Positions 1-64,000 of a DNA stretch of 64,000 nucleotides are shown piece by piece (positions within the stretch are counted from its first letter, which is position 1; each line of letters opens with the position of its first letter). Below the pieces are notes generated by a model. That model was not told where the DNA came from, did not search any database, and saw only the letters and a program-made list of their open reading frames with translations. The stretch is taken from positions 434,001-498,000 of the forward strand of contig JAIVFI010000014.1 of assembly GCA_025558095.1 (NCBI GenBank), given 5' to 3'. The translations under genes were made by a program, and so were the position numbers. The stretch is from Hyaloraphidium curvatum (Eukaryota > Monoblepharomycota > Hyaloraphidiomycetes > Hyaloraphidiales > Hyaloraphidiaceae).

Positions 1-3000
1 TTCAGCTCCGCTCGCATGAGGCGCCAGATGTTGAGGACGATCCTGCCATCGACGTGCACGCTGGAGGCCTTTCTGAAGCCCCAGTTATCGTCCTCTCGGG
101 TGTAGCGCGTCCTTCCAACCTTGTCCCGCACGCGGGACATCTCGGCGCACAGGTCGATGTCTAAAGTGATTACTGTGAGACATCAGTAGGAAAGCGATCA
201 GCCAGCACCGACCGTAGATCTTGGCCGCACGCTCGATCAGATAGCCCCAGCTTTCGGACTGCAGCTCGTAACCTACTATGATGTCCGGATCGAACTCAAG
301 CACGAGCTCGATGAAACGGCGGAAAAGATCCTCCTCCGTCGGCACCAGTTCCTCGACCAAGTGGCCGAGTCCCATCCTTCGAAGGCTGAAGTTCCGGTCG
401 ACTCTCAGGAAGCCCACATGGTATCCCTGGCGGTGGCCGTTGTCCGGATAGAAGCGGTGGTTTTGCGTCTGCAGGCAGAAGACGATGAACTCCACCGGGT
501 CGTGCGCAGGATCGGGACGCAGCAGGTCCCGTGTCGTCACTGCCAGAGGGTCAGCACCCGACACGATGTGTGACACGGGTACCTACCGTGGCACTCTGCG
601 CTCATGATCGTAAGGTACTGCTGTGCATGAGTCACGGAATCGGTCTTGTTCTGATCGAACTTGAATCCGTACTTATTCGACGGCGTCGGACCTTCGACCT
701 GGGAGATGTCGCGCGGATTCGGGACTGTGATCAATCCGGCTCCGTTCTCGCTCACTGAAACGTCTTTCGGTCAGACGGGGGCGGCTTTGCGGTGAATGAC
801 GTACCGCGCGGGGCGGTCGCTTCCGAGATGTCGGCCTGACCGCCCTGTCGCTCGCCTTTCGCCCTCTGGAGATCCTGCAACCACGTTGCAACGTCCTCCG
901 GATGCGGAGGCGGCTTCAGCGGAGTCCAGAAGCGCGACGTCGGGCGAAGGCCATCTCTCGAACGCGAGCCCATCCTTCCGTCCCCAGAACCGAAGTTCGA
1001 GTCGAAGGGCTTGAGCCACTCCAACCCCTGCCCCGGAATGCGGAAATCCCTCCCTGCAATGTTTCGGGTCCTCGCCGGCACGTCCTTTGGGTTGGAATAG
1101 TGCGGGGGTTGGTAAACGAATTCTGGGACGCCGAACTCCGGAAGCGTGGAAAGCAGCGCAGCAGCGCTGGGCGGTGGCTTTGCAGGGGTAAAGCAGCGCG
1201 AGGCTTCTGTCCGATCTGCCCCAGGTGTAGCTCCTGCGGCAACCATAGGCTCGTCCGACGCATGATCCGCCCCCGGCGCACTGGGTTGCATTGCAAGTGC
1301 TTCAGCGGCATCTGCACGACGTCCGGGGGAACTGATCTTTGGAGGAGAGCCGAACATCGCCTTTGGATCCGGCGGCGGAACATCGTCACCCGCACTGGAA
1401 GGCGTGGACCAAAGGCCCAAATTGCGGGCAAACTCAGGATCCATGCTCGACTGCAGCGCGCGATCGATCGGCACCTCGATTGGGATGTCTTGAGACCTCG
1501 AGGAAACTGGCCCTTCTTCCAACTGGGGCCCGTCCAGATCCATCGGTTGAGTCCCGGTGTCCAGTCCAAGGCCACCAGCGGCCGTGCTGTGCAGTACGGA
1601 GCCCGAGCCAGCCCCGCTTCCGGCGTCTGTCCGGGCCTTTTTCCGAGCCGCTCCCCTGCCGTGCGACGTAACCACGTCTTGGCTGTTTGATGCGCGGGCA
1701 AAACCGTGGGAGCCGCGACGAATGCCATCGACGACCCCGCTGATCGATTTCATTCGCCGCGACTTGCGTTCGGCGACCGAATTGCTCAGGTCAACCTCAT
1801 CGTCGTCCTCGACGTCCTCGGGGCCGGGGCCGTCGTACTGCGGCAGGCGTATCTTCCACCCGTCGACGTTGCCTTCCTGCGAGTCCCCGGAAACTTCTTC
1901 GTCCGAGTCGGGCGGCGGCTCCGGGTCGGGTCGGTCAGCACCGTTCCCTCCGTTGGGCGTCGGTGCGTACGAGAAAACGGAGGAGTAGTGCTCCGCCACA
2001 AAGTCCCAGTCCGGATCCTCCGGACCGTCGCCATGCTCGCCTTCTCCGATGTCCGCGTCGAGCTCCGGCTCGCCCCGGGCGTCCTCTCCAAAGAGCTCCT
2101 CCTCGAGATCCTCCAGCTCGTCCTCGTTCTCGGGCCGATCGGCGTCAGCATCCACGTCCAGAAAGTCCAGCTCCAGCTCCTCGACTGCAGCAGGGACTTC
2201 GACCGGCCTGCCGGGCTCGCCGTTCACCGGAGCAGCCTCGGGAGTGCGGTACGCCTGGCTCAGGCGGGCACGGCCCGCAGGCCGGGTAAGGGGCGTCCGC
2301 GCAGCCTGAGCGGCGAGCTCGCTGATCAGCGCCTCGTCGACCACGACGTCGTCTTCCTCGGGCGCTAAGCTGTCGCTGTTGTTGGGCGTCGAGAACCGGT
2401 CACGCTGGGTCATCCCCGGGCGCAGCTTCTCGGCGATCTGCCAGGGTGTCATCGAGTTCCTCGTCCAGCGCGCACCGGTCCGTGGGCTCGTTCTCCTCGT
2501 CGCAGGCCGTCCCGGGGTCGCGAATCTGACCGGGGTGGCCGGGTCGGGTGCCGCCGGAGGCGGTCTCCACGGCAGCGAAGGCCAGAGGAGCTCGGCAGAC
2601 TGCCAGGCTGATGGCACGGCGTTCCCATCCAGGGCTTCCAGGCCCGGAAAAAGCCCAGCGGGGTCCGGTGGCGCGCCGGAGCGCTTGTCGCGCCCCTGCC
2701 TGATACTTGCCTCGATCTCCTTCCACAGCTCCTCCTCCCCACCCCACTTTGGCTTCCGGCGTCCGTCGGGCTCGGTCTCGACGTTGTCCCTCGGCACCCG
2801 GTTCTCCTTTTCCACAGCTTTGTCGATCTCGTCCGGGTCCATTCCCGCGCGCCGCCGCCTCTCCCTCTCGTCCTCCCAGACCGCGTCCACGCTGGGCACG
2901 TGCTTCATGGGGTGCACGAGGTCCTTCCGCGGCCCCAGGAGGTCGATCAGTGCCTCGTCCGGCTTTTCGGAGACGGCGTCGCGGTTGCAGATGTCCATCG

Positions 3001-3935
3001 CCCAGACGTCGAATTCGAGGTCCAGCTCCGATTGCCGCTGCGGCGGGCGCGGGGGGCCGTCCGCGGGCCAGAGCCACGCCGCGGGCAGCGTCGCGTCGGT
3101 GTAGAACGCGGCCGGGTCGCGGGCGCGGTCCGCGTTGAGCACGCCCGGTCTCCGGAAGCGGGCCTCGGCCACGTGCAGCATGTCCATTCCGTAGAGGTTG
3201 TGGTCGAGCATGAACTGCAGCGAGTAGGGGAAGTGCGACTCGAACGTGTCGAACGTGCGGCCGAGCACGGCGCCCTGCTGCATGAGCTTCTCGCATTTGG
3301 ACGTCAGGCCGGGGTCCAGGAAGTGGATCTTGAGGAAGAAGGAGTAGCCGGCGTGGAAGCCGTAGAACTTGATGCCCTTGACCAGGAAGATCGAGTGCAC
3401 GTGCTGCGACCTGATCGGGTCGTTGGGGTCGCGGTTGAGGAACGCGGAGAGGGCGCGTTCGATGGAGGCGCCGAGGCGGTAGATGTAGAGCCGGCAGTCC
3501 TCTGTCAGCAGGTCTTCGTCAACCTCCTCCCCGTCGCCTCCCGGGTCCCCGGGCTGCCTGGCTAGCGGCTGCGGCCCCTCGTAAGGAATGTAAAAGTACG
3601 GAAAGACCTGAAAAGGGACGCGTTGGGGGCCATGCAGCTCCGAGACGAGGTCCACCCACGTTGTGGACGTGGACCAGGCACTTCTGCCCGACCGGCGTCA
3701 GGCCGTACACGCGCAGCACCGGCACGCACCGCAGCGGTGTGCCCGTCGGCGCGAACTCGCTGTAGACGCCCCCGCGGCCGCCGACCGCGTCGCCCTGGAA
3801 CCGCGCGTCGGGCGGCGCCAGGTAGTGGTCGATGCACAGGATGCGCACCGACACCGCGGCCGGGCGGCGGGCCGCGGACGATGAGGGCGTGCCGGCGCCC
3901 GCAGACCCGCCATCGGGGGGCTCAGGGCCGTTCAT
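1..3935 (-). CDS. REV3: DNA polymerase zeta catalytic subunit (REV3), 3' part outside window
   Basis: Translesion B-family polymerase subunit. Five exons are resolved on the minus strand: 3935-3660, 3607-805, 754-587, 539-213 and 160-<1, with introns of 47-52 bp and matching phases. The N-terminus has the Rev3 signature LRVYGLTPVGQKC, then across intron 1 HVHNVFPYFYIPYEG. Exon 2 encodes the long, acidic, poorly conserved middle region. Exon 3 has VEGPTPSNKYGF and QYLTIMSAE; exon 4 has LRPDPAHDP and the exonuclease-like domain with DPDIIVGYELQSESWGYL; exon 5 ends in RIVLNIWRLMRAEL at the window edge. The polymerase domain and the C-terminal cysteine cluster lie beyond position 1. An ATG at 3935 is used; an in-frame upstream codon at 3974 is less likely. 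Identity is secure from the order of family-specific motifs; only the exact start is open. Confidence 0.93.
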
Positions 3936-4025
3936 CCGTGAAGTGTGGGCACGTGGAGGGGGCTGTCGTCCCAAGTATCAATCAATCTGCCGTGACGATC
4001 GAGAAGGTTCTCATGCTATTGGGTA

Positions 4026-4967
4026 TCACGGTATCCTGACCGACCTGATCTCCCTGCCTCCGGCCACCCTCTCCGCCTCCGAGTCGAACTCCAGGGCCGC
4101 CACCTCGACGATCTGGTACTGCGCGTTCCTGCTCAGCTGCTCCCCCGTCACCGTCGCCTCGGCCGCCGTCACCTCGCCGCGCTTGCCGGGGTCGAGCACC
4201 AGCAGGCTGCAGTCCATGTCGGCGCCGCCGTGGCCGTTGCCGTCCCAGCGGACCCCGGCGATCGTGCGCGAGTGGCCCTGGTGCTGGAAGTACAGCGGCA
4301 GGCGGTCCACCTTGGAGACTCCGGGGCGCAGGGGCGCGTCGCGGGCAAAGTAGTCGAACGCAAACTCGACGAGGCGCGGGTGGGTCCGCATCGGCCCCGT
4401 GGGTTTGTGGAAGTCGACCACCTTGGCGCGGAAGCCGAGGTGGATCAGGAACACGGCGGCTTCGGTCGCTCCGATCCACTTGCGGGTGCCGACGAGCTTG
4501 CCGTCAAAGTGCTTGCGCCCCGCGGGGTCGAAGCCCCCGGCCCACGCCTTTTCGATCGCCTCCTGGATCTGCCGCACCGTCGGGACCCCGCGCGAGCCGA
4601 GGATGCGCAGCAGCCTGTCTTCGACCCCGGGGTGGACCAGCAGCGCCGACAGCAGCGTCTGCAGGTTGCGGTAGCCGCACAGGTGCTCGCGGGACACGTC
4701 GAAGTACTGCGCGAGGTTGCCGCAGACGAGCGCGCCCATGTCCGGCGGCACATCGCGGCGTAGCGACGCGAGCAGCTGGTCCACGGCGCGTCCGTTGAAG
4801 TCCGAGCCCGGGGCGTCGCGACCGTTGGGTGCCCCGGCGAGCCCGTTTGCTTCTGCGGGGTCATTTTCGGGAGGCGGGGCAAAGTGCCCGTCTGCGTGCT
4901 CCGCGGCCTCGTCCGGCTCCAGAAAAGTCCCGCAGACCGGGCACTCGACCAGGCTGTCTCCTGCCAT
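4026..4967 (-). CDS. ZUP1: ZUP1/ZUFSP-like C78 peptidase (zinc-finger deubiquitinase)
   Basis: Single-exon protein of 313 residues, a predicted cysteine protease of family C78, whose members cleave ubiquitin (often K63 chains) or UFM1. A C2H2 finger lies at the N-terminus (C9, C12, H24, H28). The catalytic Cys is C97 in HLCGYRNLQTLL, and the His/Asp pair is H232 in LYFQHQGHSRTIAG and D259 in LLVLDPG, all in family order. Human ZUP1 is longer and has more fingers, so this is a compact form; the choice between ubiquitin and UFM1 as substrate is inferred from the zinc finger. The start ATG is 94 bp from the divergent EDE1 start, so the two probably share a promoter. Confidence 0.85.
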   Translation of the reverse strand: MAGDSLVECPVCGTFLEPDEAAEHADGHFAPPPENDPAEANGLAGAPNGRDAPGSDFNGRAVDQLLASLRRDVPPDMGALVCGNLAQYFDVSREHLCGYRNLQTLLSALLVHPGVEDRLLRILGSRGVPTVRQIQEAIEKAWAGGFDPAGRKHFDGKLVGTRKWIGATEAAVFLIHLGFRAKVVDFHKPTGPMRTHPRLVEFAFDYFARDAPLRPGVSKVDRLPLYFQHQGHSRTIAGVRWDGNGHGGADMDCSLLVLDPGKRGEVTAAEATVTGEQLSRNAQYQIVEVAALEFDSEAERVAGGREIRSVRIP

Positions 4968-5061
4968 TTCCCTGCGGTTTATGGCGTGCGCTCTCCAGTG
5001 CTTGCTTCGGGGTTGCGTGTCGGTGATTGCCGGCCGATCGCGTTGCACTTCAACAATCGGA

Positions 5062-8000
5062 ATGTCACTGCCACCCCCTCCGGCGGGCCGCGGGATGGAG
5101 CGGCGGCGCACGGTCGGCGGCGATGAGCTCGGGTTCGCGCCGACCGCCGACGAGGCGGCGCTGTTCGGCGCGCTGTTCCGCCGCGCCGACGACGGGTCGG
5201 GCGCCGCGCCGCCCGCCGCCGTGCTGAACCTGCTGCCGCGCTCGGGCCTGCCGAAGGACACGCTGCGCGCAATCTGGGCCGTGGCCGACGCGGACAACCG
5301 CGGCTTCCTCACCATGGCGGGCTTCTTCCGCGCGCTCAAGCTGGTCGCCGTCGCCCAGGCAGGCCAGCCAGTCAGCCCGGGCCTGCTGGGAATGAGTGGG
5401 CACTTGCACTGCGAAGGCCGATCGCCGCTCACCAGACTGTCGCCCGGCTGCAGAGACGCCGCTGCCCGTGTTCGAGGACGTCGCCGGCGACGCGCCGCCC
5501 GCGCCGCCCCAGAACCTGGCGCGATCAGGCACCGGCTTCGGCGGCGACGCGTCCAACCCCGCATTCAACGTGGCGCCCGAGGAGCGCCAGCGCTGGATGA
5601 ACGCGTTCCAACAGGCTGGCCCGCAGAACGGCCTCGTGGGGGCCGTCGCCGCCCGGGACTTTTTCCTGCGGTCCGGCCTGCCGCCCGAGACGCTCTCTAG
5701 GATATGGTTGGTTGGATCGGAAGGCATTACGGGCTGTGACGCTCACGCATCGTGCCAGGACGCTCGCCGACGCCCAGGGCCGCGGCGCGCTCGGCGTCAA
5801 CGAGTTCCTCGTCGCCATGTTCCTCATCTCGCGCGTCAAGGCCGGCGCCTTCCCCGGCGTGCCCGGCTCCCTGCCGCCGCAAGTGCTGGCCGCGATCACG
5901 GGCCAGCCCGCGCAGCAGCCCTTTGCCGACGGGCCTGCTCCGGTTTCCTCGGCGCCGCTGGCCTCGCCCTCCAAGGCGCCGACGTCGACCTCGCCCCTCC
6001 CGGACTCGTTCGCGTCGACCGTGGCGCCGGCGAGGCTGCCGAGCAGCGACGGGGCACCCGCACCGTGGCTCATCGGACCCAAGGAGAAGGACGCGTACGA
6101 CAGGGTCTTTGAGAAGGCGGACATGGCCGGCAAGGGCTACCTGACCAGTGGGTTCTGTCGCCGCAGCGCGCTAAAGCCACTATTGACGCGTCGCGATGTA
6201 GCCGAGGAAGCCTCGTCGTTCTTCCGGCAATCGAACCTGCCTTCGAACACCCTCGCGAACATTTGGTGAGCAGATCGGACGACACTCGCACCTCTGTCGC
6301 TAAGGGCCATCATTCAGGACGCTTTCGAACATTTCCAAGTCCGGACGCTACTCCAAGGACGAGTTTGCCGTGGCCATGCACCTGATCCGGCAGGCCCGGG
6401 CAGACGTGCCGCTGCCGACCGTCCTCCCGCCCAACCTCGTGCCCCCCTCGATGCGCCGGCCCTCCGTCACCGCCCCTGCACCTGCACCCGCAGCCCCGCC
6501 CCCGGTGACGCAGTCGTTCTCGCAGGACCTCTTTTCCTTCGACGCCCCCGCCGCCGCCCCAGCTCCGCCGCCTATGACGGCCGCCTCCAGCGGTATCTTC
6601 TCGGCCGCGGCTTCGATCCCGCCCACTCCTGCGCCGACGCGGACCATGACGGTGCCCGCGAGCACCCCGTCGGCGCAGCAGAGCTTCTTCGACTCGGTGC
6701 CCGCGAGCGTGGGCGGCAGGAGCCCCATGCTGGGCACCGAAACGCCGAGCCCTCTGGTCCCGGCCGGGATCCCTCCCGCCGCCGCGGCCGCGGCAAAGGC
6801 CGCGCAGCAGGCCGAGGACACGCTCCGCTCCGACATCGCCAACAAGAAGCAGGAGATCAGCATGGCGCAGGTGCAGGCCGCCACGATCAACATCTCGGCC
6901 GAGCAGACCAAGCAGCGCCGCGCGGACCTCGAGGCCGAGCTCGCGCAGCTCAACGCGGAGCGCGCCGAGCTCGCGACCAAGGTCAACCAGATCAAGACGC
7001 TGTACGAGGCCGACAAGCAGGTCGTGCAGCAGCTCGAGTCCCAGGCGCTCCCGCTGAGGACCGAGGTGTCGTCGCTGCAGCAGGGTCTCTCGCAGACGTC
7101 GCAGCAGAGGGACGGGCTGAGGACGCAGATTGACGCCATGAATGCCGAGATCGTGGGGCTGCAGGCGCAGGCGACCGCGCTGAGGGCCGACAACGACGCG
7201 CTCAATGCGGAGCTGGAGGCCGCCAACGAGGGCTTCGTCTCGCTGGGCGTGCAGATCGACACGCTCAAGGCCGAGCTGGAGCACCGCCGGTCGGAGCTCG
7301 AGAGGGTGCAGGGCGAGCGGTCGGCGCGTGCGGCTGAGGTCGAGGCCCGCAAGGCCGAGCTGGCCGCGCTGCAGCAGGAGCGCGAGAGGATCCGGCAGGA
7401 GACGGAGCGCGCGGCGCGGGAGGCCGAGCTCGCTGCGCAGGAGGCGGCCGAGATTGCGGCACGGACCGCGGCGCTGGCGGCATCGGAGATCGAAAGCACT
7501 GCGGCCCCCGTATCGGGTCCCACCGAGGGCACATTTGCTGCGGCCGAAGCAGCGCCGGCTGCCGACGGCGATGCCGCCAAACCGCAGCTGACCGTGGACG
7601 TGAACGTGGACCCCTTTGCCGAACCGTCGGGGCCGTCGCCGCCGATTCCGGATTCGTCGACCAAGCCGACGCGTTCGACGACCTCGGGCGCCACCCCGGA
7701 ACCCCGGAGCACGGAGGAGAAGCCCGCAGAAACAGTCACCCCCGTGAGCCTGGCTACGGCACCTGCAGCGGACCCCTTCGCCGCGGAACCTCCGCATGAA
7801 CCTGAACAAGCCGCGGAGGCTGCAGCGACGGAGCCCGCGCCGGAAGTCGCACAGCCTGCGGAGGAAACGGCGCCAGAGGAACGCCCCGCCCGCACCCCGT
7901 CGCCGTTCGATGTGGACGGCTTCCAGGGTCGGTTCCCGGACATCGAGGTGCCCGAGGAGGTCGAAGCGGAAGCTGCGCCTCCGGAAGCAGCTGTAACGCC

Positions 8001-9153
8001 GCTGGCTAACCCAGACCAAGGCGAGCAGGTGGTTGAGGCGGTATCGCCATTCGCTGCCGAACCTGCTGCCCCCGAGACCCGCCCGTCTGCGGCCGCCGAA
8101 CAGCCTGCTGCCGTTGCGTGGCCCGCCGAGGTTGCACCTGCAGCGGCGCCGGATGCCGAGCCGGTGAATCCCTTCGAGGTCGAGGAGGAGATCCCTCCCG
8201 AGCCCGCTCCCTTCCCGGAGGTCCCGGCACCTGTCTCCGAATCGCCCGTCGCAGCGCCAGTGCCTGAACCGCCTCTCGCTGTCCCGGAGCAGCCTGCGCC
8301 TTCGGTGCCCGACGCACCGGCTCCGACGTCGAGCCCGATAAAGACCCCGTTCGACATTCCGGACCTGGATGCCGAATTCGAAGACGCCTTCAAGGACATC
8401 CCCGCCGCCCCCGCTGCTGCTGCGGCAGGTCCCTCGGCTGTTTTCGACGACTCGGTTTTCGATGCTGCTTTCGAGGACGACTCCTTCAAGTTCGAAACGC
8501 AGGCCAAGTTTGCGGCACCGCCCACTAAGCCGGCAGAGTCCCAATCGGCGGATGTCAGCCCCGTCTCGGGCATCAACCCTGCTTTCGTCAACTTCGACGC
8601 GGCTTTCGATGCCCCGTTCGAGGGCGGATTTGCAGGCGGCGCCGCCGCACCCGAGGAGGATCCTTTCGTTGCCATCACCAAGGGGACCACGGCGGATCCT
8701 TTCCCTGACTCGAAGGCGGACCTGGACTCCGCGTTTGGACCGTCCACGGTTCCAACGGCGGGTCACGGGGATGACAACCCTTTCGCCTCGGACAGCGGGC
8801 TTGCCCCGCAGGCTGCCGCCGCCGCATTCGACGCGGCGTTCGAGGCCGATTTTGATTCCGCGTTTGCGAACGCGGCGCCCGCGGCCGGGGTCCCTCCAAC
8901 TGTGACAATCCCGCCGCCGGGAAGCGCTCCCGTCGCTGCAGCGGGACTCACGGCGTCTCCTAGGACTTCTTCGCTTCCCAAGGCGAACGGGTCGGCTGTT
9001 GCGGCACCGCGACCACCGACGGCGGCCGACGACGAGGCGCCCGAGGTGAAGCAGGTGAAGGAGATTGCGGGATGCACCACGGAGCAAGCGGTGGATGCGC
9101 TGGCGAAGAACGACTGGGACGTGCAGAGGGCCGTGAACTCCATCTTTGGGTAG
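5062..9153 (+). CDS. EDE1: EDE1/EPS15-like endocytic scaffold (3 EH domains, coiled coil, UBA)
   Basis: Early-arriving scaffold of clathrin-mediated endocytosis. Exons are 5062-5395, 5454-5706, 5759-6147, 6202-6265 and 6318-9153, giving 1291 residues with all phases consistent. There are three EH domains: around residues 20-110 (LWAVADADNRGF-like loop), residues 145-250 (LSRIWTLADAQGRG across intron 2) and residues 320-420 (third domain split by introns 3 and 4, ending SKDEFAVAMHLIRQA). A long heptad-rich coiled coil and a P/A/E-rich tail with repeated D/F-type motifs follow. The last 40 residues form a UBA domain (QVKEIAGCTTEQAVDAL ... AVNSIFG). This architecture matches fungal Ede1 rather than animal EPS15, which ends in UIMs. 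An ATG at 5095 is an alternative start. Large minus-strand ORFs across exon 5 are shadows of the biased codon use. Confidence 0.92.
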
Positions 9154-9188
9154 CGGGGTATTTGTAGGATGGGGTTACAGGAAGGTAA

Positions 9189-10928
9189 CTAAACTAGTTG
9201 GGATGGCGAAAGCACGTCCCTTTGCTTCTGCGCCAGGTCTCTTGCCCAGTGCACAATGTCCGACAAGTAGTCAGGTTCGCCGCAGGCATCGGCGGCTTCC
9301 ACCAGCTTGTCCAGATCGTGCAGGAGGTCTTCGGCGTACTGCCAAGGCTTCCGGGGATGTTTGGCGGTCCAGGTCTTCATGATGAAGAGATCGGCCGACA
9401 CCAAGAACAACCTCGCCGCGGCGACCTCTTCCGCAGACAGGTCAAGCGAGTCCGAATCGACAAAGTCCCGCACGTGCGTGCAAATGAGCCAGTGCGCGCA
9501 GTGCAAAGGAGGCGTGGGCGTCTGGACCGAGGTGACGAGGAATTCGACGAAAGGTTCGGCACCGCGGGTCTGGTCTCTGCCCTTCAAGACGGGTGCGACG
9601 TTCTTGGCGAGCTTCGTTGCAGCCTCACGAAACAGAGCATCGTGTTTCTGCCGCGTCGATGTGAGTTGCGCCGGCGGCATCAATCTGGCTCGCGCCCACC
9701 TCGTCCTCCAGATCGAGGTAGCCGTCCTCGAGCTTGGCAAGCTTCGCTACCGCCTTGGCATCCAGCTTCTTGCCGCACTTCGCGCACAGCCACTTGGGCG
9801 GCAGCGCAAATGCCTGCCCATCCTTGGTGCACGTGCACTGCGCCGCCCGCATCACGTCGTCCGAGGAACAAAGCTCACAGTGGCAAGTGAAGCCCCGGAT
9901 AGTGAGCCGCGATTGGCGGTGCGCCGCCGGCAGCATTGATTCGTCCGTGTACGAGATCGTGATGGACTCGCCTTTGGCGATCGGCGCGATGCAACGAAGG
10001 GTAAGCCAGGTGGGGTGCGGGCCCGCCGCAGTTGACGAGGCGTCCGGCGCGGCAGCGTCGGCGTCCGGAGGATTCAGAATCACCGTGGCGTTGGGTAGAC
10101 AGGAATGATTGCAGAACGATCCCGCAAAATAGACCCCGACTTCCTCCTCGATCTCGACGGCATCTCCAAGGTCGCTTCCCAGATCGTCCTGGGTGCCGTC
10201 GGCCTTGTCGGCCGAGTGGCAGTTGGTTTCGATGACGTGGATCAGGTGCTCGATGGCATCGATGGACACGGGAGGCGGTTTCGACTTGGCCTTCTTGGCA
10301 TTCTTCCGGTACCTTTCCGTCCATTGCTTCGCCCCGGATCTCCAGTAAGGCAAGCGGTCCGGGTCCGTCTCCTGCGCCAAGGTCTGCAGAGCGTCATGCG
10401 ACCGTGGAGACTAAAGGCGCGTTTGCGGCCACCCACCGACGTCACGCCGTCCGTCGAGAGCGCCGCGAGGGCCCCCAGCGCGAACTCCTTTGCTTCGCTC
10501 GGCCCACCCAAGATGTGTGTGTAGTGCAGCAGCAGTCGCTGCCAGTCGTGAGGCAGCGGCACCGACCGGTACGGATTGTTCTTGAATGGCGGCCTCGGGC
10601 TCGTGTGCAGCAGGGGCGGTTCGTGGAAGATGACGTCCCCTGGCTCGAAGTCGCGAGCGGCAACCATGACACGTCCGGCTCCTTCCGGGGCTTTGGAGGG
10701 CCCCTCGTCGTCATCGTCGACCCAGTCGTCGCCGCCATCGGCGTCGTCCGTCGATGCATCGTTTTCGGGAGCGGATTCTGCGTCGCCGGACTTCGAGAGG
10801 GGCGGCCCGGCCTGCGACGCGAGCACGACGTCGATCCTCGAGTCCAGGCCGCGATCGCGCAGATAGGCCCGTATGAACTCCAGCTGCGCCTCGGGAGACG
10901 CGCCCGGGCCCGCGTCCCTCGTCGCCAT
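9189..10928 (-). CDS. SET-domain protein (SMYD/Set5-like, no MYND finger seen)
   Basis: Putative protein-lysine methyltransferase of 544 residues; exons 10928-10437, 10383-9700 and 9647-9189, introns 53 and 52 bp, both phase 0. An N-terminal acidic stretch is followed by the start of a SET domain (ARDFEPGDVIFHEPPLL). Exon 2 holds the SAM/substrate pocket signatures GSFCNHSCLPNATV and KGESITISYTD, then a post-SET cysteine cluster (CHCELC, further CTC and CAKCGKK). The C-terminal part is helical. The layout resembles SMYD/Set5 enzymes, but I do not see the MYND cysteines between the SET halves. Histone or non-histone substrate cannot be told from sequence. Its start lies about 100 bp from the divergently placed tRNA-Sec gene. 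Confidence 0.82.
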
Positions 10929-11029
10929 GCGGTTGTTCGATGTGGTAGGTTTGGTTGTTGGTCCCCGACCGAAATTACCCCTCCGCGTCAGCGCGACGGA
11001 CATGAGGGGCCCGGCGGAGAAATCCCTTT

Positions 11030-11116
11030 GCGCGGGTGATCCTGGGAGGTCCTGGGTGCGGCCTTCAAAGCCGTAGGGGCGGAGACGCCCAGCGGTTCGA
11101 CTCCGCCTCCTGCGCG
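11030..11116 (+). tRNA. tRNA-Sec (anticodon UCA), selenocysteine tRNA
   Basis: An 87-nt gene, the usual eukaryotic tRNA-Sec length, that folds as the atypical Sec form. The acceptor stem GCGCGGG pairs with CCTGCGC (one G-U), with discriminator G at 11116. The D stem is the long 6-bp type (CCTGGG with CCTGGG, two wobbles). The anticodon arm CGGC/GCCG carries the loop CTTCAAA, so the anticodon TCA sits at 11065-11067. The variable arm GGGCG-GAGA-CGCCC is long. The T stem is the short 4-bp type (GCGG/CCGC) with a perfect B box at 11094-11104. The D-arm start TGATCCT and the anticodon region match animal tRNA-Sec closely. A T5 pol III stop follows 7 bp downstream. A suppressor tRNA would not show the short T stem and long D stem. 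Confidence 0.93.
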
Positions 11117-11123
11117 AGTCCCC

Positions 11124-11128
11124 TTTTT
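11124..11128 (+). terminator. Pol III terminator of tRNA-Sec
   Basis: Run of five T residues 7 bp after the discriminator base of the tRNA-Sec gene, the standard RNA polymerase III stop. Confidence 0.85.
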
Positions 11129-11282
11129 GCTTCGGATCGCAGGACATCCTTTCGGGGTGCACCCCTCATGGACATCCGCCGCCCGCCGTTCGGATCAATG
11201 GTCTAGAGCATCACAACGAGTGGTACATTACATCAAGCGCAAGGTGGGAAAGCAGAGCGGCAAACGATCATCCGAGCAGCAG

Positions 11283-12015
11283 TCACGAGCGAGTCACTGG
11301 GGCGATCACGGTGCCAAGAACCTGCTGCGCCATCTTTGCGAGCACCGCGGTTCGCTGAGCCACGGGCAGAGCCCAAAACACCTCTGCGACGGATTTTCCC
11401 TTGGCATCTGCAGACGGCATTACCGTGAGCGAGAGGCCAAACGAACACGAGCCCTTCCTCACCTCTGATCTGTCCTAGGTAACCCCCGGCGGCGCCGCCT
11501 GCCAGTGCGCCAGCTGGAACAATAGTCAGCAAGAGAAAATAAACGCGTAGCAAGTTTCACTGACGAACGCTGCCCACGATGAACCCCAATATGGCACCCG
11601 ACATCGCCCCCAAGGGTCGCCAAAGCGGGATCGCTGATCCCTCGAGCTCAGGCCGGATAAGGTCCTCAAAGATGTTGCCAAACATGGCATTCGCGTCCTG
11701 GTGCTCTTCCCTAGAGTCTGCCGACCCGGTTCCCGGATGCGATCTGAGCTCCTTCAGGTACGCGTCGTATGCGCGTCTCCGGTCCTCGTTCGACAGCGTG
11801 TAGTACGCGTCCGCAACGAGCTGGAAGCGCGCCGTCGCTTCCTCCCTCCGCGATGGGTCCACCCTATCCGGGTGCGTCAACAATGCTTGGCGCATGTACG
11901 CGGTCCTTAGGTCCTCGAGCGACGCGTCCTCGGCGACATCGAGGACCGAGTAGTAGTCTTCCGATTCGGACTGTTGCGGGCCCCTGCCTCCCGACGCGGC
12001 GGCCGCTGCTGCCAT
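11283..12015 (-). CDS. J-domain protein with glycine-zipper tail (DnaJ/Hsp40 type III)
   Basis: Hsp70 co-chaperone of 208 residues; exons 12015-11565, 11513-11463 and 11407-11283 (introns 51 and 55 bp). The J domain (about residues 18-85) has DYYSVLDV and the HPD motif in LLTHPDRVDPS. The C-terminal part joins across intron 1 as GFIVGSVPGALAGG, a glycine-rich hydrophobic segment, and across intron 2 as GQIRDAKGKSVAEVF, ending in a short helix. A glycine-zipper followed by RDAKGKSV is typical of a small fungal J-protein family of unassigned location, possibly membrane-linked. Chromosomal neighbours give no further hint. Assignment to the J-protein family is certain; the cellular role is not. 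Confidence 0.87.
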
Positions 12016-12380
12016 TGGGTGGCGAAAAGCCGTTTAGGCTCCTGGGAGGTGCGAAATGCTGGTGCGCGTGCGGCGGCACCGCCCACTGCTTCTTTGCTTG
12101 GCCCCACAACGCCCCCAGGCGAACGGATGCCGCCACGTGGGTATCGGCGCAGTGCACCTGCGTGCAATGCCGCCCCGCAGCCGGCGGCCGCGGTGTTGCC
12201 GCCGGCTCGCGCTGCCGCGACCGGCGGCGTACCGCGTCTGTTATCTTTGCCAATCTGACGCCGTCGCCCCCGCATCCCGCGCCTCCCGTGCCTCGCCGAC
12301 CGCCGCTCCGCCGCGTTGCAGGCCGTTGCTGAGCACCCCCTAGCCCCTCGCGCGCGCAGCCCCGCGGATCGCATCGCGGG

Positions 12381-14581
12381 ATGGCCGCGGCAGTGAAGTC
12401 GGCGGCCCCGCCGCAGGCCGCGCCGCCGCAGGCCTCGCTCGCGCCGTGCGAATACAAGACCGGGAAGACCCTGGGCCACGGCAGCTATGCCACGGTCAAG
12501 GAGGCTGTTCAGGTGGGGGTCGGGTGGTTTCGCAAGCAGCCCGGCAGCGGGGGACTGTCACGTGGTCTCGGGATGCACCACCGCGTGCCTGCCCGCGGCG
12601 CTGCGGGGCTCGAGGGGATGAACAAGCATGCTGACGTTATTCTCCGTCGTCCCCGCGCTTTTCTACGCGTCGGCAGATCAAGACCGGCAAGAGGTTCGCG
12701 GTCAAGGTCATCTCCAAACAGCTCATGCGCGGGAAGGAGGCCATGATCTTGAACGAGATCGAGGTCCTGAAAAAGGTTTCCAAAGGCCACTCCAACATCG
12801 TGACGCTGTGGGACTACTTCGAGACGCCAAACAACCGTAAGCCGTCCTGTGCGGCAGGATCGACCACAATCTGACACAGCGCGCGATCCCGCAGTGTACC
12901 TCGTCATGGATCTGTGCACGGGCGGAGAGCTGTTTGACCGCATCTGCGAAAAGGGAAGCTACTACGAGAGCGATGCCGCGGACATCGTCCGCGTGGTCGT
13001 GTCGGCCATCGAGTACCTGCATTCGCAGAACATCGTGCACCGCGACATCAAGGCGGAGAACCTGCTCTTCAAGTCGCGCGAATCTTCGGATCCGTCGGAC
13101 CTCGTGATCGCCGACTTTGGGCTGAGCAAGATGATGGACGAGGAAAAGGCCTACATGCTCATGACGACCTGCGGCACCCCGGGATACATGGCGCCCGAGG
13201 TCATCAAGCGCACCGGACACAACAAGCCGGTGGACATGTGGAGCTTGGGCGTTTTGACCTACTTCCTGTGGGTTTCGCGGTACTCGAGTGCTTTTGCCAC
13301 CGCGCGCTGACTCGCCCGTTCAGGCTGTGTGGATATACCCCATTCGATGCCAACTCCCAGGCGGAAGAGATCCAGAACATTCTGAAGGGCAAGTACGCGT
13401 TTGAGCCCAAGGAGTACTGGGAGGATGTGTCCGAAGAAGGTGAGAAGTCGATTTCGTTTGGGCCAAGTCGGATACAATCCGTTTCGGACGTTCCCGTCGT
13501 CCGGACCGTTCATGCACCGACGAGATTGCACGTCGAGTTTGGGGTGGACCGCATTGGATCTGGAGACGTGGTTCTGACGTTGCCCTTCTTGCCCCGCTCA
13601 GCCAAGGACTTCATCCGGAACCTCCTCGTCGTGAACCCGAGCAAGCGCCTGACGCCCGAACAGGCCCTCGCGCACCCCTGGCTGAACCGCCCGCCGGAGC
13701 CGCCGGAGGGCACGGTGCCCACTTTGGAGGACTACATGATGGAGGTGGCGGGTTCGGTGCCGGACGTGGCAGCTTCCCTCTCGGGCATGAGCCCGGCTGC
13801 GATGATGGCCGCCGCCGCCAGCTCCTACGTCGCTCCGCCTCAGTTACCCTCCGCTGCTTCGGCTTCGGCCGGGGACGCCGGCCCTGCCGCCCCCGTGCCT
13901 CCCCCCGCCGCTTCCCTGCCTCCCGCCCCCGTTCCCCAACCCATTCCCTCTCCTTCTCCGGCGGGTCCTTCCACCGCCGAGACGAGCCCGAGCAGCGGCA
14001 TCGCCATTCCGGGCCGCAAGTCGGGCAACACCACCCCGGCGCTGAACATGCTCGGCGCGTCGGCCCCGCCGGATGTGATCTACGCCATGATGAACTCGCT
14101 CATGAGCCGGCCGAACGGCCTCCCCATCGCATCGTACGGCGCCGAGACGGGCTCGCTCCCCGGCGTGGGCCTCCTCTCGCGCTCCGTGGCGACGGGTTCT
14201 TCGCCTCGCGAGAAACCCAACCTGATCAACCACGTGCGCTACAACTTCAACGCGCGGAGAACGTTCAGGAAGGCGGTGGAGACGGTGAAGGTGGTGAACC
14301 GGTTCCAGGGGCCGTCGGACTCGCCGACCCGCGGGACGGCCTCGAAACCGGCCAGCAGTGCGGACTTCCTGCGGAGCCGGGACAACTCGGACGACAGCAC
14401 AACCATCTCGTCGGGACGGCCCGCCAGCCCTGCTTTCGGAGTGCTGCCGAAGACGAAGACGTCGTCGGACTCGGATCGTACGTCTCGGGATGCGAGCGCG
14501 GACGGCCACGACCTCGTCAAGACGAAATCGGACGGTACGCTGATGGCATCCGAGAACGGGGACTCGATGGACGTCTCGTAG
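12381..14581 (+). CDS. Ca2+/calmodulin-dependent protein kinase (CaMKI/CMK type)
   Basis: Serine/threonine kinase of 586 residues; exons 12381-12512, 12677-12836, 12895-13267, 13324-13439 and 13602-14581. Two introns are long for this locus (164 and 162 bp). Kinase motifs in order: GHGSYATV (P loop), FAVKVISK (VAIK lysine), HRDIKAENLLF (catalytic loop), DFGLSK, GTPGYMAPEV (activation segment with its Thr), and CGYTPFDANS across intron 3. After the kinase domain (about residue 330) comes a P/A-rich linker and a basic amphipathic segment VRYNFNARRTFRKAVETV, which matches the autoinhibitory/calmodulin-binding region of CaMKI enzymes. The last 150 residues are Ser/Pro-rich, likely a regulatory tail. 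Calmodulin dependence is inferred from that segment. Confidence 0.9.
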
Positions 14582-14689
14582 ATTTGGTTTGCTGTTGGAT
14601 TCTGGTTTGGACACGGAGGACGGTCATTTGCCGCCAGGGGCGCGGCGTTTGGATCTGCTGTAAAGGAAACGATGCCCATGGGTTTATTT

Positions 14690-16445
14690 TCAGTGTCGGC
14701 TGCGGCGTAGTCGATTTGCCGTTGTGAGACTCTTGGATTGAGAAAGAAGGATGGAGAGCTCTCCAGACACGCGCATGAAAGCCTCTAGGTCCCCGCGGAG
14801 CAGCTTGGTCGCCGTCTGATCCTTCTGTCGCATGAGCTGAACCGCCTCGGGGGAGTCCACTGTCTCCAGCGTTTCGTCACCCCCAACGACGCCGGCCGCG
14901 ACGTCGAGAATACGATCGGGTCCGAGGTACTTGGCAGCGCGCCTCGCGATCACGTCCTCTGCCTGCACAAGGAAGCGAAAGGCAATCTCTTGGAGCTCCA
15001 CAACATTCTTGCGGAGCTCCCAGTAGCGCCGACGATCGGCCATCTGGCGAACATCCTGTTCTTTCAGCCGAGCTGCGAGGTCCTCGCGTTGTGCAGCTAG
15101 TGCACTCGATCGCGAAGCGTGGTCTCCGCGATCGCGGTCGCTTTCCTGCAAGTGGATTGCTCAGACGTTCTGCGGTTGTGCGTGAGCGTGACCATACCTG
15201 GATCAAGCTGTCTATCGCCCGTTCCAGCTGCCGAGCATTTGCGGAAAGCAAGCTGCTCTGCAATCGCAGGTCCGTGCCTCGTCGATCAAGATCCTTGAAA
15301 GCATGAACGATGTCCTCAATGTCCGGTTCGTCTCCCGACGCGGCGTGCAGCGTAAAGGTCCCGGTGGCTTCCCGGTCCGCCATGACGGTCGCCGACGAAT
15401 CCTTCCGCTCCACAATGGATGCCTTGGAAGCATTCCCTGCGGTAGGTTCTTCATTTGAAGTGCCGTGGCTTTTGGAAGCAAACAGGAGCGGAAGCGCTGC
15501 CCGAAGTGGAGCCCCGTAAGCTGCATAGGTGCGCCCTTGCATGGCCTTGAGGGTTGCCGTCCTAGACGACAGAGTGCTGAGCCTGAACTCGATCTCTCTC
15601 GCTTCCCGCTCTTTCTCCAAGCGGAGGGCGGTTTCGCGATCGCATTTCGTGTTGCTCCGGCTTAGCTTCCTCTGATTCTCCTCCAGGAACGGTCCGAAAG
15701 ACCGCTTGCGCTCTTCCAGCTGGTCCCGTTTGGACTCGAGGGCCTCTTTCCTCCTCTGATTCGCCTCCATCTGCTGTGCATGATCTGTTCGTGCAGACTC
15801 CAGCTCGGCGACGACGCGCGAGAGCTCCTCCTTCTTTTTCGCGACCTCCGGCGAATCCGGTTTGGGCACGCGACGGCCGCGGGACAGAATCGACCGCGAC
15901 GCAATTGAGAATGAGGAGGCAAAGATAGGTTCGTGCTCTCGTTTGCTCGGCCGGGTTGAAAGCGAGGCAACGGAACCTGCGGCCGCAAGAGTTGCGCGTT
16001 CCTTCGCCTGCTCGACAGAAGTATGTTGCCGAGGAATGAATCGCGGCTCCAATGCGAGCGATACGACAGGAACATCGTCAACTTCATCCTCGGCGATGGC
16101 CTGGGGTCGCAGCTCCGGGACGATCAAAGTGACCGGGGTTACGAACTCCTCCCCGGACTCGCTGAGCGCAGGAACGATGGAGCGATAGAGAGCACCTGAA
16201 GACCCCGAATTGTCCTCGCCCAAGGGTCTCTCCGCGCCGATGCTCGGTCCACGTTCACGCCGCACCACGTCCCGCAGCTCCGGCACTAGTCCGTTTGCAG
16301 CCACGACAACATCTTCCGCGCTCGAATGCCTCAGCAAGTCCTCTTCCCGGTGGGCTGGCAAGGTGGAACGCCCTCGAAGCATCATCTTGGAATTGAACTT
16401 GGAAATCCGGAAATCGCGAGGATGGACGCCGCAGTCACCCGACAT
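14690..16445 (-). CDS. DUF4200 coiled-coil protein (CFAP73/CFAP100-like, axonemal)
   Basis: Protein of 567 residues; exons 16445-15198 and 15145-14690, a 52-bp phase-0 intron. The N-terminal 170 residues are low-complexity. The centre (about residues 190-300) is a strong coiled coil with FGPFLEENQRKLSRS, matching the conserved core of DUF4200, the domain of CFAP73, CFAP100 and CCDC38/42 proteins, which tether inner dynein arms to the axoneme (MIA complex). The C-terminal half has further helices, including YWELRKNVVELQEIAFRF. If right, the organism builds motile flagella, as chytrid-grade fungi do. The start lies only 35 bp after the TANGO2 stop on the same strand, so a later ATG (residue 21, MMLRG) is possible. 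The domain match is by recall of the family pattern, so confidence is moderate. Confidence 0.68.
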
Positions 16446-16480
16446 GACATGAAGCAAGCACTCTCTACATTGCTACCGCA

Positions 16481-17740
16481 CTACTCAATCACGAAATCGA
16501 ATCGCCTTTCCGCCTTCCAGATGCTGCGCTCCTTGGATTCGTCGTCGCTCACGCTCTCCTCCAGATTCCTATCCCGCTCGACATACGTGACGGCCAGATC
16601 GTGGTCGCAGAGGATCGCCGTTTGAGTGCGCGTGAGATAGCCTGCGAAGTGACGCTTCGTAGGTTGCGCGGATAGCAGCCCGAGTTCGTCCTACCTGTTT
16701 TCCAAGAGCCGTCCGAGATGCAGATCGACGAAAGGCCTGGCGCCATATGCTGATTCAAGTTCGGTGGAAGTCCGTTAGCGAGGAGTCGAGAAGACGCGCA
16801 GCAGACACTGTACCGGGTCCCAGGGGCAAGCGGGAGGACTCGGCAGTTTCTCCGTGTCCGACAACAGGTCGAACATCCTCGCAATGAGATCGTCCGTGCT
16901 GACTTGCTCGGTGACGAAGTCGCCAACAGCCGCGACGAACTTTTGGCGACCGACGGAAACCTTTGGCCAGTCTTTGTTGAACAGAGTGGCGTTCGAGAGT
17001 CCGACGGCAAAACCCCGCGGGTCGTCGGCGTCGCCCGTGAGCACATCCGAAGGCAGCGTCCGAGGATCCAATCGCGTTGGCTGGACCCCATCACGGTTCG
17101 TGACATACCAAAGGTCCGGGTAAAGGTGCGTACTTCCCTCCGCGACCGGTCGCATGCTCTTCAAATCCCCGACGATCAAGCTGAAGCCGTTGTAGGCCTC
17201 TCCACGTTTGAACACCCAGTTTGAGTACTGCTCCGGAGTCATAAAGTGGGAGCCCGTCCCGTTCGCATTCGCGTCTCCCGAGCCATCGTGGTCAGCCGCC
17301 GACTCCACGAGGTGCGCGCCGCCGAGCAAAAAGTCCCGAACGAGGTATCCGCGGCTGAAAGCGGCAGGTTTGGTGTCGGCCGGGTCCTCTCGATAATTGG
17401 TGAGAACGGCGAACCTGCGGATGTTGCTGAAACGACGTTCCGGACTACGAGTCGAAGCTTAGTAAGCTCACCGGCCAGATGTGGTCATGCCGAGCCAGGT
17501 GCCGTGGCCGTGGAAACGGTGCGGGAAGCTGTGCAGATCCTTCTGGTCGTCCGGAACCAGGAAACCGAGGTCCATGGGCGCGAGGATACGGCCGTCCAGC
17601 TCGTGGAGGAAGCCGGGCGGGTTGGCCATCCAGAAGTCCGCGGCTTTCGTCGGTCTGTCGGAGTACTCGTCCCGGTTCGACGCAATTATCATCCGAAAGC
17701 GGTCCGCATCGCTGCCGAGGGCGAGGAAAAGGATACACAT
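16481..17740 (-). CDS. TANGO2: TANGO2 homologue (NRDE-domain protein)
   Basis: 361 residues; exons 17740-17472, 17414-16814, 16749-16695 and 16641-16481 (introns 57, 64 and 53 bp, phases consistent). The N-terminus MCILFLALGSD begins with the invariant Met-Cys of the family and continues IIASNRDEYSDRPTKAADFW, the NRDE signature. Later family blocks are GTWLGMTTSGRFAVLTNYRE across intron 1, YNGFSLIVGDL, YVTNRDG, VGLSNATLFNKDWPKV, and the C-terminal GYLTRTQTAILCDHD across intron 3. TANGO2 proteins are linked to Golgi/ER organisation, haem trafficking and mitochondrial lipid metabolism; the biochemical activity is unsettled. The start is 178 bp from the divergent small heat-shock gene. Confidence 0.9.
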
Positions 17741-17918
17741 CACGCCAGGCGTCTCCCAACAAAGGGAAGTGGCAACGGCGTCTCAAAAGACCGTGATCGG
17801 CGCCGCCGCGTCGATCCGCCGTCGAAACATCTCGAAAGTCGACTCACAAAGCAACATCACATCTCGCAGCCAGCGCCCCAGCAGCACCGTCGCCCCCACC
17901 AGAGGCAGCCGCTTGACG

Positions 17919-18567
17919 ATGAGCTTGTTCCGCGACCCCTTCTTCGGCCCCCTCCTCCGGGGAGCGCCTTGGAATCTCGGGAGCGAGCACACGGCTTCTG
18001 CGAGCGCACCCGTCTTCCCCATCGACCTCCACGAAACGACCAAGGGCTTCGTCATCAAGGCCGGTAAGTACCGAACATTGATCTAGCGCAGCAAGCCTTC
18101 GTGGCTTGGGAATCCCAGCAAATGGGACCTTCTCACTCCCGAGCCTTCGCCGCTCGCGAGCTCCGGCATCGGCGAGCAAGATCTGACGTTGCACATAGAC
18201 CTGCCAGGTTACCAGAAGAAAGACATCAACGTCGAGACGCACGAAGGCGGCTTGCTTGTCATCCGGGCCGAACGCAACAGCGGCATCTCCGCGGGAGAGT
18301 CCGAATCCGACAAAGATGCGGTCGTGCACATCCGCGAGCGTGGAAGTGGGAAAGTGGAGCGGGTGCTCAGGTACGCTGGATGTCTTTCCAGCTCGCTGCT
18401 TGCATCATTTCTCACTTGAACGATGCAGGCTGCCCATTGAAGGCATCGAGGACGACGGCGTCGTCGAAGCTTCCTTTGACAATGGCGTGTTGACGGTCAA
18501 GGTCAAGAAGCCTGCCGAGAAGAAGCCCAAGAAGCGGACCATCGAGGTCGGCAAGACCAGGCTGTGA
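17919..18567 (+). CDS. Small heat-shock protein (Hsp20, alpha-crystallin domain)
   Basis: ATP-independent holdase chaperone of 151 residues; exons 17919-18063, 18199-18370 and 18429-18567. The start MSLFRDPFFGP is the usual Phe-rich N-terminal arm. The alpha-crystallin domain runs IDLHETTKGFVIKADLPG (joined over intron 1), KKDINVETHEGGLLVIRAER, then SGKVERVLRLPIEGIEDDG over intron 2 and ends with FDNGVLTVKVKK, the conserved GVL-type motif. The tail is Lys-rich (KPKKRTIEVG). Length and domain order are typical of class I cytosolic sHSPs. I did not find a clear heat-shock element in the 178-bp shared promoter. The stop codon is followed directly by a long pyrimidine tract. Confidence 0.93.
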
Positions 18568-18570
18568 ACG

Positions 18571-18747
18571 TTCCTCCCTTCCCCTTTTCCTCTCCCCTCT
18601 TCCCCCTTTTCTCCTCTCCCCTTCTTTTTCTTCCCTCCCCTTCCCCTCCCCTCTTTCCCCCTCTCTCCCCCCCTCCCTTCCTCTCCTTTCCCCTCCCTTC
18701 CTCCCCTTTCCCCCCCTTTCCCTCCCCCCCCCCCTCCCCCCCTTTTT
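18571..18747 (+). repeat. 177-bp uninterrupted homopyrimidine tract
   Basis: Every base from 18571 to 18747 on this strand is C or T, broken first by an A at 18748. It starts 4 bp after the Hsp20 stop codon and so lies in that gene's 3' UTR or terminator. The run has no regular period but is mostly CCCTT/CTCCC-like. Such mirror-like homopyrimidine/homopurine DNA can form triplex (H-DNA). Confidence 0.95.
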
Positions 18748-18879
18748 ACCCTTTCCAGTGAGGACGGAAACATATCTAGGACGCCGATCCGGAAACTGCG
18801 AGGGTCAATGCATTTGACGGTCTGGGCCTTAAGCATCTACGAGGACGAAAAAGCGATAGCAGTAGTTGTGCCCCACATC

Positions 18880-18928
18880 TTTGTTCACAATTGATTGGAC
18901 TTCTTTGTTCACAATTGATTGGACTTAA
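18880..18928. repeat. Two-copy tandem repeat, 24-bp unit
   Basis: The unit CTTTGTTCACAATTGATTGG plus ACTT occurs twice in direct succession just downstream of the minus-strand glutathione peroxidase stop codon. A simple local duplication in its 3' region. Confidence 0.85.
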
Positions 18929-18936
18929 GCCAAACA

Positions 18937-19615
18937 TCAAAGCTTCGCGGAGATGATTGATTCCAACTGGGCAGGCGTCGTGCCGGATCCGAATCGGTCG
19001 ATTACGTTGCCCTGAGAATCCACCAAAAACTTCTCGAAGTTCCTGCCTATAAGTCAGCACTTGCAAGCACTTAACCGTCAGTCACCCCACCACTTGATCT
19101 GGCCAGGCTTCTGCCGCTTCAGTTCCTGGTAGAGGGGGCTCTCACTGGCCCCATTGACGTCCTGCTTTTCGAGAATCGGGAAGCTTACGTTGTACTTCGA
19201 AGAGCTGATTGACCGTTAGGTTAGCAAGAGGAAGCAGGGGGGGACGCACCAGAAGTCGAGGATCTGCTCTTCGGTGCCGGGTTCCTGGGCCCCGAACTGA
19301 TTGCAAGGCACGCCGATGATCTCCAGCTTGGGCTTCATCTTCTCGTAAAGCGCCTGGAGCCCCTTGTACCTGAGCACGCAACCACTGAGCTTTGACAGTC
19401 TCCCAAACATAGTCCACGGTTCACGCACTGGGGAGTGTAGCCGCACCGCGACGCGACATTCACCACGAGAACGTGCTTGCCCTTCAGATCACTGAGCGGG
19501 AAGTCCTGGTGCTTTGCGTCCTAACAAAGTTGAGGTCGATGTGAATCCGGTGATCCTGGTTGCTGCGAGCCCGTCGCAATCGTACCTTCACGACCAGCGA
19601 GTGAAAACTGGACAT
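18937..19615 (-). CDS. Glutathione peroxidase/thiol peroxidase (Cys type), cytosolic
   Basis: 153-residue peroxidase; five short exons 19615-19586, 19520-19429, 19369-19250, 19204-19091 and 19042-18937, with introns of 45-65 bp. The peroxidatic residue is Cys (codon TGC) in VASRCGYTPQYKG, joined over intron 2. The resolving Cys and catalytic Gln lie in GVPCNQFGAQEPG; the Trp-Asn pair is in KWNFEKFLVD over intron 4. The layout is that of fungal Gpx2/Hyr1 enzymes, which are reduced by thioredoxin and reduce lipid and hydrogen peroxide. Exon 1 encodes only MSSFHSLVVK. No targeting signal. It faces a second GPX gene 170 bp away. The organism has tRNA-Sec, yet this enzyme uses Cys. Confidence 0.92.
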
Positions 19616-19785
19616 CTTGCGATTAGATTGCAAACGCAGGCGGGTCGGGTTTGGGACAGGAAACCGCGGACGGAGGACGTTGAATCCGATCGACGACATG
19701 TCGGATCGAGTTCTCCCGCCTGCTGATCGTCTTAATCGCGGACCCCGAACCTCTTTCTCTTGCCCGGCTAAGCAGCTTCGCGGCA

Positions 19786-20562
19786 ATGCGAACATTGTGG
19801 AGCCTGGTTGTCGTGTTAGCCGCGCTTGCTACGGAGCCCTACGTGCGCGAATGGAGGTCCTCGGCGTCCACAAAGCTGGAAAGCGTTCACGGATTCTCCG
19901 TCACGACTGCGGACGGGAAGGACGTCAGACTGGCCACGCTCATCGGCGGCAACATCACCCTGATTGTCAATACCGCGTCGTACTGTGGCCTGACGCCGCA
20001 ATATGCTGGCCTTGAAGCCTTATACCGGAAGTACCGGGATCGAGGGTTCACAGTGTCTGTCTCGTTGTCGCCCTTGCCTTTCTAGGACGCTAGATTGACG
20101 GCGGATGCATGTTCCTTTAAGCCTAGGCGCACCGTGCAACGGTTTCGGCGCGCAAGAGCCCGAAGACATGCCCTCCATTCTCGCGTTTACGTCGAAGGAA
20201 TTCGGGGTCTCTTTCCCAATGCTCTCCAAAGTGGAAGTGAATGGGCCGAACGAGCATCCGCTGTTCAAATTTCTGAAGGATCAGAAGGCGTCTCTCGGAG
20301 GACAACGAGATATTCAGTGGAACTTTGCAAAGGTGGCAAGCCAGAGGGTGAACTTTTCAGTGCCGTTCCTAACGCTGGCCATCAGTTTCTCCTGGATCGC
20401 AGGGGGTTTGTCCGGGAACGCTTCCTCCCTACTACGAGCCCGGAGGCAATCGAGCCTTACATTGTCGAACTCCTCGAGGAGACGGGATCGCGGACTTCTT
20501 CGAAGTTTCCACGGGCGCTGGACAACTTTGTGGCGATTGGCAGGTGGCTGCGAGTACTGTAG
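19786..20562 (+). CDS. Glutathione peroxidase-like protein with N-terminal signal/anchor
   Basis: 218 residues; exons 19786-20054, 20122-20332 and 20386-20562 (introns 67 and 53 bp). The N-terminus [15 protein letters not shown] is hydrophobic, suggesting a signal peptide or anchor, so this copy is probably secretory, unlike its neighbour. The peroxidatic Cys (TGT) is in [24 protein letters not shown] keeps the resolving Cys and catalytic Gln but has Gly where CNQFG is usual; the Trp-Asn pair is in QWNFAKFLLD over intron 2. The C-terminal 40 residues extend past the normal family end. It is divergent in sequence from the minus-strand GPX, so the pair is not a recent duplication. Confidence 0.87.
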
Positions 20563-20666
20563 CAGTGGTATTGGTCTACTAAATTACAGGTATACGATGA
20601 GTTCTCTCCGTGGGGTAGCGGCCCTTGAGCCCAGATCTCCTACTCCCCTCCTGCTGCTGAGTCCAA

Positions 20667-22036
20667 CTAGAAGTCCGCGTCCAAGGTGAAGAAGTTGCTC
20701 GCGGTTTCCTTGCGAGACGTCGTCGGCGTCTGCGGTCCCGCAGGAGACTGGATCATCTGCGTCTTTACGCTCATAGGGGTCTTCGTGACCTTGTGCGACG
20801 CAGGGGTTGCCGCGACCTGGTCACGCTCCACCGAGACGGTATCCAGCCACGTGAAAGGATTGTCCGTCTTGAAGGTCTTGGCGTACCCCAGGCTAACGAG
20901 AACCTCGTCCGCACGGAACTGGATGTACTGCTCGAAAGCGGCGACCGAGGGCATCGGGGTCGACCCGAGCAAGAGGCCCTCTTCCGACGCATCCATGCCC
21001 AGCAGGTCCTTGAGGGCCTCCACCTCGAGCTCCGCGGCCTTTCGCACGCACTCCTCGGCAAACTCCTTGCTCGGCTGCTTCACCAGGTGCGACTGGATCA
21101 AGGCGTCGTACTGCGTGTAGCGCTCAAAGTCCCCGTTGATCTTTTGGAGGCCGTGGATGAGGCCAGGCAGAGCCTGCGGCTTCGCATGCGCGCCCAAGTT
21201 GGCCTTGCGCGGCGTGGCGCCGATGCCCGGGCCCGATGCGGCGGGTCCAGGGGCGGCAAAGAGGTGGAAAAGGGCGGCCATCGCCGAGCAGTTGTGGATG
21301 TGGTGCCAGCACGTCAGCGCGACGTTCCTCTCGGCAAAAGATCTCTCATCGTCCAGCGCGTAGCTCCGGAGCCATTCCCCGGTCGCTTTGTGCGAAGCGA
21401 CTGGGTACAAGCGCGGCACGATCAGAGGGGCGATGGCGAACGGCGGGCAACACCCACTCTTGTCCCTGACCTCCTCAAACACCTTTTTCCTCTCGTCGAA
21501 TCCCGTGCCGTAGACCTCCAGGCAAAGCGAGAACAGCTCGCGGTAGATGTTGCGGCTGAACATCATGTAGCCGTACATGCACCGCGCCTCCAGGACCTGC
21601 ACTACTTCCGAGAACTGCTGGATCACGGTCTCGGTCAGGTCCTGGCCGTACAGAGACGGTTCCGAAGCCAGCAGGGTCAGGGCGCGGAGAATGAAATCCT
21701 TGGCGCGCTTGCTGAGCTTGGGCGAATCCCAGTCGTCGACGTCCGCGGTGAGCTTGATCTCCTCCGCACCCCAGAACTTGGCCTCCGCATCCTTGTAGGC
21801 GTGCCACAGCTGCATCCAGGAGCACCTCGAATGAGAATCCGGCGGCCATCGGCGCCCTCAGGGCGGCCGGAGCGAACGGTACCCACGTCCCCCCAGACTA
21901 TAGGAAATAGCACGAATCTTTTAGTGTTCGACTTGAGGAGCGGTTCGTCCGGGTAGCGGTCGTCCAGGCCTCGGGATAGACTAATGGAGGCGATTTGGTC
22001 GGCCAGATCGTCCTGGGCGAGCAGGGAAGACAGCAT
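20667..22036 (-). CDS. Ribonucleotide reductase small subunit, degenerate (Rnr4-like beta-prime)
   Basis: 430 residues; exons 22036-21887 and 21809-20667 (77-bp phase-0 intron). R2 identity is clear: EPLLKSNTKRFVLFPI, then KDAEAKFWGAEEIKL, EARCMYGYMMFSRNIY, a C-terminal region FRADEVLVSLGYAK, and the R1-binding tail FTLDADF. The metal site is not intact. By alignment to class Ia R2, the Asp in ASDG is replaced (ASEP), the Glu-His pair in ENIH becomes RNIY, the radical Tyr position is Phe, the Glu in the VEG motif becomes His, and the Glu/His of DEGLH are Phe/Tyr. Yeast Rnr4, a non-catalytic partner of Rnr2, lost ligands in the same way (Arg and Tyr). A splice acceptor just before the ATG suggests a possible upstream exon. 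Confidence 0.85.
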
Positions 22037-22324
22037 TTTGCGTGCCGTTTCTGCAGGGGGAACGCGGCGGTCAGCGCCTGGCGCCCTTCGCGGGCCGAAC
22101 ACGGCGCGAGACCAGCGCCAGACGTGAATCTGTGTCTGGCGGTGTTCCGGCGCGTCCGTGGAAGCCTGTGGTTGCCTACCTAGCTCGTAAGTCGCGTGCC
22201 AGCCGGATCGAATCGGACGTGACCTGCGGAGGCGCGCGCGCGTTCATCCGCAGACCATCAATCGGAATCCCCCACCCACGGCCACCTGAACGGCAGAGAG
22301 GCTGCGAGGTTTCGAGGTGAGAAT

Positions 22325-22965
22325 ATGAAAGCCAAGGAGTTGATGGCGCGGAAGTCGAGGACGGATGAACCCTACAATCCAACTCCTATTCGGACGGCAT
22401 GGAGTCGGACGATGCGGAAATCTTCAATCACCTTGGAGAACTGACCTTGTTCGCCGCGTTCTGGCGTTGGCTTGATGTTTTGCTTCTTGATTCTGACTTA
22501 CCGCCCCGCGTTTAGGACGAGTCGAGGTGAGCAGACGATGGTGGATTGGGGACGCGTCGAAGACGACAAAAAGAGACCACAACATTCGGAACGCACCGTG
22601 TCGACGAAACTCCGAATATTCAGCCTTGTCTGAGACCTTGGGAAGCTGCGGCGCGCGGCCGTCGGCGGGGCAGTTGCCGGCGCGACCCTTGGCCGCGATC
22701 TGACTCGGGCTACCCTCTCCGTCATCCGTGCCAATCGGTTGCCGCGGCAGACCAACCTTTCGACCTACCTTAATTGTCTGCTCTTGTCTGGAAATCGACT
22801 GCAGGTTTCCTGACCGCTGGAATCAGTTTCGACGGGTACGTTTTCTTAATCAAGATCGCCGAGCGCACGGGCGCGATGAAATCGTATAGACGGGCGGACG
22901 GAAACGCCACGTACAATGGCAGACTCTTCACGGGTCGACAACCATGTCGAATGTCTATATGCTGA
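22325..22965 (+). CDS. Possible small multi-exon gene, unresolved
   Basis: No family is recognised. The stretch between the RNR promoter and the HHH-protein gene holds several intron-like borders: branch TTCTGAC and acceptor GTTTAG at 22515, donor GTGAGC at 22527, acceptor ATTCAG at 22622. Between them are short open segments, one starting at ATG 22399 (MESDDAEIFNHLGEL) and one with a glycine-rich hydrophobic run (AAVGGAVAGATLGRDL) at about 22645-22700 that could be a membrane helix. I could not join them in one frame with confidence, so treat as a candidate only. Confidence 0.25.
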
Positions 22966-23046
22966 CCCGAGAGGCGGCAGTTTGGGAGTCGCGGGCGTAG
23001 TGTCACCGTAACTGATACGACACCCCACGCAGGCGGGACGGGGACG

Positions 23047-24231
23047 ATGGAGTCGGCAGAGGCGTCTCCAGCAAAGAAGCCGGCGGCCTTCTCGGTCTTC
23101 AAGCCGAAGACTGCGCCGCCGACGGAAGCTGCGGCACCGTTGGACCTCTTTGCGAACCGGCACGCTCGGCCTGTGGACGACGTGGACGATCAGACCTACG
23201 CGCAGCTCGCTGGCCGCGAGGCCGATGCCCTGAAGCGGACTGTGAACTTGGACGTCAACGCGGCGTCGGCGTCGGCGTCGGTGTCGGCAGCGACGGTGGC
23301 GGCGCCCGAGCCGGAACCGATCCCCGTATGGGACAACGAATACGGTCCCTACGACGATCCCAACCTGCTGCTGGTGGACATTCTGAAGCAGTTGGCGCAC
23401 GACGGGTTCGAGCAGGCCAAATTCGACGCCAACGCGCGCTACCCGGCCATGTCGTACCAGAAGGCGGCGGCCAACATCCACGGGTGGCACGAACGGATCA
23501 CGAGCGGCAAGAAGGCAGTCAAGGACATTGACGGCGTCGGCAAGGGGATCGGCGAAAAGATCGACCGCATCCTCAAGGACAAATCGTACACCAACAAGGA
23601 GGGCAAGACCTACCACCCGCTGGGCAACATCCGGCCGAAACAGGAGGAGGAAATGGAGAAGCAGCGCATCAAAGAGGAAAAGGAAGCGGAGAAGCAGGCC
23701 GCAAAAGAGCAGAAACGGCTGGAGCGGGAGGCCCTCAAGGCCGAGAAGGCAGCTTCGAAACCGGCATCGAAGCGACGGAAGCAGGCCGAGTTTGCCTCCG
23801 ACGACGACACCAAATCGCCGGTGAAGAAGGAAGCCGCCAAGGTGAAGGAGGAAAAGGCCGCGGTCAAGGCGGAACCCGGGATCAAGACCGAACCCGGAGC
23901 CAAAGACGTGCAGGTCAAGCTCGAGCACGTCAAGCAGGAGTCTCCGTCGGTCAAGGTGAAGGACGAGAAGCCTGCAGTCAAGGCGGAACCCAAGGAGACG
24001 AAGTCCACTCCGAAGAAGCGAGCTGCCGCGACGAAGGCTGCCGCCGCGAAACGGAAGCGCCGCGCGGTGGTCTCGAGCGACGAGGATTCCGAGGCCGAGC
24101 CATCGGCGTCCGAGCCGTCGGAATCCGAGGCCGAAAGCTCGTTCGCGGAGTCGGAATCCGACTCGGACGCACCGCGGAAGAAGAAGGGCAAGGGCGCGGA
24201 GAGGAAGTTGAAGGGGAGGGGAAGGAAGTGA
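23047..24231 (+). CDS. HHH-domain nuclear protein (pol beta-like 8-kDa domain)
   Basis: Intronless, 394 residues. Residues about 95-185 form a helix-hairpin-helix domain of the pol beta/TdT N-terminal (HHH_8) type: LLVDILKQLAHDGFEQAKFD, YPAMSYQKAAANIHG and the hairpin VKDIDGVGKGIGEKIDRIL. No nucleotidyltransferase domain follows; instead the rest is a Lys/Glu-rich charged region with repeated VKAEPG/VKTEPG-like pieces, then an acidic Ser-rich tail and a basic C-terminus (KGRGRK). It therefore looks like a DNA-binding nuclear protein built on a pol X-like HHH module rather than a polymerase. The Met codon at 23047 directly follows an acceptor-like CGCAGG, so a 5' UTR intron is possible. Confidence 0.72.
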   Translation: MESAEASPAKKPAAFSVFKPKTAPPTEAAAPLDLFANRHARPVDDVDDQTYAQLAGREADALKRTVNLDVNAASASASVSAATVAAPEPEPIPVWDNEYGPYDDPNLLLVDILKQLAHDGFEQAKFDANARYPAMSYQKAAANIHGWHERITSGKKAVKDIDGVGKGIGEKIDRILKDKSYTNKEGKTYHPLGNIRPKQEEEMEKQRIKEEKEAEKQAAKEQKRLEREALKAEKAASKPASKRRKQAEFASDDDTKSPVKKEAAKVKEEKAAVKAEPGIKTEPGAKDVQVKLEHVKQESPSVKVKDEKPAVKAEPKETKSTPKKRAAATKAAAAKRKRRAVVSSDEDSEAEPSASEPSESEAESSFAESESDSDAPRKKKGKGAERKLKGRGRK

Positions 24232-24364
24232 ACATGTCTGAAGTTTGCTCATCTGATGATCTCTTTCCATCATTGCTTTGTAGTTGTAATCCAATTAGGT
24301 TGACATAGTGAATCGAACGAAAAGTAGGCAAGAGAATGATGTCATCCAATATCGAACCCAGCAA

Positions 24365-26578
24365 TCACTGCTCTGACGGACCGGACGGAGCCTCTGCCGG
24401 CCTCTGCTGCCCCAAGTGGGCGTCACGCTCGCGTTCCAGCTCCGCAACGCGCCGCCGCTGCTTCGCGTACTCCTCCTTGAGCGCCGCCATCTCGTCCAGC
24501 ATGAGATCGTACGTCTGCTCCAGCGAGGAGGCCGCGGTCTCGACGGACGGCGCCCTCCCCACCGACGCCGCGTCGCCTTCACGGTCCCGAGCAAAGGCAG
24601 GCTCCGCGACCGCCTCGACCGCACCGTCCACGCTCCGCGTCAGCACCTCCACCTGCCCCAGCGCCGCCTCCCTCCCCGCCTGCGCCTCGGCCAGCCGCAG
24701 CTGCAGGTCCTTGATCCGATCGCGGGCCTTAGACAGCTCCAACAGCGCTGCCGACCTTCCCAGCTCGGACTCCTGCAGCCGCATTCCGCTGCGCTGGGCC
24801 TCCAGCGCCGCGTGGCGCTCCTGCGTCTCGGCGACCTGGATCAGCCGATCCCGCTGTGACTCGAGCTTTCGCACCGCCGCCTCGGTCGCCGCGAGACGGT
24901 CCTTGGCGTCGGCGGCTTCCCGCTCGAACGCCAGCGCGCGCTCCTGCAGCGCCGAGATGAGGCCCCGGGCGCCGGCCAGCTCGAGCTCCGCCTCCTTCAC
25001 CCGGAGGGCGCCCTCCTCGGCCCGGTCCCGGGCGGCTTTTGCCTCGGCTCTCGCGGATTCCAGCTCCGCGCCGAGCCGCGCGATGTCGGCCGCAACGCTG
25101 GTCCACTCGGCCTGCGCCGAGGCCAGTACGTCGCGGAGAGATGTGAGGTCCGCAGCGGCCGCGTCGGCGCGCGACTGCAGGGTCGCGTTGGATGCATGGG
25201 CGGCGTCCAGGGCAGCGCGGAGCTCCGAGGCTTCAGTCCCGCCCGCAACAAAAGACCCGGCGACCGGCGTCGGGTGTTGCACGTTCTCCAGCTCCGCGAT
25301 CCTGGCCTCGAGCCTCGCCTTCTCCCCAGCGGCGGCCTCCAGCTTCTCGCCGGCCCTTTCCAGCTCGACCCGCAGCTTGGCCTCCCTCGCGGCCCGTTCC
25401 GCAATCTGCGTCCGGTGCAGCTCGCGGGCTTCCTCCATCGCACGGCGCAGCGACGCCGCCTCCCTGTCCGCCGACATGCGGAGCTCGCCCTTTTCCGCGC
25501 GGGACTCGGCTGACGCCGAGCGCAGGTGCTCGCACTCGGCCAGCGAGGCTGCGAGGCGGGATTCCAGGTCGCCGATCCGAGCTTCCAGCTCCGCGATCCG
25601 CAGCGAGGCCTCGTCCGCGGCGGCCCGCATCTCGGCCGCCGCTCGGGCGCCGGCGTCGGCCTCTTCCCTCGCCCTGGCGGCTTCCTCCCCCGCGCGGGCG
25701 AGGGCTTCGCGCGTCCGCTGGAGGTTGGCGCTCAACAGCTCGGCGCGGAGCTTGTCCTCCATGCCTGCACGGCGCGCGGCGTCAAGCTCCTCGTCCTTCT
25801 TTGCGAGGCGGGCTTCGGTGTCCGCCAGGGCGGTCTCGGTTTCGGCGCGGAGGCCGGCCTCGACGGCCAAATCGGCGCCGAGATCCCTGCACCGCCCGTC
25901 GAGCTCCGCGAGCCTCGCTTCCAGGTCCGTCTTGCCGGCCTCCAGCTCCGCGACGGCCAGCTCCAGGTTTGTCCGCTCGCCCTCGGCCGCGACGGCCCTG
26001 GCCTCGGCCTCGGCGGCCCGCTCCCGCGCCTTGCGCCAGCCGTCGACGGCCCTTTCGTGGCGCTGCACGGCGTCTGCCAGCTTGGCGCCCATCTGGTCAG
26101 CCTCGGCGAGCAGCTTGGTCCGCGACCGCAGCACGGAAAGTTCGCCCGACAGCCGGTTGACCACCGGGCCGGCGGCGTGCGGCAGGTTGTCGAATAGAGT
26201 CGCGAGCACCCGCGGGTTCAGCGAGGCAAACAGGCCCGAGTCGGCCAAGAGTGCCGTGAGGCGGGTCGCGACGCCCAGCGTCGCCTCGAGCCGCGCGTCG
26301 ACGGCGTCCTTGTCGCGCTGCAGCTCGGCATTCCGCCCGCGCAGCGCGTCCGCCTCGTCGCGCAGCTTGCCGTGCGCATTCGCGAGGCGCCGCAACCGTG
26401 CGGAGAGGTCCGCCTCGGCGGGCGTCGCAGAGGGGGACGGGGGAGTCGGCGGCGTCGGCGGCACCCGCGACGGCGATCCCGGGCGGGTCGGCGGCCGCGA
26501 AGACGGCGCCGATCGCGGGCCCGGCGGCGGCACGGCTCGGCGGGCCCCGCCCGGGGGCGTGCGCGGCGGGGGATTCAT
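24365..26578 (-). CDS. Long coiled-coil protein, function unknown
   Basis: Single exon, 737 residues. The first 55 residues are Pro/Arg-rich and probably disordered. From about residue 60 to 710 the protein is an almost unbroken heptad coiled coil (runs such as ELEARIGDLESRLAASL and AELRAALDAAHASNATLQ) with Ala, Glu, Leu and Arg dominating and a short break around residues 120-150 (LFASLNPRVLATLFDNLPHA). No motor, membrane or other domain is seen. It could be a cytoskeletal, centrosomal/basal-body or Golgi scaffold; sequence alone cannot decide. The plus-strand 750-residue ORF over the same DNA is Ser/Ala-rich and is judged a shadow. Its start is 273 bp from the divergent SDR gene. Confidence 0.78.
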   Translation of the reverse strand: MNPPPRTPPGGARRAVPPPGPRSAPSSRPPTRPGSPSRVPPTPPTPPSPSATPAEADLSARLRRLANAHGKLRDEADALRGRNAELQRDKDAVDARLEATLGVATRLTALLADSGLFASLNPRVLATLFDNLPHAAGPVVNRLSGELSVLRSRTKLLAEADQMGAKLADAVQRHERAVDGWRKARERAAEAEARAVAAEGERTNLELAVAELEAGKTDLEARLAELDGRCRDLGADLAVEAGLRAETETALADTEARLAKKDEELDAARRAGMEDKLRAELLSANLQRTREALARAGEEAARAREEADAGARAAAEMRAAADEASLRIAELEARIGDLESRLAASLAECEHLRSASAESRAEKGELRMSADREAASLRRAMEEARELHRTQIAERAAREAKLRVELERAGEKLEAAAGEKARLEARIAELENVQHPTPVAGSFVAGGTEASELRAALDAAHASNATLQSRADAAAADLTSLRDVLASAQAEWTSVAADIARLGAELESARAEAKAARDRAEEGALRVKEAELELAGARGLISALQERALAFEREAADAKDRLAATEAAVRKLESQRDRLIQVAETQERHAALEAQRSGMRLQESELGRSAALLELSKARDRIKDLQLRLAEAQAGREAALGQVEVLTRSVDGAVEAVAEPAFARDREGDAASVGRAPSVETAASSLEQTYDLMLDEMAALKEEYAKQRRRVAELERERDAHLGQQRPAEAPSGPSEQ

Positions 26579-26851
26579 TGTGTTGTGACTGTTTGGACAG
26601 TAGTACAGTCACTGCTGGAACTTGTCCAGGGGACGCCCTGATCCGGGATGTAGATGTGCGTAAGCACCTGGCAGATTGCTTGTTGTACCTTCAGAGTCAG
26701 CAGGGCCGGCGTTGCGAGCTCTCCCGGGCGGGATTGATCGGGTCTTGATGACTTCATACCGCCCATCGCCAACAGTCCCGCCGGTCACGTCACGTTCCGC
26801 GTGCTGCACCAGTCGCGCCTCCTCCATCTCCCTTCCCACGCCGAGGACATA

Positions 26852-27836
26852 ATGGCCATGAAGGGACGCGTTGCGCTCGTGACGGGCGCCACCGAGCCCG
26901 AGGTGCGCCGTTCCCCTCCTTTGCAACGCTTGTTTCCCACGCGCTTCGTTGCAGGGCATCGGCCTCGCCATCGTCGAGCGGCTGCTGAAAGAGGGCACAA
27001 AGGTGATGATTTCCAATCGGAGCTCCGATTTGGGCGAGACGGTTGTCGCGGACCTCAAGGCCAAGCACGCCGGAGCCGAGGTCGCTTTCGCGCGGATGGA
27101 CCTCGAGGACCACGCGTCCATCGTCGCGGCCTACGAGGCGGCCGAGTCGGCCTTCGGACCCGTGGACATCGTGGTCGCCAACGCGGGGTTCATCACGGAG
27201 ACGTCGGCCGCGAACCTTCTTGATGGAAAGTACGATGCCTTTGTGCGCGGGATCCACGGGCACCTCTCGGGGACCATGCTGCTAGGGAACCTCGCGGCAT
27301 CGCGGTGGCTGAAGGACGACCGCGCGGGGGTGTTCATCGTGACCTCCTCCGTCGGAGGGATGCACGGATACTTTGACGTTTCGTTCGCACACACCGACAC
27401 CACCTGTGGGTTTCGGATTGCCGCGAATCCGCGTTCCCGTTGAAACCGACGCCCCCCAGACCCGGTCGTCAAGGCCGGCCAGATCCAGTACGTCGCGCAG
27501 ATGCAGCGCCTCGTGGACGGCATCGCCAAGGACAAGGGCGCGGCCCCCTCAAAGATCCGCTTCGCCTGCATCGCCCCGGGCCCCGTGTTCACGCGCATGT
27601 GGCAGGGCGTGGCAAAGACCCCCGAGGAGGTGATCAAGTTTCTCGGGCCGGACATGCTGGACCAGTTCGGGGGTGGGTTCACCCCCATGGAGGATTTGGT
27701 GGACGCGTACGTGCGGTGCATCGAGGACGACGGGGTGAGGGGCAAGACGTTTTCCGTGTCGGGGCCGGGCGGGGAGGCAAAGGAGTTCCCGAAAGGGTTC
27801 GACCTGGCCGAATACGTTTCTCGCGCGAAGCCCTGA
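26852..27836 (+). CDS. Short-chain dehydrogenase/reductase (classical SDR)
   Basis: 292-residue NAD(P)-dependent oxidoreductase; exons 26852-26902, 26955-27405 and 27460-27836 (introns 52 and 54 bp). The cofactor-binding start VALVTGATEPEGIGLA is joined over intron 1 and has two residues more than the usual TGxxxGIG spacing. NAG is present in IVVANAGF and the catalytic Ser in IVTSSVGG. The active-site YxxxK is made by splicing at intron 2: DTTYPVVKAG. PGPVFTRMW is the usual post-active-site loop. Asn-Arg-Ser after beta-2 (SNRSSD) suggests NADP preference. Substrate unknown. If exon 2 is read through, the active-site Lys is lost, which supports the intron. Confidence 0.87.
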
Positions 27837-27948
27837 TGGGGCTACGGGAGCGGACGGGACTTTGCGATCGCCATCAAGAGCGACCCGATGGGGCTGTCTA
27901 GCAGTTCATCGGTCGATGTATGGAAACCATGCACCCGTCATCGCCATC

Positions 27949-29118
27949 TCACCCGACGCTCCACCCGCCGCACGCCACGCGCTGTCCCGGCGCCCGCACC
28001 GAGTGCTTGACCACCGGCGCCGCCATTCCCTCGGCGTAGTACCCGACCACCATGCTGGGCGTGGAATGGCACCACCACAGCTCCGCCGGCCGCCCGTCCG
28101 CGGGTACCCTGGCGAGCACAAGACCCGCCTCGCGGTCCCCTTCTGGCACCGACGCCTGGATGAAGGGCGAGCGGAGGAACGCCTCCCCGAACGCGCGCGG
28201 GATGCTCTCCCACGGCCCCTCCTCGTCCTCCCCCGCAGAACCGGCCCGCAGCATCGCCGCCGCCATCTCCCTCGCCAGCGACGTCCGCACGATCTGCTCC
28301 CCCCTCCCGCTGGTCGACGCCGCCGCGCCGTCCCGCCCGCCGCCGGGGTCCGAGGCCCACGCGCCGCAGCCGAACAGGGCGGCGTGGCCAACGCGGCCGG
28401 GGACCTTGAGCGCGGGGCCGCCGGAGGAGGAGGCGGCGCAGAGGCGGCCCGAGACGTGGGAGATGGCGCCGACCGTGTCCGAGGGCCGGCCGTCGTCGTC
28501 CGCTCCGTTGTCGGGCGCATCCTCAGCCCTTCCACGATTCGGTTCCCCGTTTCCGGTCCCGTTCGCATGTCCCTGGGCCGCCAGCAGTCCCAAATAGCTC
28601 CGCATGCTCCTCTTCCACGACCTCTCCGCCTTCTCCGTGGCCAAACCTCCCGGGTCGGGCTCCTCCTCCCCGCCCTCGTCCCTCGCCCTCTTCCTCGAAC
28701 ACACGCCGACCCCTGCATTCTTCGCCATCTCCCACGCGCCCCGCCCGCACACGACCAGCGGCGCGGCCCGCACGCCGTCGGGCATGGTGCCGCCCTCCCC
28801 GGCCCGCAGCAGCGCGGCGGCGGCGCGCACGGGGTTGGCGATGCCCTCGGCGGCCGCGACCCCTCCGAACTCCCCGCTGCCTGCCATCACCGAGGCGTCG
28901 CACTCTGCCGTGCCGCGCATGCTGAGATTGCTCCCGCGGCCGGCGTTCGTTGCCTCGTCGTCCTCCATGCTGCACACCGCGCGGAGACACGCCTCGAGCG
29001 CGTCGGGGGCCGGCAGCGCGGCGAGGCAAGCGGCGCGGAGGGCCGTGAGGTGCGATGCGAGCGTCGACGGCGGGTGCGTGCCGGCGCCGGCGTGGACGAG
29101 GATGAAGTTCGGCGCCAT
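27949..29118 (-). CDS. TASP1: Taspase 1-like threonine aspartase (Ntn hydrolase)
   Basis: Intronless, 389 residues. The family folds as a proenzyme that cleaves itself before a Thr, which then becomes the nucleophile. Here T215 lies in PSDTVGAIS, and the segment SSSGGPALKVPGRVGHAALF matches the taspase core (SSGGLALKHPGRVG type). The alpha part has LVHAGAGTHPPS and TNAGRGSNL, shared with type 2 asparaginases, and a long variable insert before T215, as in taspases. Taspase cleaves nuclear regulators after Asp in animals; the substrate in fungi is unknown. A plain isoaspartyl aminopeptidase/asparaginase is the alternative, less favoured because of the PGRVG motif. It shares a roughly 475-bp upstream region with fibrillarin. 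Confidence 0.83.
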   Translation of the reverse strand: MAPNFILVHAGAGTHPPSTLASHLTALRAACLAALPAPDALEACLRAVCSMEDDEATNAGRGSNLSMRGTAECDASVMAGSGEFGGVAAAEGIANPVRAAAALLRAGEGGTMPDGVRAAPLVVCGRGAWEMAKNAGVGVCSRKRARDEGGEEEPDPGGLATEKAERSWKRSMRSYLGLLAAQGHANGTGNGEPNRGRAEDAPDNGADDDGRPSDTVGAISHVSGRLCAASSSGGPALKVPGRVGHAALFGCGAWASDPGGGRDGAAASTSGRGEQIVRTSLAREMAAAMLRAGSAGEDEEGPWESIPRAFGEAFLRSPFIQASVPEGDREAGLVLARVPADGRPAELWWCHSTPSMVVGYYAEGMAAPVVKHSVRAPGQRVACGGWSVG

Positions 29119-29270
29119 TCTGGCCCAGGGGGAAGTTTTGTTCAGAAAGAGGGGGTCCGCGGTCCCAGAGTCCGAATACAGTACTGTCGGCAGAGGGACA
29201 CGCTGGGCCGATCAGCTGCATTGCCTGCAGTTTCAGGCAACTTGAAAGATCGAAGAGCAAAATACCCTAG

Positions 29271-29300
29271 CCGGACGGATGGATGGATGGACTGGATGCG
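29271..29300 (+). repeat. Short GGAT microsatellite
   Basis: Degenerate (GGAT)n run of about 30 bp in the shared upstream region of the taspase-like and fibrillarin genes; no other feature is seen in that 475-bp interval. Confidence 0.7.
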
Positions 29301-29593
29301 GGGCCTGCTGCTATCAACGCGCTCTCCTCAAGCCAAAGGTTTCTGACCAGCATCACGGGTGCCCGGCGTCTTCGTTTCTTGTACTTGATAGACAGCTTGG
29401 ATTCACCGCAGAAGGAGCTCTGTATGGGATGCCAGGCTGTCCATCGAGCAGTTCGGCGTCCAGGGGGGCGGCGGCAGGCAAGCGTCGGTCAAAACAAAGC
29501 GAGAAACTACTTGCGGTCCATCGCTGCCCACCGGCAGCCAGCGCCGCATCAGTCTCACAATGTGTAAGCTTTGGCCGGGCAGCAGCTCGCGCG

Positions 29594-30898
29594 ATGGCGG
29601 GACCAACCCGTTTCTCGGCAGTCCGGGGCGGCGGGCGAGGCGGCGGCGACCGCGGGGGCCGCGGCGGCGGGCGCGGGTTCGGCCGCGGGTCGCCCGGCGG
29701 CGGCGGACGCGGCGGGCGCGGCGGGTCGCCCGGCGGGCGCGGAGGATTCGGCGCGCGCGGCGGCGGCGTGGGCGGCAGAGGTGGGTCTGCGGGCGAGGAC
29801 TATGGTGCACGCCTGACGTCTTCGCGCCAACGCTGCACGCAATCGCTTGCTTTTGCACAGGAGGCGGGCGCGGCAGGGGCGGTGGGCGCGGCGCCCCCCG
29901 CGGGCGGGGCAGGGGCGGCGGCAGGGGCGGCGGCGCAAAGGTGGTCATCGAGCCGCACCGGCACGAGGGCGTGTTCGTCGCGCGCGGCAAAGAGGACCTG
30001 CTCGTCACCAAGAACATCGTGCCCGGGGAGAGCGTCTACGGCGAGAAGCGGATCAGCGTCGAGGTGGGATCCGGCGGGTTGCCCTACACACGCACCGGCT
30101 CACGCCATTACGCTTCAAAGAACGCGGACGCTACCAAGACCGAGTACCGCGTCTGGAACCCGTTCCGCTCGAAGCTCGCCGCGGGCATCCTCGGCGGCCT
30201 CGACAGCATCTGGATCAAGCCCGGCGACAGGGTCCTGTACCTCGGAGCCGCGAGCGGCACGTCCGTCAGCCACGTCGCGGACATCGTCGGCCCCGTGAGC
30301 CTTTCCTGACATGACATTCTTCTTTGAACCCTGACCGGCCGGCGTTTGCAGACCGGCCTCGTCTATGCCGTCGAGTTCTCGCACCGCTCCGGCCGCGACC
30401 TCATCAACGTGGCCAAGAAGCGGACCAACGTCATCCCCATCATCGAGGACGCGCGGCATCCCCAGAAGTACCGCATGCTCGTCGGCATGGTGGACACGGT
30501 GTTTGCGGACGTGGCGCAGCCGGACCAGGCCCGCATCATCGCCATGAACGCGCACATGTTCCTCAAGCAGGGCGGACACATCGTCATCAGCATCAAGGTA
30601 TTTGGCGTGTTACGTTACAATACTGCGATTTGGTTGTCCCTGACGGCGTTGGGCCGTCTCGCCAGGCCAACTGCATCGACTCGACCGTCGACGCCTCGGT
30701 GGTCTTTGCCAAGGAGGTCAAGAAGCTCCAGGAGGAGAAGATCAAGCCCCGGGAGCAGCTGACCCTGGAGCCGTACGAGAGGGACCACGCGATCGTGGTC
30801 GGCGAGGTGCGTCGTCCTCCTTGCTCCGCCGGCCGCTCCGGCTGACGCAGGCATCGCTCCAGTACCGGGCGGCGCCGAAGAAGAAGAAGGAGGATTAA
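29594..30898 (+). CDS. NOP1: Fibrillarin (rRNA 2'-O-methyltransferase, box C/D snoRNP)
   Basis: 328 residues, the family length; exons 29594-29780, 29861-30063, 30121-30294, 30352-30597, 30666-30806 and 30863-30898. An N-terminal GAR domain (Gly/Arg-rich, about residues 10-85) spans exon 1 and the start of exon 2. Then come [29 protein letters not shown], the SAM motif [28 protein letters not shown] across intron 3, [25 protein letters not shown] and [12 protein letters not shown]. The 57-bp intron 2 (30064-30120) is a multiple of three and open, so it could be read through; removing it restores the family alignment. It acts in the nucleolus on pre-rRNA. Confidence 0.95.
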
Positions 30899-30989
30899 GG
30901 ATCTGGGTCTTTTCGTATTGTACACATTGATTGAGCGCTGGATCTACCATCGGACTTCGAGACGTCTCCCAACGATCGTCCGATAGTGC

Positions 30990-31928
30990 ATGTTTACTGC
31001 CTCTAACCGGCTCCTCGCGATTCGGACAGCCATGGGCTCCAAGCTCTCCTCCTCTCCTTCCTCGACGTCCGCCCGCGAAGATCGGCTCCTTGCCGAGGTC
31101 GCGCAGCTCTCCTCGGCTTTGACAGCGCGGCCCTCGCCGTCGCTGCTCGTGGAGCGCGGCATGGCCCGGTTCCGCCTCGCGCAGGTCGACGAGTCGATCT
31201 CGGACTTTGACGCCGCGCTGGCGATGGACCCCCGCATCGAACCTAGGCTGTGGCAGAGGGCATTGTCGCTGTACTACGTGGAGAGGTTCGCGGAAGGGGC
31301 GGCGCAGTTCGAAGTGGACCTCCGCGTCAATGCGCACGACGCCGGTGGGGATGCTGGCCCATAACGGCGACGAACGGATATCTTACCATCACCTGGATCG
31401 CTTCCCCCATCACCTGGATCCGTTCACGGGGGCAGAGGAGACGCTGTGGAGGTACCTGTGCCTGGCGAGGGTGCACGGCCCGGAATCGCCGCAAAGCAGG
31501 GCCGTGCTCGAGGACGAGAAGCAGATTTCCAATCAGGACCCCCGGGATTACATGCGGCAGATCTATTCCTGTTACCTGGGGCGATCGACTCCGGAAGACG
31601 TGCGTGCCTTTCCTCGACGTGCGCCGCTCACCCACTGACCGATCCCCAGCTCGTCGCATCTGCATCACCCCCGTCGAGGGCATCCTTCTACATCAGGCTG
31701 TACGCCGGGCTCCTTGCCGAGGTGCGGAACGACGCTGCGGCGGCCAGGAAGCACATCGTCTCGGCGGTGGCGGATCACCGGCTGCAGGACTACATGTGGG
31801 TCCATCGGACCCGCGGGTCACGTTGTTCGGACGATTTTCTGACAGCGCATCGCAGGTGGGACCTGGCATGGGTGCACCGGAAGCTGCGGGGATGGGAATC
31901 ATCGGGCGATGGCTCGCAGTCGCTGTAG
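30990..31928 (+). CDS. TPR-like repeat protein, unknown function
   Basis: 245 residues; exons 30990-31344, 31436-31599, 31650-31795 and 31856-31928. Exon 1 has two TPR-like helical hairpins (LVERGMARFRLAQVDESISD FDAAL type, then LYYVERFAEGAAQFEVDL). Joining exon 2 gives EETLWRYLCLARVHGP, a pattern seen in small NlpI-like TPR proteins of algae and oomycetes. Exon 3 has another helix pair (YAGLLAEVRNDAAAARKHI), exon 4 the end DLAWVHRKLRGW. An ATG at 31032 is an alternative start. Intron 1 contains a duplicated ATCACCTGGATC. Likely a protein-interaction adaptor; no partner can be named. Confidence 0.7.
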
Positions 31929-32115
31929 CTTCCCTGCCGTCGGTGCACGTCGATACCCTGGTTGAGTGCGGAATGCCCATCCACGGTTGCAGGAGCTGAA
32001 GATGGTGTCGATCACGGCCAGTCCGGGTACCGGAAAAAGGTCGTCGCGAAAAGTCTTTCCGACGGGTTCCGATGACCAAGCCCACGGCTCATCTCAAAAC
32101 TTGGTCCCAGGATTT

Positions 32116-33549
32116 ATGAACAGGCTGTTCCGGCCTGCAGCCAGACTAGCAGCCGCAGGAGCTACCATCTTCGTCGCCGAGCAACCATTTCCTTCGGCCG
32201 GCCCGGCTTCTCTGCGCTTCCACGCCCAGTTCTTTGCCGACGCGTCGGCGAAGCTCCACACCTCCCCTCCTTCCTCCGCCATGGCCCCTGTGCCCCACAC
32301 GAATGGCTCTGCGCCCGAGGGCCAGAGGAAAGTCAAGGTCCTGATTGTCGGTGAGTGGCACGCGCTGCGATTCCGCGTCCCATGGCGTTCCCTGATCTCG
32401 GTTCCTCTCCTCTGTTGCGGCGCAGGCTCCGGACCCGCCGGACACACCGCCGCGATTTACACGGCGCGGGCCATGCTCAAGCCCGTGATGTACGAGGGTT
32501 TTCTTGCGGGAGGAGTCGCCGCTGGAGGCCAGCTGACGACGACGACGGATGTGGGCTCCAATTCGGAACCGCTGGGGACCCGGCTGACGTCCGGCCATCC
32601 GACAGGTTGAAAACTTCCCCGGATTCCCCACCGGAATCAGCGGAACCGAGCTGACGGACGCTTTCCGGAAGCAATCCGAGCACCACGGGACGGAGATCAT
32701 CACCGAGACCATCACCAAGGTGGACCTGACGAAGCGGCCCTTCCTCGCGTGGCCCGAGGGCACGGAGGACCAGGAGATTGCGCCGTTGGCCGCGGACTCG
32801 CTGATCGTCGCCACGGGCGCGACCGCGAAGCGGCTCTTTATTGCCGGGGAGGACAAGTACTGGCAGAGCGGGATCAGCGCGTGCGCCGTGTGCGACGGTG
32901 CTATCCCCATTGTGGGTGTGCTTTGGAGGTGCTTGGAATCTCGCTGACGTCTGCCCTTTTCAGTTCCGGCAGAAACCCCTGGTCGTCGTCGGCGGCGGCG
33001 ACTCGGCCGCCGAGGAGGCACTATTCCTCACGCGTTACGCGAGCAAAGTCTACATGCTCGTCCGACGGGACGTTCTGCGGGCCTCCAAAGTGATGGCCAA
33101 CCGTGTGTCCCACCACCCCAAGGTCGAAATCATGTGGAACACCATCCCGGTAGAGGCAAAGGGGGACAGGCTGCTCAAGGAGCTCGTCGTCCAGGACACC
33201 AAGACGGGGGAGAAGAGGACGATGGAGGTCAATGGGCTCTTTTACGCCATCGGCCACGTGTGGGTAGCCTTCTTTGGTACAGATCAGCGACAATGTACTG
33301 ACTTTTCGATCTCGCAGTCCCAACACCCAGATCTTCAAGGGCTCCCAGCTCGAGATGGATGAAGATGGCTACATCGTGACGAAGCCGGGGACGACCTTGA
33401 CAAACATCGAGGGCCTGTTTGCCTGCGGAGACGTCCAGGACAAGGTGTACCGCCAGGCCGTCACCGCCGCCGGTTCGGGCTGCATGGCCGCGCTCGAGTG
33501 CGAACGCTGGTTGGAGGCCCAGGAGGACGACGAGCCGGCGAAGCTGTAA
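32116..33549 (+). CDS. TRR1: Thioredoxin reductase (low-molecular-weight, fungal/bacterial type)
   Basis: 397 residues; exons 32116-32350, 32426-32550, 32606-32911, 32964-33259 and 33318-33549. The N-terminal 55 residues are Arg/Ala-rich before MAPVPHTNG, so a mitochondrial form (or dual forms from ATG 32281) is likely. FAD motif [16 protein letters not shown] over intron 1, [12 protein letters not shown] over intron 2, redox centre [13 protein letters not shown] motif [13 protein letters not shown], and [20 protein letters not shown]. It reduces thioredoxin with NADPH and so supports the peroxidases encoded 12 kb away. This is the flavoprotein class with CxxC, not the large Sec-containing animal type. 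Confidence 0.94.
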
Positions 33550-33664
33550 TGCCGGGCAGTAATGCCATAGAGCGCGTCCGAATCCCTAGAGCGCGTCGCG
33601 TCCCGGTCCCGTTTTGTCCGGCACGCCGATTCCGTCCGCTCGGAAGGATCACTGCAAGCAGTTT

Positions 33665-33883
33665 TCACGAAGGTTTGGCATCTCTCTTGTCCCTCGACGC
33701 GAGCACGCCGGCGCACCCCTCCGATTCGACGACCTGCCCGCCCTCGACCTTGCGTTCGCGCAGACAGCACTCCTCGAGCTTCCGCACCGCATCGGCGCAC
33801 TTGCGCTCCGTGTCCTTGAAGTTGTTGGCTTCCAAGCACGCCTGCACGGCGCAGGCGAACGGCTGGCACGGGTAGCGCTTCAT
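33665..33883 (-). CDS. CMC4: CMC4-like twin CX9C mitochondrial protein
   Basis: 72 residues from ATG 33883. The sequence YPCQPFACAVQACLEANN, then KCADAVRKLEECC, gives two CX9C pairs (C6-C16 and C29-C39) with extra C11 and C40, matching CMC4, a small intermembrane-space protein imported by Mia40 and linked to respiratory-chain assembly. The open frame extends upstream without an ATG, so an upstream exon is possible. The Val/Glu-rich tail with one further Cys is longer than in yeast CMC4. It converges on the thioredoxin reductase gene. Confidence 0.8.
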   Translation of the reverse strand: MKRYPCQPFACAVQACLEANNFKDTERKCADAVRKLEECCLRERKVEGGQVVESEGCAGVLASRDKRDAKPS

Positions 33884-34177
33884 GCGCGCGGCGGGCCGTG
33901 TTGTTGACGAGCCAGAAGCGCCGTTGGGCCCCTGCACCCGCGCCGGACGAAAACAGACGCCCTAGACCAAGTGGGTAATCCATCAACCTACAGAGAGCAA
34001 GAATACAGGCTGCTGGAGCATATATGGGTCTGGTGATGCGACATGCACTGACACTTTCAAAGATTCAACGGCTCCACCGTATAAGCATCATTCACTCGCG
34101 AAGTCTAGCCAGTCGAAAGGCTTCAAATGCCACGCACCGACAACGATAGGCACCGATCAGGTATTGGCAATGTAATT

Positions 34178-34619
34178 TGACCGCGCAGACAGCTTGCGGG
34201 TTAGGTTTGGCGCCCGAAGGGCGCGCAAGGTGCGCCTCCGCCGCCTGAAAGGCGGCCGGAGGCCGCCCAAACGGCCCCATCCTCTCCAGGAGCACAGGAA
34301 AGAGTCGGAATGGCGCAGTGGTCTACCGCGGAAGATCGAATTACCCGGATACGGTCCGGTTCCCAGGTCGGGCGGAGCCCGACCGAAGATCACTTCCTTG
34401 GAACTCATCCAAACCTTCACAGTGGCATCCATCTGGCACCAATCTGCACGAATTAGGTTTACTGACCGCGCAGACAGCTTGCGGGTTAGGTTTGGCGCCC
34501 GAAGGGCGCGCAAGGTGCGCCTCCGCCGCCTGAAAGGCGGCCGGAGGCCGCCCAAACGGCCCCATCTTCTCCAGGAGCACAGGAAAGAGTCGGAATGGCG
34601 CAGTGGTCTACCGCGGAAG
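34178..34619 (+). repeat. Direct duplication carrying a tRNA 5' half
   Basis: A block of about 157 bp at 34178-34334 recurs at 34463-34619 (offset 285 bp) almost unchanged. It contains GC-rich inverted segments (GGCGCCCGAAGGGCGCGC; CGCCTGAAAGGCGGCCGG) and ends in the 5' half of a tRNA-Ser gene. The first copy lost the tRNA 3' half, the second runs into the complete gene. Unique spacer lies between them. Confidence 0.88.
34304..34345 (+). pseudogene. Truncated tRNA-Ser (5' half only)
   Basis: Matches the first 40 or so bases of the complete tRNA-Ser gene at 34589, including the A box, but lacks one T in the anticodon loop and diverges in the intron; no T arm or 3' acceptor strand follows. It cannot make a tRNA. 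Confidence 0.85.
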
Positions 34620-34700
34620 ATTCGAATTACCCGGATTCCGGTCCGGAGACGTTGCATCTTCTCCTCTCCGAGGGCGCAGGTTCGAATCCTGCTTCCGACG
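34589..34700 (+). tRNA. tRNA-Ser(CGA) with intron
   Basis: Acceptor strands GTCGGAA (34589-34595) and TTCCGAC (34693-34699), discriminator G. The D arm contains a perfect A box TGGCGCAGTGG; anticodon stem GAAGA (34616-34620) pairs with TCTTC (34657-34661), with loop TTCGAA... and anticodon CGA at 34623-34625. An intron of about 29 nt (34627-34655) follows base 37. The variable arm is long (CCTC-TCC-GAGG), as in serine tRNAs. The T arm GCAGG-TTCGAAT-CCTGC has a perfect B box, and a TTTT stop lies at 34711-34714. tRNA-Ser(CGA) is intron-containing in yeast as well. It is the only complete copy here and the apparent parent of the satellite downstream. Confidence 0.88.
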
Positions 34701-37700
34701 AAATGGTTCCTTTTGCCTTCCTTGCTGTTTTGCACCACGTTCGCGGCGCCGGCCGCACGGCACCCTCCGAGCGCCGGGGCCATCACCTCCACCTGTGCGC
34801 CGATGCGACCTCTCCTCGGGCAGCAGGTTCCGAATCCTGCTTCCGACGAAATGGTTCCTTTTGCCTTCCTTGCTGTTTTGCACCACGTTCGCGGCGCCGG
34901 CCGCACGGCACCCTCCGAGCACCGGGGCCATCACCTCCACCTGTGCGCCGATGCGACCTCTCCTCGGGCAGCAGGTTCCGAATCCTGCTTCCGACGAAAT
35001 GGTTCCTTTTGCCTTCCTTGCTGTTTTGCACCACGTTCGCGGCGCCGGCCGCACGGCACCCTCCGAGCGCCGGGGCCATCACCTCCACCTGTGCGCCGAT
35101 GCGACCTCTCCTCGGGCAGCAGGTTCCGAATCCTGCTTCCGACGAAATGGTTCCTTTTGCCTTCCTTGCTGTTTTGCACCACGTTCGCGGCGCCGGCCGC
35201 ACGGCACCCTCCGAGCGCCGGGGCCATCACCTCCACCTGTGCGCCGATGCGACCTCTCCTCGGGCAGCAGGTTCCGAATCCTGCTTCCGACGAAATGGTT
35301 CCTTTTGCCTTCCTTGCTGTTTTGCACCACGTTCGCGGCGCCGGCCGCACGGCACCCTCCGAGCGCCGGGGCCATCACCTCCACCTGTGCGCCGATGCGA
35401 CCTCTCCTCGGGCAGCAGGTTCCGAATCCTGCTTCCGACGAAATGGTTCCTTTTGCCTTCCTTGCTGTTTTGCACCACGTTCGCGGCGCCGGCCGCACGG
35501 CACCCTCCGAGCGCCGGGGCCATCACCTCCACCTGTGCGCCGATGCGACCTCTCCTCGGGCAGCAGGTTCCGAATCCTGCTTCCGACGAAATGGTTCCTT
35601 TTGCCTTCCTTGCTGTTTTGCACCACGTTCGCGGCGCCGGCCGCACGGCACCCTCCGAGCGCCGGGGCCATCACCTCCACCTGTGCGCCGATGCGACCTC
35701 TCCTCGGGCAGCAGGTTCCGAATCCTGCTTCCGACGAAATGGTTCCTTTTGCCTTCCTTGCTGTTTTGCACCACGTTCGCGGCGCCGGCCGCACGGCACC
35801 CTCCGAGCGCCGGGGCCATCACCTCCACCTGTGCGCCGATGCGACCTCTCCTCGGGCAGCAGGTTCCGAATCCTGCTTCCGACGAAATGGTTCCTTTTGC
35901 CTTCCTTGCTGGCGGGCATCACCTCCACCTGTGCGCCGATGCGACCTCTCCTCGGGCAGCAGGTTCCGAATCCTGCTTCCGACGAAATGGTTCCTTTTGC
36001 CTTCCTTGCTGTTTTGCACCACGTTCGCGGCGCCGGCCGCACGGCACCCTCCGAGCGCCGGGGCCATCACCTCCACCTGTGCGCCGATGCGACCTCTCCT
36101 CGGGCAGCAGGTTCCGAATCCTGCTTCCGACGAAATGGTTCCTTTTGCCTTCCTTGCTGTTTTGCACCACGTTCGCGCGCCGGCCGCACGGCACCCTCCG
36201 AGCGCCGGGGCCATCACCTCCACCTGTGCGCCGATGCGACCTCTCCTCGGGCAGCAGGTTCCGAATCCTGCTTCCGACGAAATGGTTCCTTTTGCCTTCC
36301 TTGCTGTTTTGCACCACGTTCGCGGCGCCGGCCGCACGGCACCCTCCGAGCGCCGGGGCCATCACCTCCACCTGTGCGCCGATGCGACCTCTCCTCGGGC
36401 AGCAGGTTCCGAATCCTGCTTCCGACGAAATGGTTCCTTTTGCCTTCCTTGCTGTTTTGCACCACGTTCGCGGCGCCGGCCGCACGGCACCCTCCGAGCG
36501 CCGGGGCCATCACCTCCACCTGTGCGCCGATGCGACCTCTCCTCGGGCAGCAGGTTCCGAATCCTGCTTCCGACGAAATGGTTCCTTTTGCCTTCCTTGC
36601 TGTTTTGCACCACGTTCGCGGCGCCGGCCGCACGGCACCCTCCGAGCGCCGGGGCCATCACCTCCACCTGTGCGCCGATGCGACCTCTCCTCGGGCAGCA
36701 GGTTCCAATCCTGCTTCCGACGAAATGGTTCCTTTTGCCTTCCTTGCTGTTTTGCACCACGTTCGCGGCGCCGGCCGCACGGCACCCTCCGAGCGCCGGG
36801 GCCATCACCTCCACCTGTGCGCCGATGCGACCTCTCCTCGGGCAGCAGGTTCCGAATCCTGCTCTGCTTCCGACGAAATGGTTCCTTTTGCCTTCCTTGC
36901 TGTTTTGCACCACGTTCGCGGCGCCGGCCGCACGGCACCCTCCGAGCGCCGGGGCCATCACCTCCACCTGTGCGCCGATGCGACCTCTCCTCGGGCAGCA
37001 GGTTCCGAATCCTGCTTCCGACGAAATGGTTCCTTTTGCCTTCCTTGCTGTTTTGCACCACGTTCGCGGCGCCGGCCGCACGGCACCCTCCGAGCGCCGG
37101 GGCCATCACCTCCACCTGTGCGCCGATGCGACCTCTCCTCGGGCAGCAGGTTCCAAATCCTGCTTCCGACGAAATGGTTCCTTTTGCCTTCCTTGCTGTT
37201 TTGCACCACGTTCGCGGCGCCGGCCGCACGGCACCCTCCGAGCGCCGGGGCCATCACCTCCACCTGTGCGCCGATGCGACCTCTCCTCGGGCAGCAGGTT
37301 CCGAATCCTGCTTCCGACGAAATGGTTCCTTTTGCCTTCCTTGCTGTTTTGCACCACGTTCGCGGCGCCGGCCGCACGGCACCCTCCGAGCGCCGGGGCC
37401 ATCACCTCCACCTGTGCGCCGATGCGACCTCTCCTCGGGCAGCAGGTTCCAAATCCTGCTTCCGACGAAATGGTTCCTTTTGCCTTCCTTGCTGTTTTGC
37501 ACCACGTTCGCGGCGCCGGCCGCACGGCACCCTCCGAGCGCCGGGGCCATCACCTCCACCTGTGCGCCGATGCGACCTCTCCTCGGGCAGCAGGTTCCGA
37601 ATCCTGCTTCCGACGAAATGGTTCCTTTTGCCTTCCTTGCTGTTTTGCACCACGTTCGCGGCGCCGGCCGCACGGCACCCTCCGAGCGCCGGGGCCATCA

Positions 37701-37838
37701 CCTCCACCTGTGCGCCGATGCGACCTCTCCTCGGGCAGCAGGTTCCGAATCCTGCTTCCGACGAAATGGTTCCTTTTGCCTTCCTTGCTGTTTTGCACCA
37801 CGTTCGCGGCGCCGGCCGCACGGCACCCTCCGAGCGCC
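34701..37838 (+). repeat. 148-bp tandem satellite derived from a tRNA-Ser 3' half
   Basis: About 21 head-to-tail monomers of 148 bp, nearly identical. Each holds the tRNA trailer with TTTT stop, some 100 bp of downstream sequence, then CTCTCCTCGGGCAGCAGG and TTCCGAATCCTGCTTCCGAC, which is the variable arm, T arm and 3' acceptor strand of tRNA-Ser with an extra C that breaks the B box. Variants: a 100-bp monomer at about 35877-35976 (48-bp deletion), a 1-bp loss near 36176, loss of G near 36706, a 5-bp duplication near 36864, and G-to-A changes near 37154 and 37450. The unit has no plus-strand stop codon in any frame, so three overlapping ORFs of over 1100 codons appear; they are by-products. 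Confidence 0.95.
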
Positions 37839-39737
37839 GGGGGCAATACCTAGCCCACGCACCCGGCCTCACAGCTCAAGAGACGGCTCTGCTTGTACAT
37901 GCACCCCGATACTGCACCAACATCGGATGCCCGTTTCTTTCAATTCTCGATGGTGCTTTGGATGCTTGCGGCAAAGATCGGCCGGCCTGTCGATCTCGAT
38001 CTCCTGCGAGAACGATCGAAGCGCTGCCGGCCGGCCATTGTCCCCACATCCAGTCGTGACATTGATTGGCAACACAACAATCTGGCGGTCTTTATCTTTG
38101 TCTCCGTCGTCCTTTTCTAGTAATTATCTCCTTATCAGATGCCAGCTGGTGGGTGAGGGCAGGCCCTGCACAGTCAAGGCCAGCCACGGATCACAGTAAG
38201 CGGCTGTCCACCGCCACTTCGACATCCGATGACGGATCCGCATGTCCGCCCTACTAGCATGCTTGCCTTGTCTCAAGAACATCTTTGCGGTCGAGCGCTG
38301 CAGTGATGGGCTCGGAAACGAGCAGGTCAAGCCGGCCCAGCATGATGGGTCTGTCTCCGAGCATGCAACCCGCTTCCTCCCCGGGAGCACCGCGGGCGGC
38401 TCGTCGCGTCGCCGGACAGACTCGATGCTTCCGCGCCCTTGCCCTGCGCTGGCGCAGACGCGTTCGCGAGCCGCGCCGGAGGGCCGCGCCGACGCCGGGA
38501 CCCGTACCTCGCGCTACCCCTGTCTCCACCCTATCGCGGCACCTGTTCCCCGATGCGAGTTGACTTGCGTTTCCCGTGCCATGTGGTCCCTCCTGCCGCG
38601 GAGAGACCGTCGAGGCGTCTAGTCGCTCTCCAGACGCGGCCCGGAATGGCCAGGTTGCCGCGGAATCGTCTTGGGGTGCCACTTCGCCGGCACCGCGGCG
38701 CTACGGCCCTTTCCCTATCGAGAGGCGATGCAAATTGATGTCGATGGGCAGGAGCACGGAGAGGAACACCGAATCTGGCTGCCCGACCGTCTTTGCGCCG
38801 CATCCGGGTCCGCTCGACGGGACACAGACCTGGACCGTTCTGCGTGTCGACCATCCTTTGTGGTTGTCTTCATACCGCTCCGAAATCGCACCGAGCCACT
38901 CTTGACCGTATACCTTGCCAACGGGCACTCGACGGGCCTGCCGTTCGGAGCCGATCCTTGACGAGGTCCTCAGTGGGCCAGAAGGAGCTGCGCCAAAGTC
39001 GACGCCTGTCTCTGAACTGGAACAGCCATTTGCCAGCCTGAAAGAACCCTTCTCAGAATGACTTCCGAGCCTGTTCCGATCGAGGCTTGTGCTGGCCCGC
39101 TGGTTCGTACGCCGACGAGGATCACGACCTTCTGCTTTCGCCTTCTGATGATTTCGTCGTAGTTCTGGCCCTCTGTCTTTCTTCCTCGTCTCTTTTAGTG
39201 CCTACAGCTATCGCTTGACCAACCGCCTCGGACTCTCCTAGAGCCGCCTTTCCGCATTCATCCTGGGCACGGCGATCGCCGCTTCAGCGCCAGGATGCAG
39301 CGAACCTTTATGAATAGAAAGATAGTAGCATTGATCTGAGCGAATCAGGGCACTTGAAGTTGGGTTGCACGGAAAGGTTGGTCGGGGCGCCGATCGCGAC
39401 GGCCAGCCTCGAATCTCGATCGGCGCGTCCGTTTTCTTCGGCCGACTCTCTCGCTCTTGAGGGCCGCAAAAACGACTCCGGCCCGGCGGAAGCAGCGGCA
39501 GAAAAGGGCTGAAGCTGCCGTGGGCGCGGAGGCGCCGAATTCGTCGCCCCTGCGCGAGATCTGGCCCCCCGCTGCTTCCTCGCGGCACGCGCGCCGCCGG
39601 GCTGTTGAAGATCTGCGGCGGCCTCGGTCGGGCTCCAGCAGTGCTCACGGACCCTTTTGCTGCCCTCCTCGACCGATCAGAGGTCCCGCGGACGGTAGTC
39701 GCCTCGGCTGGGCCGTGCGCGCTGCGCTGCGATCGCG
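37839..39737. other. 1.9-kb interval without a confident gene
   Basis: No family match or clean spliced gene model. Short open stretches exist on both strands, for example from ATG 38242 (MSALLACLPCLKNIF, 126 codons) and from ATG 38729 (MQIDVDGQEHGEEHR), the latter running to a plausible hydrophobic end before 38961. Base composition drops in GC at 38050-38130 and 39100-39240. The final 500 bp probably serve as promoter of the large gene that follows. Confidence 0.5.
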
Positions 39738-42736
39738 ATGCCCGCGATGGACGGACGGCAGGCGCTGCTGGCACTCGAGGGCCTTATCATGCAAAAGGCC
39801 GGGCAGGCGCGGATGCCCGTTGATCTCTTTCGCATCGGCTTTTGCGCCCTCTTCAAGTCCGGGACCCTGGCCTACATCGACCTCGGCAAGCGCACCTTCG
39901 CCCTGCGCCTCGGCCGGGACCATGCACACGTGCCGCCCAAAGCAGGGTGCAATCACTCAGCCTACTTCAAGAACTTCTACCCCGCGGGCGTCGAGGGCGC
40001 TGTCGTGGACGTGGAGATCGAAGCTGCGGAAGGCGGCGACCTGCTGATCGTGCGCGAGAGCTCGGACGAGCACGCATACGGCGGCGGCACGGGGAACACG
40101 GCGTACCGAAAGAAGATGCCGCCGCACGGGCTCCTCAAGGAGCTGGGGCCGTTGAAGCGCGAACTTTGCCTCGGCCACGACCTGGTCCCGCACGAGCGAG
40201 ACGGCTGCGAGGTCGTCGTCATCGCGCTCACCATGATCGTGTGCGGAAACAAGTCCGCCAACATGAACTTGTACGGCTACTGGTGGTGGGATCCCCTCCG
40301 CAAGGCGACGCAGCTCTCGGGCATGCACAAGGTCGTGCTCCAGCGCCATGTCGCGATCGTCGGGACCGCGGCGCCCAAGCTGCAACACAAGTTCCTGAAT
40401 GGCGACAAGCCGTTCCCGATCAACGAGGTTTACGAGGATGAGTACCGTTCGCCGAGCATCCACTACCTCAGCGAGAAGTTCGGGCATGCGCCGATCCCCT
40501 TCCTCAACGAGTACCCCGACGAAGACAGCGCCGACGTCCGGAGGCTCAAGCTGACGGACGATGCCATCGAAGTCAACACGAAGAAGCTGCTGGTTCGCCT
40601 GCGCAAGCTCGAAAGGACCACGCTCGTCGTCGTTTCGGGCGATCGCAAGACGCATCTCACCTCGGTGCCGACGGCCAAGTGGTGGCCGGGCGACGCCCAC
40701 TCGTTCCTCGGCAAGAGCTGGTGCGCGGTCGTGAAGCTGGATGAAGAGACGGGCAAGTGCTACTGCATCGTGACCGTCAGCGACTCGGCCATGGGCACGA
40801 GCTACGGCGTCGGCACGGCTTTGGCCATGTTCGACGAGTACTGGAGCCTTTTTGCGGAGTACGTCGAGAAGCTCGCCTGGTTCTCCGCGGCCTTGTGCAA
40901 GTACTTTGCGCCGAAGTGCTACGAGCACGCCCGCCTCCTCCGCCGGATCTTCGCGTATCTCGGGCCCGAAGTCCTGCGCAAGGCGTCGAGGCTCGTGGGC
41001 GTCTTGAAGCACAGCAAAGGCGGTGGCAAAGGCAGGCTTCGTCCGACCGGTCGGTCAAGCCGAGTACTCATGGAGCGCCCCATGCCCGCAGCCCTCACGG
41101 ATCCGCACTCGCTCAAGGCGATCAAGATCCCCGAAGCCCTCCGATCTGCCCCCCGCATCACCGCTGCCGACGTGCCCGCCGAGTACGAGAAGGTGCGCGG
41201 CGAGTGGGCCGAGCGCCGCCGCCTCCTTCCCTCGCGAGGTCGCGGCGAGGCCGCGTCCGCCGCCGCCGAAGTCGAGAACGAAACCGCGCTCGTTCTCGGG
41301 GAGCTCGTCGACGACGACCAGGAGATCGACGAGGCCTTCGCCGCGTTGACCGTGCCGTCCGAGGAGGCAGCCCTCGCCGCGCCGGCCGCCAAGAAGGGCG
41401 ATCGGGACAGCGGCCCCAGCAAGGAATCCCGCCAGGACGCCCTCCGGCACCGCGAGCTCGCGCGCAAGACCCAGATCCGCAACCACGCCTTCTTCTCCAC
41501 CGGCGGAGAGCTTGACGCGCTGCCCCGCGAAGAGCGAGAGGCGAAGCTGCGCGAGAGCGAGAGGGCAATCGGAGCGGCCTGGGCGAGGCACTACCAGCCA
41601 AACATCATCATGAAGGTCGCCGAGCATGGCCTCCTGCCGCCGTTCCCCGGCCTTACGCAGCCCCTCACGAAGCCTTCAATCCTCGAGATGCCGAAAGACG
41701 ACTACGACGCTGTTTACCGCGTCGCGCTCGAGCAGTTCTACGTGCTGCGCCGGATTACCCCGTATTCGCCTCTGGCCGAATTCATTCGTTGCCTTTTCTG
41801 CGGGATGTTGATGTGCAAGGTCGTTCAGGGAGACCCCACCGGCACCCAGCTCCCCGACATCATCCACGCCACGTGCCACGAGGGCGACACGCCGTGCCCC
41901 CTGTTCAAAGGCCGCGAATCCGGCGCCGCCGTCAAAATCTCGCGTGGGTTCATGTTCGTCAGCAGCTCGGCCGAAGGACCGGAAATCATGCCGGCCGCGC
42001 ACATCCTCGAGCGGTTCGTGGCGGCAAAGGCGACGGCCGCGGCGATCACGCAGCGGAAGATCGTCGTCGTTGGCCACCACCTCTTCAAGATCCAGTTTAT
42101 CGAGTTCATACTCGACAGGAGGGACGCGGGGGAGCCCGGGGCCGCCTTCGTCGCGACCTTTTTCCGAGACCACTTCGCCGACCTCCTCGCTTCGATCCCT
42201 CAGCTGCTCCGGCGCGTCGGCTTAGCTGCGGATCCGGAGATCGAGATCACGAAGACGCGTCTGGACGCTCTGAAGAACTCGTTCGCTCACGTCTTCGACC
42301 ACCAGCTCAAGGCGCTGCTCAAGAAGCTCGACGGCCAGATCCGGAAAGTCGGGGAGCGCAAGCGCGTGAGGCCCAACGAGGGGACCGACACGGCTGACGT
42401 CCCTCTCTACGCCCTCGGAGACCGCGAGGTCGTGATCCGGCAGGGTGACCTAGACCGGGAAGACCGCACGAGGTGCTGGCCGGCAAGACTCCCGGTCCCA
42501 GGAGCGGACCACCGACGCTGTTTGCTCCGGAGCGCCACTTCGGCGACGAGTCGGAGGACACGAAGGGAGGAGGGGCCAAGGCGGCAAAGGGCCGCGGGGG
42601 AGGGGGCGCGAAGACAAAGACCGGGAGTTCGGCGGGAGGCGATGGGCCGCGCAAGAGGAAGGCAGCGGCGCCTGCCAAGGCGGAGGAGAAGAGCGGGAAG
42701 AAGCAGAAGACCCTGAGTTTCGGGTCGGAGAAGTGA
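39738..42736 (+). CDS. Large orphan protein with Cys-rich patch and PIP-box-like tail
   Basis: About 955-980 residues; no family recognised. One long exon 39738-~42428, then a short intron ending before GTG at 42473 (donor at 42366 or 42429; both fit the phase, acceptor CACGAG is weak), then 42473-42736. The N-terminal 450 residues look globular (GTLAYIDLGKRTFALRLGRD, NKSANMNLYGYWWWDPLRK, VVVSGDRKTHLTSVPTAKWW). A charged linker follows, then a second globular part (about residues 650-870) with CLFCGMLMC and CHEGDTPC, a possible zinc site. The basic tail ends KKQKTLSFGSEK, similar to a PCNA-interacting peptide. Codon bias is like the housekeeping genes, so it is probably expressed. Not obviously a transposase: no catalytic triad or terminal repeats were found. 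Confidence 0.7.
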
Positions 42737-42923
42737 CGATAGAGTTGGATGGGATACGGGCAGATAATAGGCAACACGCGATCGCAGGCATGCCCGGCGC
42801 GGTATCCAGAACAATGTGTGTTTTAAATGTCACCTTAGATCACCCAGGTCACCCCGCGCGCGCGCCTAACCCGCCTATCAAAAATTCGGGTGACTTTCCC
42901 AAACTATACTGCCGGCTGGCGGG

Positions 42924-42964
42924 GTGACTTTCCAGAGCTATACCGTATAGCTCCGAAAAGTCAC
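42924..42964. repeat. Imperfect 19-bp inverted repeat (hairpin)
   Basis: GTGACTTTCCAGAGCTATA, spacer CCG, then TATAGCTCCGAAAAGTCAC: 17 of 19 positions pair. A third, partial copy of the left arm (GTGACTTTCCCAAACTATA) sits 34 bp upstream at 42890. The GTGACTTTC core recurs in the palindromes at 56479 and 63172. Confidence 0.85.
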
Positions 42965-45027
42965 GCGGCAGTTCACCTCATAGGCCGGCAAGGTCGGCGA
43001 CCCCGTGCGCGTCCCACGCTCCGCCCGGCCGCGCGCCGGCCGGCGCAGCGTCGCAGCAAGTGCCGCCGCACGTGCCGGTGGGCGCGGCGGACGCGCTCGG
43101 CCGGGGACCTTGTGTGGGAGCGGCACCCCAGGGCTCGAGGGGCCCCGCGGTGTTCCTCGTGGAATGCCCCTCGCCGAGCTCGGCAGGCTCGGCGGCAGCG
43201 TTGACTACGACGTTGTTTACGGGGATGCCGGGCCCATTGTTTCCTGGAGCTGTTTGTGGAGCCGGACGGTGGACCTCGCGGCGGCGGCGAGTCCGAGGCA
43301 CTTCCTCGGCTTCGAGTGCCTGTTTGGAGGCAGGCGGCGCCGCATGCATCTCGCAAGGAACATATTCTCTAGGATTGCGCGGCTGGATCCGCCCTTGGAG
43401 GCCGCTGTACAGGGTTTGCTGCCGGCCCCCGCCGCGGCGCTGGTTGTCGGCCCCCACGCTCTCTGCTGGGCGAGGACTGGCCAGGAAATCAGGGGTAGCA
43501 GACTTTCATGGTGCTGGCCAATTCCATTGGCTAGAAGGATCGCGGCGCCGAGGTTCCTGGCGACAGTTGGGGCACTTTCTTTGATTCGGATGCGTTGCTC
43601 CTTCACACCTGGCCGTTACCTCCGACAAGGCAAGATTGGACCACTGAGAAAATTCGGCAATCAAAGGAAGCATTGCCCTCTTGTTTGCCAGAGGTCCCAC
43701 AGGCCTCAACCCTGTTGCATACGGGCGAACCCGCCCATGCGCGTATCAGCTTCTCTGCATCTGCCAGAACGCGACTGTCGGGGTAACGGGGCCGGGATAT
43801 CGTATTTGAAGATGGAGAATAGAACGAATTGCGTTCCGCGGGATGCTTCCTACATGCCCGACCCTTCCCACGCCGCCAGCACGCGCCCCGCGAACCTCTC
43901 CTTCCCCTCCCGCTCTGTCAGGTACTTCACGGCCTTTGCAACATTGCGAGCAAGCGAGGAGGCATCCAGGTACCCTCGCTGAACCCCTTTGGCGCGATGA
44001 TCAATGTCCTTTCCTCGCTCCCGCAGGACACCGAGCAAGAATGCCGGCGACAGCCCTTTTCCATTCCGCTGCATTTTGCTTCCCCGAACGGCTGGGGAGG
44101 CCGGCCGCTGCGCCCGGGGCCGGCGGCCCGAGTTGGGCGGGGAGGCCGGGGACGCCGGGTCTGAGCGCGCAAGGCGAGTCCCGCGCCTCTTCCACCTTTC
44201 CCTCCGCCGCAGCTGGTCCCGCAGGCCCTTCAACGATTCGTTTGGCGTCCATGCAAGTCGCTTCAGACCCGGAGTCGCGCAAAGGAGAAGTCGAGGTGCG
44301 AGAATTGTCGGAGTTGTCGGGTCGCCCAGGGGTTTCGACGGGAGAGCCGCGCGGCACGTCTTGAGGCCCTCTGAGCCGCTCGAGCTGTACAGAGTTGCGC
44401 CTAGCTGTTTTGGTTGCGGGAACGCTGCTGACCGCAGTTCCGCGTGGAGGGCATGTTGGCCGAGGTGCGGTGAAGCCTATGCCCGCGCTCAGGCCGGCGC
44501 GGGGGCCGGCGATCACCCCCAGAGGGCGGCCAATCAGGCGCCTCCTCGGGCGCAGGTTCTGAGACTTAATGCAGCGAGTCGGATGCCGTCGCAACTGATG
44601 CCATTCTGGTTCCCCACGTTTGCTATGGCGTGCAACTTCCGTCCGGGCGCCGTCCTTCCTCAATGCGCCTCGCCTCCGCATGCGCCTTCCCTGAGGAATC
44701 GCTCTCTGGAAATTCAGACATGGCGAACATGGAAATGCTTGCGCACTTTCTTGGCGCGCTTTGTGCCGAAACTGTTTGCCGTCGGCATGTGCATCGAGCA
44801 TCGTTGTGCCAATTGCTATTGCGCTCAGTGATAGGGGAGCGAGGCTCGTGGGCGGCGCCCGTTTGACAATTGCGACGGTGAGATGAGGCGTGACTGCCGT
44901 GACGCCAAGGACCGGCCCGTGAGCCCGGACAGCCGGACGATCCCGAGTCGTTAGAATACGAAGGGCAGACGAATTCATGAAGGAAACGGGAAGGGCATCA
45001 TTTCTTCTCCAGAGGGAATCGGTACAA
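42965..45027. other. 2-kb interval, mostly unassigned
   Basis: Apart from the low-confidence reading frame at 43850-44233, no supported gene is seen. Overlapping ORFs on both strands at 43000-43460 are GC-driven and have no ATG-based model I trust. A minus-strand frame from 44978 is long (325 codons) but has no recognisable motif. Confidence 0.5.
43850..44233 (-). CDS. Hypothetical reading frame, possible terminal exon
   Basis: No family recognised. The last 65 codons (SPAFLLGVLRERGKDIDH ... GYLDASSLARNVAKAVKYL ... RVLAAWEGSGM) have a plausible helical, non-repetitive composition, unlike the Arg/Pro-rich shadow frames around them. The upstream end lacks an ATG; a spliced first exon is needed if it is real. 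Confidence 0.3.
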   Translation of the reverse strand: MKGLRDQLRRRERWKRRGTRLARSDPASPASPPNSGRRPRAQRPASPAVRGSKMQRNGKGLSPAFLLGVLRERGKDIDHRAKGVQRGYLDASSLARNVAKAVKYLTEREGKERFAGRVLAAWEGSGM

Positions 45028-46296
45028 TTATGCCCCGCTCGACTCTGCCAATTCCTCGAACGCCTCCTCCCAGTAAGGGTACTCGACCCCGCTCGACTCT
45101 CTCAATGCCTCGAACGCCTCCTCCCAGTCACGATATGCCTCGAATTCGACCCCGTGGACCCCGAGCCAAAAGTCCTCCTCCGCCTTCAACTTCTCTACGA
45201 AGTCAAGGTCCTCCCAGACGAATGAGGTCCAGTCCAGGAAGATCCGGAGCCGTAATCCCGACGCTTCAATTGCCGACTTGATCGCAGAAAGTCGTTCCGC
45301 TTCCGAAGATTTGCACAGAGTCAGAGCGGCGTAGCGAATCGTCAACTCCTTAAGCTGATGAAACCCGGAAGAAACAATGTCATAAATGACCTCCGTACCG
45401 ACCGGAGTTGCAAACTCCTGCGTGAAATCCAGCGATTGCAGCTGTGGAAAGGCAGCAAAGATGCGCCGCAGATCGTCGCGGCTCGTCACGATCTCGTTGG
45501 CGCTTCGCAAGTGCTTTATCTGGGCAAAATCACCCGACAGCCAGGGTTCAAGGGGGAAGTCCGTGTGGAGCCGTACGAGGCGGCGCGGCAAGCTCGGGAA
45601 CAGGAGCAGCGCATCCGGCCAGGTCGGGAAACTTGAATGAACCGAAGACACGAGCCCTTCCTCGAGAGTAATTGCGAGATCAAAGGTCTCGAGCGTGTCC
45701 AAGTCGTGGAGATGCTGCAGCAGCGGTACGTACGATCGTGCGCCGCGCTCCCCGTCCTCACGCCTCCACATGGACCACCCACAGTGTCGGTGAAGTTAAA
45801 CGTGACGCAGATCTGTCGCGTCCCGCATGGCGTGCCACAGCTCTGCAAGTCCATCGTTTGGCTCCTCGACGTGCAATGACAGCTGTTTGAGGTGCGGCGC
45901 GCACCGCCGCAGGAGAGCGAGTTGAAAATCCGCCACGTCCGTCCCTTCGAGGCTCAGAGAGAGCGCGGAGACGCGGTGCAGCTTTTCGAGCCCCAGCGCG
46001 TCGGCGAGCAATCCCCGATGGGCGTCGTATGCGGCATGGTATCGTCGCGGGACGGCGACCTCGCGCATGAGCACCCCGATGCCCAGGCGCAGCACGTCCC
46101 GGCACGTGGAAAGCATGTTCAAAAGCGAGCGCTTCAGTCCGCGGGCCCGTAGGTTTTCCATGATGAGCAGGAGGATCTCCGGCAGCAGCGTCGGCTCGAG
46201 CGGCGCGGGGTTGCCGGGAGGAGAACTCGACGCGGCGCGGACGGTGGGGCGCGGGTGGCGCAGGAAACGCGGTGCGCGAGCGGAGGCGTGGGCCAT
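45028..46296 (-). CDS. F-box/LRR-like protein
   Basis: 393 residues with exons 46296-45802 and 45714-45028 if the intron is 45715-45801 (acceptor CTGCTGCAG is good, donor GTTTAA is unusual). The N-terminus after a Pro/Ala-rich lead has PLEPTLLPEILLLIMENL, an F-box-like start, then CRDVLRLGIGVLMREVAV. Leucine-rich, repeat-like segments follow (LHRVSALSLSLEGTD, CAPHLKQLSLHVEE, FPQLQSLDFTQEF, GFHQLKELTIRYAAL). This layout is common in large fungal F-box families of unknown substrate. A +1 frame at the junction also looks coding (VTFNFTDT), so an indel near 45800 is an alternative to the odd donor. The C-terminus has a 15-codon tandem duplication (DWEEAFEALRESSG / YWEEAFEELAESSG). Confidence 0.62.
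45030..45126 (-). repeat. In-frame tandem duplication at end of F-box gene
   Basis: Two copies of a roughly 45-48-bp unit containing CCTCGAACGCCTCCTCCCAG on the plus strand (45056 and 45110), encoding the repeated WEEAFExLxESSG ending. Confidence 0.8.
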
Positions 46297-46499
46297 CGGG
46301 TCGGGAGGCCAAAGGAGTAGAGAGAGCAGCAGTGTGTCGTCGGGGTGGAGCGTGGAACCGAAGGCGCGACAGGTCGCGCGAAACCGTCAGCGGTCTGGTT
46401 CCGCGAACGCCGACACGGCGGAGTAAGACGAACCGAAAAGAAGACGGAATGGAGACCACTCCTTGCAGAAACGGATCGGCACAACCTTGTGCGCATTCC

Positions 46500-46645
46500 C
46501 TCGAAAGCCTCGCCAGATTCCTCGACGAAGTCAAAATCGTGTCCTTTCGTAGCCGTACCCCGGATGCTTGGATCGCCGATCTGATGGCAGAAAGACGTTC
46601 CGGTTCTAGAGCTTTGCACACGGCCAGAGCGGCGTCGCTGACCTG
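46500..46645 (-). pseudogene. Fragment of an F-box/LRR paralogue
   Basis: Resembles 45200-45345 of the neighbouring F-box gene: LxxCKxxExERLSAIxSAIxASGxRLR is encoded on the minus strand in both, and the DNA is similar over about 145 bp, but reading continues into an early break and no other exon of such a gene is near. It is a remnant of a duplicated copy. Confidence 0.7.
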
Positions 46646-46712
46646 CGCCCCCGGAGAGGAGAAGATGCCTCGTCAATCCGGACCGGAATCCGGTTAGCTT
46701 CCATCGAAGGCT

Positions 46713-47953
46713 TCACCTCCCGGCCTTGTTGCGCGGGACGCAGTCCTTCTTGTGCTCCGCCCAGTGCACACGCTGGCAATCGGTGCCGCAGTACCTCGCC
46801 GCCCCGCAGCGCCCGCACCGCTTGAGCTGCACCTCCCCCTGGGCCCGCCCGCACCGATCGCAAATGTCGGCGTTGGGGGGTGATGCTGGCGAGGTCGTGC
46901 CGGTTCCATAAGAACGTCGGGTCGTCGTCCTGCTCTTGGTTCGGCCCGGGCGCGATGGCTTCGTCGACCGAGCTCACAATCCGCGAAAATCTCCCGAAGC
47001 TCTCCGCGAAGCCGTCCACGCGAGCAAGCGGAATCGCTTGCACCAGCTGCTTCGCCATCTCCTGCATGAGGAAGAACGGCACGCCGAGGAGCCCGCTGGC
47101 TCCCGGTCCACGGTTTCGTACGGCCTCCACAACGTGGCGCTTCCAAGGGTTCGGCCGCTCCAGCACCACCGCCATGATGCGGTCCCACCAACGGCTTGCG
47201 AAGTCGAGAGCGAATTTGATGGTCTCGTTTGAGGCTTCCTCAGGCCACCGCTCCGTCGACAGCAAGGCGAGGAGAACTGGATTGGAAACAGCGCAGCTGG
47301 CCATGAAATCGAGCAGCTCCGTGTCCTCCGCCAGACGGCGCCGCAGCGGCGCCGAATGCACCACGCTGAACCACAATGACATGGGTGGCCCGGAAGGTGG
47401 CAAGCCCAACGAGCTCCGCGAAAGGCACGATCTGGAAGCTGCGGAGAGCGCCGTGGTCGCGGACGATCACGAGGTTCGTCAACTGGTCCATGGTGGGAAA
47501 GTGCCACATCGTTCTCGGCGCAGGATCCAGGTAGACTTCCATGAACCGGCGCCCCGGGGCGACGACGCGGTGGAAGATGCGGCCGTTGATGCGCTGCGCC
47601 AGATCAGGGGGCGGCCCCCCCTCACCCACTTGGCCGCCGACGAAGAACTGGCGCAGCTGGGCGTGTTGCCCAGGCTCGGGGGAAGCGGAGTCCCCGCTAG
47701 TTGGGGAGGCTTCCGCGGTATCGTCCCTGACCGGACCGCAAACGAGGACGCAAGCATCGTCGAGCCTTTCCAAGGCGACTCCAGCGCGCTCCTTTGCTGG
47801 CGCCGACGAAATCTCCCAAGCGTCGTCGGGTCCGCCGAGGAGCGGGCCGGCGCGGATCGCGGCAAACAGCGCCTCGGACGCTTCCTCCGCGGCACCGAGC
47901 CGCCGCTCGAGCTCGGCCAGGAACGCGGACTCGTCGAAGGAGTCCCAGGACAT
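46713..47953 (-). pseudogene. MYND zinc-finger protein gene with two apparent frameshifts
   Basis: Three coding segments in different frames: 47953-~47400 (start MSWDSFDESAFLAEL), ~47382-46883 (LAEDTELLDFMASCAV ... DDDPTFLWNRHDLAS) and ~46877-46713, which ends in a MYND finger CDRCGRAQGEVQLKRC, CGRCGAARYC, CQRVHWAEHKKDC. This C-terminal MYND plus helical upstream domain is a common fungal orphan layout. The second frame change lies at a C6 run (46877-46882) and no intron with GT-AG signals fits; the first, near 47380, also lacks a good intron. It is either decayed or, equally likely, carries homopolymer assembly errors. Confidence 0.65.
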
Positions 47954-48177
47954 CGTACGGCGGGGCGGTACACGCGGGTTTCGTGGGCGTTCGTTGGAAG
48001 CGGAGGGTGACGCAGCGGTTCCGTCGCGGGGTAACGCGCCCTCCGTCCCATCCAGAATCCGCCCTCGTCACCCACGTCTCCGGACCCGTCTCCGCCTTCT
48101 GACCCCGCATCACGCGTCATGCCCTCCTGACTCCCTTTTGGCCCGTCCCTAGCCTCGCCAACGGCGCCCAACCCGCA

Positions 48178-49502
48178 ATGCCCCCCGCCGACCCGCCTCC
48201 CCCGCGCCCCCCGAAATGCCCGCGCTGCGCGTCCCTCCGCCTCCCGTGCCGCCCGCCCTCCCCCTGCCCGCCGTGCCGCGCCGCCGGACTGCCGTGCCGC
48301 ATCCCCGAACGGAAGGCGCCGGCGCCGCGGAGGGAGACGGCGGGGGAGTTCGGTGCGGCGTGGAAGGTGCGGGAGATGGGGACGGGGAACCTGAAGGAGG
48401 CGGCTAGGAGGGCGGAGGGGGGGGAGGGGTGGTGGTTGGAGAGGAGGAAGGGGAAGAAGGGGAAGGGGAGGGGCGGGGAGGGCAACGAGGAAGGCGAGGG
48501 CCAGGCAAAGGACGAAGAGGCGGACTCGGACGCGTCCGGGGAGGCAGAGGAGCGCACGGAGCAGGAAGACGACGCAGAGGACCCGCCTGCCGCGCAGGGA
48601 CGGAAGCGCAAGCGCTCCGCGACGCCCCCGCGCCGGCTGGCCGCCAAGGACCGCGCCAAGTTCCTTTCCACCATCCTGGACCCGCTACCTTCCCCTCCCC
48701 TGCTCCCGACTTCGGTGCCAGCCACACCCGGCGGTGCGGAGAACGCGCCCGAGCCGCCGCTGTTTGTGTGCAGCGCTCCGGACGCGGTCGACTACGACAC
48801 CACCCGCCCCGGCGGCCGCTCGCCCTCCCTCTCTGACAACGACGCCCTCCTTCCCCCGCCGCAGGACGACCGCTTCGCCCTCCCCCCTTCCGTAAGCTCC
48901 CTTCACCCCCAACTCTATTCCGCTGACCCCCTTTCGCAGTCCCTCCTCGACGCCCTGCACCTCCTCCTCTCGCACCGCGCCTCCCTCCTCCCCCCCGCCG
49001 AGCGCGCGCGCGCCCTTGGCGCATTGGACTCGGGGGCGCTGCTGGCGTTCGGGATGCTGGTGCAGGAGCAGGCGCGGGGGTTGAGGGAGGGGCATGCTTG
49101 TGGGTGTTTTCGCGGGCGGTCGGGGTGCGTGTGGAAGCTGATTCGCGTTGTTGGTGTGGGGCAGATGGGAGGGTGGATGTCGAGGAGGCGAGGGAACGGG
49201 GGCCGGGGAATCCGTACCGGGCCGAGCCAAAGGGGAAGAAGGGCAAAGGGAAGCGGAAGCGCGGGGGTGCTTCCGAGGGCGGGGAAGGGGGAGCTTCCGG
49301 GCAAGAGGATGCGGATGAGGGTGGTGGCGGTGGAGAGGGCGTGGACGAAGGGGCGGACGACGCGGAAGGGAACGCGAGCGGGACGGGGAGCGTGGCGGCC
49401 GGCGATCGTGCCGCGCGCGGCTCGCCGTCCTCCCCGTCCTCGCCTTCGGACGACTCTTCACCATCCTCTGATGACGAGGACTCGGCTTCGGACTCGGAGT
49501 AG
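48178..49502 (+). CDS. Zn(II)2Cys6 fungal-type transcription factor
   Basis: 403 residues; exons 48178-48891, 48940-49099 and 49165-49502 (introns 48 and 65 bp; the first is in frame and could be read through). Residues 14-40 have the exact Gal4 cluster spacing C-x2-C-x6-C-x5-C-x2-C-x6-C (KCPRC, LPC, SPCPPC, LPC), which coordinates two zinc ions and binds CGG-type sites. This fold is essentially fungal. After it come Lys/Glu-rich charged segments, a nuclear-signal-like GRKRKRS, a helical part in exon 2 (SLLDALHLLLSHRASLL) and an acidic Ser-rich tail (SSPSSDDEDSASDSE) that could activate transcription. No middle-homology region is seen. Target genes unknown. Confidence 0.83.
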
Positions 49503-49771
49503 TGCTGTTCGAAGGTGGTTGGAGCGCCTCCAGGGGCTTCCGACCACGCGGCGGTCGGAGGGCGGATTCCGGGACGAATCGCGGCGGATCGCGGGCGCGA
49601 TGGCCCCGGATCTGATGTATGGATGCTGCTGATGGATGTCATGGTCGTGGATCGGGCGTCCCGAGCCGTTTGAGCTGCAGGATTTGGACCAACCGAGGGA
49701 TCCCCGCGTGACCTCCCTCACCCCGCGGTGGTGGCGGGTTCTCAACTTCTTCTCCCTAGCCAAAGAGGAAG

Positions 49772-50353
49772 ATGTCGGACGACCCGGCTGCTGTCCACGC
49801 CGCTTTCAAGACAGCTGCTGCGAACCTCACTCAGCTCTATGTCAGCAGCCTTCGCTCGACCCGCGCTGCGCGGTCCGCGGGGTTCGCCGACGCGGTGTCC
49901 GAGGTCGCGCAGCTGGCCGAACGCGCGCGGGCCGACGGGCGCGGCGGCCCCTTTGCCGAAGAGCTGCTGAACTGGTGCCGCGCAAAGCTGGCCGAGGCGG
50001 ACGGGGCCGGGGCGCAGGCGGGGAACCAACCGGCGATGGACACGGGGACCGGGGCCGCCCACACCGCGGACCCCGCCTCGGACCCGGCCTCGGAGGACTC
50101 GGCGGACCAGCACGTGCACACGCCGCCGTTTGCTTTCCCGTTCCCCGCCGCGCCGCCAAAGCGCCGCCGACCAGAGACGCCGACGGACCCGGGGTTCGCC
50201 CCCTTGGCGCTGCTCCCGCGGGGGTTCGCCTTCCCGGACGGGCAGACGCCGGACGGGAAGAGGAGGAGGCGCAACGGCGCAGACCCGAGGGCAGATTGGG
50301 CGGGGGATCTGGTGGAATGGGACGGGGAGGACGGGGACGGGATGGCGATGTGA
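49772..50353 (+). CDS. HAPSTR1/C16orf72-like protein (DUF4588), tentative
   Basis: Intronless, 193 residues. The first 75 residues are helical (FKTAAANLTQLYVSSLRS, FADAVSEVAQLAERA, ELLNWCRAKLAEA), resembling DUF4588 proteins, where a short helical domain is followed by a low-complexity tail with a basic nuclear signal; here PPKRRRPETP and GKRRRRNG. Human HAPSTR1 is a nuclear stress-response regulator partnered with HUWE1. The match is by general pattern and length, so the name is a hypothesis. Confidence 0.5.
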   Translation: MSDDPAAVHAAFKTAAANLTQLYVSSLRSTRAARSAGFADAVSEVAQLAERARADGRGGPFAEELLNWCRAKLAEADGAGAQAGNQPAMDTGTGAAHTADPASDPASEDSADQHVHTPPFAFPFPAAPPKRRRPETPTDPGFAPLALLPRGFAFPDGQTPDGKRRRRNGADPRADWAGDLVEWDGEDGDGMAM

Positions 50354-50482
50354 GGCGTCACGTCGGATGGTCTTTTGGGGACTTTCTCTTCTTCTTGCTA
50401 GAGCATGGTGCTGATGGATCTGCGGCCGGGATGGGCACGGACGGGCGGGTGGCCCGTCGAAGGGCTGGGCGGCGGAATCGGA

Positions 50483-50761
50483 GCTCGCTCCGTGCTGCGC
50501 ACACCTCTTCCCCAGCTCTCTCCGGCGGATCCTATCGGGCGCACCTCGCACCCGCGCATTGCAGCAGCGCGCCCCTGCGTCTGCTAGCAGCGGGAGATGC
50601 CTCTGCGTCGTTGCCGCCCGCCCTTCCATCGAGCTGTTCCCTCTGATGACGTGGGAGCCTCGTAGAACTTCGGCGTCAGGGGACTTTTGGAGGCTTTGGA
50701 ACGAGCCCAATTGGCGGCCAGACGGGACGGCTGTAGATAGCGCAGATACCTCGTGTTCCGC
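50483..50761. repeat. Non-coding repeat flanking block copy 1
   Basis: About 280 bp (GCTCGCTCCGTGCTGCGCAC ... ACCTCGTGTTCCGC) that recurs at 59851-60115 with roughly 85-90 percent identity by eye. In both places it lies just beyond the 3' end of gene B and marks the left border of the duplicated block. Confidence 0.88.
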
Positions 50762-50821
50762 GGCCGCGCGGCCGGCACCAACGCAATGGACCACAGCCAC
50801 ATTCTCTGTTGTTCGTGCAGT

Positions 50822-51831
50822 CTATTCGTCATAAGTGTGAGACCACGTCGAATCGTAAACGGCATTCTCCGCGGCAGCTCCGTCGTTGTCCATCTCCGGT
50901 CCCGCTATTGACGTTCCCAATCCCAGTCCCAATCCCGCCTGTGATAGGTAGTGCTGCGGGACCATTCCCGCATCCGGGAACCAGTTCGTATCAGACGGGG
51001 AGCCAGCCGCCGGGCCGGTCTGCACCGGCGGATCGGAGCCGGGTCTGAACATCGCGGTGGACGGCCCGGCCCCGGCGGCCAAATGCGCAAATTGTGACTC
51101 AAATCCGGGTGCCGAAAAGGAGGCCGCCGCAGAAGCAAAATGAGCGCGAATGTCGGAGCGTGCCCGCCGCAGCGCCAGCTCGTGCAGCGCAAAGCGCTGC
51201 TCCCATACCTCGTGGGAGGGGATCGAAAAGTACGCGCTCTCGATATTGTGCTGCTCCATCTCCGGGAAGTAATCTGCCACGAGCACCCGGAGGCGCTGCT
51301 CATCGACGGGCCGCCCCGGTGATGGTGAGATTACGCCGTCCGGCGGCTCGCCGATCTGGGGAACCAAACCAAGTCCGCCCCCTGCAGAGATCGGCGAGTT
51401 CATAGGCAGCCCAGGCAGCGCAAAGGCTGGCTGCCCTTCCACAGTGTGCAGGGCATGGGAGCTGCCATGGGAGCCGGGCCTGTTGAAGCGGGAGATCGAG
51501 TCCACCGGCGCCGAGCCGACCGACGACCGCGATGACGCTCTCGAGCGGCTCCGTTTCAGAGAGCCGCCCGAGGTCGAGGAACCGCGGGAGGAGGTGCGGC
51601 TTTGCGAGCCCCGAGCCGATACGGCGTCCTGCCTGTCTTCATTGTTCTCTTGCCCGCCCAACAGGCGTTCGAAATGATTGCGCCGGTCCAGCACAACCCT
51701 TTGCACTTCGTTCTCAGTAACCTCACTCGGCTTGTCAGGGAAGGCATCGAGGAGGGCGGTCCTCCATTTCTCCTTGTTCCTCCCATGCTTCTTCGTCTCT
51801 TCAATGTGATACTTTACGTTCCCGCCATCCA
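50822..51831 (-). CDS. Orphan protein B, block copy 1
   Basis: About 336 residues, no family recognised; paralogue of 60184-61172. The N-terminal part is charged and helical (EKWRTALLDAFPDKPSEVTE, VQRVVLDRRNHFERLLGG) and well conserved between copies. A Ser/Arg-rich stretch (SLKRSRSRASSRSSVGSAP) follows, then a second conserved block (EQRLRVLVADYFPEMEQHNI, ESAYFSIPSHEVWEQRFAL, RRARSDIRAHFA). The last 80 residues are Pro/Gly-rich and divergent, ending acidic. No ATG starts this frame; the reading frame begins at a splice acceptor (TTTGCAG, 51832) following gene A, so it may be the 3' exon of an A-B gene. Confidence 0.68.
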
Positions 51832-51880
51832 CTGCAAAGGTACATGTGTCACGACTTCCCGTGTACCGAACAGCAGAAAA

Positions 51881-52309
51881 TCACTTGCATTTCGGCAGCG
51901 CTGGCGGCATTTTGTTGGGGCAGAAGATGTCCCAGAGGAGAGGTGTCCTGTCTTCCCCGCCGGGGAAAGGGACGTAGTCGTTCTTGTAACGCTTGAGCAT
52001 CTTCGGTTGTACGTTGAACGTCTCCACGTTGCGCGGACGCCTCAGATCAGCGGCCAGGCCGGGGCGGAGCGCGGCGGTGGCTGCCAGCACCAGCTTCGCA
52101 AGCGCGCCGTCGTTGTGGACGTTGAATACTAGATCACCGGATCCCAGCGACGACGTGTCCAACGCCGGATCGGGGTCTCGCTCGTCCTGAGAGAAGCGCT
52201 CAATGAAGCCGTTGTCATCGTCACTCTTCGCCTCCTCCGGCCCGGCCTGACCCGCGCTCGTCAGGAGTAATACCAGTTCACGGTCGAGCTCTTCCTGGGA
52301 CGTGTCCAT
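51881..52309 (-). CDS. Orphan protein A, block copy 1
   Basis: 142 residues from ATG 52309; paralogue of 61221-61607. An acidic N-terminal third differs between copies; the rest is conserved: DLVFNVHNDGALAKLVLAA, ALRPGLAADLRRPRN, KRYKNDYVPFP and WDIFCPNK, ending LPKCK before TGA (LPECKS before TAG in copy 2). No known domain. A 53-bp intron (51832-51884) probably starts within the last codon; after splicing, gene B follows in the +1 frame rather than in frame. The in-frame TGA separates A and B here, but copy 2 shows it is not a recoded Sec codon. Confidence 0.65.
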   Translation of the reverse strand: MDTSQEELDRELVLLLTSAGQAGPEEAKSDDDNGFIERFSQDERDPDPALDTSSLGSGDLVFNVHNDGALAKLVLAATAALRPGLAADLRRPRNVETFNVQPKMLKRYKNDYVPFPGGEDRTPLLWDIFCPNKMPPALPKCK

Positions 52310-52650
52310 CTTCCCGTTCGGCAAGCGTCGGTCTTTCGCCCGACGACAGCCGCAGCGGTCCGCAAGCGCGACGGGAGCGGCGCGATGCAGGGACGGGGGC
52401 TGTCGGGATGGCGCTCGACGATAGCCAGCCGATCGAAGTGTCCCAGCCAGGGCGGGCCTCCAACGTTCCCCTCCTCGCCGCTGCGTCATTGGCTTGATCA
52501 TCAACTATTTCTGCGCGGATTCCTTCTCTGACGCACGATATGCTCGATGTTGCATTACGAATTCACATTGAACATGAAGCCAATACACGAAGCCGAGGAA
52601 GTGAGAGCAGTGTCACCACATCATAAAATCAGTGCATCGCCCTGAGGAAG

Positions 52651-55600
52651 TTAGAAACCGAATGCCCGGATCGTGTCCGGGTCGATTCCGAACTCCTCCA
52701 ACGTTGCTCTGCAGGACGAGGACGGCGGTCAGTCATGGGTGAACGCCCACCATTTAGCGCACGCACGTAGGGGAGCCATCACAGTCGTCGATAAGTTTGA
52801 TAACGTCCGTTGAAAGGCCGACGACATCTCCGAGGTGGTCTTCACCCAGGTCATCGCCTCCGCAGTCATCATCCCCGGAGTCATCATCTCCGAGATCTTC
52901 CCCGAGTTCAGCGTGCGAGCCGGTGTCCCCCGACGACATGGCATCGGCCTCCTCTTCCGACCCATCGTCGCCGGCAATGTCGGGCGAAGGAGGCGCCTGT
53001 GCTTGGATACTGCCGAAGTTGGGGCCGTAGCGGCCGAACAAGCCTGGTGTCCCATCAAGATCGAACCGAGTCTGGCACCCTGGGCCGGTGGCGGCCGATG
53101 GCAGTATCGACATTGGGTTGATACCCTCACCTACAAAGGGGTTCAATGATCAGATCCGAGCCACGAGCTGTCGAGCTGTTGCGCTGCTTACTCTCTCGCG
53201 GCCCTAAGCTGTCGGCAGGGTTCCACGGCAACGGGGATAAAGACAGTGCCTCACCATGATCGCAAAAATATGCAGAATCGCCTGCCGGCGGAGTTAGTGT
53301 GAGAGCGTTCGACACCCAGGGCAATCAGGCCCACCTTCGCGCTGCTCCGATTCCTTGGTGTCGTCCCAACGCACAAAATCTCCCACGTTAGATGCCTGCT
53401 GCGACACGGGCTCCGGATCCCAAGCTGCTGGCAAGGCGTCACTGCGCATGGACCGAGCCAGTATCTCATCGAGATCGAGCTGAGCTGCTTCCACCGTATC
53501 AGACGGCCCGCCTCCGACGGCGTGGGTCGCGCCGGTCCCAGTGAGCGGAGCGGCGAAAGAACGCTGTCTCCGAGGGGACGGCTGCGCGGGCGGCGGGCGA
53601 ACGGCGAGTGGTGGGATGCCGTTGGCGTCAACCACCGCGGGAATCAGAGAAGCGGAGACGCGCGCCGTCGTGGCGAAGGGCGACTGCTGCTGGTAAAACC
53701 CGACAGGGTACAAATTCGCGGCCGAGATGTGTTGCCCTTGCTGCGCAGGCTGCGATGGTGCGGGAGGGTTTGCGAGAGGGTTGACGCTGTTTCTGCCCGC
53801 CGCAGAAATTGCTTGGGAGATCGCAAGGACGAGCACTTGCTGGAGGTCGGGATCGCCCACTGGATTGGAGCGCCGCTCACTCCAGATCGCGAACGTGAAG
53901 GCGGCTAGGTTGGGGATCTGGAAGGTACGGCCCACGATCTCGAGCGCGGCAGCGAGCTGGCCCCTCTGGATCGGGTGCTGTGGCATTGCCGAGTTGACTT
54001 GGCCGAAGGACTCGCCTACAGAATTGTTCAGTGCCCGAGTTTTAGGCGCCGGAAGCAACTGCCCAACCTTCCCACGTGGCGCCGGATGGTCCGGCCGCAG
54101 ATGCGGGGCCCGCGTCGAACCGGGCAAATGTGTCGGCCGAGAGGTGATTATGCCCTTGAAGCACAGGCCGCGCGGATGAAAAGGTGCGGAAGTTGTTGGT
54201 GGCGCCAGTGTTGTCAGTGATGTCGAAGATGGCGTGCCCCGTCTCGCAGATCGGAGAGGCGAGCCCGTCCGCCCCCGCCGCAGCGGACGCCTGCTGCTCG
54301 TAGCCCGGAATGCCGACAGAGTATGAGAGCGAGTAATCGATCTGGTTAGGTCCCAGGCGGGCGCTGGGCGAGCCGAACGAGACGTTCCGAAGGAACTGCG
54401 ACTCAAACTGAACGTGAACCCGGCCGGGGACCCGGTTGCCGAACGTCGAAGAGTTGAACTCGGGTGCGGAGGCGAGCTCCATCTGCTGCTGTACAGCAAA
54501 ACCGGGAACGCGCTGCCGATGACGATCAGCGACGGGATCGGGTCGCGGGCGGCCACAGTACCTGGGGCGCGACCCCGGACGCCGGGGTAGGAGAGTCCGC
54601 ACGGAAACTCCCGTCCAAAGCGAAGAACTCTGCGGGATTTGCCGCGAGATCGGCCAACGGGCCGGGCTTCGCCGCCTGGGTCTTGGCCGGCGGCCCCAAT
54701 GCGCGCCTTTTGCCGGAGGCGGGCCCGGCCTCGTGCGCGGCAGGCTCGGATCGGGCTTGCTTCCTCTTTCGGGGTTGCCATTCAGTATCTGTTGGGTTCC
54801 GAGATGAGCAGGGGCCACGAACGGCATTCCAGAAGCATGCTGACCCTCCGAGCCGTCGTGGTCTTCGGCCGCGGCTTGATCGTCGTTGGGCTGATCGACC
54901 TCGTCTGCACGCGTTCCAGTCAGGCCAGGCCATCTTGCGAGCAGACCTTCTTCCGAAGACTCACGGAATGCTCGCTTGGATTGAGAAGTGGAGCGGCGGG
55001 CAGGAGCTTCGGGATGCTTCGTCAGCGGTATCCGGTGCCGGTTCTGGCCGGCTTTACCATTCCCCTCCTCCTCAGTGTGCTTCTTCTTCCAGTGGGCCAC
55101 GAGGTTTGCCTGCGTGGAGACTTCCAGCTCGCACTTGGAGCATTTCAGGTGGTTGCGGCCGCAGTGCTCGGCGCCGCTGAGGTGGCACCTGATGTTGGCC
55201 GGGTTACCAAGGAGGCCTCGAGCGTACTTGTGGTCCCCGGCCTTGGAGGCCCGAGGGTTGGGTTGCAGTTCGGGGTTGCACAAAAGGCACTGCTGCGGGT
55301 TCGGCGGCGTGAATGGGCACCAGTCGCCAACCGCGTCTTTGTGCCCGTCTTCGGCTTTCGCGTTCGTCCCCGGCAGCGGATCGGGCTTGGTGCAGGGAAT
55401 CCTGTGCAGCCTTTGCTCGGGTGATCAGAACGGCGGGAACCCTCGGGAAAATGCAGCAGCCCCTCACTCACCGTTCGTGGTGCTCGCCGTAGTGCCTAGA
55501 GAGCTCGCAACCAGAGTCCTCAATTAGCTGGTTGTTGTCGGCACGGTGGACTGTCGCTTTTGCGCCCTTCAAGACGACGTAAGCTTCTACGGGAGCCATC

Positions 55601-56420
55601 CCCTGGCACCCCTTGAGGGCCTCCATGCAGCCCGCGCATCCATTCTCCTTCGGGCATTTCGCGGGGAGCCGCCCAAATGCGGTCGCGGAGAGGATGGAAC
55701 TGTCCAAAGCCGAATCAGAAGCCGGTCCGCCCTCAGGTGCGGCCGATTCCTGCGAGGCGTGGGCAGAGCTCCCAGCACGCGGCGTTGCAAGCAAAAACGG
55801 GTCGGCCCGCTGCCGGGACACCGTCCCGTGGAATGGTCCGGCTTGACCTGGGCCGAGGAGAGGTCAGCAAGAGAACCCGCGCCCTAAGGATCGCCTCGCA
55901 TCACCTGATACAGAGCCGACGTTGAAGGGCCTTGTGGCCTGGTGCCTGGTCTGCTGATCAGCCGCGTTCAGCGCGCCGACTGGTTCATAGAACGACCCGC
56001 GCGGGCTGTTCTCCGTGGGCGGAGCGGGCCGCCCGACCGGGCCTCCTCCCGGGAAAACATGGTCTCTCGGTACTTGGGCGGGCATCTGCGGGGTTTGGAA
56101 GTCCACAAGGGGCGCCGCTGCGGCGAGGCCCGGGTCAGGCGGCGGGAAGGCGACATGCCGCGACGGGGCTCACCGAGCAAGCCTGGCCCTGCGCTAGCGT
56201 GGGCATGGGGTCCGTCGTCGATGTGCATCCGGTCGCCCGAGGATCCGTCTGGGCGGGCGATGAGCTCGGGCGCGCGCTGGCCGCGGTCGGTGTTCTGCTC
56301 CACGCGAGCCTTGACCAGCGGCCTGCGCGCGCGGTTCGCGGCGTCCTCCGCGGCCTCGAACGGGAACCCTCCGGACGGGGCGGCTTCGTCCTCGTCGCTG
56401 GGCGTTCCGGGCGGCCACAT
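52651..56420 (-). CDS. Orphan zinc-finger, acidic regulator-like protein C, copy 1 (long form)
   Basis: 1056 residues in ten exons: 56420-56174, 56117-55905, 55847-55472, 55401-54845, 54788-54562, 54488-54068, 54015-53335, 53281-53255 (27 nt), 53130-52767, 52708-52651; every junction keeps phase with GT-AG borders. Low-complexity N-terminus; Cys cluster CPKENGCAGCMEALKGC in exon 3; then WCPFTPPNPQQCLLC and a finger HLKCSKC-x12-H-x4-H in exon 4. A basic stretch KRKQARSEP starts exon 5. The middle (FESQFLRNVSFGSP, ICETGHAIFDITDNTG) looks beta-rich. Gln/Pro-rich segments, an acidic run of Asp/Gly/Glu and the end ATLEEFGIDPDTIRAFGF follow, like an activation region. DNA binding and regulation are inferred; no family named. 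Confidence 0.74.
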
Positions 56421-57119
56421 TTTGATTGATGCTCGGCGGCGCGGTCGCCGCCCCTGCGGGCATTAGTCCCTCGCCAGAAAGTGACTTTCCGAAGTCACTT
56501 CCGCCGAGCCGATCTCAACGGGGCGGCTTTCCCGGGACGGCCGCCCCTCGCCGGCCATCGAGGCGTCCGATCGGTCCATTCTAGCGAAGATGGCAGCGTC
56601 TCCGGCCCGCCGGGAACGCGCGGGGGGGCTCGGAGGCCCGCGGACCCCGGCGGGGCCGCGCGGCGCGCCCCACGCGGCGGGAACGCGCGGCCGCCGGCAT
56701 CGCCCGCCGACGCGGCCGATCGCGAGGCAAAGACGGCAGAGCGGGGCCGAACACGGTGGAAGCGGCGGGATGCATGGTTTGCCGGCGTGGGCCGCCGACG
56801 GTTGTTTGGGCGCGAGTGGTAGTGTGCGATCATGCATTGAGACGCGAGCGCACCTTGGAGCGCGCCCCGTCCAATCGCCACCCGCCCGGCGGCAGCACCG
56901 CCGCCGCGAGTCCGCTGCACGCGGCGGCAGCTGCGGATGCCGATCCACGCGATGCTCGCCGGGATTCGGTGCCGGACCGGGGCGGGGGTCCTTGAAACCT
57001 TGAGACCGTTGAGACGGCCCGGATTGGCCCGGATTCCGGCTCGGAGCCCTCCCTTCCCAGCCACAAGGACCAGACGAACACTGCGTTAGGCCGCCTCTGC
57101 AACGCATTCAAGCCGAGCC
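56421..57119. promoter_or_regulatory. Shared C-D upstream region, block copy 1
   Basis: About 0.7 kb between divergent genes C and D. It is nearly identical to 63116-63812, with few substitutions and small indels, although the adjacent C genes differ strongly. It contains a palindrome at 56479-56500, an out-of-frame ATG at 56463 upstream of the C start, and GC-rich DNA. Presumably a bidirectional promoter; any transcript of its own is unproven. Confidence 0.7.
56479..56500. promoter_or_regulatory. Palindrome in C-D spacer, copy 1
   Basis: AAGTGACTT, spacer TCCG, AAGTCACTT: a perfect 9-bp inverted repeat 59 bp upstream of the C start codon. Likely a dimeric-protein site or hairpin. Confidence 0.8.
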
Positions 57120-57991
57120 ATGGGCAACCCGTTCTCCAAGCCCGCCAGCGACGTCCGCGACGGCATGCGCGGCGCCGGCAGCGAGGCCGCCGGCATCCTC
57201 GCGCCCGAAATCCGCGGCGCCGTATCCACCTTGGCCGCCGCCATGCGGGACGGCTTCGCCGCCCTCACAAGCTTCAGCACCGTTCTCGCCAAGATGGGCG
57301 GTGACGCGGCGAAAGTGCTGGGCAAGTCGGCGGTCCGCACCGGAGACGTCGTCGGCGGACACATGGTAGAGGCCGTGAAGGAGGGGAGCAAGCAGCTCAA
57401 GTCCGCCTCCAAGCATGTCGGGCGCGCCGCCAAGGGAGCCGCGGACATTACGGGAAAGCATCTCAAGTCCGCCACCAAGGAGGGTTGCCGCGCCGTCACG
57501 GCAGCCGCGGACACTGTGCACCGCGCGACGGTCAAGATGTGCGAAACAGTAGACCGGCAGGCGTATGCTTTGCTGACCCTGGGCTACTGGATGCATGTCT
57601 CGTCCGAAGGTACGGCTGCCGCCGTCTCCGCGCACCGCCGAACGGGACCGAAACCCGCTTCATCCTTGCAGCTTGGCGGCGCACCTTCATTTTCTGCATC
57701 ATCGCCGTCTGCACCGCGACCGTCCTCTGCTGCTGGCTCCTGGCCCCCCCGGCCACGGCGATGATCTTTGCCGAGGCCTTCCGCCACGCCCTTGACCGCC
57801 CCTGGCACCCCCTCGCCAGCCCTCTGCACGCAGTCGTGTGGGTCCTGGGCGGGCTAGTCGCCGCCGACCAGGTGCGGCGGCACGCGGCGATCCTTCCGGT
57901 CCCGGGCCGTGCCCAGGATGCCATCGCCCACGAGTACGAGCCGGCCATCGCCCCGCGCAGGCGAGCCGCCAAGTCCATCGCCTACGAGTGA
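57120..57991 (+). CDS. Orphan protein D: predicted N-myristoylated membrane protein, copy 1
   Basis: 269 residues; exons 57120-57609 and 57672-57991 (62-bp phase-1 intron). The start MGNPFSKPAS fits the N-myristoylation consensus (Gly2, Ser6). Residues about 10-150 are Ala/Gly/Lys-rich amphipathic helix with loose 11-residue periodicity (KEGSKQLKSASKHVGRAAKG), similar in style to LEA or apolipoprotein-like surface helices. After the splice junction (SSEAWRRTF) come two hydrophobic segments, about residues 168-188 (FIFCIIAVCTATVLCCWLLA) and 208-224 (LHAVVWVLGGLVAAD), then a basic tail. It should sit on or in a membrane. No family recognised. Copy 2 starts at 63813. Confidence 0.75.
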
Positions 57992-58142
57992 GACTGAGGA
58001 GTCGGAGGTGCTCAACATGTCGCGCACCGTGGCTCGTAGGCTAACGCTCCGCTTCCCACCAGGTGGCCGGGAAGGGCGATCGCACACGACCGCGGCGAGA
58101 AGCCGGATCAGACGGCGATGAAGTGGTCAAGAAGCGGCGCCC

Positions 58143-59740
58143 CTAGGGGAAGTAGCAGGTGTTTGCGTGAATGAGGTATGAACGTATAAAGTTCTTCTCC
58201 CGTTCGCGAGCTGGTCCAGTCCGAGTTTCGGAAGCAGCAGAAAGGAGGGGCAGCGGGTCTGATACCGGGTGTTCGCCGATGCGGCGGCCGGCGAGGTCGA
58301 AGATCTCATCCAGGCTGCTGCTGGCCGCAGTGCTGGCGGACGGTATAGTGGCAACGTTGCGATCGGGGGTCTTGGGCGGCGTCACCAGGAAGGGGGCGAG
58401 GACTGACGATGCGCCCGACGCTTCACCGGATGGGCCGGCGTGTGCGGCCTCGGAGCCTGAAGCGCTGTTCTCTGCACTTTGCCTTTTGGATACCGGGCTT
58501 GCTGGGAGGCTCGTCCGCAGAACGCTTGGGCGGAGTGAGTCGCCGTCTCGGCGGGGCGCCTCGGCGGAACTGGCTCGTCTGCCCGCGTTGTCAGCAAGCG
58601 CAGTAGCTGCATGAAGGCATCCGCGCTCACCTATCTCCACCAAGCGAGTAATAAGGTGCGCGACGGTGCCCTTCAGGGGCAATTATACGCCGCGAGGATG
58701 GCTTGACGCAGACACACCCGAAACGTCGTTGTTGAATATGGTGCATTCTTCCATCCGAAATCCGGTGACGGGCGCCGTGGCCGTTCCGACAACGCGAATC
58801 GACGGCAATGTTGAAGACGCCGAGTACGACAGGGTGCACGATACGATCTTTGGGTTTGCCGCCCGGACAATGTCGTAGGTTGGATTGGTCGCGGTGTAAG
58901 ATGTGGTGCAATGCTTGATGGTGACGTTTTGGCAACCGCTGCTGCCGTCGGAAGCGCCCAAACGAACAAATCCGTCGGTGTCCTGAGCGGTGCAGTTGCT
59001 GATGAGAACGTCGCTCGAATCTCCTTGCACGACCGCAAACACCGAGTTGCCCGAGTCCACGGTGCAATTATCAATCACCACGTCGCGACACCCAGAGTAT
59101 ACATTGACCCCGGTGCGTGTATGCGTGTACCGTCGTTCTTCCAAGAGCAGTTGATGATTTTGACGCCAACGCATTCCCTGTCTTCCATGTCCGTGTATTG
59201 AGTGGCGCAGTGATCAGACGCCCCATAATGTCCTCGGGCGAACCCGTTCCCTCGATCTCCAAGCGACCGCAGATGTCTTCGAGCAATTCGGGGGAGAGCT
59301 GCTCGAGGTACTCTCGTTTCACGGGTTCGAGGCGACGGGATTTCTCCTTGAGCTTCCGAAGCTCGGCAATCAGGTCGGCTTTGCGAGATCCAGTGACGTT
59401 TGGAATATCGTGACGGCCCAGGATCAGACGCAAGTTGGGTTCGTGCAACACATCGGCAAGTATTCCGTGCTCAACGAGCAGTTTGATCTGCCTTGATGGA
59501 TCCACCGTTCTTGGGAGTCGCTGATTCGAAGCCTCTTTATCAGTAAATCAGTGCAGATCATTCGCCAGGGGTATATTTTTGGAGCGTACAACATCAAGAT
59601 CCGATCCATCGCAGCGACACTCTTCGAGGGAAAAGTCAGCAGCCGCTACAGCGCGTAGAATCGGCAACGTCGAGCACACCGTCATTCTTGAGGATCCGCT
59701 TGATGAGCTCCAGTGGTATGCCCTCTTCTGGAAGCCCCAT
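58143..59740 (-). pseudogene. Frameshifted gene: F-box-like start, SAP-like helices, beta-helix repeats
   Basis: A minus-strand set of coding pieces not joinable in one frame. From ATG 59740: GLPEEGIPLELIKRIL (F-box-like). Then 59505-~59215: VDPSRQIKLLVEHGILADVL and ILGRHDIPNVTGSRKADLI, a SAP-like helical pair. Then ~59205-59125 (ECVGVKIINCSWKNDGTRIH) and ~59120-58683 (GVNVYSGCRDVVIDNCTV, SSDVLISNCTAQDT, CQNVTIKHCTT), a right-handed beta-helix with regular ~22-residue turns. The break near 59112 lies at a G4 run: one extra G would fuse the two beta-helix parts. After 58683 a probable intron leads to SADAFMQLLRLLTTRADEP. F-box plus beta-helix recalls FBXO10/11. Decay or assembly indels; unresolved. 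Confidence 0.5.
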
Positions 59741-59850
59741 TTCACCCGCACCAGTACACTGGACTGCCCCTTGCCTGCCATCTCCACGCAGCCCTTGCAC
59801 AGAGCCTGTGCCGCTTGCAGGCACTGCGCCAATCGCTCTTGCGGACCGTA

Positions 59851-60115
59851 GCTCGCTCCGTTCTGCGCACATGTCCTCCCCAGCTCTCTCCGGCGGATCC
59901 CATAGGGCGCACCTCACACCCGCGCATCGCAGCAGCGCGCCTCTGCGTCTGCTTGCAGCGGGAGATGCCTCTCGTCGTTGCCGCCGGCCCTTCCATCGTG
60001 CTGTTCCCTCCGATAACGTGGGAGCCTCGTTGAACTCCGGCGTCAGGGGACTTTCGAGGCTATCGAGCTCAATTGGCAGGAAGACTGTAGATAGCGAAGA
60101 TACCTCGTGTTCCGC
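59851..60115. repeat. Non-coding repeat flanking block copy 2
   Basis: Second copy of the roughly 280-bp repeat seen at 50483-50761, slightly shortened by small deletions. It marks the left border of block copy 2. Confidence 0.88.
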
Positions 60116-60183
60116 TGTAGCACAAGGACTCGGCAATCAATCGAGCTACAACCACATTCTTCTCGGCTTCATACTCTCCTGGT

Positions 60184-61172
60184 CTACCATGGCGGATCGG
60201 TGTAGTTTTCCATGCCAACACCAGTGTCACCCGCTTCCGGTCCCGGGAAAGCCATCATTTGGTACAAGGCTGGGTCCAGCTGCCCCGTCGTCACAGTCGG
60301 AAACGCGGGGTCGGAGAGGGGTTCCACCGCTGTGAAGCCCGGCGCCGCGGACTCGGAGGCGTAGTCCGCAGCCGATTCCGGAGGAGAAAACGACCGGAAG
60401 CTGTGTCCGAACCCTGCGGCGGATGGCTCGGCCATGCCGGCCAGATGCGCAAATTGTGACTCACCTCCGGGTTCGAAAAAGGAGGCCGCCACATACGCAA
60501 AATGAGCTCGAATGTCGGAGCGTGCCCGCCGCAGCGTCAGCTCGTGCAGCGCAAAGCGCTGCTCCCATTCCTGGTGGGAGGGGATCGAAAAATACGCGCT
60601 CTCGATATTGTGCTGCTCCATCTCGGGGAAGTAATCTGCCACGAGCACCCGGAGGCGCTGCTCATCGACGCGCCGCCCCGCCGATGGTGAGATTACGCCG
60701 TCCAGTGGCTCGTTGATCTGGGGAACCAATCCGAATCCGCTCCCTGCAGAGATCGGCGAGTTCACAGGCAGCCCAGGCAGCGCAAAGGCTGGCTGCCCCT
60801 CCACAGTGTGCAGGCCATGGGAGCTGGCGGGCCTGTTGGAGCGAGAGATTGAGTCCAGCGGCGCCGAGCCAACCGACGACCGCGATGACGCTCTCGAGCG
60901 GCTCCGTTTCAGAGAGCCGCCCGAGGTCGAGGAACCGCGGGAGGAGGCGCGGCTTTGCGAGCGCCGGGCTGGTACGGCGTCCTGACTGTCTGGCCCGCCC
61001 AACAGGCGTTCGAAATGGTTGCGCCGGTCCAGCACAACCCGTTGCACTTCGTTCTCAGTAACCTCACTCGGGTTGTCGGGAAAGCCATCGCGGAGGGCGG
61101 TCCTCCATTTGCCCTTGCTCTTTTCGTGCTTGTACGTCACCAGGTGGACCGTTGCGTTGCTGGGGTCAACTG
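60184..61172 (-). CDS. Orphan protein B, block copy 2
   Basis: About 330 residues, paralogue of 50822-51831. Shared blocks: KWRTALRDGFPDNPSEVTEN, VQRVVLDRRNHFERLLGG, LKRSRSRASSRSSVGSAP, LRVLVADYFPEMEQHNIESA and RRARSDIRAHFA. Substitutions between copies keep the frame and many are conservative, which indicates selection on the protein. The C-terminal 90 residues are unrelated in sequence to copy 1 beyond composition. It again lacks an ATG and begins at a splice acceptor (CTACAG, 61173) after gene A. Confidence 0.68.
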
Positions 61173-61220
61173 TAGGAGCCCAGTCGCGTTACTATTTTAG
61201 CAAGCAAAGCGAGCGGTCGA

Positions 61221-61607
61221 CTATGACTTGCATTCCGGGAGCTTCAGCACTTTATTGGGGCAGAAGATGTCCCACTCCATCTTCCCGCCCTCATCAGGGA
61301 AAGTGACGTAGTCGTTCTTGTAACGATCAACCAACGCGACGCTTTGGACGCCGAATGCTTTGGCGTCGCGCGGATGACGTAGATAAGCGGCCAGACGAGG
61401 GCGGAGCACGGCGGTGACGGTCAGCACCAGCTCCGCAAGCGCGGCGTCGTTGTCGACGTCGATTTTCAGAAAACGGCCGCCTGGGCCCGCCGACGACTCG
61501 GCCACCGGCGGAGCGGGTCCGGAAGAGAGCGGTGGCGATGAAAGCGCGTCGTGGTCCCGTTGGAGCTCTCCCGCGGGATCGTCAGGGACTCCCCTGCACT
61601 CAGCCAT
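61221..61607 (-). CDS. Orphan protein A, block copy 2
   Basis: 128 residues from ATG 61607. Conserved with copy 1: DAALAELVLTVTAVLRPRLA, RYKNDYVTFP, WDIFCPNK and the end LPECKS before TAG. The N-terminal half is divergent and shorter. The predicted 55-bp intron (61173-61227) starts in the last codons at the same place as in copy 1 and gives the same +1 relation to gene B. Confidence 0.65.
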   Translation of the reverse strand: MAECRGVPDDPAGELQRDHDALSSPPLSSGPAPPVAESSAGPGGRFLKIDVDNDAALAELVLTVTAVLRPRLAAYLRHPRDAKAFGVQSVALVDRYKNDYVTFPDEGGKMEWDIFCPNKVLKLPECKS

Positions 61608-61958
61608 CGCCGTTTCCACCGCGTGGCCGGCAAGCAGGACGGGAGCGGCGCGATGCGGGGACCGGCTGGAGACGAGGGGCCCCTTTGCATGGGGGCCCGC
61701 GGCATCATCGCGATCGTCCTGCCCGTGTCCCAGCATCACGCGGACTTCACAACGTTCCACTTACAGCAGCCGCAGACCAAGGACTTTCAGCTGTACATTC
61801 CGCGCTCCGGCTTCGCTGACACAGGCCAGTCTATTCGTAACCGCGAAATCACATTGAAGGACGACAACACGTTGAAGGACATTCAATCTCGGAAGCACAC
61901 CCGACCAGATAACTGACGGAGCAGCTTTCTTTCAAGGCAAGTCACCCGAATCGTAGAG

Positions 61959-63115
61959 TCACTGCATCAGCACGGAATAGTCGGGCAGACCGAGCGCTGG
62001 GAGCCCAACGGGGTCGATGTCGATCCCAAGCCGGTCGGAGAGAGCCCTGCGAGAGCGGAACCGTGTTTTGTGAGAAGGCACTTGCTTTTCGGTGAAACCG
62101 AGCACTGACCCAAAGTCGAAACTGCAGGAGAGATTGCTGACGTCGTCGCCTTCGAGGTCGAGCTGGCCGAGACCCTGCATCAGCCCGCTGGACAGGATCC
62201 AGTCGCCGGCGTCCTCGTCCTCGTCGCCGTCGGCAAAGTCGGCCGGATGCGGCGTCCCGGGTTGCGGAAACAACACGGGGTCGACGGGCTCGCCTGCGAG
62301 AATGGCTCAGCACCCGAGCGTCCGAGGCCGAACCATCTGCCTACCTTGAACCGCGCCGGCTTCAAGGAGCGGGGCAGCCGGGAGGTGCCATGCCGTCGGG
62401 AGGACGCCCACCGGGCCGGGAATCTGGTTGATGAGCGCCCATGTAAAGTCGAACAGAGGCTCGGCCGGGAGCGGGGCCTGCGGCATCTGGTGCTGCGCTG
62501 CGCCTACAGGGAGGAGCTGCGGGTGCGGTCAGCAGCTGAACGGGTCCGCGGGCGCCCACAGCACCTGCTGGAGAAACGGGAACGGCACGTTGCCGGCGTT
62601 GAAAGGCGGGTCGACGTCCATGAGGGTGCCGGGGTCGATGGGGATGCCGGGTTCGTTGGGGGGAGGCGGCTCGGCTCCTTCTGGGTGACGAGGGTGATCA
62701 GCGCGGCTCCGGTCCGGACTCGCTCACCAAGCGAACCTTGCTCCGCGCCCTGCTCCGGCACGGCTTGCCCCGGGCCCGCGGGGCACGCTTGCATGAAGTG
62801 CTTAATGAGGTTCGCCACCGTCGTCACCATTGCCCCGCAGTCGGCGCACCGCAGGTGCCGGTGCCTGCCCCGCTGCGCGCAGCGACTCATCAGGGCGGCC
62901 TTCTCGTGATGACCTCTGCCGTGGAGGCGGGCCACCAGGCAGCAGAGCTCGTTCCACAGCCGGGCGCCCAAGGAGTCGTTTTCGAGGACGCGGCGGGCGA
63001 TGAACCTAGCCGCGTGCGGCCCTGTGTCGGGGTTCGGCACAACGCGCGCCCGGACCGGATCCGTCCGCGCGCACGCCTCGGCGTCGGCCAGAGCGCCGTC
63101 CGGGAGCGCCGCCAT
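61959..63115 (-). CDS. Orphan zinc-finger, acidic regulator-like protein C, copy 2 (short form)
   Basis: 336 residues; exons 63115-62728, 62680-62565, 62516-62345 and 62293-61959 (introns 47, 48 and 51 bp, phases exact). It keeps the finger of copy 1 with equal spacing but a last Cys instead of His: HLRCADC-x12-H-x4-C (C90, C93, H106, C111). Next come Pro/Gln-rich segments (DPGTLMDVDPPFNAGN, HQMPQAPLPAEPLFDF), an acidic stretch (DEDEDAGDW) and a C-terminal LGIDIDPVGLPALGLPDY, comparable to the copy 1 end. It lacks the beta-rich middle third of copy 1, which explains a 2.7-kb size difference between the blocks. Confidence 0.74.
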
Positions 63116-63812
63116 CGTGTCCGATGACCTGTGGCGCAGTTGCCGCGCCCGCAGGCATTAGTCCCTCGCCAGAAGTGACTTTGGGAAAGTCACTTCCGCT
63201 CCCGCCGGTCTCACGGGGGTGAAACTTCCCGGGACGGCCGCCCTTCGCCGGCCCTCGAGGCGTCCGATCGGTCCATTCTAGCCAAGATGGCAGCGTCTCC
63301 GGCCCTCCGGGAACGCGCGGGGGGGCTCGGAGGCCCGCGGACCCCGGCGGGGCCGCGCGGCGCGCCCCACGCGGCGGGAACGCGCGGCCGCCGGCATCGC
63401 CCGCCGACGCGGCCGATCGCGAGGCAAAGACGGCAGAGCGGGGCCGAACACGGGGGAAGCGGCGGGATGCATGGTTTGCCGGCGTGGGCCGCCGACGGTT
63501 GTTTGGGCGCGAGTGGTAGTGCGCGATCATTGAGACGCGAGCGCACCTTGGAGCGCGCCCCGTCCAATCGCCACCCGCCCGGCGGCAGCACCGCCGCCGC
63601 GAGTCCGCTGCACGCGGCGGCAGCTGCCGATGCCGATCCACGCGATGCCCGCCGGGATTCGGTGTCGGACCGGGGCGGGGGTCCTTGAAACCTTGAGACC
63701 GTTGAGACGGCCCGGATTGGCCCGGATTCCGGCTCGGCGCCCTCCCTTCCCAGCCACAAGGACCAGACGAACACTGCGTTAGGCCGCCTCTGCAACGCAT
63801 TCAAGCCGAGCC
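63116..63812. promoter_or_regulatory. Shared C-D upstream region, block copy 2
   Basis: Near-identical counterpart of 56421-57119, with the same length within 2 bp. It also has the out-of-frame ATG 43 bp upstream of the C start (63158) and the palindrome. No other feature seen. Confidence 0.7.
63172..63196. promoter_or_regulatory. Palindrome in C-D spacer, copy 2
   Basis: GAAGTGACTTT, spacer GGG, AAAGTCACTTC: a perfect 11-bp inverted repeat at the position of the copy 1 palindrome. The bases around the centre differ from copy 1, yet pairing is kept. Confidence 0.82.
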
Positions 63813-64000
63813 ATGGGCAACCCGTTCTCCAAGCCCGCCAGCGACGTCCGCGACGGCATGCGCGGCGCCGGCAGCGAGGCCGCCGGCATCCTCGCGCCCG
63901 AAATCCGCGGCGCCGTATCCACCTTGGCCGCCGCCATGCGGGACGGCTTCGCCGCCCTCACAAGCTTCAGCACCGTTCTCGCCAAGATGGGCGGTGACGC
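63813..64000 (+). CDS. Orphan protein D, copy 2 (cut by window end)
   Basis: The first 62 codons match copy 1 exactly as far as can be seen (MGNPFSKPASDVRDGMRGAG ... VLAKMGGD), including the myristoylation consensus. The rest lies beyond the window. Confidence 0.82.
   Translation, partial: MGNPFSKPASDVRDGMRGAGSEAAGILAPEIRGAVSTLAAAMRDGFAALTSFSTVLAKMGGD

Follow-up and report, generated by a model that had tools for sequence, protein, structure and literature searches.

The window, by which we mean the whole stretch of 64,000 nucleotides from Hyaloraphidium curvatum that was analysed, contains a predicted gene for the selenocysteine (Sec) tRNA. Two glutathione peroxidase-like genes and a thioredoxin reductase gene, all of Cys type, are also present. 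The features are as follows.

11030 to 11116, + strand: tRNA-Sec gene of the eukaryotic 9/4 type, 87 nt long with discriminator G73 counted in (ARAGORN, RF01852, fold)
11065 to 11067, + strand: UCA anticodon within the loop CUUCAAA (sequence, ARAGORN, fold)
11094 to 11104, + strand: intact internal B box GGTTCGACTCC in the T arm (read from the sequence)
11124 to 11128, + strand: T5 run, which would probably act as an RNA polymerase III terminator (read from the sequence)
18961 to 19500, - strand: glutathione peroxidase-like gene with a catalytic Cys (NVASRCG, at about 19460), a Cys homologue outside the selenoproteome
19900 to 20332, + strand: second glutathione peroxidase-like gene with a catalytic Cys (NTASYCG, at about 19969)
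32425 to 33525, + strand: low-Mr thioredoxin reductase with CAVC, at least 4 exons (tblastn with yeast TRR1, 57-72% identity, E=4e-98)

The tRNA gene was identified in several ways. ARAGORN predicts a tRNA-SeC with the anticodon tca at 11030-11116 (+), and the covariance model RF01852 matches 11030-11115 over its full length (model positions 1-91) with 78.2 bits and E=2.2e-14. This is 31 bits higher than the gathering score of 47, the comparison with a Sec cut-off that the original prediction had proposed as a check. When the whole 31.9-Mb assembly was searched with RF01852, the tRNA-Sec of the window was the sole match. ARAGORN by itself makes many false tRNA-Sec predictions in fungi and is unreliable there, and in the Secmarker benchmark RF01852 gave no false positives in 42 Sec-less fungal genomes (PMC5330540). 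An ARAGORN match by itself is therefore weak evidence in a fungus, which the RF01852 benchmark offsets.

Folding of the free RNA, predicted from the sequence alone, gives a cloverleaf of -45.9 kcal/mol. In this predicted fold the acceptor has 9 positions with one U.U mismatch, the D arm has a 6-bp stem and a 4-nt loop, the anticodon stem is 6 bp, the variable arm is 5 bp, and the T stem is 4 bp. The gene is like the RF01852 family in its full-length match, in having all of the stems, and in G73, but differs from it in the acceptor mismatch and in a slightly shorter variable arm. The original prediction had described an 87-nt tRNA-Sec with UCA in the loop CTTCAAA and a discriminator G, which ARAGORN, RF01852 and the fold confirm. 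It had also described a 4-bp T stem, a 6-bp D stem and a long variable arm, all of which reappear in the predicted fold, and an intact B box and a T5 stop, both of which are present in the sequence. On these predictions, the gene at 11030-11116 is a genuine tRNA-Sec gene.

The other genes of the window were also as described, with one qualification. Both glutathione peroxidase genes use Cys, as claimed. The claim that the thioredoxin reductase is of the CxxC type stands for the gene in the window; elsewhere in the genome there is another thioredoxin reductase, of animal type, that ends in GCUG.

The presence of a tRNA-Sec gene had led to the expectation that SelD/SPS2, SecS, PSTK, eEFSec and SBP2 would be encoded in the genome. 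Every one of them was found. The set that was searched comprised SecS, PSTK, SPS2, eEFSec and SBP2, this last through its RNA-binding domain, and all 5 are in the same assembly. Sec machinery is thus present, the absence of which had been named as grounds for rejecting the tRNA. SecS is on contig C8 (C8:364279-366000), scores 230.7 bits with TIGR03531, or 287.7 with its neighbours, against a cut-off of 224.85, and contains the active-site motif STDKNFMVPIGG. SPS2 (C2:990953-991939) scores 189.1 bits with TIGR00476 (selD; cut-off 125) if its U is taken as C. It is itself a selenoprotein gene, with a TGA within WAELKG-U-GCKVQQADL. From the G domain through its final domain, the eEFSec gene (C1:403960-406025) is colinear with its human counterpart.

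PSTK and the SBP2 domain are each in two exons. The two exons of PSTK (C2:720164-720465) are a P-loop exon and a DDNMYYSSMR exon, with the motifs DDNMYYSSMR / LYLATPLETCLERNALRPP. Taken separately they are under the curated cut-off of TIGR03575, because the gene is split and divergent, and the identity was assigned by motif. The joined model matches Pfam KTI12, a family to which PSTK belongs. The L7Ae RNA-binding domain of SBP2 (C31:198353-198713) has 55% and 32% identity in its two exons, values that are approximate. Exon models were joined by eye.

Several other matches to the machinery models were rejected. A candidate eEFSec at C3:473603 (locus L014) is mitochondrial IF2, the true eEFSec being on C1, and the remaining TIGR00475 matches are of the mitochondrial EF-Tu, eEF1A, eRF3/Hbs1, eIF2-gamma and GTPBP1 types. 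Two SelD-like matches on C31 are ThiL. These ThiL genes (C31:90101 and 77548; L009/L010 1501-2157) are near-identical, intronless, of bacterial type (284 bits) and 12.5 kb apart, and one of them adjoins a THI5/NMT1-like reading frame. This neighbourhood is possibly a transferred thiamine cluster. As a separate observation, a U3 snoRNA (47.6 bits; locus L002 517-747) is upstream of the SecS gene.

Genome-wide, a TGA occupies a known Sec site in the frame of 9 genes, and these frames are otherwise intact. These are SPS2, SelenoW, a second SelenoW-like gene, three SelenoU genes, a deiodinase-like gene, a high-Mr thioredoxin reductase and SelenoO. At least one selenoprotein had been expected elsewhere than in the window, and all nine lie outside it. 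SelenoW was located by a PF10262 search of the genome; it reads VYCGA-U-G, with an intron directly 3' of the Sec codon. The SelenoU, deiodinase-like, thioredoxin reductase and SelenoO genes were located with one query made of concatenated human selenoproteins, and the TGA in these genes is at the human Sec position or an equivalent site. The three SelenoU genes have PG-U-xxCREEA, and SelenoU2 is on C23. The deiodinase-like gene (C3, locus L069 827-1259; PF00837 E=1.6e-23) has GSHS-U-PPF, with Sec at the active site. The last exon of the high-Mr thioredoxin reductase ends ...VSGC-U-G-stop (GCUG; Gly-Cys-Sec-Gly), and that of SelenoO ends CSCSS-U-VSCRVSLLQ-stop (CSSU). The frames of SelenoW, the deiodinase-like gene and SelenoU3 terminate at TGA, so TGA is still an ordinary stop and has not been reassigned. 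In this assembly, about nine gene models are likely to be cut short or wrongly annotated at UGA.

For SelenoH, SelenoT and Sep15 there was no credible match when the concatenated human query, which covered these but not SelenoK, was compared with the genome. The copies of GPX, MsrA and MsrB that were seen all use Cys. Among rejected candidates, an MsrA with Sec at a split codon proved to be Cys, the acceptor yielding GGA T/GT TTC; a weak Sep15 match on C28 was put down to chance; and C20:442984 is a Cys-type Rdx gene.

Canonical form-2 SECIS elements are present in 7 of the 9 selenoprotein genes, 15 to 141 nt past the stop. The distances are +54 for SPS2, +57 for SelenoW, +49 for SelenoU1, +64 for SelenoU3, +58 for the deiodinase-like gene, +141 for the thioredoxin reductase, and 15 nt for the second SelenoW. 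In six genes the layout is C-ATGAN, then helix II (11 to 12 nt) and AAA, in most cases a small hairpin, and then the helix II partner and TGAN. Apart from the SECIS element, the six downstream regions have no other obvious similarity. Among 2798 control segments, each 220 nt long, 6 reached such a score, and the chance of reaching it in 6 of 8 genes is about 3e-15. Downstream of SelenoU2 and SelenoO no canonical SECIS was found, only weak by-eye candidates at about +40 and about +37, and the SPS2 element was not detected by RF00031 at E<=10. MAFFT misaligned the SECIS elements, and a hand-trimmed alignment was used for model R1. In this alignment two-sided changes occur in 10 of 11 helix pairs and 89% of cells are paired, counts that are an illustration only since an alignment fitted by hand biases them towards the structure.

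Could the SECIS signal find selenoprotein genes by itself? The genome was searched for the SECIS core CATGAN{12,13}AAAN{20,31}TGA, and the matches were then ranked by helix II score. The pattern matched 103 times and its reversal 46 times. Among the matches listed, the best 6 of 92 scored by helix II were 5 known genes and one new place, on C41. This new place is the second SelenoW-like gene (locus L075, reverse strand), which was discovered solely through this search. It reads ...WVDFLVGVK-UGA-G / FLPAYLHIRSEVEKEFG..., has its SECIS 15 nt past the gene end, and has an intron after the Sec codon in the same place and phase as that of the first SelenoW. It is slightly under the cut-off of both the SelT/SelW/SelH model (28.2 bits, E=1.7e-6; cut-off 34.2) and Pfam Rdx (21.6 bits; cut-off 22.6). 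GVKU replaces CxxU in this gene and the usual cysteine is missing. A SelenoW paralogue that lacks the CxxU cysteine may be a novel feature. Because a SECIS signal defined on other genes led to a correctly placed TGA, this gene is the strongest single argument for a functional system.

The genome is fungal, on the evidence of Lys2 and eEF1A. A Lys2-type alpha-aminoadipate reductase, almost complete in two adjacent frames or exons (683.5 and 746.5 bits, 1430 bits summed), is on C23 together with SelenoU2. The eEF1A carries the opisthokont insertion GEFEAGISKDGQT plus a fungal-like stretch, and its best PDB match is yeast, with 840 bits compared with 824 for mammals. The tRNA-Sec, machinery and selenoprotein genes are spread over 11 contigs (C1, C2, C3, C8, C14, C15, C20, C23, C31, C41 and C43). 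C14 is the contig of the tRNA-Sec, with the fungal-type low-Mr thioredoxin reductase in the same window. GC content is 57-72% throughout the window, with no break at the tRNA-Sec. The possibility of a chimera with non-fungal DNA had been raised with the original prediction; the genome is fungal and has no signs of chimerism. The 5.8S rDNA was not found in this otherwise contiguous assembly, and the rDNA may be collapsed or missing from it.

Sec has been reported before in fungi. According to the papers that cite it, the study of Mariotti et al. (2019, Nat Microbiol 4:759) reported Sec in nine early-branching species of Chytridiomycota, Zoopagomycota and Mucoromycota, 7 of the 9 belonging to the Harpellales and the others including Gonapodya and Bifiguratus (PMC12611240, PMC11378755, PMC10386755, PMC7988114). 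One of these papers denies that Sec is encoded in fungal proteomes; its search was of annotated proteins, and these as a rule end at UGA (PMC7988114). In the present genome the dispute over fungal Sec is answered by four independent lines: the tRNA, the enzymes, UGA at catalytic sites, and SECIS. The view that Sec was lost in most fungi and has been reported only from some early-branching phyla, which accompanied the original prediction, agrees with the nine species as they are cited. H. curvatum is, on its predicted genes, a further Sec-using fungus and is like the others in having Sec machinery and selenoproteins outside the Dikarya; the trait itself was already reported in early-branching fungi in 2019.

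The best explanation of these results is almost certainly that the window holds a functional tRNA-Sec gene of a non-Dikarya, early-branching fungus that has kept a complete eukaryotic Sec pathway by descent. From the sequence we infer that the gene would be transcribed, its product charged and UGA recoded. SerRS would charge tRNA-Sec with serine, PSTK would phosphorylate the seryl-tRNA-Sec, and SecS would convert it to Sec-tRNA with selenophosphate from SPS2. The Sec-tRNA would then be brought to UGA codons by eEFSec, the recoding of UGA being directed by form-2 SECIS hairpins of the 3' UTR bound by SBP2. Vertical inheritance of the pathway is probable on grounds of parsimony and the literature.

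Other explanations have to be weighed against this. Most fungi are without Sec and false ARAGORN matches are common in them (PMC5330540), which might suggest that this fungus no longer uses Sec and that the tRNA is either a relic or a false positive, for instance a divergent tRNA-Ser or an opal suppressor. This is exceedingly improbable given the full 9/4 structure, G73 and a score 31 bits past the cut-off, and given that all of the machinery searched for is present together with nine selenoprotein genes whose frames are intact besides the Sec TGA. Nor is a genome-wide reassignment of TGA, for example to Cys or Trp, any more credible. It would account for in-frame TGA in several genes, but each TGA is at a catalytic Sec site, three of the frames themselves end in TGA, and no ordinary gene was seen in which many TGAs are conserved in frame; the SECIS elements and the Sec machinery would be left unexplained.

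The origin of the genes might also be other than fungal descent. The deiodinase-like gene and the GCUG thioredoxin reductase are animal-like, as would be the case if the Sec genes came from a contaminating alga, protist or animal, or from a chimeric contig. With Sec genes on eleven contigs, one of which carries Lys2 beside SelenoU2, contamination is very unlikely; the unbroken GC content at the tRNA-Sec, the fungal-type low-Mr thioredoxin reductase and the fungal eEF1A signature also argue against it. A real Sec system acquired horizontally from an alga or animal is a little easier to entertain, though still improbable. Sec occurrence in Fungi is patchy, and canonical SECIS and animal-like families are unlike most reported fungal selenoproteins. 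Against this, acquisition would need the transfer of more than 12 unlinked, mostly intron-bearing genes, so that parsimony favours retention, and the 2019 study reportedly favoured vertical inheritance of fungal Sec.

Retention by descent leaves the question of how the system in H. curvatum compares with others. According to the 2019 study, most fungal selenoproteins are reportedly without a consensus SECIS, whereas 7 of the 9 predicted selenoproteins here have a canonical form-2 SECIS. This near-complete canonical SECIS across the selenoproteome may be a novel feature. The system is like that of animals in its form-2 elements (ATGAN ... AAA ... TGAN, at 15 to 141 nt past the stop) and in its SPS2, SelenoW, SelenoU, SelenoO (CSSU), deiodinase family and thioredoxin reductase ending in GCUG. 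It differs from animals in the lack of a credible SelenoH, SelenoT or Sep15, in its Cys copies of GPX, MsrA and MsrB, in the GVKU paralogue of SelenoW, and in having a fungal-type low-Mr thioredoxin reductase alongside the Sec enzyme. We somewhat favour the view that this fungus retains an animal-like Sec system of ancestral type, in which all SECIS are canonical and the selenoproteins number at least nine, and that its genome encodes a SelenoW-like GVKU protein whose Sec lacks the CxxU cysteine partner. If so, the non-consensus SECIS of other fungi would be derived. With its canonical SECIS, this genome is a good test case for SECIS change in other fungi.

The window has other features besides these. 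A 992-aa open frame at 39738-42716 has no match in Pfam. The region 48178-49632, read by eye as Zn2Cys6, likewise had no Pfam match and was not used as evidence. At 34663-37842 a 148-bp unit is repeated in tandem about 21 times, almost without differences between the copies. The array starts inside a tRNA gene that contains an intron (34589-34700; RF00005, 43.9 bits), in the 3' half of that gene, and each unit repeats the 3' end of the tRNA, but with the T arm altered.
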